In this document: positions 1 through 53,358 of the stretch, one piece after another
How the letters are laid out: the number at the start of each line of letters is the position of its first letter
Numbering within the stretch: the stretch's first letter is position 1
DNA from: Deltaproteobacteria bacterium
Lineage (GTDB): Bacteria; Desulfobacterota; Desulfomonilia; UBA1062
Direction of reading: 5' to 3'
Assembly: GCA_017992605.1 (NCBI GenBank)
Contig: JAGOOG010000003.1
Location: forward strand, 140,161-193,518
Length of the DNA: 53,358 nucleotides
The notes under the pieces: generated by a model
What the model was told of the DNA's origin: nothing
The model's database searches: none
Seen by the model: the letters and a program-made list of their open reading frames with translations, nothing else
Translations under genes and position numbers: made by a program

Positions 1-1
1 G

Positions 2-697
2 GCCTCCATAGCGGCCTTCCCGGACACCCCCCTGAGCAGGTACACCTCCCGGAAACTCGCCATCGAGATGACCGGTGAGCGCGTCACGGCCACGGCCAAA
101 GACATGCAGCTGTCCCTCAGGCTCGACCTCGGTGGAACCAGGCCGCTGCGCATCTGCACGAGGGCGGGCTACACGGGATGGGTCTACACCCAGAAGACAA
201 GCCCGGTGAAGGTCTCCGGCTCAATCACGTGCAAGGGGCGCTCCCTGGATGTGTCGTCGCCTTCGTTCATGGCGCTCATCGACTGGACCTGCGGTTACAT
301 GCGCAGAAAGACATGCTGGAACTGGGCCGCTACGGCCTTCACCCTCCCGGACGGCAGATCCTTGGGGATGAACCTGTCCTGCGGGGTGAACGAAACGAGC
401 TTCACGGAAAACGCGTTCTGGGTCGACGGCTCGATGACCAAGGTGGACACGGTGAATTTCGTCTTCGACAAGGGCGATCTCTACAATCCCTGGCACGTGG
501 CGTCCTTCGACGGGAAGGTCGACCTCGCCTTCATTCCGGAACGGTCCAGAGGAGAGAAGATCAACGCGGGATTCATCGCCTCCCGCTTCACGCAGCTCGT
601 AGGGGTGTTCGACGGTTCCCTCAAAACGGACACGGGTGAAACGATCCAGGTCAAGGGCTGCCCCGGCTTCACCGAGGACCACTATGCCAAGTGGTGA
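2..697 (+). CDS. DUF2804 family protein (5' end missing)
   Basis: The reading frame is open from the first bases of the window, so the N-terminus lies outside. The visible 230 or so residues contain the run CGYMRRKTCWNWA, followed by a glycine-rich LGMNLSCGVNE stretch and an EN-x-FWVDG stretch, which is the conserved core of the DUF2804 family. The function of that family is not established; its proteins are usually about 330 residues, so roughly one third is missing here. No catalytic residue can be assigned. The gene ends tail to tail with the nucleotidyltransferase gene on the other strand, overlapping it by 16 bases. The family call is from memory of the motif. Confidence 0.75.
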   Translation, partial: ASIAAFPDTPLSRYTSRKLAIEMTGERVTATAKDMQLSLRLDLGGTRPLRICTRAGYTGWVYTQKTSPVKVSGSITCKGRSLDVSSPSFMALIDWTCGYMRRKTCWNWAATAFTLPDGRSLGMNLSCGVNETSFTENAFWVDGSMTKVDTVNFVFDKGDLYNPWHVASFDGKVDLAFIPERSRGEKINAGFIASRFTQLVGVFDGSLKTDTGETIQVKGCPGFTEDHYAKW

Positions 698-1629
698 ACC
701 CGCTGCCTGATCTGGTTCAGCCAGTCGCGGTACATGACCGAGAGGACCATGAAGTCCTTCTCGTTGTCCACATCCAGCGCGGCCCCGCCGATGGTGGTGT
801 CCACGAGCTTGAACCGGACCGACAGCAAAGACGAGATGAGCTGTTCCAGCTTGAGCCGCGAAACCGGATAGCTCACGAGACGCGCCATCTTCTCAAGCCC
901 CATGGCTGAAAAGGTTGCAGACATCTGCAGGAGCATGTAGAGCCCCAGCGTGGTGCCGATCTTTCCGGGGCCGAGCCTGACGATCTCCAGGACGGCACGG
1001 AAGATGTTGATGATCTCCTTCTGGTACCTGCACTCGTAGACCTTCAGGACGAGGTCGATGCTGTTGAGCAGGACAAAAGGTCTGGCCATGTGGAGGTTGT
1101 TCTGCCTGAAGTTGCCTTCGCGGGTGTGAAAGGTGGCCATCTTGATGCCGGGTCTGCCCTTGCGGGGGCCGAAGAGCGACAGGATCTCCTCGGAGGTGAT
1201 GCCTGCTATGTAATCGTAGTTCCCCATGTCACAGCGGGCAATGAACTGCTCGATCTCTTCCTTGCAGACCAGGGGGATGTCTCCGGAGAGGAACAGGATG
1301 TGCTTGTCGAAGTATTTCTCGATGAGGAAGCCGGTGATGTCCGGCTTGTTCCGGTATTCGGGGAGCGACTGCAGGAATCCCTCCCAGCCGTTCTCCGCAA
1401 GACTTCTCTTCTGGGGCACGATGTGCACGTCGAGATCGCCGATGATCTCCGCGAAGGCCTCTTTCGGCCCCACGACGATGATGTTCTCAATGGGGGCGGA
1501 GGCCTTCAGGGTCTCCACGATATGCCTGATCATGGGTCTCCCGCCCACGTCGAGCAGGGCCTTGTTCTTCTTGAATACCCTCCGGGCGGCCCTTCCGTCC
1601 CCTGCCACGATCACCGCATCGATACCCAT
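682..1629 (-). CDS. MobA-like nucleotidyltransferase family protein
   Basis: This 315-residue protein begins with a glycine-rich nucleotide-binding loop (VAGDGRAARR, residues 8-17) followed by NKALLDVGGRPMI, as in NTP_transf_3 / MobA-like enzymes that join a nucleotide to a phosphorylated substrate. SGDIPL at residues 115-120 is the usual metal-binding Asp motif of the fold. The loop is degenerate compared with the usual LAGG-x-GxRMG, so MobA itself (molybdopterin guanylylation) is unlikely. The last 120 residues are helical, not part of the fold, and unidentified. A TTGACA box lies about 30 bases upstream on this strand, with only a poor -10 box behind it. Confidence 0.8.
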   Translation of the reverse strand: MGIDAVIVAGDGRAARRVFKKNKALLDVGGRPMIRHIVETLKASAPIENIIVVGPKEAFAEIIGDLDVHIVPQKRSLAENGWEGFLQSLPEYRNKPDITGFLIEKYFDKHILFLSGDIPLVCKEEIEQFIARCDMGNYDYIAGITSEEILSLFGPRKGRPGIKMATFHTREGNFRQNNLHMARPFVLLNSIDLVLKVYECRYQKEIINIFRAVLEIVRLGPGKIGTTLGLYMLLQMSATFSAMGLEKMARLVSYPVSRLKLEQLISSLLSVRFKLVDTTIGGAALDVDNEKDFMVLSVMYRDWLNQIRQRVHHLA

Positions 1630-1796
1630 ATCCCGTTATGAACTGGAAATGACCACCGTTGTCAAGACTTTCAATGGGTTCTTCCCTGATCAATCACCCT
1701 TGCAACCCATCCCGGATTGTCATACCTATACCGTGGGGCCTCCCTGATTCATGAGGGGGCCCGGCGTTCGTGTTCATTTTCTGTCGAGGAAACGTC

Positions 1797-2519
1797 ATGT
1801 CCGTGCAGTCAAGGAGTCCGGTCATCCAGGGCCTGGGCGCCGCCTTCCCCATCTGGGTGGGGTACGCGGCCGTGGGCATACCCTTCGGGATCCTGGCAGG
1901 ACAGGCGGGGCTCACCATACTGCAGATCGTCCTGATGTCGGTCATCGTCTTCGCCGGCAGCTCCCAGTTCATCGCAGTGTCCATGATCGGCTCGGGAGCG
2001 GGTGTTCTTCCCGTCATCATCACGACCTTCTTCGTCAACCTGAGGCACCTGCTCATGAGCTCGAGTCTGGCGCTGTATCTCAAGGGGGTTTCAAGGGGGC
2101 GACTGAGCCTGCTGGCCTTCGAGGTCACCGACGAGACCTTTGCCGTCAACCTGACGCGGTTCACCCGGGGTGACTGGGATGAAAGAAAGGCCATGATCGT
2201 GAACCACACCTCACATCTCGCATGGATCGTCAGTTCCCTGGCAGGCGGCATGCTCGGTCACGTCATACCCCAGGGGGCATTGGGCATCGACTATGCCCTG
2301 ACCGCCATGTTCCTGGCCCTGCTGGTACTGCAGACAACCAGCTCCCTCATTGGGGTCATGGCACTGGTATCCGGTGTCCTCGCCGTGGTCATCGTCCAGG
2401 TTCTGCCCGGAAACTACAACGTAATCCTCGCGACAGTCATCGCTGCGACCATCGGTCTCGTGGTCCAGGACCACTTCCCATGGATCCTGGCCAGAGAGGA
2501 AAAATCCCATGATTCCTGA
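1797..2519 (+). CDS. azlC: AzlC family branched-chain amino acid exporter, large subunit
   Basis: The 240-residue protein is strongly hydrophobic, with the signature FAGSSQFIAVSMI near residue 55 and FFVNLRHLLMSSSLALYLKG near residue 80, both typical of AzlC, the large membrane subunit of a two-component exporter for branched-chain amino acids and analogues. I chose the ATG at 1797 because GAGGAAA sits seven bases upstream; an in-frame ATG 27 bases earlier has no ribosome site. The next gene, azlD, overlaps it by 11 bases, so the two subunits are probably translated together. The substrate cannot be read from sequence. Confidence 0.9.
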   Translation: MSVQSRSPVIQGLGAAFPIWVGYAAVGIPFGILAGQAGLTILQIVLMSVIVFAGSSQFIAVSMIGSGAGVLPVIITTFFVNLRHLLMSSSLALYLKGVSRGRLSLLAFEVTDETFAVNLTRFTRGDWDERKAMIVNHTSHLAWIVSSLAGGMLGHVIPQGALGIDYALTAMFLALLVLQTTSSLIGVMALVSGVLAVVIVQVLPGNYNVILATVIAATIGLVVQDHFPWILAREEKSHDS

Positions 2520-2829
2520 ACACTACCTGCTGTGCATCCTGGGCATGGGTCTGGCGACCTTCTTGCCCCGGTGGCTTCCCCTCATGTGGCTCTCCGGCAG
2601 GGAGATCTCCCCCCTGTTCGTGCGATGGCTCAGGTTCGTGCCGGCAAGCATCCTGAGCGCCCTGGTTGTCCCCTCCATCCTTCTCGATCCGGCCGGCGAT
2701 CTCTCCCTCATTCGGCCCGAGTTTCTCGTTGCCCTGCCCACCCTTGCCTTTGCCTGGTGGACCCGATCACTGGGCGGAACCGTAGTCGTCGGCATGGTCC
2801 TGTTCTCCTGTGTCGGAAAACTCATGTAA
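2509..2829 (+). CDS. azlD: AzlD domain-containing exporter small subunit
   Basis: This 106-residue protein has three or four hydrophobic segments and the opening pattern GMGLATFLPRWLPL followed by LRFVPASILSALVVPSIL, which is the AzlD pattern. AzlD is the small partner of AzlC in branched-chain amino acid export. Its start lies inside the end of azlC, so translation is likely coupled. Size and order match the usual azlCD pair. Nothing unusual was seen. Confidence 0.88.
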   Translation: MIPEHYLLCILGMGLATFLPRWLPLMWLSGREISPLFVRWLRFVPASILSALVVPSILLDPAGDLSLIRPEFLVALPTLAFAWWTRSLGGTVVVGMVLFSCVGKLM

Positions 2830-2862
2830 CGCACCCGGGCACCGTCCTCATCCGATCGGCAC

Positions 2863-2891
2863 TTGACATGAGGAGAGTCTTCAGTTATATC
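2863..2891 (+). promoter_or_regulatory. sigma-70 type promoter of rplM
   Basis: TTGACA at 2863-2868 is a perfect -35 box. It is followed after 17 bases by TATATC at 2886-2891 (4 of 6 matches to TATAAT). It lies 36 bases before the rplM start codon and is the likely promoter for rplM-rpsI-argC. Confidence 0.6.
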
Positions 2892-2926
2892 CGTGCCCTA
2901 TTTGACGAGCTAAGGAGCAGTGCGCA

Positions 2927-3355
2927 ATGGGTACATTTCAAGCAAAGAAGGGCGAGGTGGACAGGCAGTGGGTGCTGATCGACGCCAAGGACATGGTCCT
3001 CGGCAAGCTCGCCGTCAAGGCCGCCTCGATCCTGAGAGGCAAGACCAAGCCCGAATTCACCCCGCATGCCGATGTGGGTGATTTCGTCGTCGTCATCAAT
3101 GCCGAGAAGGTCCTGCTCACCGGTGACAAGGTCGAGCAGAAGACCTACTACCACCACAGCGGATACATGGGCGGCATCAAGAGTGCAACGGTCCGCGAGG
3201 TTCTCAAGAAGAAGCCCGAAGAGGTGATCAAGCATGCGGTCAAGGGCATGCTCCCCAAGAACAGCCTCGGCAGGGCCATGTTCAGGAAGCTCAAGGTCTA
3301 CGCAGGAGAGAATCATCCGCATGAGGCCCAGAAGCCTCAGGCGATAACTTTGTAA
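2927..3355 (+). CDS. rplM: 50S ribosomal protein L13
   Basis: The protein has 142 residues, the usual length of bacterial L13. It shows the family hallmarks: [15 protein letters not shown] at the N-terminus, [14 protein letters not shown] in the middle, and [11 protein letters not shown] followed by [10 protein letters not shown]13 binds 23S rRNA early in large-subunit assembly. The start is preceded by AAGGAG. It is followed by rpsI after a few bases, the near-universal order, and by argC. A good promoter lies just upstream. Confidence 0.98.
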
Positions 3356-3367
3356 GAGGGAATGAGA

Positions 3368-3760
3368 ATGGCAGAGAAGATTTACGCCACCGGACGCCGC
3401 AAGAACGCCACCGCCAGGGTCTGGCTCTCGCCGGGCAAAGGGGAAATGACCATCAACGGCAGGGCCATGGACGAGTATTTCGGCCGCAGCACCCTCGAGC
3501 TCTCGGCAAAGAAGCCCTTCGAGATCACGGACACGGTCGGACAGTTCGACGTCTATGCCACGGTGTCGGGCGGCGGCATGGCAGGCCAGGCCGGTGCGCT
3601 GCGCCACGGCATTTCCCGGGCGCTGGCGACGTTCGACATCGACAAGTTCAGGTCCAAGCTGAAGACCGCAGGGTTCCTCACCAGGGATCCCCGGATGGTG
3701 GAGCGCAAGAAATACGGCCTCCACAAGGCCCGAAAGCGTCCTCAGTTCTCCAAGAGGTAG
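3368..3760 (+). CDS. rpsI: 30S ribosomal protein S9
   Basis: This 130-residue protein carries the S9 hallmarks: [15 protein letters not shown] at the start, [19 protein letters not shown] in the middle, and a basic tail ending in KRPQFSKR, which reaches into the ribosomal P site. I chose the ATG at 3368 over the in-frame ATG at 3362, because GAGGG at 3356-3360 is seven bases from the former and only one base from the latter. It lies in the rplM-rpsI transcription unit, with argC eight bases downstream. Confidence 0.98.
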
Positions 3761-3767
3761 CCCTTCA

Positions 3768-4796
3768 TTGACCATATCCGTAGGTATCCTGGGAGCCACG
3801 GGGTATACCGGTGCGGAGCTCGTCCGGCTTCTGCACCAGCACCCTGATGCCAGGATCACCTATTGTTCCTCCCGCCAGTACAACGGCAGGCCCATCGCCG
3901 ATGTCCTCGAGTTCCTGAGAGGCTCCACCGAGATCGTACTCGAGGACTTCGACGCCGCCAGCATCGGCAGGCGCTGCGACGTGGTGTTCAGCTGCCTCCC
4001 CCACGGCGCCAGCATGGGATTCATCGCCCAGATCATCGAGAAGGTCAAGGTGGTGGACCTGAGCGCGGACTTCAGGATACGCGACCTGGCCGTCTACCGG
4101 GAGTGGTACCAGGAGCACAGCAGCCCCGGACTCCTTCCTGACGCGGTCTACGGCCTGTGCGAGGTGTACCGCGATGAGATCAGGGGCGCACGCCTCGTGG
4201 CCAATCCGGGCTGCTATCCCACCAGCGTCCTGCTCCCCCTGGTCCCTCTGCTCAAGGCAGGTCTCGTGGACGCACACGACATCATCGTGGACAGCAAGAG
4301 CGGCGTCTCGGGCGCAGGCAGGGCGCTGTCCCTGAAGACCCATATCTGCGAGAGCGGAGAGTCGTTCTCGGCCTACAAGGTCGGCCGTGCCCACCGCCAC
4401 ATACCGGAGATCGAACAGGAGCTGAGCAGGGCGGCAGGTTCCGGGGTCACCATCGAGTTCACCCCGCACCTCATCCCCATCAGCAGGGGCATGCTCTCCA
4501 CCATCTATGTGACCACATCGACGGACGACACTGAGCTCGGGAAATGCCTGAAGAGCTTCTATGCAGGGTCTCCGTTCGTCCATATCATCGACGGCCAGCC
4601 TTCCACCAAGGACGTCCGCGGCACCAACCGGTGCCTGATGAACGTCACGAAAAACAGGAACTCCCGCAGGGCCACGCTGGTGAGCGCCATCGACAATCTC
4701 ACCAAGGGGGCATCCGGCCAGGCCGTGCAGTGCATGAACCTCATGTTCGGACTGGACGAGGCCCGCGGTCTTGACTACGTACCGCTCTTTCCTTAA
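3768..4796 (+). CDS. argC: N-acetyl-gamma-glutamyl-phosphate reductase
   Basis: ArgC reduces N-acetylglutamyl phosphate to the semialdehyde with NADPH, the third step of arginine synthesis, in the cytoplasm. The 342-residue protein has the Rossmann loop GILGATGYTGAE at residues 7-17 and the active-site motif VANPGCYPTS with the catalytic Cys149. It appears to start at a TTG codon eight bases after rpsI, with AGAGG about ten bases before it. The placement behind ribosomal genes is common in this bacterial group and suggests read-through from the rplM promoter. Length and motifs are complete. Confidence 0.95.
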   Translation: MTISVGILGATGYTGAELVRLLHQHPDARITYCSSRQYNGRPIADVLEFLRGSTEIVLEDFDAASIGRRCDVVFSCLPHGASMGFIAQIIEKVKVVDLSADFRIRDLAVYREWYQEHSSPGLLPDAVYGLCEVYRDEIRGARLVANPGCYPTSVLLPLVPLLKAGLVDAHDIIVDSKSGVSGAGRALSLKTHICESGESFSAYKVGRAHRHIPEIEQELSRAAGSGVTIEFTPHLIPISRGMLSTIYVTTSTDDTELGKCLKSFYAGSPFVHIIDGQPSTKDVRGTNRCLMNVTKNRNSRRATLVSAIDNLTKGASGQAVQCMNLMFGLDEARGLDYVPLFP

Positions 4797-4851
4797 TTCT
4801 TCAGAACAGGCGCCGGGGGCTCAGCCCGGTACCTCATGAAGGAGGCACCCC

Positions 4852-5673
4852 ATGGCAGGTCCCGTTCGAAGACCGGTCATTGCAGGAAGCTGGTACCCAG
4901 GCAACCCGGAGAACCTCACGAGAGACATCAACAGATACCTGAAGGATGCGGTGGTACCGGAGTTTCCGGCAAAGCCCGTTGCCATAATCGTGCCCCACGC
5001 AGGGTACATGTACTCGGGCCCGGTGGCCGCCTATGCATACAAGGCTATCTCCGGCCACGGCTATTCCACCGTGGTGGTCATCAGTCCGTCCCACAGGGCA
5101 TATTTCCCCTTCGTCTCGGTATGGCCCAGGGGGTCCTACGAGACGCCGCTGGGCCCCATCGAGGTGGATGAAGACCTCTGCACAAGACTCCTCGGATCGC
5201 CGGACATCCAGGACGACACCAGACCTCACAGTTCCGAACATGCCCTGGAGATCCAGCTGCCCTTTCTCCAGAACGTTCTTTCCACCTTCAGGCTCTGCCC
5301 TCTCATCATGGGCAGGCAGGACCTCCCGACCTGTGAGAACCTGGCCTCGGCGCTTTATGCCCACGTCAAGGACTCTGAAAGCACGCTCATCGTGGCGAGT
5401 TCAGACCTCTCCCACTTCCACTCCTCTGCAATGGCCGAGAAGATGGATCGGATCATTGCCGAACACATCGAGGCCGATGATGTAAACGGCCTGAGCACGG
5501 ATCTCGAACGGTCATCCAGCGAGGCCTGCGGGGGAGGCCCCATCATGACCGCGCTCCTCTACGGCAGGCACCTCGGACGCACCTCGACCAAGGTCCTTCG
5601 CTACGCTCACTCGGGTCACATAACGGGAGACAACTCCTCGGTGGTCGGGTACCTTGCCGCGGTCGTGTACTGA
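4852..5673 (+). CDS. amrB: AmmeMemoRadiSam system protein B (MEMO1 family)
   Basis: The 273-residue protein opens with RRPVIAGSWYPG and carries IIVPHAGYMYSGP (His49), ISPSHRAYF (His81) and IVASSDLSHFH, the ordered conserved blocks of the MEMO family. In bacteria this family is usually found beside AmrA and a radical SAM protein, hence the system name; its biochemical role is not settled. Neither partner is next to it here. The ribosome site AAGGAGG lies six bases before the ATG. The gene is followed within 25 bases by the transglycosylase gene on the same strand. Confidence 0.9.
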   Translation: MAGPVRRPVIAGSWYPGNPENLTRDINRYLKDAVVPEFPAKPVAIIVPHAGYMYSGPVAAYAYKAISGHGYSTVVVISPSHRAYFPFVSVWPRGSYETPLGPIEVDEDLCTRLLGSPDIQDDTRPHSSEHALEIQLPFLQNVLSTFRLCPLIMGRQDLPTCENLASALYAHVKDSESTLIVASSDLSHFHSSAMAEKMDRIIAEHIEADDVNGLSTDLERSSSEACGGGPIMTALLYGRHLGRTSTKVLRYAHSGHITGDNSSVVGYLAAVVY

Positions 5674-5696
5674 CTGGACACGTACATCTTCGACCC

Positions 5697-6638
5697 ATGA
5701 AGAAGCTGCTCCTTGCCATTCTCGCCGCGATCGTCCTGACAACGGCCAGCGTTCTGGTCTACTTCGTCTACCCGGATGTGTCGTCGCTGAAGAACAACCA
5801 CCCGGAAAAGAGCGCATTCATGGAATACCGCCAGAGACAGTGGGCTGCCGAGGGAAAGAACCGGAAGATCTTCCACCGGTGGGTACCACTGAAGCGGATC
5901 TCTCCCTATCTCATCAAGGCGGTCATCATCGCCGAAGACGACAAGTTCTGGCGGCACGAGGGATTCGACTTCAAGGCCATGGAACAGGCCTTCCAGAAGG
6001 ACCTCAGGGAACGGAAGTTCAAGGCCGGCGGCTCCACCATAAGCCAGCAGCTGGCCAAGAACCTCTACCTCACTCCATCAAAGAATCCTCTCCGAAAGCT
6101 CAGGGAGGCCATCCTCACCTGGCGCATGGAAAAGGCCCTCACCAAGCGCCGCATCGTGGAGCTCTACCTCAACTACGCCGAGTGGGGTGACGGTATCTTC
6201 GGCATCGAGGCCGCTGCACGGCACTACTACGGCAAGCGCGCCTCTTCCCTCGGTCCCGAGGAGGCCGCCAGGCTCGCGACGGTCCTGCCCAACCCGATCC
6301 GGTTCAATCCCGCCGGAAGGTCGAAGTACGTCGCGTACCGTTCGAAGAGGATCTACCGGATCATGGTGGCCCGGGGCATCGTGATCCCCGAGTTCGAGGA
6401 AGTCATGGATACTCCTGAAGAGACCTTCCCTGAGCTGGAAAGCCAGACCGTTGTTGCCACAACTGAGGGCATCGACGCCTCTCCGGAGCAGGTGCAACCA
6501 TTTGGACAGGATGGGGCAGGGGCCGAAGAGGGAACCGAACAGTCGACATCCGAGGAAGAATCCGAACATAACTCAACCATGCAACAAGACGAGGGCACCG
6601 GTCAGGCCATATCATCCGGACCCGATGCATTACTGTGA
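5697..6638 (+). CDS. mtgA: Monofunctional peptidoglycan transglycosylase with acidic C-terminal tail
   Basis: MtgA polymerises lipid II into glycan strands at the outer face of the inner membrane. The protein has one N-terminal membrane segment (residues 4-24), then the glycosyltransferase-51 blocks: IIAEDDKFWRHEGFD with the catalytic Glu80, GGSTISQQLAKNLYL near residue 115, and LNYAEWGDGIFGIEAAARHYYG. The catalytic domain ends near residue 225. The last 80 or so residues are rich in Glu, Ser, Thr and Gln, look disordered, and are longer than the usual MtgA end. No clear ribosome site precedes the ATG, so the start is less sure than the identity. Confidence 0.9.
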   Translation: MKKLLLAILAAIVLTTASVLVYFVYPDVSSLKNNHPEKSAFMEYRQRQWAAEGKNRKIFHRWVPLKRISPYLIKAVIIAEDDKFWRHEGFDFKAMEQAFQKDLRERKFKAGGSTISQQLAKNLYLTPSKNPLRKLREAILTWRMEKALTKRRIVELYLNYAEWGDGIFGIEAAARHYYGKRASSLGPEEAARLATVLPNPIRFNPAGRSKYVAYRSKRIYRIMVARGIVIPEFEEVMDTPEETFPELESQTVVATTEGIDASPEQVQPFGQDGAGAEEGTEQSTSEEESEHNSTMQQDEGTGQAISSGPDALL

Positions 6639-6669
6639 GATTGTGCATTTCTTGTATGGAGGAGGAATC

Positions 6670-8331
6670 ATGCATTCAGTCAAGAAGAGCCCTCTAGGTG
6701 CAGTCCTTGTCATCGTGACCTGCCTCATTGCGGGAACCCCACAGGTGGGCCATGCTGCCGAACCTTCCGGAAAGGACCTTACCCGTCATGACCTCGTGTT
6801 CCTCCCGGCCCACATGCTTGCCGGCATGATCAGGGAGGGAAAGATCACCTCCTCAGAGGTGGTAGAGGCATATCTCGAGCAGATTGGCAAGGTCAACCCC
6901 CGGCTCAACGCCATCGTCACCCTGGATGCCGACGGCTCACGCAAACGAGCGCGCGAAGCTGACAAAGCCCTGAAGAGAGGTGAACTCTGGGGACCTCTCC
7001 ACGGTGTCCCGGTGACCATCAAGGATAACTATGCAACCAAAGGTATCAAGACCACCAGCGGCCTTCCGGAGCTTTCCGGTTATGTACCGAAGCACGACGC
7101 AACCGTGGTGGACCTCGCGAAGAGGGCGGGGGCAGTGATCCTGGGCAAGACAAACATGCCGCCGCTGGGTATGGACACCCAGACGAGAGGGCAGCTGTTT
7201 GGGGTCACGAACAATCCCTGGGATACCAAGAGGACCACAGGTGGGTCTTCCGGCGGTGAGGCCGCAGCTGTGGCTACAGGTATGAGCGCGCTTGGCCTGG
7301 GCAACGACATCGGTGGGTCCATCCGTATCCCGTCGCACTTCTGCGGCATCTATGGCATCAAGCCCACGGAAAACTTCGTGTCCAACCAGGGTGTGTCACC
7401 GGGTATGAAAGGGTCTGAATTCAGGGCAATACGCCATATGGCGTGCTGCGGTCCCCTAGCCCGCTCCATCAAAGACCTGAAACTGGGCCTGTCTGTCGTC
7501 GCAGGACCTGACAGCAAGAACCCTGATGTCCCCTGGGTTGACCTGCAGCCTCAACAATCAAGGAACATGAAGGACCTGCGCATCGCATGGACGGACGGCT
7601 TCGGTGATGTGCCCGTTACTGCCGACACGAGGCAGTCCCTCAAGGCCTTCACGGACAAGCTCGCAGGCCTGGGCTGCAGGATAGAGAGGATGAACGAATC
7701 CATTTTCGACAGCTACATGAAGGCCATCAGCCCGGAGGCGCAGGACCTCTACGGCATGAAGATGGAGGGATACGGGACCATCGGCTTCAAGGAGGCATGG
7801 ACCACCTACGGCAAGCTCATGGACATGGAACTCGGTGTGTACCAGCCCTCGTTCTTCAGGTTCATAAGCTATATCTTCGGGGGGTGGTACCGCAGGGATG
7901 TGCCCATGCTCACCATGGTCTACCCGTTCAGCTACGAGAAGTACCTGAAGACCCTCACCGAGCGGGACTTCTTTGTGTCCGCCATGGATGCCTACCTGTC
8001 GGACAAAGACGTACTCCTCTGCCCGGTAAGCTGCATCCCGGCGTATGAGCACATCACCCCCTGGCGCCATTTGGGTCCATATCCGGTCTACAAGGACCCG
8101 GTCATGGTGGACGGCAAGCCGGTCAATTACCTGGTGGCAAACATATCCTATACCAGCATTTTCAACCTCACGGGCAGCCCGGTGGTGGTGATCCCCATCG
8201 GGTACACGAAAGAAGGCATGCCCATCGGGGTCCAGATCGTGGGGAAGCGCTGGCGTGACATGGAGCTGCTCACCATGGCCGAACAGCTCGACAAGATTGC
8301 TGCCGCGTACCGGAGACCGGAAGGGTACTGA
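6670..8331 (+). CDS. Exported amidase-signature enzyme
   Basis: This 553-residue protein belongs to the amidase-signature family, which hydrolyses C-N amide bonds with a Ser-cisSer-Lys triad. All three are visible: Lys118 in GVPVTIKDN, Ser194 in GGSSGGEAAA, and the nucleophile Ser217 in NDIGGSIRIP. A signal peptide covers residues 1-30, with AGTPQVGHAA before the likely cut, so the enzyme acts in the periplasm. That argues against a GatA role in tRNA charging. The start at 6670 is fixed by GGAGGAGG just upstream; the open frame runs further 5' but that part has no signal peptide or ribosome site. The substrate is unknown; the GGSSGGE and DIGGSIR forms resemble fatty-acid amide hydrolases. Confidence 0.9.
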   Translation: MHSVKKSPLGAVLVIVTCLIAGTPQVGHAAEPSGKDLTRHDLVFLPAHMLAGMIREGKITSSEVVEAYLEQIGKVNPRLNAIVTLDADGSRKRAREADKALKRGELWGPLHGVPVTIKDNYATKGIKTTSGLPELSGYVPKHDATVVDLAKRAGAVILGKTNMPPLGMDTQTRGQLFGVTNNPWDTKRTTGGSSGGEAAAVATGMSALGLGNDIGGSIRIPSHFCGIYGIKPTENFVSNQGVSPGMKGSEFRAIRHMACCGPLARSIKDLKLGLSVVAGPDSKNPDVPWVDLQPQQSRNMKDLRIAWTDGFGDVPVTADTRQSLKAFTDKLAGLGCRIERMNESIFDSYMKAISPEAQDLYGMKMEGYGTIGFKEAWTTYGKLMDMELGVYQPSFFRFISYIFGGWYRRDVPMLTMVYPFSYEKYLKTLTERDFFVSAMDAYLSDKDVLLCPVSCIPAYEHITPWRHLGPYPVYKDPVMVDGKPVNYLVANISYTSIFNLTGSPVVVIPIGYTKEGMPIGVQIVGKRWRDMELLTMAEQLDKIAAAYRRPEGY

Positions 8332-8479
8332 TACACCTCGAGATATGGTGAGGATGACAGCTGCCACAACCCCTCCTGGATTCATTGTCCATAGTCCTCC
8401 CTTGACTCTGGGCTGCCGAAGGTTATCTTCATACAACATCACTATTTTTCATCCATTCTCTGCTGAATATGTGGAATGA

Positions 8480-8488
8480 TGTTATAAT
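8480..8488 (+). promoter_or_regulatory. extended -10 promoter of the PilZ gene
   Basis: TGTTATAAT is a perfect extended -10 element (TGnTATAAT). No good -35 box is seen 17 bases upstream, which is normal for extended -10 promoters. It lies 94 bases before the PilZ gene in an AT-rich gap after the amidase gene. Confidence 0.55.
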
Positions 8489-8581
8489 ATCAGCATGATA
8501 TATCTTGGATCTGCATGAGGGTCAGGGTAGATGAAGCGGCATGAGAAAGTCTCGAAGAGTTTGTAACAAAGGAGAAGAGTC

Positions 8582-8992
8582 ATGGAAACCAAGATGGAAG
8601 CCAGATCAGTGAAGATGTTCAGGCTTCTTGACAGGACCCTCCAGAAAGGTGCCTGGACAGGTATCATCCTGTCGCGCATGGTCCGGAACATGCTGCCCGA
8701 TTCCATGAAGAGAGCGCGCGGGCACCACCCGTATTTCATCGACGACCGGAGGGACAGCCGGCGGCTCCGCGTGGACAGGACCGTGGCATGCATGCGCAAT
8801 GTGCAGGACAAGAGGACGGCACACCTCATCAACATCAGCAGGGACGGGATGTACGTGGAGACGGATGCCCCGGCAGATGTGGGCCAGGAACTGTCCTTCA
8901 ATCTCTCCGGCACGAACCTGGGGCCCATCATGCGCGTCCGGGGCCGGGTGACCAGAAAGGCCGAACGCGGCATGGCGGTCCGGTTCATCTGA
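8582..8992 (+). CDS. PilZ domain protein (probable c-di-GMP binding)
   Basis: The 136-residue protein has the PilZ layout: an arginine-rich switch (DDRRDSRRLRV, near residues 56-66), a central LINISRDGMYVET matching the D/N-x-S-x-x-G block, and a closing GMAVRFI. PilZ domains bind cyclic di-GMP and usually control motility, polysaccharide export or virulence. The N-terminal 50 residues are basic and unassigned. AAGGAG stands eight bases before the ATG. It appears to be its own transcription unit. Which process it controls cannot be told from the neighbours. Confidence 0.85.
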   Translation: METKMEARSVKMFRLLDRTLQKGAWTGIILSRMVRNMLPDSMKRARGHHPYFIDDRRDSRRLRVDRTVACMRNVQDKRTAHLINISRDGMYVETDAPADVGQELSFNLSGTNLGPIMRVRGRVTRKAERGMAVRFI

Positions 8993-9115
8993 ACAGGAGA
9001 ACCATCGCGTTCCAGGTATAGCAGTGCGTTCCGTACACGAACAGGGATGTTTCAGCATGTATGCAATGGTATCGTGGCTGATCATGTCTGTGTGATTCTC
9101 TACAGGGGGTGTACC

Positions 9116-11176
9116 ATGAAGCAGGGCATATTCTTCTCTATCCTCATTTGCGCTTTCCTCCTCTTTTTCATCGGCTGCAGCAGCAGCGGTGGTGGCGGCG
9201 GCGATGTCGAGAATGACGACGGCGGGGGCGTGGGCAAAGGCGAAGACAACGTGACGATCTTCTGGCAGGAATTCGGCAGGCCCGATTTCGGCCTGGCGAA
9301 GTCTGTCCAGCAGACTGCCGACGGTGGATTCATCATGGCGGGATATATCGGACAGGTGATCGGCGGACCGACAGATGCCTTCCTCATAAAGACAGGCGAC
9401 TCGGGTGTCCTCGACTGGATGAAGACTTTTGGCGGATCCGGCCATGAAGAAGGAACTTGTGTACTCCAGACCTCCGACGGCGGATACATCGTCGGGGGAT
9501 ACCAGGACGGCACCGAGGGCAGAGTGTTCTATCTCATTCGCACCGATGCGGACGGGGAGGCCCTGGCCGGGTGGCCGAAGACCTATGCGAACAATTCCAG
9601 GGACGGCATCTACGACCTCTGCGAGGCAACGGAGGGTGACGGCTTCGTGTTCGTGGGTTCCTCGGTCTCGCAGCACTTCCTTATGGCCAAGGTGGGCCAC
9701 GACGGGACCCTGCTCTGGGAAAAGACATTCCAGGGTCCCGGCGGTGGCTGGGATGTGGCCTTCTCCATCGATCCGTCTCCGGACGGGGGGTACATCATCG
9801 CAGGGTGCGACGGGGGAGGATCTCAAAACGTGTGGGTGGCGAGGACCGATGCCCTGGGCAACCTGAAGGCTGGCTGGCCGAAGGCCTATGGGGAAGGGGT
9901 GCCACTCTCGGTGAAGAACACCCCGGACGGGGGGTTCGTGATCGCAGGGAACGCCCCGGATGCCCAGGGCGATATGGATGCCATCCTCATAAAGGCGAAC
10001 GCGTCGGGGGTCCAGTCCTGGAAGAAGACCTTCACCGGTGCGCGGAACAACGAACTCGACTCGGTGGACTTAACGGCCGACGGGGGCATCATAGCCGTGG
10101 GGGGCACCCAGTCCTACAGCACGGTGTACGATCAGGCCCAGCTCTATCTCACCTATGACATCATGATGGTCCGGGTAGACCAGTCCGGGAACACGCTCTG
10201 GCAGAAGGTGATCGGACGCACCCCGGACTGTCTGGATGCCGCCAAATTCGTACAGAACCTGTCCGATGGGGGCTTTATCCTGGCCGGCGGATCCAATGCG
10301 TATCCCATGATCGCCAAGATGGACCGGAGCGGGAACACGGTGAGCATGGGCAAAAGGGAGATAAAGCTGACCGTCTCCGAGACCTCAGGTACCATCGGGC
10401 TCGGCAATGCCTCCCTCATAGCGGGCAGGGGCGCCGGATCTCTCCTGTTCCTCCAGCAGCTGGGGGCCTTCGGGCTGGACCTCCTGCTCGATGTCCTGGA
10501 TGACCCGAGTTATGAGTACTGCACCACGAGCGGCGATTCATCGATATCGCCATCCCCGGGTACGGTGGCCGAGGGGGATTCCTACACCGTAACCATGACA
10601 GCCTGTGTCACGGGCAGCGGTGAAGACCGCGTGGAGTTCGACGGTTCCCTGGGCATGGAGGTGGAGAGCCTCGACGGCACCCTGGCCCTTGACGGGACCT
10701 ATACGGTTGATCTCACCTACTACCCGATCGATCTGAGCTTTGTGGACGATGTGGGCCTGACCGCCATCGACGGCTCCCTGGCCTTCTCGAGACAGGCCGC
10801 TGGGAGCGACATCAGCGAGCTGGCCGAGGTGTCCCCCTCGCAGCCGTTGTACATCGATGAGGACGGCGTGCTCATGACCATCACGTCATGCTCGCTGGGG
10901 ATCACAGGCGCCGGGGACTATGCGCTGGGTATCGCAGGCGACACGGAGCTCTTCGAGCTTGAGGGCATCTCCGGAACACTCACTTTGAACGTCGTTGCGC
11001 CGGTAGTCGGCACCGACCCCATGACCCCAGACAGTGGCGAACTTTTCATAGAAGCAGCTGACGGGAGCTCGGTGACCGTCACGGTCATCCTCGGAGACGT
11101 GGAGCTGTCCATCGACACCGATGGCGACGGCAGCAGTGACGGTACCCTTTCCGGCACCTGGGACGACCTCAACTGA
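9116..11176 (+). CDS. Large lipoprotein with tandem beta-propeller-like repeats
   Basis: The start at 9116 gives a classic lipoprotein signal: basic start, hydrophobic core and lipobox FFIGC with the modified Cys21, then a Ser/Gly linker. From about residue 50 to 420 there are at least six repeats of roughly 50 residues built on the theme TADGGFIMAGY ... LIKTDSSG-x-x-W-x-KTFGG, like the delta-60 or WD40-like repeats of secreted bacterial propellers. The last 250 residues are rich in Asp, Gly, Thr and Ser and predicted beta-rich. It should sit on the outer membrane or cell surface. No enzyme motif was found; a binding or structural role is a guess. The gene ends at a strong hairpin. Confidence 0.8.
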   Translation: MKQGIFFSILICAFLLFFIGCSSSGGGGGDVENDDGGGVGKGEDNVTIFWQEFGRPDFGLAKSVQQTADGGFIMAGYIGQVIGGPTDAFLIKTGDSGVLDWMKTFGGSGHEEGTCVLQTSDGGYIVGGYQDGTEGRVFYLIRTDADGEALAGWPKTYANNSRDGIYDLCEATEGDGFVFVGSSVSQHFLMAKVGHDGTLLWEKTFQGPGGGWDVAFSIDPSPDGGYIIAGCDGGGSQNVWVARTDALGNLKAGWPKAYGEGVPLSVKNTPDGGFVIAGNAPDAQGDMDAILIKANASGVQSWKKTFTGARNNELDSVDLTADGGIIAVGGTQSYSTVYDQAQLYLTYDIMMVRVDQSGNTLWQKVIGRTPDCLDAAKFVQNLSDGGFILAGGSNAYPMIAKMDRSGNTVSMGKREIKLTVSETSGTIGLGNASLIAGRGAGSLLFLQQLGAFGLDLLLDVLDDPSYEYCTTSGDSSISPSPGTVAEGDSYTVTMTACVTGSGEDRVEFDGSLGMEVESLDGTLALDGTYTVDLTYYPIDLSFVDDVGLTAIDGSLAFSRQAAGSDISELAEVSPSQPLYIDEDGVLMTITSCSLGITGAGDYALGIAGDTELFELEGISGTLTLNVVAPVVGTDPMTPDSGELFIEAADGSSVTVTVILGDVELSIDTDGDGSSDGTLSGTWDDLN

Positions 11177-11192
11177 CCGTTCATGAGAGGCT

Positions 11193-11230
11193 CACCGCCA
11201 TGGCCGGTCGCTTCTCCGGCCATGGCGGTG
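11193..11230. terminator. perfect 15-bp hairpin between convergent genes
   Basis: CACCGCCATGGCCGG (11193-11207) and its exact reverse complement (11216-11230) are separated by eight bases. The hairpin stands between the ends of the lipoprotein gene and the degP-like gene. There is no U-tract on either strand, so it may act as an mRNA-end or bidirectional terminator element rather than a classic intrinsic terminator. Confidence 0.65.
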
Positions 11231-11259
11231 CATACCTGAAAGGATAGGAGTCCTGCAGG

Positions 11260-12729
11260 TCAGTTGCTCTCGTCCATCTGTACCGTCACATACCGGGCGC
11301 CGCCCCTGTCCCTGACCAGGAGCAGCACCGACTTCTTCCCGGAAACGGCCTTCTTGAACTCGCCGATGTCATCCACCCGCGCGCGGTTCACTTCCTGTAT
11401 CAGCATGCCGGGGCCTATCCCGGCCGTTGCAGCCGCTGACCCCGGTTCGACCGCTGTCACCAGGATCCCCTTCTCCCCCTTGAAGCCATGCCTTTCCGCC
11501 AGGTCCCTGGTAAGGGCCACGACGCTCAGACCAAGGGTATCCAGGGTGTCAGGGATACCGGGTCTTGAGGATGCCGCCTGGTCGGACACGGGCATCTTCT
11601 CGATCTTCACGGGGAGACTGACCTGCCTGCCGTCACGGATTACGGCGATGACTGCCTGGGTCCCCGGGGCGATGAGCGCCACCTTGTTCCGGAAGGGGAC
11701 CACCTCGTTCACCTGTTCACCGTTGAGTTTCACGATGACGTCCCCCTGCTTGAGTCCTGCCTTTTCTGCCGGCGTGTCGGGCATGACATCGGAGACGAGC
11801 ACCCCGTTCGTCTCTTTCAGGCCGAAGGACTTCGCGATCTCCGGGGTCAAATCCTGGATCATGATGCCGAGATATCCCCGGGTCACGTTCCCCTTCTTGA
11901 CCAGCTGGGTATAGATGTCCCTGGCCATGTTGACCGGTATGGCAAAACCGATGCCCATGTACCCGCCGCTCTGGCTGTAGATGGCCGTATTGATGCCGAC
12001 GACCTTGCCCTCGAGGTTTACGAGGGGGCCCCCGGAATTCCCCGGGTTTATCGCTGCATCGGTCTGGATGAAGTCTTCATAATCGGAGATGCCCACGTGA
12101 CTTCTCCCCTTGGCGCTGACGATGCCAGCCGTGAGCGTGTGAGAGAGGCCGAAGGGATTGCCCAGCGCGAGGACCCACTCCCCCACCTCCACCGCGTCGG
12201 AATCACCCAGGGGGAGTACGGGAAGGTTCTTCGCGTCGATCTTGATCACCGCGACATCGGTGGGCGGGTCTGTCCCTATGACCTTTGCCGTGAACTCCCG
12301 GCCGTCCATGAGTTTTGCCCTGACCTTGTCGGCCTCTCCCACCACGTGGTTGTTCGTCAGGATATAACCGTCCGGGGAAATGATGAACCCGGACCCCTGC
12401 CCCTGAACCATGCGCTTCTGCTGGCGGGGGCTCTGGGGCTGGCCTGGCATGGGTTCGCCGAAGAAGCGCCTGAAGAAATCGTTGTTGAAGGGCACCAGCG
12501 GCGTTCCGGTCACCGTCTTCTCGACCTTGATGAACACCACTGCGGGGGAGACCTCTTTGGCCACCGACGCGAAGGCCTTGCCGGTTTCCTTCAGGTTTTC
12601 CAGTGCCCTTTCCTGAGCATGTCCTGTACCGGTTGTACAGAGGAGCACCAGCACGAGCATGACCCACACAACATCGAATACGGACAAGGGGCGGTCATGG
12701 TCTTTTTCATACGATAGTGCCTGCGTCAT
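11260..12729 (-). CDS. degP: DegP/HtrA-family periplasmic serine protease
   Basis: The 489-residue protein is a Do-type protease and chaperone that degrades misfolded envelope proteins. The triad is complete: His128 in LTNNHVV, Asp158 in TDVAVIKI, Ser232 in NPGNSGGP. Two PDZ domains follow, about residues 280-370 and 395-485. Residues 15-38 form a signal or anchor segment after a longer than usual polar start. GGAGG stands seven bases before the ATG. It is transcribed away from the cardiolipin-synthase-like gene, and the shared upstream region carries an unusual cluster of TGTATA inverted repeats. Confidence 0.93.
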   Translation of the reverse strand: MTQALSYEKDHDRPLSVFDVVWVMLVLVLLCTTGTGHAQERALENLKETGKAFASVAKEVSPAVVFIKVEKTVTGTPLVPFNNDFFRRFFGEPMPGQPQSPRQQKRMVQGQGSGFIISPDGYILTNNHVVGEADKVRAKLMDGREFTAKVIGTDPPTDVAVIKIDAKNLPVLPLGDSDAVEVGEWVLALGNPFGLSHTLTAGIVSAKGRSHVGISDYEDFIQTDAAINPGNSGGPLVNLEGKVVGINTAIYSQSGGYMGIGFAIPVNMARDIYTQLVKKGNVTRGYLGIMIQDLTPEIAKSFGLKETNGVLVSDVMPDTPAEKAGLKQGDVIVKLNGEQVNEVVPFRNKVALIAPGTQAVIAVIRDGRQVSLPVKIEKMPVSDQAASSRPGIPDTLDTLGLSVVALTRDLAERHGFKGEKGILVTAVEPGSAAATAGIGPGMLIQEVNRARVDDIGEFKKAVSGKKSVLLLVRDRGGARYVTVQMDESN

Positions 12730-12899
12730 ATATGAACCTCCACGTTCATGGTCTGTGACAGATCACCCGTGCGGACACCGTGATCAGCTCTCGTTCCTTC
12801 GCCTGTCGTTTGCTTAGGCTAGGCAAGAACGATGCCACTCGCAACATTTTGATATCTCGTCTCATTGCACACAGGTATCCTCTGCCTGTATCGGAGACG

Positions 12900-12947
12900 T
12901 GTATAGATACTATACAGGTACCGTATACAAACTGAACAGGTGTATAC
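12900..12947. promoter_or_regulatory. paired inverted repeats, candidate operator between degP-like and phospholipase D genes
   Basis: TGTATAG-ATA-CTATACA (12900-12916) is a perfect 7-bp inverted repeat. Six bases on, GTATACA (12923-12929) and TGTATAC (12941-12947) form a second perfect inverted repeat with an 11-base spacer. All four arms share TGTATA. On the minus strand TATAGT inside the first repeat can serve as a -10 box for the protease gene, so binding here would block it. The rest of the 310-base gap (12730-13039) shows nothing recognisable. Confidence 0.5.
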
Positions 12948-13039
12948 ATCCCGGCATGCAGGAGATGGGCTGCCGTAGAACCCTCGGATAACAGAAAAGA
13001 TATGGACCTCCACGCCGTGCCCTGATACACAATGGATTC

Positions 13040-14530
13040 ATGAGCATTCACTTTCCCCTGCGAACCTTCCCGGAGGTGAGCCCCTCGGTCCGCCTTCTCG
13101 CCGAGCAGGCCTTCTCCAGGGCCGCGGGGGCGCCGCTGATCCCGGGAAACAGCATCGGGCTCCTGAGGGATGCGGCCCAGAACTACCCGGCCTGGCTCGA
13201 TGCCATCCGCTCGGCCACCAGAAGCATCCACTTCGAGAACTACTTCATCACCGATGACGATATAGGCCGCCAGTTCGCCGAGGCCATGGCATCCAAGGCT
13301 GCCGAAGGGGTAAGGGTCAGGCTTATCTACGACTGGCTGGGCTCCTTCGGCAAGGCTTCGCGGCGGTTCTGGAGAAAGCTCAGGGCTGCAGGGGTTGATG
13401 TCCGGTGCTTCAACCCTCCGCGCATCGACCAGCCCCTGGGGCTCCTGATCCGCGATCACCGGAAGATGCTCGCCGTGGACGGGCACGTGGGTTTTGTAAC
13501 CGGGCTGTGCGTCGGCCGCGTCTGGTTGGGATCTCCTGAGTACGGTATCGAGCCGTGGCGCGACACCGGGGTCATGATAACCGGTCCCGCTGTGGCGGAC
13601 ATCGAACATGCCTTTTCCGAGGTGTGGTCGACCCTGGGGCCTCCCCTGCCCGTCGATGAGGTATCGCCCAGGAGCGCCCTGCACCCATCCGGCGAGGTGA
13701 CCCTGCAGGTCATCGCCAACGCACCATACACGGCCGGTCTCTACCGGCTCGACCAGCTGATCGCCGCAGTCGCACGGACCTCCCTCTGGCTCACCGACGC
13801 CTACTTCGTGGGTCTCCCGACCTACGTCCAGGCCCTCAGGGCCGCTGCCCTGGACGGCGTGGACGTCCGCCTCCTGGTCCCGGGTGCCACGGATATACCG
13901 ATCATCGGGGCCATCTCCAGGGCGGGGTATCAGCCCCTCCTGGAGGCGGGCGTCCGTGTATTCGAATGGAACGGCCCCATGCTCCATGCCAAGACCGCTG
14001 TGGCAGACGGCAGGTGGGCGAGAATCGGGTCATCCAACCTCAACCTGTCGAGCTGGATCGGCAACTACGAGCTCGATGTGGCGGTGGAAGACGAGACCTT
14101 CGCGCAATCCATGGAACGGATGTACCTGGAGGACCTGTCCTGTTCCACCGAGGTGGTGCTCAGTGACCGAAAAAGGATCCGCCTGGCCCAGGACCGCCCC
14201 AGGTCCCCGCGCCAAGCACGGAGCAAGGGAAAGGGGAGCATCGGGCGCGCGGGGGTGGGCGTGCTCAAGCTCGAAAAGCTCGTGGAGGCCGCCATCGCCT
14301 CCCAGCGCACGCTTGGTCCCGCGGAGGCAAGGATAACGCTCAGCGCCGGGGCAATCCTGCTTCTCCTGGCCGTGGTGGCGGTTATCTGGCCGGAGTGGCT
14401 GGCCATTCCCTTCGCGATCTTCAGCGGCTGGCTGGCGTTATCGCTTTTTTTACGGGCCTACAAGCTGAGGACTACGCACACCGACGACAGCGCACAACGT
14501 TCCGGACAAGGCGGGAAAGACAGATCCTGA
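13040..14530 (+). CDS. Cardiolipin synthase-like phospholipase D protein
   Basis: The 496-residue protein has two HKD motifs, His140-x-Lys142 with Asp147, and His317-x-Lys319 with Asp324, the active site of the phospholipase D superfamily. Enzymes of this layout (ClsB-like) join phosphatidyl groups to make cardiolipin. Unlike ClsA it has no N-terminal membrane segments; instead two hydrophobic helices lie near the C-terminus (about residues 435-480), which would anchor it in the inner membrane. The ribosome site before the ATG is weak. It is divergent from the degP-like gene, and 55 bases separate it from the acyl-CoA synthetase gene downstream. Confidence 0.88.
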
Positions 14531-14585
14531 AGCTCCCTGTCGCTCGCCGGAGACGATACACGAGTTCGAAAGAGGAGAGCGAGAC

Positions 14586-16661
14586 ATGGAATGCATCACG
14601 ACGCTCAACGAGCATGAAGGGTCATCACTGATCAGAGACTGGGGCATACCCGTCATCGACGGGATGATCGCCGACAACGAGGCTGAAGTCGAGACCGCCG
14701 CCCGGGAGCTCGGGTATCCCGTGGCCCTGAAAGTATGTTCCAGCGCTGTCATGCATAAGACAGACCAGGGTGGCGTCACCCTGAATATATGCGATGCCTC
14801 TTCCCTGGCCAGGTCCTTCCGGGAGATCCAGAGACGTTTCGTCGGCACCACCCATACATACCTGGTGCAGAAGATGGCCCGCCCGGGTGTCGAACTCATT
14901 TTGGGAGCCCGGCGAGACCCTGTGTTCGGCCCCATCGTGCTTGTCGGCATCGGCGGCGTCTTCACCGAGGTCTTCCGCGACACTGCCCTCGATCTCGCCC
15001 CGCTCACCACCAAGAATGCCCTGTCCCTGCTGAGAAGCCTGAAGGGGCAGGCCCTGCTCAGGGGGTACCGATCACAGCAGCCGGTCGACCTCGTCGCCGC
15101 CGCGGCGGCCCTTGCATCCCTGTCACGGCTCGTTGCCAGGCGCACCGACATCCTCGAGATCGACATCAATCCGCTCATCACATACCCGCAGGGTGTGGTT
15201 GCTGTCGACGCCCTCGTGCGTCTCGCGGACCAATGCGTCGTTTCCGCTCGAAGGCGGACCGCGCCCGAGACGGTCGACCCGTTCTTCAACCCGAAGTCAT
15301 TTGCCCTCGTAGGGGCATCACGGAGCCCCGGCAAGGGGGGAAACATCATACTTCGCAATATAATCAAGGCCGGGTTTAAGGGCGCCGTCTACCCCATCAA
15401 CCCGACCTGCAGGGAAATCCTCGGCATGCAGGCCTACCCCCGTGTCCAGGACGTACCGGGGCCCGTTGACCTGGCCATGATCGTCATTCCCAAGGCCGCC
15501 GTCCCGGATGCTGTTGCAGACTGTGCATCCAAACACGTGCCGGCCATTATCCTCAGCACGGGGGGATACTCGGACATCGGTGACGAGGGAGCACGGGACC
15601 AGCGGGCCCTTGTGGAACAGGCCCGCCAGGGAGGGATCAGGCTCATGGGACCGAACAGCATCGGCGTCCTCAATCCATCTGCAGGACTGGGCACCTCCAT
15701 AGTCGGCATCGAACCGGTGAAGCAGGGTGGGGTGTCGCTCATAGGGCAGTCAGGTGTCTTCCTGTCGGGGTGGGGGCGGTGGATAGCTGATTTCAAGCCT
15801 TTCGGGCTGGGCAAGGTTGCCTGCATCGGGAACAAGGGAGACATCAACGAGAGCGACCTCCTGGAGTATCTGGCAGGCGATACCGGGACCACGACCATAG
15901 GGATGTACCTGGAAGGGGTGGTCCAGGGAAGACGGTTTGTCAGGGCATCACGCACGGCAAGCAGGAGAAAGCCCGTGGTTGTCATGAAATCGGGCCGCAG
16001 CGAGGCGGGGGCCGCGGCCATCGCCTCGCATACGGGCTCCCTCGCGGGGTCGGATGCGGTCTTTGACGCCGTCTGCCGCGGGTCCGGGCTGGTGAGGGTC
16101 CATGATCCCGAGTCCTTCTTCGATACGCTGTGCGCCTTCGAAAAGCTCCCCCTTCCGCGAGGGAACCGCCTGGGCGTGCTCTCCATCTCGGGCATGGGCT
16201 GCGTGGTCACCACGGACGCGGCAGAGAGGTGCGGGGTGGCACTCCCGAGGCTCAAGAAGGCAACCCTGAAAAGGCTCCGGGAGATCATGCCTGCCTGGGC
16301 CCCGGTCCGCAACCCCATCGACATCTGGTCCACCATCGAGCAGCACGGTTCAAGTAAGACCATGAGTCACATGACCGAGTGTCTCCTGGATCAGAAGGAT
16401 ATCGATGCGGTCCTCATCCTCTTCGTGCTCATGCCCGAGAGTATCTTCGACATCCGCGTGGCGTTTGCCGAGGTCATGAAGAGGCACCCCCACAAGCCCA
16501 TTCTGGCAGCCTACTACGGGGGTACGGCCAAAGAGATCAGCCACGTCCACGAGGGCTTCGGCGAGCTGGGGGTGCCGAACTATCCCACTCCCGAGCGGGC
16601 CATGTATGCCTTCAGCCGCATGGTCGAATATGCCCGTTTCCGCGGATTCATCCGCAGGTGA
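14586..16661 (+). CDS. ADP-forming acyl-CoA synthetase, fused beta-alpha subunits
   Basis: The enzyme family interconverts acyl-CoA, ADP and phosphate with free acid, CoA and ATP. Residues 1-225 form the ATP-grasp (beta) part, seen in GYPVALKVCSSAVMHKTDQGGV and EIDINPL. A CoA-binding Rossmann domain follows (FALVGASRSPGKGG, about residue 240), then MGPNSIGVLNP, IGQSGVF, and SHTGSLAGSD, where the His is the phosphorylated residue. The domain order is beta then alpha, opposite to the common alpha-beta fusion. AGAGGAG stands before the ATG. It could conserve energy from acetyl-CoA or aryl-/acyl-CoA esters; substrate specificity cannot be read. Confidence 0.88.
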   Translation: MECITTLNEHEGSSLIRDWGIPVIDGMIADNEAEVETAARELGYPVALKVCSSAVMHKTDQGGVTLNICDASSLARSFREIQRRFVGTTHTYLVQKMARPGVELILGARRDPVFGPIVLVGIGGVFTEVFRDTALDLAPLTTKNALSLLRSLKGQALLRGYRSQQPVDLVAAAAALASLSRLVARRTDILEIDINPLITYPQGVVAVDALVRLADQCVVSARRRTAPETVDPFFNPKSFALVGASRSPGKGGNIILRNIIKAGFKGAVYPINPTCREILGMQAYPRVQDVPGPVDLAMIVIPKAAVPDAVADCASKHVPAIILSTGGYSDIGDEGARDQRALVEQARQGGIRLMGPNSIGVLNPSAGLGTSIVGIEPVKQGGVSLIGQSGVFLSGWGRWIADFKPFGLGKVACIGNKGDINESDLLEYLAGDTGTTTIGMYLEGVVQGRRFVRASRTASRRKPVVVMKSGRSEAGAAAIASHTGSLAGSDAVFDAVCRGSGLVRVHDPESFFDTLCAFEKLPLPRGNRLGVLSISGMGCVVTTDAAERCGVALPRLKKATLKRLREIMPAWAPVRNPIDIWSTIEQHGSSKTMSHMTECLLDQKDIDAVLILFVLMPESIFDIRVAFAEVMKRHPHKPILAAYYGGTAKEISHVHEGFGELGVPNYPTPERAMYAFSRMVEYARFRGFIRR

Positions 16662-16694
16662 CGTTCAACGGCAGCTCGATGCTCCCCGGGATGG

Positions 16695-17828
16695 TCACCT
16701 GTCTTGTCCGCCCCAGAAGATGGCCTCGATGCCGCAGGTCAGGGTGATGGTCCTGGCCCAGTCGTCATCACAGGCCCACTGCACCTCCGGCTCAATGAAA
16801 TAGTACAGCCAGCGTGCCCTGAGCTGGCCTTTGTGGAGAAGCAGGGCACTGACCGTGTCCCGTGACCAGGGTCCCCCGGAAATGCCGAGGCGAAGCGCTA
16901 CGCCTCTTGCAAGATCCTTCCCGCCCATGAAACGGACCACCTCAGGTTCACGGAGAAGCTCCCGCGCATAGCCGAAGATCAGGCCGCAGTCCCACTGCCA
17001 GCCGTGCTCTCCATTGCCTGCACGGTCATCCGAGTCCATCTTGTCCCTGCTCCATTTCAGGGAACTTATCAGGCGGATATCCCACGGATTGCTCCACCGG
17101 TCCGCCACGAAGCTCGTTATCTCACCATCCCCATCCTCAATGTCCCAGAAGAACTTCTGGTTGGGGAAGTACCTCCAGGCCCCCCTCTGCCATACCGTCC
17201 CTCCGGCAACCCAGGCGTACACGACGGGTGGGATGCGGGCCTTCACCCCTGCCGATGCGGAGATGTATTCGAGCCATTCTCGGGCCACGCCTACCCGTAA
17301 AGACGTGTCGCGCTCCGCCATGGGTGTACCTGCTGTCTCGTTGGGGTCCGTGGTGGTGATGAAGACCTTCAGCCTCTCGGCATCGGGGAGGGTTATCTCG
17401 ACGTCGGCCTCGACGGGGAATTTACCGGAGACCGAGTCGTCGGGCTCGAGGATGAGCTCGCAGGGGAGACTGATCCGCAGCCGGGTGGGAGGGACTTCCT
17501 CCGCCGCCTCGCCCCTGGGCACGAACCACCCGTTCATCCTGACCACCTGCTGGTGAGAAACGACATAGGTCTCGTCGTGCCAGCGGTCCATCCGTTGCCA
17601 GAATGACTCCGCATGAGTTTCTTCCTCCACGGAATCACCCTTCTGAGCCTCTCCGGCAAGAACCTCCGTGGAATCAGTCGCATCCTCCGGGCGAGCCTGG
17701 ATGACAGGCGTTTCTTCATCGACATGTTCGACGGCATCGTGGGCCCGTGAATCGAACAGGGGGAAGATACTCATTCCCAGCACGACCATGGACATCACGA
17801 ACGGCTTCCACCCGGGTGCCCATCTCAT
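16695..17828 (-). CDS. Exported protein of unknown function, possibly beta-rich
   Basis: I do not recognise this 377-residue protein. It starts with a signal peptide (residues 1-29, ending SRAHD), then a Glu/Asp/Thr-rich linker to about residue 75. The rest alternates short polar and hydrophobic runs with many Trp and Tyr (for example RWSNPWDIRLISSLKWSRD and LRARWLYYFIEPEVQW), a look common in outer-membrane beta-barrel or periplasmic beta-rich proteins. It ends with aromatic and charged residues rather than the terminal Phe typical of porins. It is convergent with the acyl-CoA synthetase gene, with 33 bases between them. Confidence 0.7.
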   Translation of the reverse strand: MRWAPGWKPFVMSMVVLGMSIFPLFDSRAHDAVEHVDEETPVIQARPEDATDSTEVLAGEAQKGDSVEEETHAESFWQRMDRWHDETYVVSHQQVVRMNGWFVPRGEAAEEVPPTRLRISLPCELILEPDDSVSGKFPVEADVEITLPDAERLKVFITTTDPNETAGTPMAERDTSLRVGVAREWLEYISASAGVKARIPPVVYAWVAGGTVWQRGAWRYFPNQKFFWDIEDGDGEITSFVADRWSNPWDIRLISSLKWSRDKMDSDDRAGNGEHGWQWDCGLIFGYARELLREPEVVRFMGGKDLARGVALRLGISGGPWSRDTVSALLLHKGQLRARWLYYFIEPEVQWACDDDWARTITLTCGIEAIFWGGQDR

Positions 17829-17975
17829 GCTGTTATATCCCCCTGCATGCTGTTGTGGTCTGTCTTGTCCTATCGCTCACTCTACAAGTGCTCACACCAT
17901 CTGTATAGCACTGAAATGCCGGTACACATCATAAAAGGTTGCATTCAGCATGCCTCACGGTTATGAGTGGGACGC

Positions 17976-18635
17976 ATGAATCCCCCCGAGCTGATCCATT
18001 CCCCTGCCCCATGGTCGCTTGTCGGAAAAGGGTACGTCATCCTCGTGAAACTGGACCCGGCTTTCGTGGCGGAACATGTTACTGTGCCCGACGGCCTGAA
18101 AGGACGCTTCTCCGGCGGCATCGGCACGGTCATGTTTGTGGACTACCTGTCCTCAGACGTCGGCCCGTACCGGGAACTCCTGTTCGTTCCCGGCATGTTC
18201 TCCCTCGGCCTGAACAAGTATTTTTCCATCACGAGGATCTATGTCTCGACCATGGACAGTGTCGTGAACGGGAGGAACAACTGGGGGATCCCCAAAGAGC
18301 TCGCGGAGTTCGAGGTGACCAGGGACGGCCACGACGAGATCGTCCGCGTCGGCATGCAGGGCCGTCTCATCACCGAGCTTGTCTTCCACACCTTTCCCGG
18401 CTGGTTACCGGTGACTACCGCGCTTGTGCCTCCGAGGTTACGCACCCTTGCCCATCACCACGAGGGGAAAACCTATCTCACCACCCCGTTCGCCAGGGGT
18501 GTCGTCTCGCCTGCTCGCCTCATTCATGCCATGGTCGAAGGGTCGGCCTTCCCGGACTTCACCAGGGGCCGGATCCTGGGCACCCTGAGCGTGCCGAAGT
18601 TTCTCATGGCCTTTCCGGAGGCCACGATTCTCTGA
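17976..18635 (+). CDS. Acetoacetate decarboxylase family protein
   Basis: The roughly 219-residue protein matches the acetoacetate decarboxylase fold family. YRELLFVPG supplies a Glu that matches the active-site Glu of the model enzyme, and NNWGIPKELAEFEV supplies the Lys (in PKE) at the place of the Schiff-base Lys. Many members of this family do other Schiff-base chemistry, such as aldol or dehydratase reactions, so acetoacetate as substrate is not certain. The start at 17976 (ATG) is preferred over an in-frame GTG at 17967 on spacing grounds, but the ribosome site is weak either way. It is divergent from the exported unknown protein. Confidence 0.8.
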   Translation: MNPPELIHSPAPWSLVGKGYVILVKLDPAFVAEHVTVPDGLKGRFSGGIGTVMFVDYLSSDVGPYRELLFVPGMFSLGLNKYFSITRIYVSTMDSVVNGRNNWGIPKELAEFEVTRDGHDEIVRVGMQGRLITELVFHTFPGWLPVTTALVPPRLRTLAHHHEGKTYLTTPFARGVVSPARLIHAMVEGSAFPDFTRGRILGTLSVPKFLMAFPEATIL

Positions 18636-18660
18636 GGACTCATCGGTTCGAACGGACTGC

Positions 18661-20502
18661 TCAGGTCACGATCACCCAGATGAACAGCACGGTGAGCGCC
18701 AGGCCCAGGAGCAGGCTGGCAAGCCCGATGGTGGCAGAGAGGAGCTTGAGCGGGATGCTCGGGTGCTCCCGCTTGAGATCATCGAGTTTCCCCTCGGCCA
18801 CGAGGCGCTCATACTCCTCGGGACGGTCCCTTTGCAGCTCTTCCAGGGTGTAGGTGCCCGTGAAGATGAGGCGGTCCATGGGGAACTTGTCCGGCACGAA
18901 GTGCGTGTTGAAGAAGTGGACCGTGAAGATGAAGAGCGCTGCCAGCAGCGCCTCCTCCGAGTGTACCAGGGTCGCCACGTTGAGCACCCAGCCGGGTACG
19001 ATGTATGACGAAAGCTCGGGGTTCCACAGCAGCGCGCCGGAGCCGCCGATGGCGAACATGCCCCAGAACACGGCCCAGAAGTCGAATTTCTCCCAGTACG
19101 ACCACCGGTCGAACTTCGGCTTCTCCCCCCTGTTGAAGAACCATCTGACCATGCCCTTGATGTCCTCCCAGTCCTTCATCCTCGGGAACAGGGAGTCCGG
19201 GCTGAAGAGCCGCTTCGTCCAGCCCTTGAAGCCGACGCCCGGCGGGAACAGGAAGAGCAGGCAGCGCACGGCCACCACCGCGAAGAGCACCATGAGGACC
19301 ACTGCCGCGATGCGGTGGAAGAGTCCGGCCATGGGGGCGCCGCCCCAGAAGCCCATGAGCAGTTTCGCCCAGGCCGCCTTGGGGTACTTAAGCGGGAACC
19401 CTGTGGTGACCAGGGTAAAGAAGGAGAGGATGAGCAGCACGTGCATGGCCCGGTCCATCCGGGAGAAGCGCTGGATGTGCTGGAATCCCTCCTTGTCGGT
19501 CATGCAGGTCTCGGGCAGGATGCCGCTCTTTTCCCGTTCGTGGTGCTCCCAGTAGCTCTTGCGCCACCACAGGAGCGTGTGGGACCAGAAGAAGACGAAG
19601 GTGAATATCAGGAGCCCGGACATGAAGACGAAGGTCCAGAACAGGGCCGGGTAGTTGTGCCGGTCGTGGTAGTCCGGGTGTGCCTTGTAGTCCACGAATC
19701 GCTTGTGGAATCCCGTGTGGCAGCGGCCGCAGTTGGCCACCAGGTTGTCCGGGTGGATGGAGGAGCGCGGGTCGGTCTTGGGCAGGATGTTGTGGGTCTG
19801 GTGGCAGTCGGCACAGCCGGCCACCAGCGTGGCGAACCCGACGCCCTGGACCTTGCCGTGGTAGGTCTCCTCGTAGTACTCCACCACCTTGTCCGAGAGG
19901 TTGTTCCGCTGCATCATCGCCGAATCGTCGTGGCAGGAGACGCACTTGTCGTTGTAGAACATGCGGGCCTCTTCGGGGTATGTCGAAAGAGAGGTGTGGA
20001 ACACGCGGGTGTCGTGGAGGCCGTGGCAGTCTCCGCAGGCCGCGGCGTCGTGGTTGCCCTTGAGCACGGCCTCGGCGTGTCCCGAGGTGACGTACTCGTC
20101 ATTGCCGTGGCACTGGGTGCACACCTCGATGGTGCGGATCTTGATGTCCTTGGTGGCTGCCGTGCGCGTGTGCACGTCCCGGTGGCAGTCCACGCAGCGG
20201 AAGTCCTCCTGGAGGTAGTGAAAGTTTTTCCGATACTTCTCGGCTATTCCGGCGTGGCACTTTCCGCAGGTAACCGGTGCCGGCCGCAGGTGGCCAGTCA
20301 TGTGGGCGTTCAAATCCGTTACGTCACTGTGGCAGCTCAGGCAGCCGTTCTTCGCGTGCACCGAGGCATCGAAGCCGGCGGTGTACATGGCCCCGTAGTG
20401 GCAGTCCTGGCAGGTTCTCGCAGAGGCGAAGACGGGAACCATGCACAGGACCCACGCCACGAAGAGTGTGCAAAAGAATGCCGAGAGATGGTTTCTCCTC
20501 AT
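18661..20502 (-). CDS. Nine-heme cytochrome c fused to a membrane cytochrome b (CbcL-like)
   Basis: The 613-residue protein has a signal peptide, then nine CXXCH heme-c sites (CQDCH, CLSCH, CGKCH, CVDCH, CTQCH, CGDCH, CVSCH, CADCH, CGRCH) in residues 30-275. After that come about six membrane helices of the di-heme cytochrome b561/HydB type. This layout matches Geobacter CbcL-type quinol oxidases, which pass electrons from menaquinol to periplasmic cytochromes; the likeness is from memory. The start at 20502 is chosen because its ATG overlaps the stop of the preceding rhodanese gene (ATGA), which indicates translational coupling. It is the last gene of a five-gene cytochrome/rhodanese operon and likely its membrane base. 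Confidence 0.88.
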   Translation of the reverse strand: MRRNHLSAFFCTLFVAWVLCMVPVFASARTCQDCHYGAMYTAGFDASVHAKNGCLSCHSDVTDLNAHMTGHLRPAPVTCGKCHAGIAEKYRKNFHYLQEDFRCVDCHRDVHTRTAATKDIKIRTIEVCTQCHGNDEYVTSGHAEAVLKGNHDAAACGDCHGLHDTRVFHTSLSTYPEEARMFYNDKCVSCHDDSAMMQRNNLSDKVVEYYEETYHGKVQGVGFATLVAGCADCHQTHNILPKTDPRSSIHPDNLVANCGRCHTGFHKRFVDYKAHPDYHDRHNYPALFWTFVFMSGLLIFTFVFFWSHTLLWWRKSYWEHHEREKSGILPETCMTDKEGFQHIQRFSRMDRAMHVLLILSFFTLVTTGFPLKYPKAAWAKLLMGFWGGAPMAGLFHRIAAVVLMVLFAVVAVRCLLFLFPPGVGFKGWTKRLFSPDSLFPRMKDWEDIKGMVRWFFNRGEKPKFDRWSYWEKFDFWAVFWGMFAIGGSGALLWNPELSSYIVPGWVLNVATLVHSEEALLAALFIFTVHFFNTHFVPDKFPMDRLIFTGTYTLEELQRDRPEEYERLVAEGKLDDLKREHPSIPLKLLSATIGLASLLLGLALTVLFIWVIVT

Positions 20503-21248
20503 TTCACCTGCCTCGTGCCTTCGGAAAATGAATTCCACGCCGCCATGCCACCGAAGAGCCGTGTGACCTTGAACCCCTTGCGGGCGAGGTAGCTGGCAGC
20601 CAGGAAGGAGCGGAATCCCTGGTCATCGACCAGCATCAGGGCGCGGTCGTGGGGCAGTTCATGGTACCGTTCGTGGAGCTGGTGCAAAGGGATGTTGAAG
20701 GCCCCTTCCAGGTGCCCCTTGACGAACCTGTCCCCTGATCGGATATCGAGCACCATGAACTCGGGGTGGCGGGCCATCCAGGCCGTGAACTCGCTGGCCT
20801 TCACCGAGGACACCGGCATGCGCAGCACGCGCTGAACGGATTCGAGCCTGTACCCCGCCGCTTTCCACGCGGGCATGCCCGCCTCGAGCACATATACATC
20901 CTTTATCCCGGCAGCCACCGCCTCGTCGGCGGCCAGGCAGCTACGGGTGCACACCTCGCTCTCGCAGTAAATCACGAGCTTCCTGTCACGGGGGATGCGG
21001 GGAAGGCTGCCCTTGAACTCCTCGCAGGCGATGCACAGCGAGCCCGCGATCCGGTGGTCCAGGCACTCGATGCGGCTCATGACGTTGACCAGGGTGAGCT
21101 GCTCGGTCCTCATCCAGGCATCGAGGGTCTCGGGTTTCACTGTCTTCCATCCCCCTGCGGACACGGGAGAGGCAACGAGCATGAAAGCAAGGGTCACCAG
21201 TGTCATAAGGCCTGTGCGATTCAAAGGACGAACGGGTATGTTATTCAT
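20499..21248 (-). CDS. Exported double-rhodanese protein
   Basis: The 249-residue protein has a signal peptide (residues 1-32, ending SPVSAGG) and two rhodanese-like domains, about residues 35-135 and 145-245. The first has an active-site-like loop with Cys95 (YCESEVC); two further Cys (73 and 76, in LCIACEE) lie upstream in the same domain. The second has VDDQGFRSF where the catalytic loop would be, with no Cys, so it is probably inactive. Rhodaneses carry sulfane sulfur as a persulfide. Its start overlaps the preceding cytochrome gene by eight bases, and its stop overlaps the start of the cytochrome b/c gene, placing it firmly in the electron-transfer operon. Confidence 0.88.
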   Translation of the reverse strand: MNNIPVRPLNRTGLMTLVTLAFMLVASPVSAGGWKTVKPETLDAWMRTEQLTLVNVMSRIECLDHRIAGSLCIACEEFKGSLPRIPRDRKLVIYCESEVCTRSCLAADEAVAAGIKDVYVLEAGMPAWKAAGYRLESVQRVLRMPVSSVKASEFTAWMARHPEFMVLDIRSGDRFVKGHLEGAFNIPLHQLHERYHELPHDRALMLVDDQGFRSFLAASYLARKGFKVTRLFGGMAAWNSFSEGTRQVK

Positions 21249-23070
21249 GGCTCGGCACTTCCTCGTATCCCCAGTCCAGCATCTGGGGGGATGCGTTGGG
21301 AGCCTTGGGCGTCGGGTAATCCTCCTTGAGGAACCGCCCTACTGACTTCACCTTCATCTTGGTGAAGAACGGGGACTTCTCATCATGGCAGTCGGTGCAG
21401 CCTTTGGCCCCATATGTCCGCTTCTTCGCAACCCCCTGCACATTGTGCCAGATCGGCAGGCTTATCGTGTTTCCGAAGGGCAGCTCCGCCGAGGCGACCT
21501 TGCCTCCCTTGAGCTCATAGACCTTGTCCGCAACAAAGACCGCCTTCGTTCTGCCGAGCCGGTTCATGGCCCTGAGCATCTTGGCGATGTCTGCCTCGGT
21601 GGCCACGGTGTGACGCCTGAGCCTTTTCCCAGACACGTCCCTGACCTCCACCGCAGTTATGCCCGAGCACAGGCGGAAGGCCTCGCTCACCACCCGGGAA
21701 TTCAGGGGTATGATCTGTCCCTGGGTCCCCTTCTCCCCGAACCACTGGGCCGTGTGCAGGGCCACAGGCATGTACCGCTCGCCCTGTGAACCCTTCATGC
21801 CCACAATGGCAAGCCAGGGCGTCCACGGTTCCCGGGCCGTCTTGGCTGCATCGAGCTGCGAAATGATCGCTTCCGCGCCCTGTGATGTGTACCTGAAATT
21901 CCTCCCGGTGGAGAGATCCAGCAGGTACGCCCCCAGGGCGGGCAGGCCCGTCACATGGCATGCCGTGCAGGACAGCAGGCGCAGGTGGAACGTGGCGTTG
22001 GGGAGCATGTCCACGTGGGTCTGCACCGGGTTCGGGGCCCTCCCGCCCTGGGCCAGATGGCAGGCGACACAGGTCTTCATGCCGGTCTGCCTGTAATCGC
22101 CGGAGGCGGAGGCTCCGCCGATGCGATGGCCGAGCCTTCCTCCCGGCCCCGCCTCGGCCAGGGTGTGACAGTCCACACACCGGAGTCCCGCCTTTGCATG
22201 GACATCGTCACCCGCGCGGTACTGGGTCCCGGTACGGAGCGCCTGCATGGTCCCATGGCACTGGAGGCAAGAGCCCGACGTGACCTTTGTGCGGATGAGT
22301 CGGCCCGAAAGCCTGCCATCACCGGTGAACATGCCGTTTTTCCAGGAATATGTCACCGCCGGCCTGCTCGAGAATTCCCAGACACCTTTGCCCTCGCCGG
22401 GGGACCACACGCGGCCGGCAACCTCGCCGAGTCCTGCACCGGCAGTGGGAGCCCACCGGTAATTCCGGGAGGCGACCTGCGCGTTACGCCTGTCCAGACG
22501 GTACCCGTTCAGGTGACACATGAGACAGTCACCCTCCAGGACGCCGCTGGCCCTGAAACGGCTGTGGCCGTCCGGCGTGACGCGGGACTGGAAATGGGGG
22601 TTCCTCGGTGAAGAAACGATGCGCTCAGCCTCCACGAGGTTCGACTGCGTACCTGTGGCCCTGTCCAGACTGAGACACTCCATGGGGCCGCCCCCCGGAT
22701 GGACCCGGGCGTTGGCGGCGATCCAGTCGTAGACGGCAACGCCGGCATAGGGTGTGGGGCCGAAATCGTCAGGGATGAGGTCGGGGGGGAGATTCACGGG
22801 CCTGGGGTCGGTCTTCTTCTTCGAGAAGCCCATCAGGAAATGCTCCCCCTGCGTGATCGTGGGATAGTGGTGGCAGGCCCCGCAGGTCTTTTTCGGGCTG
22901 TAGGGGTCCGCAGCATTGTCCGAAGGGGTGATGCGCTCCCCTGCCTCATTGCGCAGCCACACATCGACATGCACGGCAGACACCTGGCCGATGGCCGGGC
23001 GCACCATGAACAGGCACAGCGTTCCTGCCGTGAGGAGGACCACGATGCAGAGAGCCTTTCTCGGCGCCAT
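21241..23070 (-). CDS. Seven-heme periplasmic cytochrome c
   Basis: This 609-residue protein has a signal peptide (residues 1-28) and seven CXXCH heme sites: CGACH, CLMCH, CLQCH, CVDCH, CVACH, CTACH and CTDCH. They are spread widely, with long heme-free stretches of 100-200 residues between some of them, including about residues 365-565. That is unlike compact cytochrome c3 and more like large enzymatic or scaffold multiheme proteins. The family is not one I can name. The wide spacing leaves room for a catalytic or substrate-binding domain, but none is identified. It is the third gene of the operon; a strong hairpin lies just before it. Confidence 0.85.
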   Translation of the reverse strand: MAPRKALCIVVLLTAGTLCLFMVRPAIGQVSAVHVDVWLRNEAGERITPSDNAADPYSPKKTCGACHHYPTITQGEHFLMGFSKKKTDPRPVNLPPDLIPDDFGPTPYAGVAVYDWIAANARVHPGGGPMECLSLDRATGTQSNLVEAERIVSSPRNPHFQSRVTPDGHSRFRASGVLEGDCLMCHLNGYRLDRRNAQVASRNYRWAPTAGAGLGEVAGRVWSPGEGKGVWEFSSRPAVTYSWKNGMFTGDGRLSGRLIRTKVTSGSCLQCHGTMQALRTGTQYRAGDDVHAKAGLRCVDCHTLAEAGPGGRLGHRIGGASASGDYRQTGMKTCVACHLAQGGRAPNPVQTHVDMLPNATFHLRLLSCTACHVTGLPALGAYLLDLSTGRNFRYTSQGAEAIISQLDAAKTAREPWTPWLAIVGMKGSQGERYMPVALHTAQWFGEKGTQGQIIPLNSRVVSEAFRLCSGITAVEVRDVSGKRLRRHTVATEADIAKMLRAMNRLGRTKAVFVADKVYELKGGKVASAELPFGNTISLPIWHNVQGVAKKRTYGAKGCTDCHDEKSPFFTKMKVKSVGRFLKEDYPTPKAPNASPQMLDWGYEEVPSHE

Positions 23071-23094
23071 TATATGCCCACTCTCATCAATGGA

Positions 23095-23130
23095 GCGGGG
23101 CGAGAACCAACGGGACGGTCCTCACCCCGC
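23095..23130. repeat. 14-bp intercistronic hairpin in the cytochrome operon
   Basis: GCGGGGCGAGAACC (23095-23108) pairs with GGTCCTCACCCCGC (23117-23130) over 14 base pairs with two G-U-type pairs and an 8-base loop. It sits between the rhodanese gene and the seven-heme cytochrome gene, 25 bases before the latter's start codon. It has no U-tract. A role in mRNA processing, stability or partial termination between operon genes is likely. Confidence 0.55.
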
Positions 23131-23137
23131 CCGTATT

Positions 23138-24034
23138 TTACGGTTCCATGGGGAGATTCTGATCTGCTGACCACTCCTCGCTGGATCCATCGTACACCTT
23201 GACGTCGGTGTAGCCGAAGGCCTGGGTCAGGGGGAACCACCATCCCGTGGCCACTTTTCCGGTATCGCAGTACAGGACGATTTCCTTGCCAAGGTCTTCT
23301 CCAACCACTTTCACGGCCAGGGCCTTCAGTTCGTCCATGGGTTTGTAGGTACCATCTTCCTTGAAGAGCTGTGAACCTGCGGGCAGATTGACCGCCCCCT
23401 TGACATGGCCTGCCCTGGCGACGAAGTCGAGCTTCTTCTCTCCGCTGAAGAAGGCAGGCTCCCGTACGTCCACGATCAGGGCGCTTCCCACCTTGCCGGC
23501 AAAGGCGTCCTTCGTGAGGAAGATGTCCTTGTTGAACTTGCCCTTATGCTCTTTTTCTTTGGGCTTGGCAGCATCTGTCGAGAGCGCCTTGCCGTCTGCG
23601 GCCCACTTGGTGGTCCCGCCGTCCAGTACAGCCACGCTGGGCACCCCGGCATAGATGAAGGTCATGGCCGCCCGGGTCATGCTGAACCGGTCCGAGGGGG
23701 TGTCGTTGATACCCGCCACCACCACCAGGGAATCGGCCCCGATGCCATTGGAGGACAGGATGTCCCTGAGGTCGTCGTCAGCCGGGAGCTCGTTCCTCAT
23801 GTTGTTCTTGCCCGGTGCCACTATATTGTAGAAGATGTTGATCGCCCCGGGGATGTGGCCGGCTTTGTATTCTTCCACCTTCCGGATATCCACGACCACC
23901 AGGTTCGGGGTCGTCAGGTTCTTCTCCAGCCACTCCACCGATACTACGGGGTCTATCCCGCGGGCCATGACAGCAGCAGGAACAAGGAGCGCAAACGCCA
24001 CCACCATGATTGTGAACGCCTTGAGATGCTTCAT
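23138..24034 (-). CDS. Exported two-domain rhodanese sulfurtransferase
   Basis: The 298-residue protein has a signal peptide (residues 1-24, VPAAVMARG) and two rhodanese domains of the thiosulfate or 3-mercaptopyruvate sulfurtransferase layout. The second domain carries the catalytic Cys in VLYCDTGKVATGWW, while the first has VAGINDTPSDR, without Cys, at the same place, which is the usual pattern. It would transfer sulfane sulfur in the periplasm. AAGGAGGAAGT just before the ATG at 24034 fixes the start; the open frame continues 126 bases upstream, but without a signal peptide. The gene lies 20 bases after the selenocytochrome gene in the same operon. Confidence 0.9.
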   Translation of the reverse strand: MKHLKAFTIMVVAFALLVPAAVMARGIDPVVSVEWLEKNLTTPNLVVVDIRKVEEYKAGHIPGAINIFYNIVAPGKNNMRNELPADDDLRDILSSNGIGADSLVVVAGINDTPSDRFSMTRAAMTFIYAGVPSVAVLDGGTTKWAADGKALSTDAAKPKEKEHKGKFNKDIFLTKDAFAGKVGSALIVDVREPAFFSGEKKLDFVARAGHVKGAVNLPAGSQLFKEDGTYKPMDELKALAVKVVGEDLGKEIVLYCDTGKVATGWWFPLTQAFGYTDVKVYDGSSEEWSADQNLPMEP

Positions 24035-24054
24035 ACTTCCTCCTTCTTTCTTCT

Positions 24055-25293
24055 TTAATGAGTTATGGGTTTCGGGACATGAATCAGTCCCTGATTGGCC
24101 CTGGATCCGTCCTTGAGAAGGGTTCCCCTGGTGAGAAAGTCCTTCCGTTCCGTGTGACATATGTCGCAGGACCGGGTCCGGTCCGTCCGTTTCTTTATCG
24201 TGTGGGCAGGGGTGTCCCAGTAGTTGGGTAGGCGGTCGAAGTGCTCCTGCTTGATGCCTGCATGGACAAAGGTATCACGCACGGTGGGTATGAGCCGCAG
24301 CGTGGTGACCTCTTTGGGGTTTCGCGGATTCTTGCCGAGGATAAAGCCCGGCTTGGCCTCCTTTGCTTCTCCCTTGTGGCAGGTGTAACAATTCCGGTAC
24401 TGGCCTGCTGCATGGCACCCGTAGCAGCTCACCTTGCCCTTGTGGGCGTCGTGCGCCAGACGGGTGCGGAGCGTGTCCGACTTGATGGCCTTGTGACAGT
24501 TCGTGCACTTGGGCCGGTCCTTCACGTCCTGCTTGGTCAGGTATCTCGTGCCGTCCCCGTGCATCTCCTCCTTCTTGTGACAGTCCACGCACATCATACC
24601 CTTCTGGTAGTGAATATCCGTGGAGCCGCCGTATTCACCGGTATATTCAGGGTATACGCGGCCCCCGTGGCAGAAGGCGCAGGTCTTTCCCTCGTTCTTC
24701 TTGATGAACTTATGACCCTGGATAAGCCCGAGGCTGATGCCCGATACCGCAGGGGATTTCACGTGACAGGATCCGCAGGAGGCATGGCAGCTCCGGCAGG
24801 ACTGCTCGAAGACCTTGCTGTCGAAGGTCTTCACCTCCTCCTTGGAGAACCTGGGAAGGACCCCGTGCCGCTGGCCCAAGGAGGTGTAGTGGAGGGCCTT
24901 GCCATAGTTCGCTGCGGCCTTCTTGTGGCAGGCTGCACACATCTTCAGATCGTCGGAGGGCCGCTTGACCATGCCGGCATGGGCCTCTTCCTTGGTGGCC
25001 CCGGCCTCGTCACCCTTGTGACATGAACGGCATCCCTTGGAGAGATGTGGATCCTTTTCCAGGAGCCCGGCATCCACGAGGTAGCCCTTGTAGTAGTCCT
25101 CCGCCCGGACCGGCGGGGGTGCACCCGCTCACCCCGCCCCCTCGACATGAATCTTGGGGGGTATGACCAGGGTTTTCATCTTCTCACCGTCCGTGTGACA
25201 GACCACACAGGAGCTGGTCGTCGCAGATGGAGTGAAAGAGGGAATCGAGACAAAGAATGCAACCAACAAGGAGATGACGTAGAGGTATCTCAT
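24055..25293 (-). CDS. Eleven-heme cytochrome c with in-frame UGA, probable selenoprotein
   Basis: The frame starts at 25293 with a signal peptide (residues 1-24), a first heme site CVVCH (29-33), then meets TGA at codon 55 (25131-25129). The same frame continues without change to 24055, adding 357 residues with ten more CXXCH sites, including the close pair CRSCHASCGSCH. The 17 codons just after the TGA (starting AGAPPPVRAEDYYKGYLVD) have no start codon with a ribosome site but read as normal protein. A hairpin of SECIS type with loop GGUCCG starts 12 bases after the TGA. I therefore read the TGA as selenocysteine, giving 412 residues. Alternatives are a recent nonsense mutation or sequencing error. 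The ribosome site before 25293 is weak. It is the first gene of the cytochrome/rhodanese operon. Confidence 0.75.
25098..25119 (-). promoter_or_regulatory. candidate bacterial SECIS element in the cytochrome gene
   Basis: Counting the T of the TGA as base 1, CCGCC (16-20) pairs with GGCGG (27-31) around the loop GGUCCG (21-26); CC at 13-14 can pair with GG at 33-34 across one mismatch. The loop begins 17 bases after the TGA, and its first two bases are G, as bacterial SECIS rules require. The GGUC core equals that of the classic fdhF element. Confidence 0.65.
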
Positions 25294-25802
25294 TTCAGAT
25301 AACCAGCCCCGCTCCCCATGATGGACACTCGTTCCTCCCCGGGAACCACGCACTCATCGTCACCCCCTCTCCGGAGTACCCACAGATCATGAGGACCCCT
25401 CCCCGCACGTACAATCTATACCTCTTATCAGTACCTTTTACTAAAAATAGTATGACACGAAAAAAAATCAATGTGAAGACTGAGAAAAATAGTATACAGC
25501 CGAGTCTGTGCCCGGTTTCGTATTTCAAGATCTTTTCGTTCGAAATTCATGTTCTTTACCCTGCAGACCGCCCTGGCCACATCGAACATGGCCTTCTATC
25601 TTTCTCATATAACTGGCCTTTTCGTATAGTTCTCATCCTTCTCCCCGTACTGCGCCATGCCCGCTCCCCCCTTCCGTGGGCTTTCTCACGATTTCCACGT
25701 CCCCGGGAGGGATACAATGAATAATACTCTGGGTTCTATGGAATTCAATGACCCCTCGGCCGGGCACGATGGGAGGGTGCCATGGCATGAGCGTGACCCT
25801 TC
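25294..25802. other. 509-base AT-rich gap with direct repeats upstream of the cytochrome operon
   Basis: The stretch 25410-25620 is much richer in A and T than the rest of the window. AAAAATAGTAT occurs twice, at 25443-25453 and 25485-25495, 42 bases apart (four helical turns); the first copy also lies in the inverted repeat TACTA-AAAA-TAGTA (25439-25452). On the minus strand each copy reads ATACTATTTTT and could act as a -10 box, but no convincing -35 pairs with it. No gene is supported here. This is the likely control region of the cytochrome/rhodanese operon. Confidence 0.45.
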
Positions 25803-26405
25803 TCACGCCAGAAAATTCCTCGCCCCGACAAATACCATCTGGGAAGCCAGCGCAGAAAGGACCAGGCCGGTGATCTTGCTCAGGATACGAAGGCCTGTCT
25901 GGCCGATGATTCTCTCGACGGTGGTCGCCAGGACGAGCAGAATGCCCACACACAGGACTGCCCCGACCAGGGCCGCGCACCCGATCAGTTTCTCCCAGGG
26001 GGTGGTAACCTCGGCCCCCATGACGAGCAGCGCACCGGTGGTGGCAGGTCCGACGGTTATGGGGATGGCGAGAGGCACCACGATGAAGCTGCCTGGTTCT
26101 TCACGCTGCAGGGGATTTTCGGCGCCCCTCACGAGGTCCACTGCAGAGAGGAACAGCAGCGCCCCTGCGCCGATGCGGAACGCATCCAGCGTTATGCCGA
26201 ACACGGAGAAGATGGCGTTGCCGAGAAAGTACAGGACGAGGCAGATGATCACGACGTCTATGGTGAGCCACAGGGCCGATCTCCTGCGTTGACCGGAAGA
26301 CAGGTCCTGGGTGAGGGAGAGGAAGATCGACAGCACGAAGAACGGCGTCAGCAGAAAGAACAGCTTGATCCATATACTCACGAGAAGGTGCAACGAATTG
26401 TCCAT
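25803..26405 (-). CDS. MarC family integral membrane protein
   Basis: The 200-residue protein has six hydrophobic segments and the MarC pattern: FFLLTPFFVLSIFLSL near the start, IVVPLAIPITVGPATTGALLV in the middle, and a final GARNFLA. MarC proteins are inner-membrane proteins of unknown function, once thought to affect multiple antibiotic resistance and now generally regarded as uncharacterised. The ATG at 26405 is preferred because upstream in-frame residues are polar and not membrane-like; the ribosome site is a weak GGGGG. The gene stands alone between the cytochrome operon and the crotonase gene. Confidence 0.88.
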   Translation of the reverse strand: MDNSLHLLVSIWIKLFFLLTPFFVLSIFLSLTQDLSSGQRRRSALWLTIDVVIICLVLYFLGNAIFSVFGITLDAFRIGAGALLFLSAVDLVRGAENPLQREEPGSFIVVPLAIPITVGPATTGALLVMGAEVTTPWEKLIGCAALVGAVLCVGILLVLATTVERIIGQTGLRILSKITGLVLSALASQMVFVGARNFLA

Positions 26406-26598
26406 GCGTGCCCCCAGACACCGAGATGTTCTCCGGCGAACCCTTCTATTATGCAATACATGACATGGGAGAGAAGTCAATGGAATCCCCGCAGGGACAG
26501 CTGTCCGATCCATTACGAAAACTCTGTCATCGACACGCAGAAAAGGTTATACAGATTACCGACCACTCCCCCGCCTCTCGGGAGAAAGGAGCCGCTGC

Positions 26599-27315
26599 AT
26601 GGAAAAGACAGTCCTGTTCGAAAGCGAAGGCCCCACGGCGCTCATCACCCTGAACCGCCCCGAGCGCCACAACTCCATCTGCCAGGATCTCCTCGTGAAC
26701 CTCTACAATGCCCTCGACGAGGTGGCACGCAACGATGGGCTCAAGGTGGCCATCATAACGGGAAACGGCAAGTCGTTCTGCTCGGGCATTGACCTCTCGG
26801 TCATCGGCAAGGACGACCTTCTCGACCCGAGGGGGGACGGCAAGGACATGCCCGATGTCTTCGCCTCGTGCAGGAAACCCATCATCGGTGCCATCAACGG
26901 CGCTACCATCACGGGTGGCTTCGAACTCGCCATGCACTGCGACTTCCTCATCGCCTCGGAGAACGCCAGGTTCATCGACTCCCATGCCAAGGTGGGCATT
27001 CACCCGGGCTGGGGCATGACCCAGCTCCTCCAGCGTTCCGTGGGCCAGAGGATGGCCAAACAGCTCTCGTTCACGTGCAGACCCCTGTCCGCTGCCGACG
27101 CACTGCGCTGCGGGCTGGTCAATGAGGTCGTGCCCCCCGCGGAGCTGATTCCCAGGGCCCGGCAGATCGCCCAGGACATCTGCGGGGTCAACTACGAGAT
27201 CCTCATGCAGATGAAGACCCTCATCGAGAAGCAGGACGAGATGTCTTTCAACGAAGCCTTCCGGTGCGAACGGGCAGGTTTCCGGGCGTTCATCGAGAGG
27301 GTGAAGCTGTTCTGA
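26599..27315 (+). CDS. Enoyl-CoA hydratase/isomerase family protein (crotonase)
   Basis: The 238-residue protein has the crotonase fold blocks: LNRPERHNSI near residue 20, the oxyanion-hole segment FCSGIDLSV near residue 60, and GATITGGFELAMHCDFLIAS near residue 100. The first catalytic Glu is kept (GGFELA), but the second, normally in a PE motif, is replaced in KVGIHPGWG by His-Pro. It may therefore be an isomerase, hydrolase or lyase rather than a plain hydratase. GGAG precedes the ATG. It lies just ahead of the thiolase gene, which suggests a shared role in beta-oxidation-like steps. Confidence 0.88.
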   Translation: MEKTVLFESEGPTALITLNRPERHNSICQDLLVNLYNALDEVARNDGLKVAIITGNGKSFCSGIDLSVIGKDDLLDPRGDGKDMPDVFASCRKPIIGAINGATITGGFELAMHCDFLIASENARFIDSHAKVGIHPGWGMTQLLQRSVGQRMAKQLSFTCRPLSAADALRCGLVNEVVPPAELIPRARQIAQDICGVNYEILMQMKTLIEKQDEMSFNEAFRCERAGFRAFIERVKLF

Positions 27316-27430
27316 ATCAGCGGGTGTGATAGAGCGCGGAGAGGGCCGAGGCAGGCCTCGATACCGTATCCGGCGGCTGAGCCATGCATGCGGATGCGTG
27401 CAGCAGTGAACAGACACGGGCCTTGTATCG

Positions 27431-27436
27431 TATAAT
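27431..27436 (+). promoter_or_regulatory. -10 box upstream of the thiolase gene
   Basis: TATAAT is a perfect -10 hexamer 53 bases before the thiolase start codon. The -35 region at proper spacing is poor. If used, the thiolase has its own promoter separate from the crotonase. Confidence 0.4.
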
Positions 27437-27488
27437 GTCTTATGGTATTACAATAAGCCTCATTCACATTCCATCAGGAGGTTTCCGC

Positions 27489-28664
27489 ATGAATAAAGAC
27501 GTATTCGTGGTCAGCGCGGTCAGGACCGCCGTGGGCAAGCAGAGAGGCTATTTCAGGGAGTACATGGCCCCCGAACTCCTGGCCCTTGCCCTGAACGAGG
27601 CCGTGGACCGCATCAACCTCGACGTGAACGAGGTGGACGACGTCATCACCGGGTGCGTCTACCAGATCGGCGAGCAGGGTTTCAACCTGGCCCGCATGGC
27701 CGTCCTCGCGTCCAAGCTCCCGGTCACCCTGGGAGGCATCTCGGTGAACCGCCAGTGCGGCAGCAGCCTCTCGGCGATCCAGCTCGGCGCCGGCATGATA
27801 GCCTCCGGCACCCACGACGTGATCATCGCGAGCGGCTGCGAGATCATGTCGAAGTACAGCATCGCCTCCGACATGAACTGCACTCTGGCCAACGGGCAGA
27901 ACGCGGGCCACCCCATCGGCACCTACTACCTGGAGAAGTACGGCATCCCCAGCCAGACGGGAGGCGCCCAGGCCATCGCGAACCAGTGGGGCATCACCAA
28001 GGAGGAGTGCCAGGACTTCGCCATTGCGAGCCACGCCAGGGCACACCGGGCGACCGAGGAAGGGCATTTCAAGAACGAGCTGTTCCCGGTCAAGGGACTC
28101 GACAAGGAAGGCAACGCCGTCCTCTGCATAAAGGACGAGACCATCCGGCCGGAAACCAGCAGGGAGATCCTCGATGGCCTCAAGGTCATCGCCGGCACCG
28201 AGTGGATGACAGCGGGCCTTTCCAGCACCGTCACCGACGGCGCATCCGCCGTGGTCCTCATGAGCGGCGAAAAGGTGAAGCGGCTGGGCCTCACGCCCAT
28301 GGCCAGGGTGGTGGCCAGCGCCGTGGTGGGGTCGGATCCCGTCCTGATGCTGACCGGCCCCATCACTGCCACACCAAAGGTGCTCGCCAAAGCCGGCCTC
28401 ACCATGAACGACATCGACCTCTTCGAGGTGAACGAGGCCTTCGCCCCCATACCCCTGGCCTGGGCCAAGGAGCTCAAGGCCGACATGGACAGGCTCAACG
28501 TGAACGGCGGGGCGCTGGCCCTGGGTCACCCCGTAGGCAACAGCGGCTCACGCCTGAGCGTCACGGCCATTCATGAGCTGCATCGACGCAAGGGCCGGTA
28601 TGCGCTGGTGACGCTGTGTACCGGCGGCGGGCAGGCCCCGGCCACCATATTCGAGCGCGCCTGA
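27489..28664 (+). CDS. Thiolase (acetyl-CoA C-acyltransferase)
   Basis: The 391-residue enzyme carries the thiolase active site: Cys90 in VNRQCGSS, NEAFAP near residue 315, the His in NGGALALGHPVGNSG near residue 345, and the second Cys in LCTGGGQ near the end. It either cleaves 3-ketoacyl-CoA to acyl-CoA and acetyl-CoA or runs the reverse condensation, in the cytoplasm. AGGAGG stands six bases before the ATG at 27489, which rules out the 35 upstream in-frame residues. Together with the crotonase before it and the acyl-CoA ligases after it, this points to fatty or aromatic acid breakdown. Confidence 0.95.
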   Translation: MNKDVFVVSAVRTAVGKQRGYFREYMAPELLALALNEAVDRINLDVNEVDDVITGCVYQIGEQGFNLARMAVLASKLPVTLGGISVNRQCGSSLSAIQLGAGMIASGTHDVIIASGCEIMSKYSIASDMNCTLANGQNAGHPIGTYYLEKYGIPSQTGGAQAIANQWGITKEECQDFAIASHARAHRATEEGHFKNELFPVKGLDKEGNAVLCIKDETIRPETSREILDGLKVIAGTEWMTAGLSSTVTDGASAVVLMSGEKVKRLGLTPMARVVASAVVGSDPVLMLTGPITATPKVLAKAGLTMNDIDLFEVNEAFAPIPLAWAKELKADMDRLNVNGGALALGHPVGNSGSRLSVTAIHELHRRKGRYALVTLCTGGGQAPATIFERA

Positions 28665-28773
28665 CGCACAGGGAGCACGTACCACCTCACCCAGGATGAC
28701 AGCGGGGCGGGCCGGACTCTTTCTCCGCGTTCCTGCATTGATCTGCGCCGGCTCTTGCCAAGGACTCCCGCTC

Positions 28774-30474
28774 TCATGGGCCCTTCCTGAGGACCTTCTT
28801 GTCTATCTTTCCGACGGCGGTGAGCGGGAGCTCGTTCCTGAACTCGACGGCCTTGGGAACTTCATAGGGAGCGAGCCTCTTCTTGGCGAACGCAAGTATG
28901 TCGTCCTTGATCGCCTCCGGATCTTTCCCGCTCTGATACTCAGGGCTCAGGGCGACAAAGGCCTTGACGACCTCCGATCCGGGACGCTCGGGGTTCGGGG
29001 TCCCGATGGTGGCGATCATCTGGACGGCAGGGTGCTCGGAGAGCACCTCCTCCACCTTGCGGGAGAACACCTTGAAGCCGCCGACGATGATCATGTCCTT
29101 GGTCCGGTCCACGATGCGCAGGAACCCGTCTTCGTCCATGACCGCCACGTCGCCGGTGTGCAAATAGCCGTCGTCGTCAATGACCTTCCTGGTTTCCTCG
29201 GGCCGGTTGTAGTACCCGACCATCACCTGGGGGCCCTTCACGCAGATCTCTCCGGGCTGGCCGATCCCGACCTCCTGGCCCGTGCCCGGATCGACGAGCC
29301 GGATCTCGGTGTTCAGCAACGGCACCCCTATGGTTCCCAGCTTCTTTCTTCCCTTGACCGGATTCACCACCGTCAGGGGGGACGTCTCCGTCATGCCGTA
29401 GGCCTCGACGATCTTCCCCTGGCCGATGATGGCCTCGAACTGACGCTGGGCATCTTCCGGGAAAGGTGCCGCCGCACAGATGCAGGTCTGGAGATTCGAA
29501 TGATCCAGCGTACTGAACCTGGGGTTCGCCATGAGGAGCACGTAGAGGGAGGGCACGTTGGCCATGACCGTAGGCCGGTATTTCTTCAGTTCGGCACAGA
29601 TGTGCTCCGTGTCCCTGGGATTCGGTATGAGGACCTGGGTCCACCCGAGGTAGATGCAGTTCGCATTGGTGAAGAGGCCCGCGATGTGGAAAAAGGGGAA
29701 CCCTGACAGCCCTATGCTGCTGCCCGGCTTCCACCCGAGCCATTTCTGGAAGATGAGGAGGTCTGCAACGAAGTTCCGGTGACTCAGCATGGCCCCCTTC
29801 GGGTCCCCGGTAGTACCCCCGGTGTACTGGATATATGCGATGTCATCAGGTGTCAGGCTGACCCCTGGCGCCCCCTCGGAAAACCTGCCGAAGGCGATGA
29901 CGTCCTGGAATCGGAATACCGTCCTTCCTTCCAGGGGGGTCACCGCGCCCTTTGGTATCTTCTTCAGGAGGGTCCCCAGGAAACGCTTGACGACCGGGAG
30001 GAACCCCCCCACACTCGCCGCGACAACAAGCCTCAGGTCGGGCAGGTCGTCGATGATCTTCACCAGCCTGCCGGCAAAGATTGCATCGAGGGTGACCAGC
30101 CCCCTCGCGTTGCAGTCCTTGAGCTGATACGCCATCTCGTCCGTCGAGAGCAGGGGTGAAACCCCTGTCACGATGCACCCCGCCCGCAGGGCCCCGAGCC
30201 AGGCTATCACGTATTCCGGGATGTTGGGCAGGTTGATCCCCACCACGTCCCCCTTCTGGAATCCATGGGAGAGCAGCATGTTGGCAAAGCGGTTGGCATA
30301 GCGGTCGAGCCGGGAAAAGCTGATATGAACACCCATGAAGGCAAGGGCCGTCTTTTCGGGGAAGTCACGGAACGTCCGTGTGCAGGCAGCGGGAAAGCTC
30401 TGTTCCCATTCAACGGGATCCAGGTCAGCGAGCCCCGGGTCATAGGATTTTCTCCAGATCCGATTCGTGTCCAT
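28774..30474 (-). CDS. Long-chain fatty acid-CoA ligase-like AMP-forming synthetase
   Basis: This 566-residue enzyme activates a carboxylic acid to its CoA thioester through an acyl-adenylate. It shows the A3 motif YTGGTTGDPKG (residues 217-227), the A5 motif YGMTETSPL, the A7 motif YLHTGDVAVMD, and the C-terminal Lys in GKIDKKVL. GGAGAGGAGG before the ATG at 30474 sets the start. Best matched to medium- or long-chain acyl-CoA ligases, though aryl acids are possible. It lies downstream of the YeeE/YedE pair on the same strand with a 107-base gap that contains its own TATAAT box. Confidence 0.9.
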   Translation of the reverse strand: MDTNRIWRKSYDPGLADLDPVEWEQSFPAACTRTFRDFPEKTALAFMGVHISFSRLDRYANRFANMLLSHGFQKGDVVGINLPNIPEYVIAWLGALRAGCIVTGVSPLLSTDEMAYQLKDCNARGLVTLDAIFAGRLVKIIDDLPDLRLVVAASVGGFLPVVKRFLGTLLKKIPKGAVTPLEGRTVFRFQDVIAFGRFSEGAPGVSLTPDDIAYIQYTGGTTGDPKGAMLSHRNFVADLLIFQKWLGWKPGSSIGLSGFPFFHIAGLFTNANCIYLGWTQVLIPNPRDTEHICAELKKYRPTVMANVPSLYVLLMANPRFSTLDHSNLQTCICAAAPFPEDAQRQFEAIIGQGKIVEAYGMTETSPLTVVNPVKGRKKLGTIGVPLLNTEIRLVDPGTGQEVGIGQPGEICVKGPQVMVGYYNRPEETRKVIDDDGYLHTGDVAVMDEDGFLRIVDRTKDMIIVGGFKVFSRKVEEVLSEHPAVQMIATIGTPNPERPGSEVVKAFVALSPEYQSGKDPEAIKDDILAFAKKRLAPYEVPKAVEFRNELPLTAVGKIDKKVLRKGP

Positions 30475-30508
30475 GGAAAACCTCCTCTCCTTCAGAGCCT
30501 TCAACAGA

Positions 30509-30514
30509 ATTATA
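30509..30514 (-). promoter_or_regulatory. -10 box upstream of the acyl-CoA ligase gene
   Basis: TATAAT on the minus strand is a perfect -10 hexamer 34 bases before the ATG at 30474. No good -35 is seen. It suggests that the ligase gene can be transcribed apart from the YeeE/YedE pair. Confidence 0.35.
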
Positions 30515-30581
30515 CTTCAGTGAATGAGAAACCGCGGAGCGCCCAGGCCACCCCACCTCGCGAGGGAGGCATCTTGGTTCC

Positions 30582-31109
30582 TCACAGACGCCTCTTCTCG
30601 AACCATGAGAACAACCCGACGAACAGCAGGGTGATCACGACGATCGCCACCCAGTGATTGACCCCCAGGGCACCGTGAAGTGTTATCTTTCCCAGGTTCC
30701 CCCACGTCAGGACCGTCCCCTTCATCAGGGGATAGGCCTCTGCATACAGGGCGGCGCCCACGAGCATGCCCGCGAGGGCCGCAGCAGCGTCGTACCGACC
30801 CTCGCCCAGGGCCCCGACCGCAGTCCCCGGGCAGTACCCCACGAGGGCCCACCCTATGCCGAAGATGAGCCCTCCGAGCACGTTGGCGCCGAGGGCCGCC
30901 GTCTTGATGTCAAGCTCCACGAGGCCGAGATCATAGAGAAGGTAGATGCCCACCATGGACACGATCACGGACGAAAGCATGAACTTGACGATGGTGAAGT
31001 CCTTCAGACGCAGCGCCCCGAGCTGCTTGTCATACCTGAGCACATGTGCCTTCTGGAGCAGGAACCCGAAGATGATACCGGTTATGAAACCATACAGGAG
31101 CAGATTCAT
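30582..31109 (-). CDS. YeeE/YedE family transporter, C-terminal half-size partner
   Basis: The 175-residue membrane protein has about five hydrophobic segments and the family motif GLIFGIGWALVGYCPGTAVGALGEG near residue 90, with its conserved Cys intact. YeeE/YedE proteins import sulfur species; the E. coli member YeeE takes up thiosulfate using conserved cysteines. Here the transporter is split into two half-size genes. The ATG at 31109 overlaps the stop of the preceding seleno-YeeE gene (ATGA), so the halves are translationally coupled. The long open frame upstream of this ATG is a shadow of that gene in another frame. Confidence 0.9.
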   Translation of the reverse strand: MNLLLYGFITGIIFGFLLQKAHVLRYDKQLGALRLKDFTIVKFMLSSVIVSMVGIYLLYDLGLVELDIKTAALGANVLGGLIFGIGWALVGYCPGTAVGALGEGRYDAAAALAGMLVGAALYAEAYPLMKGTVLTWGNLGKITLHGALGVNHWVAIVVITLLFVGLFSWFEKRRL

Positions 31110-31630
31110 GAGCGTCCACCTCCTGAGTACAGGGCACGGGCGATGACGATGCCCGCTGCGAAGAAACATATGAGGGAGATGTATCCGCTGACGGCTATCT
31201 GAGCCAGACCGCTCAGACCGTGTCCGCTTGGTCAGCCGCCGGCCAGTCTGGCCCCGAACATGAGAATGACCCCCCCTGCAAAGGCGACGGCCCATCGTTT
31301 CGCCCTGTCCGGACCGAATCTGGCCTGCCACATGGGCGGGACCGCTGTCGCCTGGTAATCCTTCGCGATCCGCGAGGCTGCGAGGGAGCCGAAGAAGATC
31401 CCGAAGACGAACATCCACTGCCACTCGATCTTCACCTTCTCCTTGACGAAATACTCCATTGCAGCAACCCGCTCGGGCACGAAGACCTGTTCGATCAATC
31501 CTGCCGTCCTGACGAAGGTCGTCGAGGCCCCGATGTACTTGCCGGTCACCAGGACGGACAGAACGAGCAGGAGTCCCGCGAGGGCCCCCGCCACATACGG
31601 TGACCATCTCTGCATGCGGAAAGGATTCAT
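31106..31630 (-). CDS. YeeE/YedE family transporter half with UGA-encoded selenocysteine
   Basis: The frame meets TGA at 31234-31232 (codon 133) within FGARLAGG-TGA-PSGHGLSG. In YeeE/YedE proteins this position is the conserved cysteine of GGC-x-SGHG. After the TGA the same frame continues for 41 codons, including a further membrane helix, and stops at 31106, overlapping the next gene. Reading the TGA as selenocysteine restores a complete 174-residue family member. A hairpin with loop GGUCUG follows the TGA at the right distance. The start at 31630 is preferred over the ATG at 31636, because AGGAGG is nine bases from the former and only three from the latter. The selenol would replace the thiol that contacts the transported sulfur compound (inference). 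Confidence 0.88.
31197..31218 (-). promoter_or_regulatory. candidate bacterial SECIS element in the YeeE-like gene
   Basis: Counting the T of the TGA as base 1, CUGAGC (19-24) pairs perfectly with GCUCAG (31-36) around the loop GGUCUG (25-30). U18-A37 and G17-U38 extend the stem to eight pairs. The loop starts 21 bases after the TGA and begins with GGUC, as in the E. coli fdhF SECIS. The hairpin is within coding sequence, as bacterial SECIS elements are. Confidence 0.8.
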
Positions 31631-31660
31631 ACTCATGCACCTCCTGTGAGATTCGATTGT

Positions 31661-31789
31661 GCACCGTGCGGTGCGCGTTCAAAGAGTCCACGGGTCCATG
31701 ATCACCCGGACTCCCCCCCTGAAGGTCGAGGCCCCCGGTGCGCCCCCGTGCCTTCTCTTACATAATAATGAGAAATAACCGCCCGGCAA
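31661..31789 (-). promoter_or_regulatory. promoter and structured leader of the seleno-YeeE gene
   Basis: A possible promoter has TTGCCG (31789-31784) and TATTAT (31767-31762) 16 bases apart on the minus strand. The leader that follows, about 120 bases, holds two hairpins. The first pairs GAGTCC-x-x-GGGT with ACCC-x-x-GGACTC (31684-31713) and is followed by TCTTT, like a weak terminator. The second is the palindrome GCACCGTGCGGTGC (31661-31674), 30 bases before the start codon. An attenuation-type control is possible but unproven. Confidence 0.4.
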
Positions 31790-31918
31790 GATACGACGGT
31801 ACCGAAGAGCACGCCGCCGCCAGGATCTGCCTTTGACGCCTCGATCAGCATCTGCTATGATTCGAAACCCCTGGGGCGAGGGGATTACAGCGAGCTTTTT
31901 TCGAGAGGAGGAGCACCG

Positions 31919-33469
31919 TTGAGCAACATCATCAACCGCGACACGATAGGAGACATGGCACGAAGGGCGGCGACAAAATACGGTGACAAGACCGCCATCA
32001 TATTCCGCGAGGAGAAGCTCTCCTTCTACGACCTCGAGCGGGACGCCCGGCGCTTCGCCAACCTCATGGCACGTTACGGGGTGAAAAAAGGCGACCGGGT
32101 AGCGGTTTACGCATACAACTCCCACTATTACCCCATAAGCATGATCGGACTGGCAAAGATCGGCGCCATCCAGGTGCCCATCAACTACATGCTCAACGCC
32201 GAGGAAATAGCCTACATCGTCAACCATTCCGGTTCACGTGTCTTCATTGTCGAGGACGCCCTGTATCCCATCATCGCCCGAGCCCAGGCGGCGTTCACTT
32301 CGGTGGAGCGGTGGGGATTCATACCCCTGGCCGATTCCATGATACCCGAGGGGTTCTTCGACCTGACATCCGAGATGAGGACCATGCCCTACGACGAACC
32401 CCAGGTGGAGGTCAGCGCCGAGGATATCGTGCAGATTCCCTACACGAGCGGCACGGAATCAAAACCCAAGGGCGCCATGCTTTCCCACCGGGCACTCATG
32501 TCCCAGTATCACAGCTGCATCTTCGACGGGCAGTATGAAACCTATGACGTGAGCCTGCACGCCCTGCCGCTGTTTCATTGCGCACAGCTCCACTGCTTTC
32601 TCATGCCGTACCTCTATGTCGGCGCCACCAACGTGATCATGCACAAGGCGGATGCACTGGACATGATCAAGCTCATAGAGAGATACCAGATCACCCACAT
32701 GTTCGCCCCTCCGACGGTGTGGATAGGAATACTCAACCACCCGGAATTCAAGAACCACAACCATCGCAGCCTCAGGAAGGCCGCCTACGGGGCCAGCATC
32801 ATGCCCGTGGAGATAATCAAGCAGCTCTCGGTGACCTTCCGTGGCCTCCAGCTCTGGAACTACTACGGACAGACCGAGATGGGCCCTGTGGCGACCATTC
32901 TGAAACCTGAAGATCAGCTGCTCAAGCCCGGATCAGCGGGAAAACCCGTCCTGAACGTCGAAACCAGGCTGATGGACGACGAGGGCAGGTTCGTACCGAC
33001 CGGCACGGTGGGAGAGATCGTACACCGTTCCGGCCATGTCATGAGCGGATATCTCAACGATCCCGAGAAGACAGCAGAGGCCTTTGCCTTCGGTTGGTTC
33101 CACAGCGGTGACCTCGGCAGGTTCGACGAGGATGGGTACCTCTACGTGGTGGACCGCAAGAAGGACATGATCAAGACCGGCGGCGAAAACGTGGCGTCAC
33201 GGGAGGTCGAGGAGGTCCTGTACCGATATCCGGGCATCGAGGAGGTGGCCGTCATCGGCCTTCCCGACCCCAAGTGGATCGAGATCGTGGCAGCCGTAAT
33301 CGTGCCGAAGAAAGGATCGTCCCTCACAGAAAAGGAGATCATCGCCCACTGCAAGGAGCACCTGGCCGGGTTCAAGTGTCCCAAAAAGATCGTCATAGCC
33401 GAGAATCTCCCCAAGAATCCTTCCGGCAAGATCCTGAAGCGGGAACTCAAGGAAGAGCTGGGGAAATAG
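31919..33469 (+). CDS. AMP-forming acyl-CoA synthetase
   Basis: The 516-residue enzyme activates an organic acid to a CoA ester. It has the A3 motif YTSGTESKPKG (residues 175-185), the A5 motif YYGQTEMGPV, the A7 motif WFHSGDLGRFDEDGY, DRKKDMIKTGGENV, and the catalytic Lys in PSGKILKREL at the C-terminus. The A3 loop has Glu in place of the usual Thr (SGTE for SGTT), a mild deviation. It begins at a TTG codon behind GAGGAGGAGC. It is divergent from the seleno-YeeE gene and ends at a good terminator. The substrate is not known; short- to medium-chain or aryl acids are possible. Confidence 0.9.
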   Translation: MSNIINRDTIGDMARRAATKYGDKTAIIFREEKLSFYDLERDARRFANLMARYGVKKGDRVAVYAYNSHYYPISMIGLAKIGAIQVPINYMLNAEEIAYIVNHSGSRVFIVEDALYPIIARAQAAFTSVERWGFIPLADSMIPEGFFDLTSEMRTMPYDEPQVEVSAEDIVQIPYTSGTESKPKGAMLSHRALMSQYHSCIFDGQYETYDVSLHALPLFHCAQLHCFLMPYLYVGATNVIMHKADALDMIKLIERYQITHMFAPPTVWIGILNHPEFKNHNHRSLRKAAYGASIMPVEIIKQLSVTFRGLQLWNYYGQTEMGPVATILKPEDQLLKPGSAGKPVLNVETRLMDDEGRFVPTGTVGEIVHRSGHVMSGYLNDPEKTAEAFAFGWFHSGDLGRFDEDGYLYVVDRKKDMIKTGGENVASREVEEVLYRYPGIEEVAVIGLPDPKWIEIVAAVIVPKKGSSLTEKEIIAHCKEHLAGFKCPKKIVIAENLPKNPSGKILKRELKEELGK

Positions 33470-33485
33470 AGGTTATCCTGGCACG

Positions 33486-33519
33486 AAAAAAAGCAGGGCC
33501 TGGGAAGGTCCTGCTTATA
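33486..33519. terminator. bidirectional intrinsic terminator
   Basis: AGCAGGGCCT (33492-33501) and AGGTCCTGCT (33506-33515) form a 10-bp stem with one G-U pair and a GGGA loop. On the minus strand the stem is followed by seven T, ideal for the PEP-CTERM gene; on the plus strand it is followed by TTAT, for the acyl-CoA synthetase gene. Confidence 0.85.
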
Positions 33520-33536
33520 CATGCTTGCCACACCTC

Positions 33537-33929
33537 CTAGGATCTCAGAGATCTCCTGTAGAAGCTCCCGAAGCTGAACAACCCGACCCCGAGCAGCAGG
33601 AGGGTCGACGGTTCGGGGACCGAAGCGGCATTGAGGCTCACCTTATCGCCAGCGACCGGTAACTTCAGAGAAATGCTGGGAGTAAAGGCCAGAGTATCTC
33701 TTTGTGAATGAATCACCGCACGTTCATCACTTCTCATCGACGATGGAGCATGCTTGCCTGAGATGTACCCGGTTGTTTCCCATTCACTCAAAGGATCGTT
33801 CCTTGAAAGAGCAGAACTATCTGCAGCCAAGGGTGAAACCTTTCCTACCAGAATCAGATTGCCATGGCATGGTTCTGGGACAAGGAGGAGGCTTGCCGTG
33901 ACGATACCCAGAAAGATCACGTTCTTCAT
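33537..33929 (-). CDS. PEP-CTERM sorting-domain protein
   Basis: The 130-residue protein has a signal peptide (residues 1-23) and ends in VPEPSTLLLLGVGLF followed by basic residues, the PEP-CTERM tripartite signal: VPEP motif, membrane helix and Arg-rich tail. Such proteins are cut and transferred by an exosortase and are linked to exopolysaccharide production. The mature part is only about 80 residues, with no domain that I recognise. GGGAGG lies nine bases before the ATG at 33929; the open frame extends 45 codons further upstream, but that part would bury the signal peptide. No exosortase gene is in the window. Confidence 0.85.
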   Translation of the reverse strand: MKNVIFLGIVTASLLLVPEPCHGNLILVGKVSPLAADSSALSRNDPLSEWETTGYISGKHAPSSMRSDERAVIHSQRDTLAFTPSISLKLPVAGDKVSLNAASVPEPSTLLLLGVGLFSFGSFYRRSLRS

Positions 33930-34131
33930 GGCACACAACCTCCCTTGCATAACCATTACCCTCCACACCTTCCGATACCGAGACAGATCGACAAGTCCCT
34001 CTGTATCACCCCCTTTCATGCGATAAGCTGGAAATAAAACCTTGAAGGATTCAGCTATTGGCAAATAACAAGATCAGATCAACGGAAAAGAGAAACATTC
34101 CTGCACCATGATCCCATACCGCATTTCATAA

Positions 34132-34196
34132 TTAATAAGGCCGGACTCGAGGTTGTCAATGACTCGTGAGAAATGTGTGAGACTCGTTAGAAATGT
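34132..34196 (-). promoter_or_regulatory. promoter with tandem 16-bp repeats upstream of the PEP-CTERM gene
   Basis: On the minus strand TTGACA (34159-34154) and TATTAA (34137-34132) are 16 bases apart. Directly upstream lie two tandem copies of a 16-base unit, 34181-34196 and 34161-34176, identical at 15 of 16 bases and repeating every 20 bases (two helical turns). On the minus strand they read ACATTTCT-A/C-ACGAGTC. Their place against the -35 box fits an activator site. The leader from here to the start codon is about 200 bases. Confidence 0.5.
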
Positions 34197-34217
34197 CCCC
34201 CTGCCCTTCACCAATGT

Positions 34218-35906
34218 CTATTTCGTGCCGTGTGACGTGTACATGTCATCGGTCGTGGGCCTGATGTCCTCATCACGCCCCAGACCCTCCAGCACGAGGC
34301 CATCTCTATCGTAGGGGTCCTTCTTGAAATAGATGGTACCGTCCTGCCCAACCTCCACGGTCCAGTACATCAGAAGGATGGTGACGGGTCGCGGCAGCCG
34401 GACCTTCTGGTTTCTTCCAGATTCTGCTGCCTCCTCGATACGGCGCATGTTCCATCGCGACGGATCGTCGAGCAACAGCTCTGCAAGCTCCAGAGGCCTC
34501 TCCACACGTATGCACCCCGAACTGAAGGTCCGGTCCTCTTCTTCGAACAGGGCCTTGCTCGGGGTATCGTGCAGGTACACGAGGTATTCGTTGGGGAAAT
34601 AAATCTTGATCCTGCCGAGTGCACTGTTCTCGCCGGGAGTCTGCCTGAGCATGTACGGGAAAGGCCTGTTCACGTAATTATGCCAGTCGATGGTCTTCGG
34701 ATCCACCGCCTTTCCCCTGTTGTCGATGACCTTCAGGTCCTTTTTCTTCAGGTAGCCGCGATTCTTCAGCAGCTCCGGCAGAATGTCCTTCTGGAAGATT
34801 CCGGGAGGCACAACCCATGCCGGGTTGAACTCGACATGCACTATGGCGGATCTGAGCACCGGCGTGTCGCGATAGGGCTGTCCGACCTGGGCCCTGCTTG
34901 ACCATATCACCATGTTCCCCTGAAGGTAGATGACCCTGAACCCCGCTATGTCGACAAGGACGTATCGCTCATCAAGGTCGATGCCCCGGAGCGCCCACCT
35001 GGCACGCTCGAGGTTGACACGGATCTGGTCTATACGATCTTGGACCGTGACATTCATCGCGGCAATGGTGTTTTTCCCTGCCACGCCGTCCGGTTTCAGC
35101 CCGTGCCTGCCCTGGAATCTCATGACCGCCCGCTCGAGCGCCAGGTCGAAATTCATGGGTTCGGCAGAAGCTTCCGGAAGATCGTCGGTGAGAGCCAGTC
35201 GCCGGCGCAGGGCCTCCACCCTCGGGTCGGCCATGCCTCTTTTCAGTGTCGGTCCTTCGGGGACAGGTTCCCAGCCCCCGCTGGATCTCAGCATGCGGTA
35301 TTCCGCCAGCGCCCATTTCAGACCCTCGTAGTACGAATGGCTGATCTTCAGTTCCCGAATGGTTTTCGTGATGGACGGGCTGCTGATCCTCTGCTCGATG
35401 AATTCCACGGGGTCCGTTTCATCGATCTTGGCGGTCACGTTCCATTGCGGGTGATACGTGACCGGATCTTCCTTGCCGCACATGGAGTGATACGCGAGTC
35501 GTACGAATGCATCGGTGAGGAGCAGGTCAAGGGAAGCGGCCGCCATGGGATCACTGGCAATCCCCCCATCTCGTGCCGTGCTTCGCAGTCGTAGAATCTC
35601 TCGCAGGTGGTAATCATCCGGGTCGAGCCCTTCCAGATAGATCTCGCCTATGGCCCGGATCATCTGGTCTATGGCATCCGAGTTCGTCCAGAACGGCCGG
35701 TAGCTTCTCCGCTCATAGAGCTCCGGTATAACAGAGAAAGTAGAGATCCGGCAGCCGCTGACCTCGATCTCGACGGGGGCCGAAACCTCTTCGAGCATGG
35801 CGCGGATGCCGCCTGCAACGCCATCGTCGAGGGGCAGGGCCAAGCCGAATCCTGCAGGTACGAGGAGAAGGCATAGCAGCATGGACAGAACCGTGATCCT
35901 TGTCAT
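34218..35906 (-). CDS. L,D-transpeptidase of the YcbB (LdtD) type
   Basis: The 562-residue exported protein (signal peptide, residues 1-24) forms 3-3 crosslinks in peptidoglycan or performs related L,D-transpeptidation. Its parts are an N-terminal scaffold, a peptidoglycan-binding domain (FQGRHGLKPDGVAGKNTIAAMN, near residue 270), and the YkuD catalytic domain with HDTPSKALF and TFSSGCIRVERP, where Cys465 is the nucleophile. This is the YcbB domain order, with the usual insert before the active site. A 41-residue extension follows the last conserved strand. A DUF882 cell-wall peptidase gene lies directly upstream on the same strand, so the two probably form a wall-remodelling unit. Confidence 0.93.
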   Translation of the reverse strand: MTRITVLSMLLCLLLVPAGFGLALPLDDGVAGGIRAMLEEVSAPVEIEVSGCRISTFSVIPELYERRSYRPFWTNSDAIDQMIRAIGEIYLEGLDPDDYHLREILRLRSTARDGGIASDPMAAASLDLLLTDAFVRLAYHSMCGKEDPVTYHPQWNVTAKIDETDPVEFIEQRISSPSITKTIRELKISHSYYEGLKWALAEYRMLRSSGGWEPVPEGPTLKRGMADPRVEALRRRLALTDDLPEASAEPMNFDLALERAVMRFQGRHGLKPDGVAGKNTIAAMNVTVQDRIDQIRVNLERARWALRGIDLDERYVLVDIAGFRVIYLQGNMVIWSSRAQVGQPYRDTPVLRSAIVHVEFNPAWVVPPGIFQKDILPELLKNRGYLKKKDLKVIDNRGKAVDPKTIDWHNYVNRPFPYMLRQTPGENSALGRIKIYFPNEYLVYLHDTPSKALFEEEDRTFSSGCIRVERPLELAELLLDDPSRWNMRRIEEAAESGRNQKVRLPRPVTILLMYWTVEVGQDGTIYFKKDPYDRDGLVLEGLGRDEDIRPTTDDMYTSHGTK

Positions 35907-35979
35907 GTTCCCTTCCTTGAATGGGAATCCCCTCGGTAGCTGAGGGCTCTTGTTTTAGAATAACCGGGACGCTGAAGGA

Positions 35980-36564
35980 TTACCAGTACCTGACGCTACC
36001 CACGTCGACGTGCACGAAGCCGGAACGGGGATAATACCCCACCCCGCCGCATTTCAGTGCAACCGCTGTCTCGCGCAGTTCAGAGAGACTCTTGTCCGGC
36101 AGGCAGATATCCGCCGCCATACCCTCCATGTGGAGGCTGTTCTTGGCCACCCCTCTTCCGCACTCGCGAAGGTGCCTGTTGGTGACGGGTGACCGGTATC
36201 CTGAAATGATCTGCAGCATCTCCTGGGAACCCATTCTGCAATGAATCGCGTGCAGGAGATCGAGCAGGCCGGTGTCCATGGGAATGACCTCGTTGGTGCG
36301 GTGGTCACGCATGATTCTGTTGATCTCTGCCAGCGCATCTGGAATGTACCGGCCCCGTGACCAGTACACCTTCTCGAGGCTCTCGCCGGTGTGCTGGTTG
36401 AAGATGGAGAGCGACCGTTGGGATGGCACCATGTTCTTTGCCGCACCCAGGGCAGCCTGAGGGAAGAGGCATCCACACAGGGCCAGTGCACCTGCCTTTA
36501 AGAAGCTGCGGCGGCAAAGCTGCCAGTCAAATTCATGATCATCAACACTATAAGGTTTGTTCAT
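35980..36564 (-). CDS. Tat-exported DUF882 peptidase (YcbK/MepK-like)
   Basis: The 194-residue protein has a twin-arginine signal (CRRSFLKAGALALCG, Arg18-Arg19), and its mature part matches DUF882/M15 zinc peptidases such as MepK, which cuts 3-3 crosslinks in peptidoglycan. The zinc-site motifs are visible: ISGYRSP, SLHMEGMAADI and FVHVDVG. That fits the L,D-transpeptidase gene 73 bases downstream, since one makes and the other cuts the same bond. I chose the ATG at 36564; an upstream ATG at 36585 is possible but lies inside a likely promoter and inverted repeat. Confidence 0.88.
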   Translation of the reverse strand: MNKPYSVDDHEFDWQLCRRSFLKAGALALCGCLFPQAALGAAKNMVPSQRSLSIFNQHTGESLEKVYWSRGRYIPDALAEINRIMRDHRTNEVIPMDTGLLDLLHAIHCRMGSQEMLQIISGYRSPVTNRHLRECGRGVAKNSLHMEGMAADICLPDKSLSELRETAVALKCGGVGYYPRSGFVHVDVGSVRYW

Positions 36565-36610
36565 TATGTACTTGCAGGGGTACATACAGAAACACCCCTT
36601 TTCTTGTCAA
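36565..36610 (-). promoter_or_regulatory. promoter and inverted repeat upstream of the DUF882 gene
   Basis: TTGACA (36610-36605, minus strand) is a perfect -35 box. The inverted repeat TATGTAC (36565-36571) and GTACATA (36580-36586), spaced by eight bases, covers the -10 region and ends directly at the ATG. The repeat could be an operator. The -10 box itself (TATGTA) is weak. Confidence 0.4.
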
Positions 36611-36764
36611 GTTTTTTGGTCTGCTCTGCGGTAGCCTCTGTACGTGTTAAAATCGTCAACCCCCCGAAGACACTTGAGAGAATTACAGAAACGGCATCTT
36701 TCTCAGAGGGCTGTCACCGGGGTCCTCAAGATGGCCAGCCGTGCCGGGCGTCTTTCGGCCTGCA

Positions 36765-36793
36765 TTGACAATCAGGCACGCTTTGCCTATATT
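36765..36793 (+). promoter_or_regulatory. strong sigma-70 type promoter of htpX
   Basis: TTGACA (36765-36770, perfect) and TATATT (36788-36793, 5 of 6) are exactly 17 bases apart. They lie 87 bases before the htpX start codon. No heat-shock sigma-32 boxes were seen. The rest of the 315-base gap 36565-36879 holds only the DUF882 promoter. Confidence 0.75.
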
Positions 36794-36879
36794 CACGGAT
36801 AATCGGAAGATCACCGAAGATTCGAGCGAGACAACTCGTACCGGGCTCCTGCTTCGGGCCTGACATAGTGGAGGTTCCC

Positions 36880-37767
36880 ATGTTCAAGAGAGTAATGCTC
36901 TTCGTCATCACCAACCTGGCAATCGTGTTCGTGCTCAGCATCGTGCTCCACCTGCTCGGGGTGGGAAGAATCCTCGATGAGAAGGGCATAGGGCTCGATA
37001 TATCCAACCTCGTCGTCTTTGCCGCCGTCTTCGGTTTCGGAGGTTCGCTCATATCCCTTGCCATCTCGAAGTGGACCGCCAAGCGCCTCACCGGTGCCCG
37101 GGTGATCACATCCCCTGCAAGCGAGGTTGAAACATGGCTTGTGCAGACTGTTCACAGGCATGCCGACCGTGCAGGCATAGCCATGCCGGAGGTCGCGATC
37201 TATGACGCCCCGGACATGAACGCCTTTGCCACGGGAATGCGCCGGAACAGCGCCCTGGTGGCGGTGAGCACCGGCCTGCTGCGCTCCATGAACCGGGACG
37301 ATGTCGAGGCGGTCCTGGCCCACGAGGTGAGCCACGTGGCCAACGGTGACATGATAACCCTGGCCCTGGTCCAGGGTGTGGTCAACACCTTCGTGATCGT
37401 GCTCTCCCGGGTGGCGGGTTTCCTGGTGGACCGCGTCGTGTTCAAGACCGAGCGCGGTCACGGCCCGGCCTTCATCATCACCACGCTCGTCGCCCAGGTG
37501 GTATTCGGCATTCTGGCCAGCATCATCGTGTTCTGGTTCAGCCGTCACCGGGAGTTCCGTGCAGATGCAGGCGGAGCGGATCTGGCCGGGAGGGAAAAGA
37601 TGATTTCCGCCCTCGAACGGCTCAAGCTTTCCGTGAACCAGCCCCACCTGCCTGACCAGATGGCGGCCTTCGGCATCTCCGGGAACATGAAGCGTGGCCT
37701 GACCAGGCTCTTCATGACCCATCCGCCCCTCGAAGAGCGTATCGAGGCCCTCAGGGCCGGCCGGTAA
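36880..37767 (+). CDS. htpX: Zinc metalloprotease HtpX
   Basis: HtpX is an inner-membrane M48 protease that degrades damaged membrane proteins. The 295-residue protein has four hydrophobic segments, two at the N-terminus (about residues 5-28 and 43-62) and two around residues 158-205, and the zinc motif HEVSH at residues 148-152, with the third ligand Glu in [19 protein letters not shown] before the active site is also conserved. GTGGAGG five bases before the ATG at 36880 fixes the start. A strong promoter stands upstream. A small unknown gene follows 22 bases later. Confidence 0.96.
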
Positions 37768-37788
37768 TCCCCGTGGCACGGTAGTCAT

Positions 37789-38340
37789 GTGAGCACACAG
37801 CCACTGCGCCTTCCCCGGATGGTCGAATCGGACCCGCGGTTCTCCGGGATCATCCATATGCTGACCGCGGACACCCGGTTGCTGTGGCCGGGTGGCGAGG
37901 TGGCGGTCCCGGTGATCACACTCGACGGTGCGCTTGCAACGGCCCTGCGCCATGCGTGTAGCATCGGCACGATTGTTCGTGGCCTGGAAGACGCCCGGCG
38001 TCGTCTCGCCGATGAATCCCGCGGCCTCGTCCTGGCTGACCGCCGGAGCGGCGCGCAGCGCGGCTCGCGCGTTTCACGCCTGCTCCTGGTTACCCAAGAC
38101 GGGTCCGATCGCTTCTATCGCGCCGTGGAGTCGCTCGTTCGCAAGCATGGTCCCCGTGTCCTCGCAGCGCGTCTCGAGACGGACGCAGCCACCCTGGGAG
38201 CGCTCCTTTTCGGCCCCGGCAGGATTGCCCGGCTGGTCATGATCGAACGCAAGGTCGCGCTCGGCGAGGTCCTCCTCGCCCTGGCGGAGCAGGATGGACA
38301 GGCAGCGTCCGGTTCTGCCCCGGACACGAACCGTTCGTAG
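37789..38340 (+). CDS. Hypothetical protein, unknown family
   Basis: I do not recognise this 183-residue protein. It is Arg-, Leu- and Ala-rich, cytoplasmic by composition, with no signal peptide or membrane helix. A hydrophobic strand LLLVTQDGSDRFYRAVESLV near residue 105 and an ALGEVLLALAEQ helix near the end suggest an alpha/beta fold. It starts at GTG, and there is no clear ribosome site. Codon use has more rare CGC/CGT Arg codons than the neighbours, which hints at a different origin. It sits between htpX and lepA on the same strand. Confidence 0.5.
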   Translation: MSTQPLRLPRMVESDPRFSGIIHMLTADTRLLWPGGEVAVPVITLDGALATALRHACSIGTIVRGLEDARRRLADESRGLVLADRRSGAQRGSRVSRLLLVTQDGSDRFYRAVESLVRKHGPRVLAARLETDAATLGALLFGPGRIARLVMIERKVALGEVLLALAEQDGQAASGSAPDTNRS

Positions 38341-38382
38341 TGCCCTCCATGAATCGCCCCCCCCCCCGCTTCGATGGAGCCA

Positions 38383-38411
38383 TTGACAAATTGCTCGGCA
38401 TCGAATAGGAC
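38383..38411 (+). promoter_or_regulatory. possible promoter of lepA
   Basis: TTGACA (38383-38388) is a perfect -35 box. TAGGAC stands 17 bases on at 38406-38411 and matches the -10 consensus at only three positions. A run of 11 C (38357-38367) flanked by short complementary arms lies just upstream. Confidence 0.35.
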
Positions 38412-38510
38412 AGCCAAGCGGCGGGGTGATCCGGCATCATTCCCGGGAAACACGGTTTCCCCAGCGGGCGGAGACCATGAACCCGCTAGGGGGGATCTCA
38501 CAGGACCAGT

Positions 38511-40310
38511 ATGGAGAACGTTCGCAACTTCAGCATCATCGCCCATATCGACCACGGGAAATCCACCCTGGCGGACCGCCTGATCCAGCGGACCGGTGTC
38601 TGCGACACCCGGACCTTCAAGGACCAGATGCTCGATACCATGGACATCGAGCGGGAACGGGGCATAACCATCAAGAGTCAGGCCATTTCGCTGCCCTACC
38701 AGGCGCGGGATGGAAAGGCCTACACCCTCAATCTCATCGACACCCCGGGGCATGTGGATTTCTCCTACGAGGTGTCCCGGTCGCTGGCCTCCTGCGAGGG
38801 GGTCCTGCTGCTCATCGATGCGGCACAGGGCGTGCAGGCCCAGACGCTGGCCAACCTCTACCTCGCCCTGGAACACGACCTCGAGGTCGTCCCCGTCATC
38901 AACAAGATCGACCTCCCCTCGGCCGACGTGGAGCGTGTTATCGCCCAGATCGACACCGAACTCGGGCTTGACCCGGAAACCCACCTGGCATGCTCCGCCA
39001 AGGTCGGCACGGGAATCGATGACATCCTGGAGGCCATTGTGGAGCGGATCCCTCCCCCGAAGGGAGACCCCGACTCCCCACTGGCGGCGCTGATCTTCGA
39101 TGCACAGTATGACTCCTTCCGGGGTACCGTCATCCACTGCCGTGTCTTCGAGGGCTCCGTCAAGGCGGGTGACACCATCAGATTCATGTTCAACGATGCC
39201 GTGTATCGTGTGGAGGAGGTCGGCCTGTTCGGACTGACCAGGATAAAGGGCGACCGCCTCAGCGCGGGTGAGGTTGGTTACATCATAGCCGGCGTGAAGA
39301 CGGTCTCCAGCGTGAGCATCGGCGACACCATCACCCTGCACGAGAGACCCTGTGGCGGGCCTTTGCCGGGCTTCAAGGAGGTGAAGCCCGTGGTGTTCGC
39401 ATCCATCTATCCCATCGCGTCCGACGACTACGAAGACGTGGCCGAGGCCTTGGAAAAGTACAAGCTCAACGACGCGGCCTTCATCTACGAGAAGGACTCC
39501 TCGGTCGCCCTGGGCCAGGGCTTCCGGTGCGGATTCCTGGGCCTGCTGCACCTGGACATCGTACAGGAGCGCCTTGAACGCGAGTACGACCTGTCCATCA
39601 TCCTGTCCGTGCCGAGCGTCCGCTACAAATTCATCCTCAAGGACGGGACCGAACTCTTCGTGGACAATCCCGCCCATTACCCCAACCCCATGTCAATCGA
39701 GGGCTCGGAGGAACCGTACATCAGGGCATCCATGATGATGCCGGACAGGTACCTGGGCCCGGTCATGAGCCTCTGCATCGAGAAGCGGGGCGTGAACTCC
39801 AACATGCACTACACGAGCCCGGGCAGGGTGGAACTTACCTATGAGATGCCGCTGGCCGAGGTGATCTTCGACTTCTACGACCGGTTCAAGTCCATGACCC
39901 AGGGATACGGGTCCTTCGACTATGACCTCATCGATTACCGCCCGAGCAACCTGGTACTGCTGGACATACTGGTCAACGGCGAGAAGGTCGACGCCCTGTC
40001 CCAGATCGTGCACCGCGACCGGGCCCGTGCCCGCGGAGTCCAGGCATGCGACCGCCTGAAGGACGAGATCCCCCGTCAGATGTACAAGATCGCCATCCAG
40101 GGCGCCATCGGCGGAGAGATCATTTCACGCTCCACTGTTTCGGCCTTCCGCAAGGACGTCACGGCCAAGTGCTACGGCGGGGACATCACGCGCAAGCGCA
40201 AGCTCTTGGAAAAGCAGAAAAAGGGCAAGAAAAGGATGAAGATGATCGGCTCGGTGAGCATCCCCCAGAGCGCCTTCCTGGCCGTGCTGAAATCCGACAC
40301 GGACTCATGA
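38511..40310 (+). CDS. lepA: Elongation factor 4 (LepA)
   Basis: LepA is a ribosomal GTPase that acts on stalled or back-translocated ribosomes and on initiation. The 599-residue protein has all GTPase motifs: AHIDHGKSTL (11-20), the switch DTMDIERERGITIKS, DTPGHVDFSYEV and NKIDLP. It ends in the LepA-specific C-terminal domain with a basic run of KRKLLEKQKKGKKRMK. Its stop codon overlaps the hemW start (ATGA), so the pair is translationally coupled. Length is as in other bacteria. Confidence 0.98.
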   Translation: MENVRNFSIIAHIDHGKSTLADRLIQRTGVCDTRTFKDQMLDTMDIERERGITIKSQAISLPYQARDGKAYTLNLIDTPGHVDFSYEVSRSLASCEGVLLLIDAAQGVQAQTLANLYLALEHDLEVVPVINKIDLPSADVERVIAQIDTELGLDPETHLACSAKVGTGIDDILEAIVERIPPPKGDPDSPLAALIFDAQYDSFRGTVIHCRVFEGSVKAGDTIRFMFNDAVYRVEEVGLFGLTRIKGDRLSAGEVGYIIAGVKTVSSVSIGDTITLHERPCGGPLPGFKEVKPVVFASIYPIASDDYEDVAEALEKYKLNDAAFIYEKDSSVALGQGFRCGFLGLLHLDIVQERLEREYDLSIILSVPSVRYKFILKDGTELFVDNPAHYPNPMSIEGSEEPYIRASMMMPDRYLGPVMSLCIEKRGVNSNMHYTSPGRVELTYEMPLAEVIFDFYDRFKSMTQGYGSFDYDLIDYRPSNLVLLDILVNGEKVDALSQIVHRDRARARGVQACDRLKDEIPRQMYKIAIQGAIGGEIISRSTVSAFRKDVTAKCYGGDITRKRKLLEKQKKGKKRMKMIGSVSIPQSAFLAVLKSDTDS

Positions 40311-41443
40311 TGCCGACAGAAAACCCTGCAGCGGGCCTCTATGTCCATGTCCCGTTTTGTGCGTCACGCTGCTCCTACTGTGATTTCTTCTCTTCAACGG
40401 ATACGGAGTCCATTGATGCCTTCGTCGACGCACTGCTCTGCGAGGCCGGTACATGGACCGATGCGTTCAGGAATTTTGACACGGTCTACATCGGCGGCGG
40501 CACCCCGTCCCTGCTCTCTCCAAAACGTCTCGAGACGGTCCTGGACCGGGTATGCCACGTCTTCACCCTCCTGCCCGGCACAGAGATCACCATCGAGATC
40601 AATCCGGCAGACTGGGGGAGAGAGGAGCTCACCGTTGCGCGAGACCTGGGCATCAACCGGATCTCCATGGGCGTCCAGTCGTTCAATGATGACGAGCTGT
40701 CGTTCATGGGCCGGCGTCACAGCGGCAAGGAGGCCCTTCGCACCATCGAGGATGCCGTGGCGGCAGGCTTCGGCAATCTGAGCATCGACCTCATCTATGC
40801 CCTGCCCGGGCAGCGGTACAGCCAATGGCAGGCATCCCTCGAGCGAGCCCTGACCTTCGCGCCATCGCATCTCTCGTGCTACGAGCTGGAGATCAAACGG
40901 GGCACCCCGCTCGGAGACCGGTATCACGGGGGAGAGCTGCCGCTCCTCACGGAAGAGTCTCGAAGAGATTTCTTCCTGAGGACGTCCGAGTTCCTGGAAG
41001 GTGCAGGGTACGTCCACTACGAGATCTCCAACTTTGCCAGGTCCATGGAGAGGGCTTCGCGACACAACCAGAAATACTGGGACCACTCCCCCTACCTGGG
41101 CCTCGGGCCGTCCGCCCACTCATACTCGAACGGGAAAAGATGGTGGAACCATGCCTCGGTCACGGACTACATCCTCGACTGTGGAAAAGGAATCCGTCCT
41201 GTCGCTCAATCGGAGACCCTGGACATGGACCAGCTGCGGCTGGAGGCCCTGTTCCTCGGTCTCAGAACCGGGAAGGGGATAGACCTTCACCGGTATCGTC
41301 ACCGCTATGGCCGCGACCTCCTGGCGGAAAAGGGCCCTCTCCTCGCAGAGTTCCGCAGGGCAGGCCTCATCGAGATGAACGGCACCGTCGTCCGCCCCAC
41401 CAGGGCCGGCATGGCCGTAGCGGACAGCCTGGCCTTGCTGTAG
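40307..41443 (+). CDS. hemW: Radical SAM heme chaperone HemW
   Basis: The 378-residue protein has the radical SAM site Cys18, Cys22 and Cys25 in CASRCSYCDF, then YIGGGTPSLL and NRISMGVQSFNDDEL, the HemW/HemN pattern. It lacks the fourth Cys of the true coproporphyrinogen dehydrogenase HemN motif (CxxxCxxCxC), which marks HemW, a protein that binds heme and delivers it to respiratory enzymes. It begins at the ATG overlapping the lepA stop; a second ATG follows at once. The lepA-hemW order is common. The gene ends at a convergent hairpin. Confidence 0.92.
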   Translation: MMPTENPAAGLYVHVPFCASRCSYCDFFSSTDTESIDAFVDALLCEAGTWTDAFRNFDTVYIGGGTPSLLSPKRLETVLDRVCHVFTLLPGTEITIEINPADWGREELTVARDLGINRISMGVQSFNDDELSFMGRRHSGKEALRTIEDAVAAGFGNLSIDLIYALPGQRYSQWQASLERALTFAPSHLSCYELEIKRGTPLGDRYHGGELPLLTEESRRDFFLRTSEFLEGAGYVHYEISNFARSMERASRHNQKYWDHSPYLGLGPSAHSYSNGKRWWNHASVTDYILDCGKGIRPVAQSETLDMDQLRLEALFLGLRTGKGIDLHRYRHRYGRDLLAEKGPLLAEFRRAGLIEMNGTVVRPTRAGMAVADSLALL

Positions 41444-41464
41444 ATGCATGAATGCCCATCCTGG

Positions 41465-41521
41465 CCGGTGCCCCGGTTGAACGACAGGGGTTTGTCACCC
41501 CCGGGAACACCGGGGCACCGG
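41465..41521. terminator. 13-bp hairpin between convergent hemW and DUF853 genes
   Basis: CCGGTGCCCCGGT (41465-41477) and its exact reverse complement (41509-41521) bracket a smaller GGGG/CCCC hairpin. It stands eight bases from the end of the DUF853 gene. No U-tract is present, so termination strength is uncertain. Confidence 0.6.
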
Positions 41522-41528
41522 GACGGTG

Positions 41529-42989
<1,461 letters not shown>

Positions 42990-43006
42990 ACCTGTCCTGT
43001 CTCCTT

Positions 43007-43765
43007 TCAGTCGGTTTTCTTGAAGAGTTCAGAATAAATGAGCGCCTGGTTGCGGTTCTCGACACCCAAGGCCTGCTCCAGGCCGCCGATGTCCATGTTG
43101 ATGTTGATGGCCTCCTTGGTCAGGTGCAGTCCTGCCGGGTTCTTGCCGTTCATGGTGCGGGCGAGCTCCAATGCCGCGTTCATGAGATCGTCCCGCTCCA
43201 CCATGCGGCTGGCGAATCCGAGGTCCATAGCCTCCTTGGCCGACATGAAATTGCCGGTGAGCATGAATTCGTAAGCCCGCCCCGCCCCTATCATGCGGGG
43301 AAGGAAGTAGCTGCATGCCATGTCCGCACCCCCGAACCCGATGTTGATGTACGCCGCCGAGAAGCGGGCATCCATGGCGATGATGCGCACATCGGACGAC
43401 AGCGCGAAGCTGAAACCGATCCCCGCCGCTGCGCCGTGGACCATGCAGACGATGACTTGGGGGACCTGCCTCATCTTCAGCATCAGCCTGCCCATGCGGC
43501 ACTGGGCGTGGTAGAACTGGTGCGAGTTCATGTGCTCCTGGATCTGCATGGCCTCCTTCATATCAAGGCCTGCGCAGAACCCCTTGTCCCCGCTGCCTCT
43601 GAGCAAGATCACGCGGGTGTCCACATCGTTCTCCCTCTCGGACCAGCAGTGCTCCAGCTCCTCCATCATGCGCTGGCTGACCGCATTGTAGGTGTTCGGC
43701 CGGTTGAGCGTGAGCATGCCGATCCCGGGCTCCAAAGTCTCGTACACGATGGTTTCATAGCGCAT
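43007..43765 (-). CDS. Enoyl-CoA hydratase/isomerase family protein lacking both catalytic Glu
   Basis: The 252-residue protein has the crotonase layout: [11 protein letters not shown] near residue 20, the oxyanion segment [10 protein letters not shown] near residue 63, and [18 protein letters not shown] near residue 110. Where hydratases have Glu in GG-x-E, it has Ser (GIGFSFA), and the second Glu site reads INIGFGGAD. The active site is thus not that of a normal hydratase. Isomerase, hydrolase or dehalogenase chemistry is possible. It is divergent from the GntR-led glycyl radical operon and may be controlled with it. Confidence 0.88.
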
Positions 43766-43872
43766 GCGGACACCCCCCCCTGAACCACATCATTCATGCA
43801 TAGTATACCCTCAGAAGGCATGGAGTAAACATGTATGCTCCTGGGAGGCTTCGGTTCGTGCAAACTTCCCCC

Positions 43873-43918
43873 TTGCCCGGGTAATGCAAAAGGTATATAT
43901 TGTCAGCTGGCTATACCA
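43873..43918 (+). promoter_or_regulatory. promoter and candidate operator of the GntR gene
   Basis: TTGCCC (43873-43878) and TATATT (43896-43901) are 17 bases apart. The palindrome TGGCTATACCA (43908-43918) lies at the expected start of transcription. Short TGG-x-CCA palindromes suit FadR-type GntR repressors, so the regulator may control its own operon here. The promoter position also excludes a start codon at 43900. Confidence 0.5.
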
Positions 43919-43944
43919 CCAGCCATGCAAGCAAGGGGGAACCA

Positions 43945-44679
43945 TTGAAAGACATCCTGAGGCCTCTCAAGGCAGACAGTCTGGTGGAGGTCTTCATCTC
44001 CCGGTTCGAAGACCTCATCCTCACCGGAAAAGTGGCCATCGGCGAGAAGCTCCCCTCGGAACGCGAACTCGCCCTCCAGCTCGGAGTGAGCCGCCCTGTG
44101 GTGCACGAAGGTCTCATCGACCTGGCTGCCAAGGGGCTTGTCACCATGAAGCCCAGGGTGGGCACCGTGGTGAGCGACTACCGGAGGGAAGGGTCGCTTG
44201 CCATCCTGAACTCCATCATCAATTACCAGCAGGGCGGGCTCGACGAACGGCTTCTCTCGAGCCTGCTCGCCATCCGTGAGCTCGTGGAGACCGAGACGAC
44301 CCGTCTGGCGGCGCAGAACCGCACCACAGAGCACCTCGATGAGCTCCAGGCCATCGCCCAGGCCGAAGAGAAGGCGAGCCCGAGAGACCTCGCGACCGTG
44401 ACCCGGCTCGATTTCTCTTTTCACCACGCCATCGGCATGGCGTCGGGCAATCTCATCTACCCGCTGCTCATCAACTCGTTCAAGCCTGTATACATGAACT
44501 TCACGAGCCTGTTTTTCTCCGACCCGTCCATGCTGCCCGAGACGGTCAGGTTCCACCGGCGGCTTGTTCAAGCTATCCAGGACAGGGATACCCAACAGGC
44601 AGGGTCTGTCATGCACGAGACGCTTATGCATGGGGAGCGCCATCTGAGACGGATCCTCGCCGAGGCACAGAGGAGGTAG
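43945..44679 (+). CDS. FadR/GntR family transcriptional regulator
   Basis: The 244-residue protein has an N-terminal winged helix-turn-helix (KLPSERELALQLGVSRPVVHEGLIDLAAKGLV, about residues 38-68) followed by the helical FCD ligand-binding domain, in which LDFSFHHAI supplies the usual Asp and His metal or ligand residues. FadR-type regulators usually sense a small organic acid or acyl-CoA. It begins at TTG, behind AAGGGGG. The glycyl radical enzyme gene starts four bases after its stop, so the two are in one transcript and the regulator most likely responds to the operon's substrate. Confidence 0.9.
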   Translation: MKDILRPLKADSLVEVFISRFEDLILTGKVAIGEKLPSERELALQLGVSRPVVHEGLIDLAAKGLVTMKPRVGTVVSDYRREGSLAILNSIINYQQGGLDERLLSSLLAIRELVETETTRLAAQNRTTEHLDELQAIAQAEEKASPRDLATVTRLDFSFHHAIGMASGNLIYPLLINSFKPVYMNFTSLFFSDPSMLPETVRFHRRLVQAIQDRDTQQAGSVMHETLMHGERHLRRILAEAQRR

Positions 44680-44682
44680 GCC

Positions 44683-47199
44683 ATGAGCATGGCAGAAGCA
44701 CTCCGGGTTACGAGGAGGATCAAGGAGCCGAAGAACCTCTCCGCGAGGATTGAATGGCTCCGCTCCTATTATTTCGAAGGCGCGCGGAGGGCCTGGAACA
44801 ACGAGTTCACCGCATGGACCACGGGAACCGACTGGGACGTCCTCTTCGACGAGATGACCTTCTATATCGTGCCCGAGACGTACCCCTTTCTCCAGACCTT
44901 CGGCTCGTCCATCAAACAGGCCGCGAGACCCGTGAGGCTTCACCCGGACTTCTGGACCTGGAGCCTGCCGGAGCGCAAGGCATGGTTCGTCAGGGAGGTC
45001 ATGGTGAACTACGTGCCCCAGGAGGTCCTGCCGGGGGACCTCATCTGCGGCGCCCGGTTCAACGTCCAGACCTCGACGTGCTGGACCAGGAAGGAAGCGG
45101 GAGAGCGCAACAGGCTCGTCCACGGCAAAAACGGTGTCCGCGCCGCCATGAAGTGGTTCCACGACCATGGCTACGGCAACTCGGGGGCCACCTCGGGGCA
45201 CCTCATACCCGGTTATGAGCGGGTCCTGAAGATCGGCTGGAAGGGCCTTTACGAAGAGATCGAACAGGGCTTCCAGACCCTGAGTCCACGGGAGAAGAGA
45301 GGCAGGAAGGGGTCCCAGCTCAAGGCCATGATGACGGCCGCCACCATGCCCCGGGACCTGGCGGCACGCTATGCCGCGCTGTGTGACAAGTTGGCCGCGC
45401 AGGAGACCGTCTTCGTCCGCAAGGCCGAGCTGAAGCAGATGGCGGCCAACCTCGTGCGCGTCCCCTGGGAACCGGCCCGGACGTTCTGGGAGGCCGTCCA
45501 GGCCCTGTGGCTCACGCACATGCTCATCATGAGCGACGAGAATTACCCAGGCCCGGGAGTCTCCTTCGGCCGCATCGACCAGTACCTCCTGCCCTACTGG
45601 CAGCGCTCCATGGATGAGGGCATGGACAGGGAGTTCGGCAAGGAGATCATGAAGTGCTTCTGGGTGCACGCCAACACGGCCTACGACGCCATGATCCGCA
45701 TCGGCAACAACGGCATCACCGCAGGTTACGGGCAGCTCATAACCCTCTCCGGCATGGGCGCGCTCGGAGCGGACATGACGAACGAGCTCACCTACGCGAT
45801 GCTCGAGGTCATCGACGAGATGACCCCCATCCTCGAGCCCAAGCCCAATGTCAGGCTCCACCGGAACACCCCGGATGCCCTGCTGGACAAGGTGGTGGAC
45901 ATGATCGCGACCAGCCAGGGGTCGCCCTTCCTCATCAACTTCGACGAGCGTTCCATGGCCGGCATGATGGTCGAGGCGAGAAAGGCCGGGGTGACACACC
46001 TGATCAACGAGGAAACCGTGCACGACTACGCCCCGGTGGGATGCCTGGAGAACACCATGCAGGGCAACGACCGCTCCGGTACGGTGGACAACAACCTCAA
46101 CCTGCTCAAGGCCGTGGAACTCGCGCTGAACGACGGCAGGGACTTCTTCGACTTCACAGACCCCATCACCTTCAAGAAGGAGAAGGTGAAGCAGGCGGGG
46201 CCGAAGACCGGCGACCCGAAGCGGTTCACGTCATGGGAGGAGTTCTGGGAGGCGTACGCAGAGCAGACCCGCTACATCATATCGTGCTGCGTGGCGCTCT
46301 ACGAGCAATCGGAGTCCGTCAGGGCCAGGTTCTGCCCGACGCCGTACCTCTCGTGCCTGGTGAAGGGCTGCGCCGAACAGGGTCTCGACATCACCGAGGG
46401 CGGGGCCGAGCTGGGCCTCGCCACCCTGGAGGCCGTGACCTTTGCCACCACGGTGGACAGCCTGCTCGCCGTCAAGCACCTGGTGTTCGACAACCATGAA
46501 TGCACCATGGAGGAGCTCATCCGGGCATTGAAGGCCAACTGGGAAGGGCACGAGATCCTCCAGGCCAAGGCGCGCTACAAGGCCCCCAAGTACGGCCGGG
46601 ACGACGACGAGGCCGATGCCATGGCGGCCCGCGTGATGGAGCTGTGGTGCACCGAGACGTGGAAGTACAAGACAATCTCCACGAACCGCCAGTTCAGACC
46701 CGGCATGCTGAGCTGGAACTACTGGGTGTCGGACGGATTCATCCTGCCGGCGAGTCCCGACGGCAGACCCAAAGGCAGGTTCCTTTCCAACGCCATCTGC
46801 CCGTCCAACGGTGCAGACATCAACGGTCCCACGGCCAACACCAACTCGGTGGGCAAGGTCCTGGGCGGCATGGCGGCCGACGGGGGCGGTGACTACCTGG
46901 GTTATCGCAACTGCCTGCCGAACGGCGCCAGCCACACCATCTCCATCAACCCCTCGCTGCTCAAGGACCCCGAGCACCGGGAGAAGTTCAAGGCCTTCCT
47001 GCGCGGTTATGCGGAGAACGGCGGCACCTGCCTGCAGCTCAACATGATCGACGCCGAGACGCTCAAGGACGCCCAGCAGCGTCCCGAGGACTACCGTTCC
47101 CTGCTGGTGCGGATAACGGGCTACAACGCCTACTTCACGAGCGTCGGCAGGGAGCTGCAGAACGAGCTCATCGCACGGATCAGCCACGAGGCGCTGTAG
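44683..47199 (+). CDS. Glycyl radical enzyme 1, unknown substrate
   Basis: The 838-residue protein is a glycyl radical enzyme. The radical site is VRITGYNAYF near the C-terminus, with Gly813, and the thiyl Cys is Cys454 in PVGCLENTMQG, two residues before Glu456. The C-x-E pattern is that of eliminases and arylacetate decarboxylases, not of pyruvate formate-lyase (CC). The GCLE form and the stretch ETLKDAQQRPEDYRSLLVRITG recall 4-hydroxyphenylacetate decarboxylase, but the N-terminal half (FTAWTTGTDWDVLFDEMTFYIVPE) is not one I can match. A fumarate-adding enzyme of the benzylsuccinate type is a less likely alternative. It follows the GntR gene by four bases and precedes its activase. Confidence 0.85.
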   Translation: MSMAEALRVTRRIKEPKNLSARIEWLRSYYFEGARRAWNNEFTAWTTGTDWDVLFDEMTFYIVPETYPFLQTFGSSIKQAARPVRLHPDFWTWSLPERKAWFVREVMVNYVPQEVLPGDLICGARFNVQTSTCWTRKEAGERNRLVHGKNGVRAAMKWFHDHGYGNSGATSGHLIPGYERVLKIGWKGLYEEIEQGFQTLSPREKRGRKGSQLKAMMTAATMPRDLAARYAALCDKLAAQETVFVRKAELKQMAANLVRVPWEPARTFWEAVQALWLTHMLIMSDENYPGPGVSFGRIDQYLLPYWQRSMDEGMDREFGKEIMKCFWVHANTAYDAMIRIGNNGITAGYGQLITLSGMGALGADMTNELTYAMLEVIDEMTPILEPKPNVRLHRNTPDALLDKVVDMIATSQGSPFLINFDERSMAGMMVEARKAGVTHLINEETVHDYAPVGCLENTMQGNDRSGTVDNNLNLLKAVELALNDGRDFFDFTDPITFKKEKVKQAGPKTGDPKRFTSWEEFWEAYAEQTRYIISCCVALYEQSESVRARFCPTPYLSCLVKGCAEQGLDITEGGAELGLATLEAVTFATTVDSLLAVKHLVFDNHECTMEELIRALKANWEGHEILQAKARYKAPKYGRDDDEADAMAARVMELWCTETWKYKTISTNRQFRPGMLSWNYWVSDGFILPASPDGRPKGRFLSNAICPSNGADINGPTANTNSVGKVLGGMAADGGGDYLGYRNCLPNGASHTISINPSLLKDPEHREKFKAFLRGYAENGGTCLQLNMIDAETLKDAQQRPEDYRSLLVRITGYNAYFTSVGRELQNELIARISHEAL

Positions 47200-47242
47200 G
47201 TAAGAATTCGAAACGGGGGAAAGCCCGAGGCCAGATGTAAGG

Positions 47243-48271
47243 ATGAAAAAAGAAAAGGACACTACCGCCACCATCCTCCGCATCCAGCGAATGTCCACCG
47301 AAGACGGGCCGGGTATCAGGAGCACGGTCTTCTTCAAGGGCTGCCCGCTGAACTGCATCTGGTGCCACAATCCGGAGAGCATCTCGCCCGGGGTCCAGCT
47401 ACACTGGGTGGGCTCGCGCTGCATAGGGTGCCTGAGCTGCGTGGCAGTATGTCCGGAGAATGCCCTTTCTGCAGGGAAGAATGGCATTGCTCTCGACCGG
47501 TCCGCCTGTACGGGCTGTCAGAGGTGCCTGGAGGTCTGTCCCTCCACCGCCATGGAGGCCTATGGACAGAGCTACGGCCTGGTCGGGCTCGTCTCAGAGG
47601 TCCTCAAGGACCGCATCTACTTCGAAAAATCCGGCGGCGGGGTGACGCTTTCCGGCGGCGAACCCACCCTGCAGGCGGGCTTTGCCGTACCCCTGCTGCG
47701 TGCGCTCCAGGAAAAGGGCGTGCACACGGCACTGGATACCTGCGGACAGGCTGCATGGAACACCCTCGAGGCACACCTGCCCCATGCGGACCTGGTGCTC
47801 TACGACCTCAAGGAGATCGATCCGGTCAGGCACAAGGAATATACCGGGACGACCAATGCACGGGTGCTCGAGAACCTCGTCAAGCTGGGCTCCTTCATGA
47901 GGGAGCGCGGCACTCCCCGGGCGCTGTGGATACGCACCCCGCTCATACCGGGCTGTACGGCTTCAACGGAAAACCTCAGGGGCATCGGTTCGTTTATAAA
48001 AGGCAGCCTGGGGTCGCTGGTGAGCAGGTGGGAGCTCTGCAGCTTCAACAACCTGTGCCTGCACAAGTACGAGGGTCTCGGCATGGACTGGCGCTTCAGG
48101 GATGCCGGCCTGCTCAAGCCGGAGGAGGCCGAGCACCTTGCCGCCGCAGCCCGGGGTTCGGGGGTGGATGCACGCGTCGTGCACCTGAGCGGCCCCCTGA
48201 GACTGGAGTCAGCCATCGATGCCGAACAGGAACGACCTGCGCTGAGTGTCATCAAGGGAGGATCCGCATGA
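47243..48271 (+). CDS. Glycyl radical enzyme activase (radical SAM)
   Basis: The 342-residue activase installs the glycyl radical using S-adenosylmethionine. The radical SAM cluster is held by Cys34, Cys38 and Cys41 (CPLNCIWC). A ferredoxin-like insert with two [4Fe-4S] motifs, CIGCLSCVAVCP (60-71) and CTGCQRCLEVCP (89-100), is the type found with non-PFL glycyl radical enzymes. GGVTLSGGEPTLQ and DTCGQAAW are the usual SAM-binding blocks. It is the only activase in the operon, so it may serve both glycyl radical enzymes. Its stop codon overlaps the start of the next gene. Confidence 0.94.
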   Translation: MKKEKDTTATILRIQRMSTEDGPGIRSTVFFKGCPLNCIWCHNPESISPGVQLHWVGSRCIGCLSCVAVCPENALSAGKNGIALDRSACTGCQRCLEVCPSTAMEAYGQSYGLVGLVSEVLKDRIYFEKSGGGVTLSGGEPTLQAGFAVPLLRALQEKGVHTALDTCGQAAWNTLEAHLPHADLVLYDLKEIDPVRHKEYTGTTNARVLENLVKLGSFMRERGTPRALWIRTPLIPGCTASTENLRGIGSFIKGSLGSLVSRWELCSFNNLCLHKYEGLGMDWRFRDAGLLKPEEAEHLAAAARGSGVDARVVHLSGPLRLESAIDAEQERPALSVIKGGSA

Positions 48272-49119
48272 GACAGACCGTAACGCGCTTTGACGAGCAC
48301 GACCTCAAGGAGTTCGAGCCCGAGGCCAAGGTGGGCCTCATTGCCACCGTGAACCCGGCGGGCCTCCCCCACATCACCCTGATCACGGCCCTGCAGGCCA
48401 AGACGCCGACACAGCTCATCTGGGGACAGTTCTCCGAGGGGCAGAGCAAGGCCAACGTGAAGACCAACCCGAAGACGGGTTTTCTCATCATGACCATGGA
48501 CCGCAGCCTCTGGCGCGGCAAGGCGGTCTGGACCCACCAGATGAGCCACGGCGACGACTACGCCATGTTCAACAACAAGCCCATGTTCCGCTACAATGCC
48601 TACACCGGCATCCACACCATTCACTACATGGACCTCAAGGAGACCGGCGGGAGGGAAGGCTTGCCCCTGGCAAGGATCGTCCTGTCATCGCTGCTGACCA
48701 AGCTGGCGAAATCGGGTGCTCGGTCAGAGGAGGGCGGGCGCATTCTCAAGCCATGGGCCGAGAAGCTCTTCAACCGGATCGACACGGTCAAGTTCTGCTC
48801 CTATGTCGGCAGCGACGGTTTCCCGGTCATCATACCTCTGCTGGCCTGCCAGGCCGCGGACAGCACGCGTCTGGCCTTCTCTGACCTGGCCTACCGGGAC
48901 GAACTGCGGGGGCTGCAGAGCGGCATGCACGTGGCCGTGTTCGGTCTGACCCTGGAGATGGAGGACGTCCTCGTGCGGGGTGTGTTCCGCGGGTTCTACA
49001 CCTACCGGAAGATCACCCTGGGGACCGTAGACATCGACTGGGTATACAACTCCATGCCGCCCGTGCACGGGCAGATCTATCCGGAGGTGGCCCTGAAACC
49101 CGTGCAAGACTTCCAGTGA
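48268..49119 (+). CDS. Pyridoxamine-phosphate-oxidase-like flavin-fold protein
   Basis: The 283-residue protein has an N-terminal split-barrel look: KVGLIATVNPAGLPHITLIT followed by LIWGQFSEGQSKANVKTNPKTGFLI, as in FMN- or F420-binding proteins of the PNPOx group. A second similar half starts at VKFCSYVGSDGFPVIIPLLACQ. The duplication suggests two split barrels in one chain. Cofactor and reaction are unknown. The ATG overlaps the activase stop (ATGA) and follows GGGAGGA. Its place inside a glycyl radical operon suggests a redox or protective role, but nothing proves that. Confidence 0.75.
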   Translation: MRQTVTRFDEHDLKEFEPEAKVGLIATVNPAGLPHITLITALQAKTPTQLIWGQFSEGQSKANVKTNPKTGFLIMTMDRSLWRGKAVWTHQMSHGDDYAMFNNKPMFRYNAYTGIHTIHYMDLKETGGREGLPLARIVLSSLLTKLAKSGARSEEGGRILKPWAEKLFNRIDTVKFCSYVGSDGFPVIIPLLACQAADSTRLAFSDLAYRDELRGLQSGMHVAVFGLTLEMEDVLVRGVFRGFYTYRKITLGTVDIDWVYNSMPPVHGQIYPEVALKPVQDFQ

Positions 49120-49128
49120 GGTGAGGCG

Positions 49129-49239
49129 ATGATCCCGAACAGGTGTGCGGAGAGAGACCCCCTGGCCTTCAGGCCCGAGGGGGGTGCCAACGAGCCCGGG
49201 AAGGAGTGCTTCGGCAGGGCAGGGGGACAGCTTTCTTGA
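49129..49239 (+). CDS. Possible 36-residue peptide between flavin-fold protein and glycyl radical enzyme 2
   Basis: An ATG at 49129, behind AGGTGAGG, opens a 36-codon frame with two Cys (C6 and C27) and many Gly, Pro and charged residues. Its TGA stop overlaps the TTG start proposed for glycyl radical enzyme 2 (TTGA). Some glycyl radical enzymes need small Cys-containing subunits, so this could be one, but it is shorter than known ones and lacks a CXXC. It may instead be a leader peptide for coupled translation, or chance. Confidence 0.35.
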   Translation: MIPNRCAERDPLAFRPEGGANEPGKECFGRAGGQLS

Positions 49240-51617
49240 AGGCACAGGCAGAAGTTTCCCCCCGCATCGAGAAGACGGAAAGGACACCGGAGCGCTTCGA
49301 GCGCATACGACAGGCCCTGCTGTCCCAGGGGGTGCAGCTGTGCACGGAACGGGCCCTGCTCATCACCGGGTTCTTCAGGAAACTCGACAACCCGAACGAG
49401 CCCATGGTGATCCGCAAGGCCAAGGCACTGCGCCACCTGCTCCAGAACAAGTCGGTGAAGATCTTCAGCGACGAGCTCATCGTGGGGAACATGGGCAGCC
49501 ACCGGAAATCCACCATCATCCAGCCCGAGCTCGCCGGCGCGGTCATGAGCGAGGAGATCCTGTGGATGGGGAGGAGGAGGACAAACCCCTACCCCGTACC
49601 CTGGAAGGACCGGCTGAAGCTCCTCGTGAAGGTGCTGCCCTACTGGCTCACCCGGAACATGGTGTCCCGGGCCTTCGGGTGGTACAATCCCCGGCTGGGC
49701 CGCTATGTGCTGGAACAGCTGGACGCATCCTACTATCTCATCAACGAGAGCGGCGGCATAGGCCACTTCCTGCCCGCCTACGACCGGATGATCACCCGGG
49801 GCATCAGGGGCTACATGGAGACCCTCGACGAGACGGTCAGCGATCTCCATGCAGCGGCTCTCATCGCCTGCGAGGGCCTTGCCGACTATGCGGGGAGGCT
49901 CTCTGCCGAGGCCCGGCGGATCGCCGCCGGGGAGCCTGATCCGGTCCGGAGGCGTGAGCTCGATGAAATCGCACGCATCTGCGCAAAGGTGCCCCTGAAA
50001 CCTGCAGAAACACTTCAGGAGGCGCTCCAGTCGCTGTGGATCACCCACATGGCGGTCTGCCTCGAAGGACTGAACTCGGCCGTTTCCTTCGGCAGGATCG
50101 ACCAGTACCTCTACCCCTTCTACAGGGCGGACATTCAGGCCGGCAGAATAGACCGCGAAAAGGCGCTGGAGCTGCTCCTGTGCTTCTCGGCCAAGACCAC
50201 CGAGCACATGTTCCTGCTCTCGAGCAGGGTGAGCGAATACCATGGCGGGTACCTGGTGGCCCAGGCGGCAACAGTGGGGGGCGTAGATTCTGGGGGCAAC
50301 GACGCGGTGAACGATCTGACCTGGCTGTTCCTCGATGTCATGGAGCTCTCCGGGCTGCGCGACCCCAACTACATGGCCCGCATCAGCGAGGTCTCGCCCG
50401 AGCCGTACGTGAAGCGCGCGGTGGAGGTGGCCTCTCGAGGGAATGCCGTACCGGGCCTGTTCAATGACGAGGCCACCATTGCCGCGCTGGGGGCCCACGG
50501 GTATACCCTGGAGGAGGCCCGCGACTACGGGGTGGTGGGATGCGTGGAGCCCACCATGCCGGGCAGGAGTTTCTGCTCCACCGACGCGGCCCTGTTCAAC
50601 CTGCCCATGTGCCTCATCCTGGCCCTGAACCGGGGCAGGAGACCCGGCAGGAGATTCAGGGTAGGGTCCAAGACCCCTGACCCGTCCCGCTTCAGGTCCA
50701 TGGACGATGTCGTCGCGGCCTTCAGGGCGCAGGTTGACCACATGGTGGACCGCCTCGTCAGGGACATCACCATCATCGAGAGGGCGAACCGCGACTTCCA
50801 CCCGACCCCCTTCTCCTCCATGCTCGTCAAGGGGTGCCTGGAGAGCGGCCGTGACGTCACCGCGGGCGGCGCACAGTACAACTCGAGCGGCATCCAGGGC
50901 GTGGGGGTGGCCGATGTAGCCGATTCGCTTGCCGCCATCGACGAGGTGGTCTTCAGGAGACGGACTCACCGTCTCTCCGAGGTGATCGATGCGGCGATGA
51001 ACGATTTCGAAGGGCAAGACAGGCTCGGGGCAGAGCTGCGTACAGCCCCAAAGTTCGGCAATGACCAGGAACTGCCTGACCGATACGCGGACCAGGTGGC
51101 GCGCATCTTCCACGACGCGCTTGCACGGCATGAAAACACCCGTGGAGGCCCGTACATACCCGGCTTCTACTCGTCGACCACCCACGTGGCCTTCGGCAGA
51201 CGCACGGGCGCCCTGCCGAGCGGGAGAAAGGAGGGCATGCCCTTCGCGGCGAGCCTCGGGTGCTGCAACGGAAGCGACCGGCAGGGCCCCACGGCGCTGC
51301 TCAATTCCGTAGCGAGGGTGGACTCCAGCCTTTCGCCCAACGGCTATGCTTTGAACCTGCGCTTCGATGCATCCTCCCTCAAGGGGGAACGGGCCGTGGA
51401 CACCATGACCGCCCTCACCCGGGGATTCTTCTCCCAAGGCGGCATGGAGATGCAGCTCAACGTGCTCGACCCCGAGATGCTCGAGGATGCGAGGGCCCAT
51501 CCGGGCAGGTATCCGGGCATCGTGGTGCGAGTGGCCGGCTACTGCGCCTATTTCGACGAGCTGCCGCTCACGGTCAAGGACGAGATCATAGCCAGGACCC
51601 GGATCTCACTGGAGTGA
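49236..51617 (+). CDS. Glycyl radical enzyme 2, PFL2/dehydratase-like, unknown substrate
   Basis: The 793-residue protein has the thiyl Cys436 and base Glu438 in GVVGCVEPTMPG, and the radical Gly768 in VRVAGYCAYF. The GCVEP motif is that of eliminating glycyl radical enzymes, such as glycerol and propanediol dehydratases and choline trimethylamine-lyase. FGRIDQYLYPFY and the AQYNSSGIQGVGVADVADSL run are family-wide. The start is uncertain; a TTG at 49236 behind AGGGGG fits best, while the frame stays open to 49143. It differs strongly from enzyme 1 in the same operon, so the two probably act on different compounds. Confidence 0.85.
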   Translation: MKAQAEVSPRIEKTERTPERFERIRQALLSQGVQLCTERALLITGFFRKLDNPNEPMVIRKAKALRHLLQNKSVKIFSDELIVGNMGSHRKSTIIQPELAGAVMSEEILWMGRRRTNPYPVPWKDRLKLLVKVLPYWLTRNMVSRAFGWYNPRLGRYVLEQLDASYYLINESGGIGHFLPAYDRMITRGIRGYMETLDETVSDLHAAALIACEGLADYAGRLSAEARRIAAGEPDPVRRRELDEIARICAKVPLKPAETLQEALQSLWITHMAVCLEGLNSAVSFGRIDQYLYPFYRADIQAGRIDREKALELLLCFSAKTTEHMFLLSSRVSEYHGGYLVAQAATVGGVDSGGNDAVNDLTWLFLDVMELSGLRDPNYMARISEVSPEPYVKRAVEVASRGNAVPGLFNDEATIAALGAHGYTLEEARDYGVVGCVEPTMPGRSFCSTDAALFNLPMCLILALNRGRRPGRRFRVGSKTPDPSRFRSMDDVVAAFRAQVDHMVDRLVRDITIIERANRDFHPTPFSSMLVKGCLESGRDVTAGGAQYNSSGIQGVGVADVADSLAAIDEVVFRRRTHRLSEVIDAAMNDFEGQDRLGAELRTAPKFGNDQELPDRYADQVARIFHDALARHENTRGGPYIPGFYSSTTHVAFGRRTGALPSGRKEGMPFAASLGCCNGSDRQGPTALLNSVARVDSSLSPNGYALNLRFDASSLKGERAVDTMTALTRGFFSQGGMEMQLNVLDPEMLEDARAHPGRYPGIVVRVAGYCAYFDELPLTVKDEIIARTRISLE

Positions 51618-51657
51618 CCGTCTGAACAAGTGAACCAGGCATTAGAGGAGGCCTTCC

Positions 51658-53019
51658 ATGTCGGAACGGAAACGGCTGTTCCGTGTTGACAGGTGTGACT
51701 TCTGCGGCCAGTGCCTGAACCGCTGCCCAGTGATGCAACTGCCCATCGACGAAGCCCGATCAGAGATGAAGCGGCTCGTGGATGGGGCGCCATCAAACCA
51801 TGCACTGTCCCGGTGCACGTCGTGCATGTCCTGCAACCTCTTCTGCCCCGTCGATGCGCGCCCCTACAGTCTCATCCAGGAACGGTGGAACGACCTGTAT
51901 CGCCAGCGAGGCGCACCGCCCCTGTATCGGTTCGTCTGCCCAACGGCCGAGCCCAACATCTGGCAGCTCCTGAACGTGTTCCTGTCCAAGCAGGAGAAGA
52001 CGTGGATTGCAGAATGGATGGACTACAAACCAAGGCGAGGCGATGCGGTGATGCTCGTGGGCAACTACCTCCACCTCTTCCCGTTCATCATCGGAGGCAG
52101 TGCCCTTCTGGACCATTTCAGGCCGATCGACCGGCTCGACCATTGGGAGGGCGGCGCCTACCTCTACCAGGGCGGCTACCTCGACCTGGTCCAGAGGATA
52201 GCACAGCGAACCAAGGAGGAACTCGACGGCTGGGGGGTGAAACAGGTGGTCCCCATGCTCGATGCGGTGCACTACCTGTTCACCACGGTGCACCCTCAGG
52301 AAATGGGGGTAAGCCACAGCCAGGACTTTGTCAACTTCAACGACTGGCTGGACAATGCCCTCGCCTCGGGGACCGTCCCCCTGAAAAAGCGGCTTGATAT
52401 GACCGTGACCGTCCATGACAACTGCTATTCCAAGGCCTTCGGCGCCCCGTGCTGGGACATGCACCGCCGGATACTCTCCTCCTGCGGGTGCAGCATCGTC
52501 GAGATGGAGCACAACCGGCAGGATTCCCTGTGTTGCGGGTTCGGCAAGGGAGCGTCTTGGACGCACAACTTCACCATGCCCTTCGAGATCATCGCCTCAG
52601 GGGCAAAGAAGTTCAGGGAGGCGGAAGCCACCGGAGCAGGGGCCATGGTGTCTTACTGCGGGGGCTGCATCTACCTGCTGTGGGCGGCCCGGGAGCTGCT
52701 GGGCAGCAAAATCGAGGTGTTCCACAGCCTGGAGGTGGTGCGTATGGCCATGGGCGAGGTGATTCCCTACCCCCATGCACACATCGAGAGGGCCTGGGAT
52801 ATGATAACCATCATCACCTATCAGCTCATGGTCTCCATAGCCCAGAAAAACTTCACCATCGACAGGATCAGCTACGACAAGAAAAAGAGCACCTTTAGCC
52901 CCGGCAATGCCCGGGTGCTCAAGACCCTGAGGGGGATGCTCGACATCCCGCTCATGCGCAGGGCCTATGCCGGCATGTTCCGTGCCCTCATGCCGGTTCT
53001 AGGCAGACGGGCTATGTGA
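51658..53019 (+). CDS. Iron-sulfur protein with CCG domains (HdrD/GlpC-like)
   Basis: The 453-residue protein has two [4Fe-4S] motifs at the N-terminus, Cys13/16/19/23 and Cys53/56/59/63, then two cysteine-rich CCG-type blocks (LCCGFGKGASW near residue 290, and SYCGGCIYLL near residue 333). This layout is found in heterodisulfide reductase subunit D, GlpC and lactate-oxidase LldE-like proteins, which pass electrons between soluble dehydrogenases and the quinone pool or thiols. It lacks a membrane domain. AGGAGG precedes the ATG. As the last operon gene it likely takes electrons from a downstream oxidation step of the pathway started by the glycyl radical enzymes. Confidence 0.85.
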   Translation: MSERKRLFRVDRCDFCGQCLNRCPVMQLPIDEARSEMKRLVDGAPSNHALSRCTSCMSCNLFCPVDARPYSLIQERWNDLYRQRGAPPLYRFVCPTAEPNIWQLLNVFLSKQEKTWIAEWMDYKPRRGDAVMLVGNYLHLFPFIIGGSALLDHFRPIDRLDHWEGGAYLYQGGYLDLVQRIAQRTKEELDGWGVKQVVPMLDAVHYLFTTVHPQEMGVSHSQDFVNFNDWLDNALASGTVPLKKRLDMTVTVHDNCYSKAFGAPCWDMHRRILSSCGCSIVEMEHNRQDSLCCGFGKGASWTHNFTMPFEIIASGAKKFREAEATGAGAMVSYCGGCIYLLWAARELLGSKIEVFHSLEVVRMAMGEVIPYPHAHIERAWDMITIITYQLMVSIAQKNFTIDRISYDKKKSTFSPGNARVLKTLRGMLDIPLMRRAYAGMFRALMPVLGRRAM

Positions 53020-53029
53020 AAAACCCGGC

Positions 53030-53358
53030 TCACCCGAGATACTCGCGGAACACCGACGCGAACCGCCTCAGGTCCCTGTAGTCCATGACCGTCGACATGG
53101 GCAGGTTGGTCTCCTCTATGCCCGCCTCCCTGACCGCAGCCACGGGGTTCAGCCCGCCGATGAGGATGACCCCCATCTTGTTCACGTCCACCGGTGCCTG
53201 GCAGACCGCCTCCCCCATCTTGCCCATGGTTATGACCGGTGTCATGTCCACGTCCTTGAGGTCCCTGATGACCTCCTCGACCCCGTCCCTGCACACGCCG
53301 GCGATCTCGGAGAGGTTTGCCAGGATCTTTCCCTCGCCGTGCTGCAGCACGCCGCGAA
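53030..53358 (-). CDS. NrpR/DUF128-type regulatory domain protein (N-terminus missing)
   Basis: Only the last 109 or so codons are present; the frame is open to the window edge. The visible part has VLQHGEGKILANLSEIAG, then GVILIGGLNPVAAVREAGI, and a final TVMDYRDLRRF, the pattern of the DUF128 domain of the NrpR nitrogen regulator and its bacterial relatives, which bind 2-oxoglutarate in archaea. In bacteria the role is less clear. It is convergent with the CCG-domain gene, with ten bases between the two stops. Confidence 0.75.
   Translation of the reverse strand, partial: RGVLQHGEGKILANLSEIAGVCRDGVEEVIRDLKDVDMTPVITMGKMGEAVCQAPVDVNKMGVILIGGLNPVAAVREAGIEETNLPMSTVMDYRDLRRFASVFREYLG

Follow-up and report, generated by a model that had tools for sequence, protein, structure and literature searches.

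The question raised by this locus is whether a TGA codon within the reading frame of a multiheme cytochrome c terminates the protein or is read as selenocysteine (Sec) and, if the latter, what such a protein might do. The gene lies on the reverse strand at 24055-25293 of the window, by which we mean the whole 53,358-nucleotide stretch of DNA analyzed, and its frame (25293-24055) opens with ATG, spans 412 codons and ends at a TAA, with a single in-frame TGA at codon 55 (25131-25129). Eleven CXXCH motifs are encoded, one before the TGA and ten after it, confirming the continuation of the frame proposed in the preliminary description; the N-terminus of the 412-residue product is hydrophobic and, judged by eye, signal-like, and the protein matches Pfam Cytochrome_C7 (6.9e-13). 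An ordinary gene-calling program would report an open reading frame of 340 residues that begins at GTG 25077 and has neither the signal peptide nor the first heme, as had been anticipated. Comparison with related sequences makes it very likely that the UGA is decoded as Sec55 of an exported 11-heme c-type cytochrome, an assessment that applies to the decoding and not to the sulfur-reductase role proposed below.

Scanning a single genome from each species yielded 27 full homologues with 50-81% identity, most of them in assemblies titled Deltaproteobacteria or of the Syntrophales type, including Smithella and Syntrophus. All but one of these (26/27) have a TGA at exactly the codon 55 position, typically within the motif GEGUAGAPPPV; the exception is L034 (6001-7242), where a Pro-containing insertion replaces Sec. 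An alignment-based search across the phylum identified the cytochrome in 46 of 395 genomes, with exactly one TGA in 47 of the 52 matches, and the more distant matches form a sister clade (motif GEGUGG) and a third clade (VAGUGVSAP), in both of which the TGA again falls between heme 1 and heme 2. The site holds Sec in 48 of the 50 sequences compared across the three clades, the other two having Pro and Tyr and none having Cys, and it is flanked by a G in all 50. Substitutions around the TGA number 96, 90 and 287 at codon positions 1, 2 and 3, respectively, and this third-position excess indicates that both sides of the TGA are translated in this frame.

The preliminary description had pointed to either Cys or TGA in homologues as the informative pattern at this position; TGA is present at the same codon, and a Cys form of the family was not seen among the 50 sequences. 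Cys-containing homologues are usual for bacterial selenoproteins, though not required, and on these alignments the family looks to be obligately Sec-containing, with Sec probably part of the protein's working center rather than a dispensable variant of Cys. The genome G263 has two Sec cytochromes (L073 and L115), in the second of which the motif has diverged to GHGUAGPPPRV, and G353 carries on contig C28 a second, frame-broken copy (L116) together with an intact copy elsewhere. At L124 (G367, contig C82) the Sec site is occupied by Tyr and a two-domain rhodanese is fused to the C-terminus.

The hairpin expected for bacterial Sec insertion is found where it had been described, starting 12 bases past the TGA (25116-25101, reverse strand), with a stem of CCGCC (25116-25112) and GGCGG (25105-25101) closing the loop GGUCCG (25111-25106), which is 17 bases from the TGA. 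Among 40 distinct sequences of clade 1, the clade of the window's gene, 93.8% of the stem cells are paired, as against 37-62% for versions slid along the sequence, and the loop starts with NGU in all 40, mostly as GGUC or AGUU. Double changes that preserve a pair are seen at L009, where G-C becomes U-A, accompanied by an Ala to Glu change, and at L073, where C-G becomes G-C and one Pro and one Ala change go along with the pairing. At codon +8 (n = 27) there are 14 departures at position 1, 13 at position 2 and none at position 3, while codon +9 is GCG in 26 of the 27 sequences; this reverses the normal coding constraint and fits selection on RNA structure. The clade 1 covariation is modest on its own, with 22 of 5000 shuffles reaching the observed level, and a C-C mismatch interrupts the stem in 8 of the 40 sequences. 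The sister-clade hairpin is 92% paired, with exchanges among U-A/G-C, C-G/A-U and G-C/C-G/A-U pairs exemplified by GGCUCC-GUU-GGAGCC versus GGAGCC-GUU-GGCUCC, and its covariation was reached in 0 of 2000 shuffles, a count that is not a probability, as shuffle counts are inflated by relatedness among the sequences. We consider with high confidence, from these patterns, that the hairpin guides decoding of the UGA as Sec55 by SelB and tRNA-Sec.

The host genome encodes most of the machinery that such decoding calls for. A profile match to SelB above the cut-off, a tRNA-Sec (selC) with a TCA anticodon, and SelD are all present, so that three of the four genes named in the preliminary description were recovered; selA was not, as neither two profiles nor one SelA protein found a match in the 63 contigs of the assembly. 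SelD has an in-frame TGA of its own in the active-site motif GAGUACK, making this gene (L050, C24:130880-131806), with the TGA lying within MERKIRLTSTVHGAGUACKIGPE, a candidate selenoprotein itself. Two of four genus mates have a selA match and two have none; one of the latter, G030, and the host, G000, are both represented by assemblies that are approximately 98% complete. The simplest reason for the presence of selB, selC and selD without a selA match in the host would be a gap in the assembly, with another route conceivable. SelA scored above the cut-off in 43 of 45 other genomes carrying the Sec cytochrome, but it is also found in 356 of 395 genomes of the phylum sample, so its co-occurrence with the cytochrome is weak support; among the 10 homologue genomes tested for selB, 9 scored above the cut-off.

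Two other accounts of the TGA are extremely improbable. In one, the locus would make two products, of which the first is a short peptide stopped at the UGA and the second a 10-heme cytochrome of 340 residues initiated at GTG 25077; the GTG-started frame is indeed present, but the internal GTG is not kept among homologues, the TGA and the stretch upstream of it are both conserved, and cytochrome c maturation requires a signal peptide, which the downstream piece would not have. A sequencing error, a pseudogene or plain readthrough of a stop with another amino acid is an equally poor account, which one genome alone could not have ruled against, but the same TGA occurs in dozens of independent genomes, never as TAA or TAG, with homologues that run past the site, a conserved hairpin and the Sec machinery present. 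The conservation of the TGA together with the third-position substitutions makes sequencing error, a pseudogene or reinitiation very unlikely, and the independent genomes exclude a misread base. The proposal of an exported 11-heme cytochrome with Sec55 and a bacterial SECIS element is thus supported by the comparative evidence, and we regard the family as a real and apparently undescribed family of selenoproteins.

The genes downstream suggest what the cytochrome might do. On the same strand the order is Sec cytochrome, rhodanese 1 (23138-24034), a 7-heme cytochrome c (21241-23070), a double-rhodanese protein, rhodanese 2 (20499-21248), and a protein that joins a 9-heme cytochrome c to a membrane cytochrome b561 domain (18661-20538), the last likely a quinol-linked module. 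Rhodanese 1 is an exported two-domain protein (PF00581, 1.9e-34) that starts 20 bases past the cytochrome stop, is preceded by AGGAGG, and has its catalytic Cys within the YCDTGK of its second domain, a residue kept in 26 of 26 aligned sequences. In all 26 Sec-bearing loci among the close homologues it comes right after the Sec cytochrome, and a rhodanese adjoins the sister-clade gene in 8 of 8 loci examined; the remainder of the gene run, including the 7-heme cytochrome, is common to about ten loci. Seven Smithella-like loci have, in place of the b561 module, an upstream NrfD, which belongs to the family of polysulphide reductase membrane subunits, and a 4Fe-4S protein; genes for ResB and for cytochrome-c assembly lie near these loci. 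The Sec cytochrome in the NrfD loci is fused to six further hemes, and this 17-heme form was seen at L015, L017, L019, L022, L023, L026 and L032.

The Sec-less L034 has no rhodanese 1 and no 7-heme gene and retains rhodanese 2 and the b561 gene, a single example of a locus that lacks both Sec and rhodanese 1. A functional connection between cytochrome and rhodanese is supported by their fusion at L124. A tie between loss of Sec and loss of the rhodanese Cys was considered and rejected for this genome, G367, where the first rhodanese domain is without a Cys and the second keeps it.

We tentatively propose, from the gene neighborhood and general rhodanese chemistry, that the Sec cytochrome may form the terminal subunit of a respiratory reductase located in the periplasm and acting on sulfane sulfur, be it polysulfide, thiosulfate or elemental sulfur. 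Quinol electrons would enter through a membrane module, the b561-multiheme protein here and NrfD with the 4Fe-4S protein in the Smithella-like relatives, and would travel along the hemes of the Sec cytochrome. The exported rhodanese would hand sulfane sulfur to Sec to form a selenenyl sulfide, which the hemes would then reduce with release of sulfide. Such an enzyme might, more speculatively, represent a molybdenum-free respiratory sulfur reductase with a Sec active site in a multiheme cytochrome, loaded by a rhodanese and supplied with quinol electrons via its hemes.

The main rival to this role is that the cytochrome could be a selenite or tellurite reductase working along the lines of ExtKL in Geobacter, in which case the rhodanese would handle reduced selenium, a reading that we consider unlikely. 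In Geobacter, ExtKL and the rhodanese ExtH are encoded in one cluster, and loss of ExtI impairs both selenite and tellurite reduction (PMC5877670); rhodanese 1 does match the ExtH model NF040901 at 3e-18, but with 66 bits this is far under the cut-off of 200. Moreover, none of the ten proteins of the gene run that were scanned matched models for the ExtI porin, ExtJ or ExtKL, the part that bears Sec has no relation to its counterpart in ExtKL, and the NrfD or b561 neighbors fit general respiration. Less probable again is that Sec55 has a structural or redox function as the ligand of a heme, through a selenolate-heme bond that tunes electron transfer, the protein being a carrier and not a reductase. 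Sec does lie between hemes 1 and 2, and outside the CXXCH motifs only nine His are conserved (50 sequences) for the 11 hemes, so that up to two hemes have no conserved His in the second ligand position; that position could be filled by less conserved His, though, and the constant rhodanese partner suggests chemistry. An AlphaFold2 model built from 24 aligned homologues, with the distant clades left out, has a pLDDT of 49.5 and a pTM of 0.36 and is too poor for placing Sec relative to the hemes or for a fold search, and solved structures gave weak heme-repeat matches only. The description of Sec as near the first heme therefore holds along the sequence and not as a statement about space.

These observations add a selenoprotein family that spans the phylum, with the 46 carriers among the 395 sampled genomes, and whose members standard gene calling would truncate at the UGA, with loss of the signal peptide, the first heme and Sec. 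Since no Cys form was found, published search methods that look for Cys/Sec pairs could overlook the family. Electron disposal in anaerobes related to Smithella and Syntrophus is an open question, and the presence of quinol-linked modules together with the constant rhodanese partner suggests that these organisms have a respiratory enzyme that has gone unrecognized.

More than 110 prokaryotic selenoprotein families are known, three of them heme-related: ExtKL and, with Sec members listed, the GSU2204 family (NF041027) and the octaheme tetrathionate reductase family TIGR04315 (2026 review, PMC13188914). NCBIfam scans gave no match to NF040886 (ExtKL), NF041027 or TIGR04315 for this cytochrome or for the distant clades, and none of the NCBIfam selenoprotein models is matched by the cytochrome family. 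In the open literature we found no description of a multiheme cytochrome that has Sec within this motif, only ExtKL and the entries of the review, and the text of the deep-Sep paper makes no mention of cytochrome or heme.

The closest parallel is with ExtKL, a Sec-containing pentaheme cytochrome of Geobacter encoded beside a rhodanese gene (PMC6148476, PMC5877670). Both are multiheme c-type cytochromes of Desulfobacterota-type bacteria with one UGA-encoded Sec and an adjacent rhodanese, and ExtH, like rhodanese 1, is exported and adjoins the Sec cytochrome. In ExtKL, however, five hemes come first and Sec follows in a heme-free C-terminal part with the motif GHRIPDGUPSK, whereas here Sec comes after heme 1 within GEGUAGAPPPV, with ten hemes beyond it. 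Membership in ExtKL was rejected, as neither this cytochrome nor anything else in the host genome matches NF040886, Sec lies outside any heme-free C-terminal domain, and the GHRIPDGUP motif is absent; a profile comparison aligned only the heme stretches, with a probability of 15%. The cytochrome shares the principle of ExtKL, a Sec multiheme cytochrome partnered with a rhodanese, and is not an ExtKL member. A second likeness is to the Psr/Nrf complexes, in that a membrane module of NrfD and a 4Fe-4S protein adjoins the Sec cytochrome in seven loci. No gene matching a molybdopterin catalytic subunit (PsrA) in size is present among the conserved neighbors within 6 kb of these NrfD loci, and the Sec cytochrome may take the place of that subunit.
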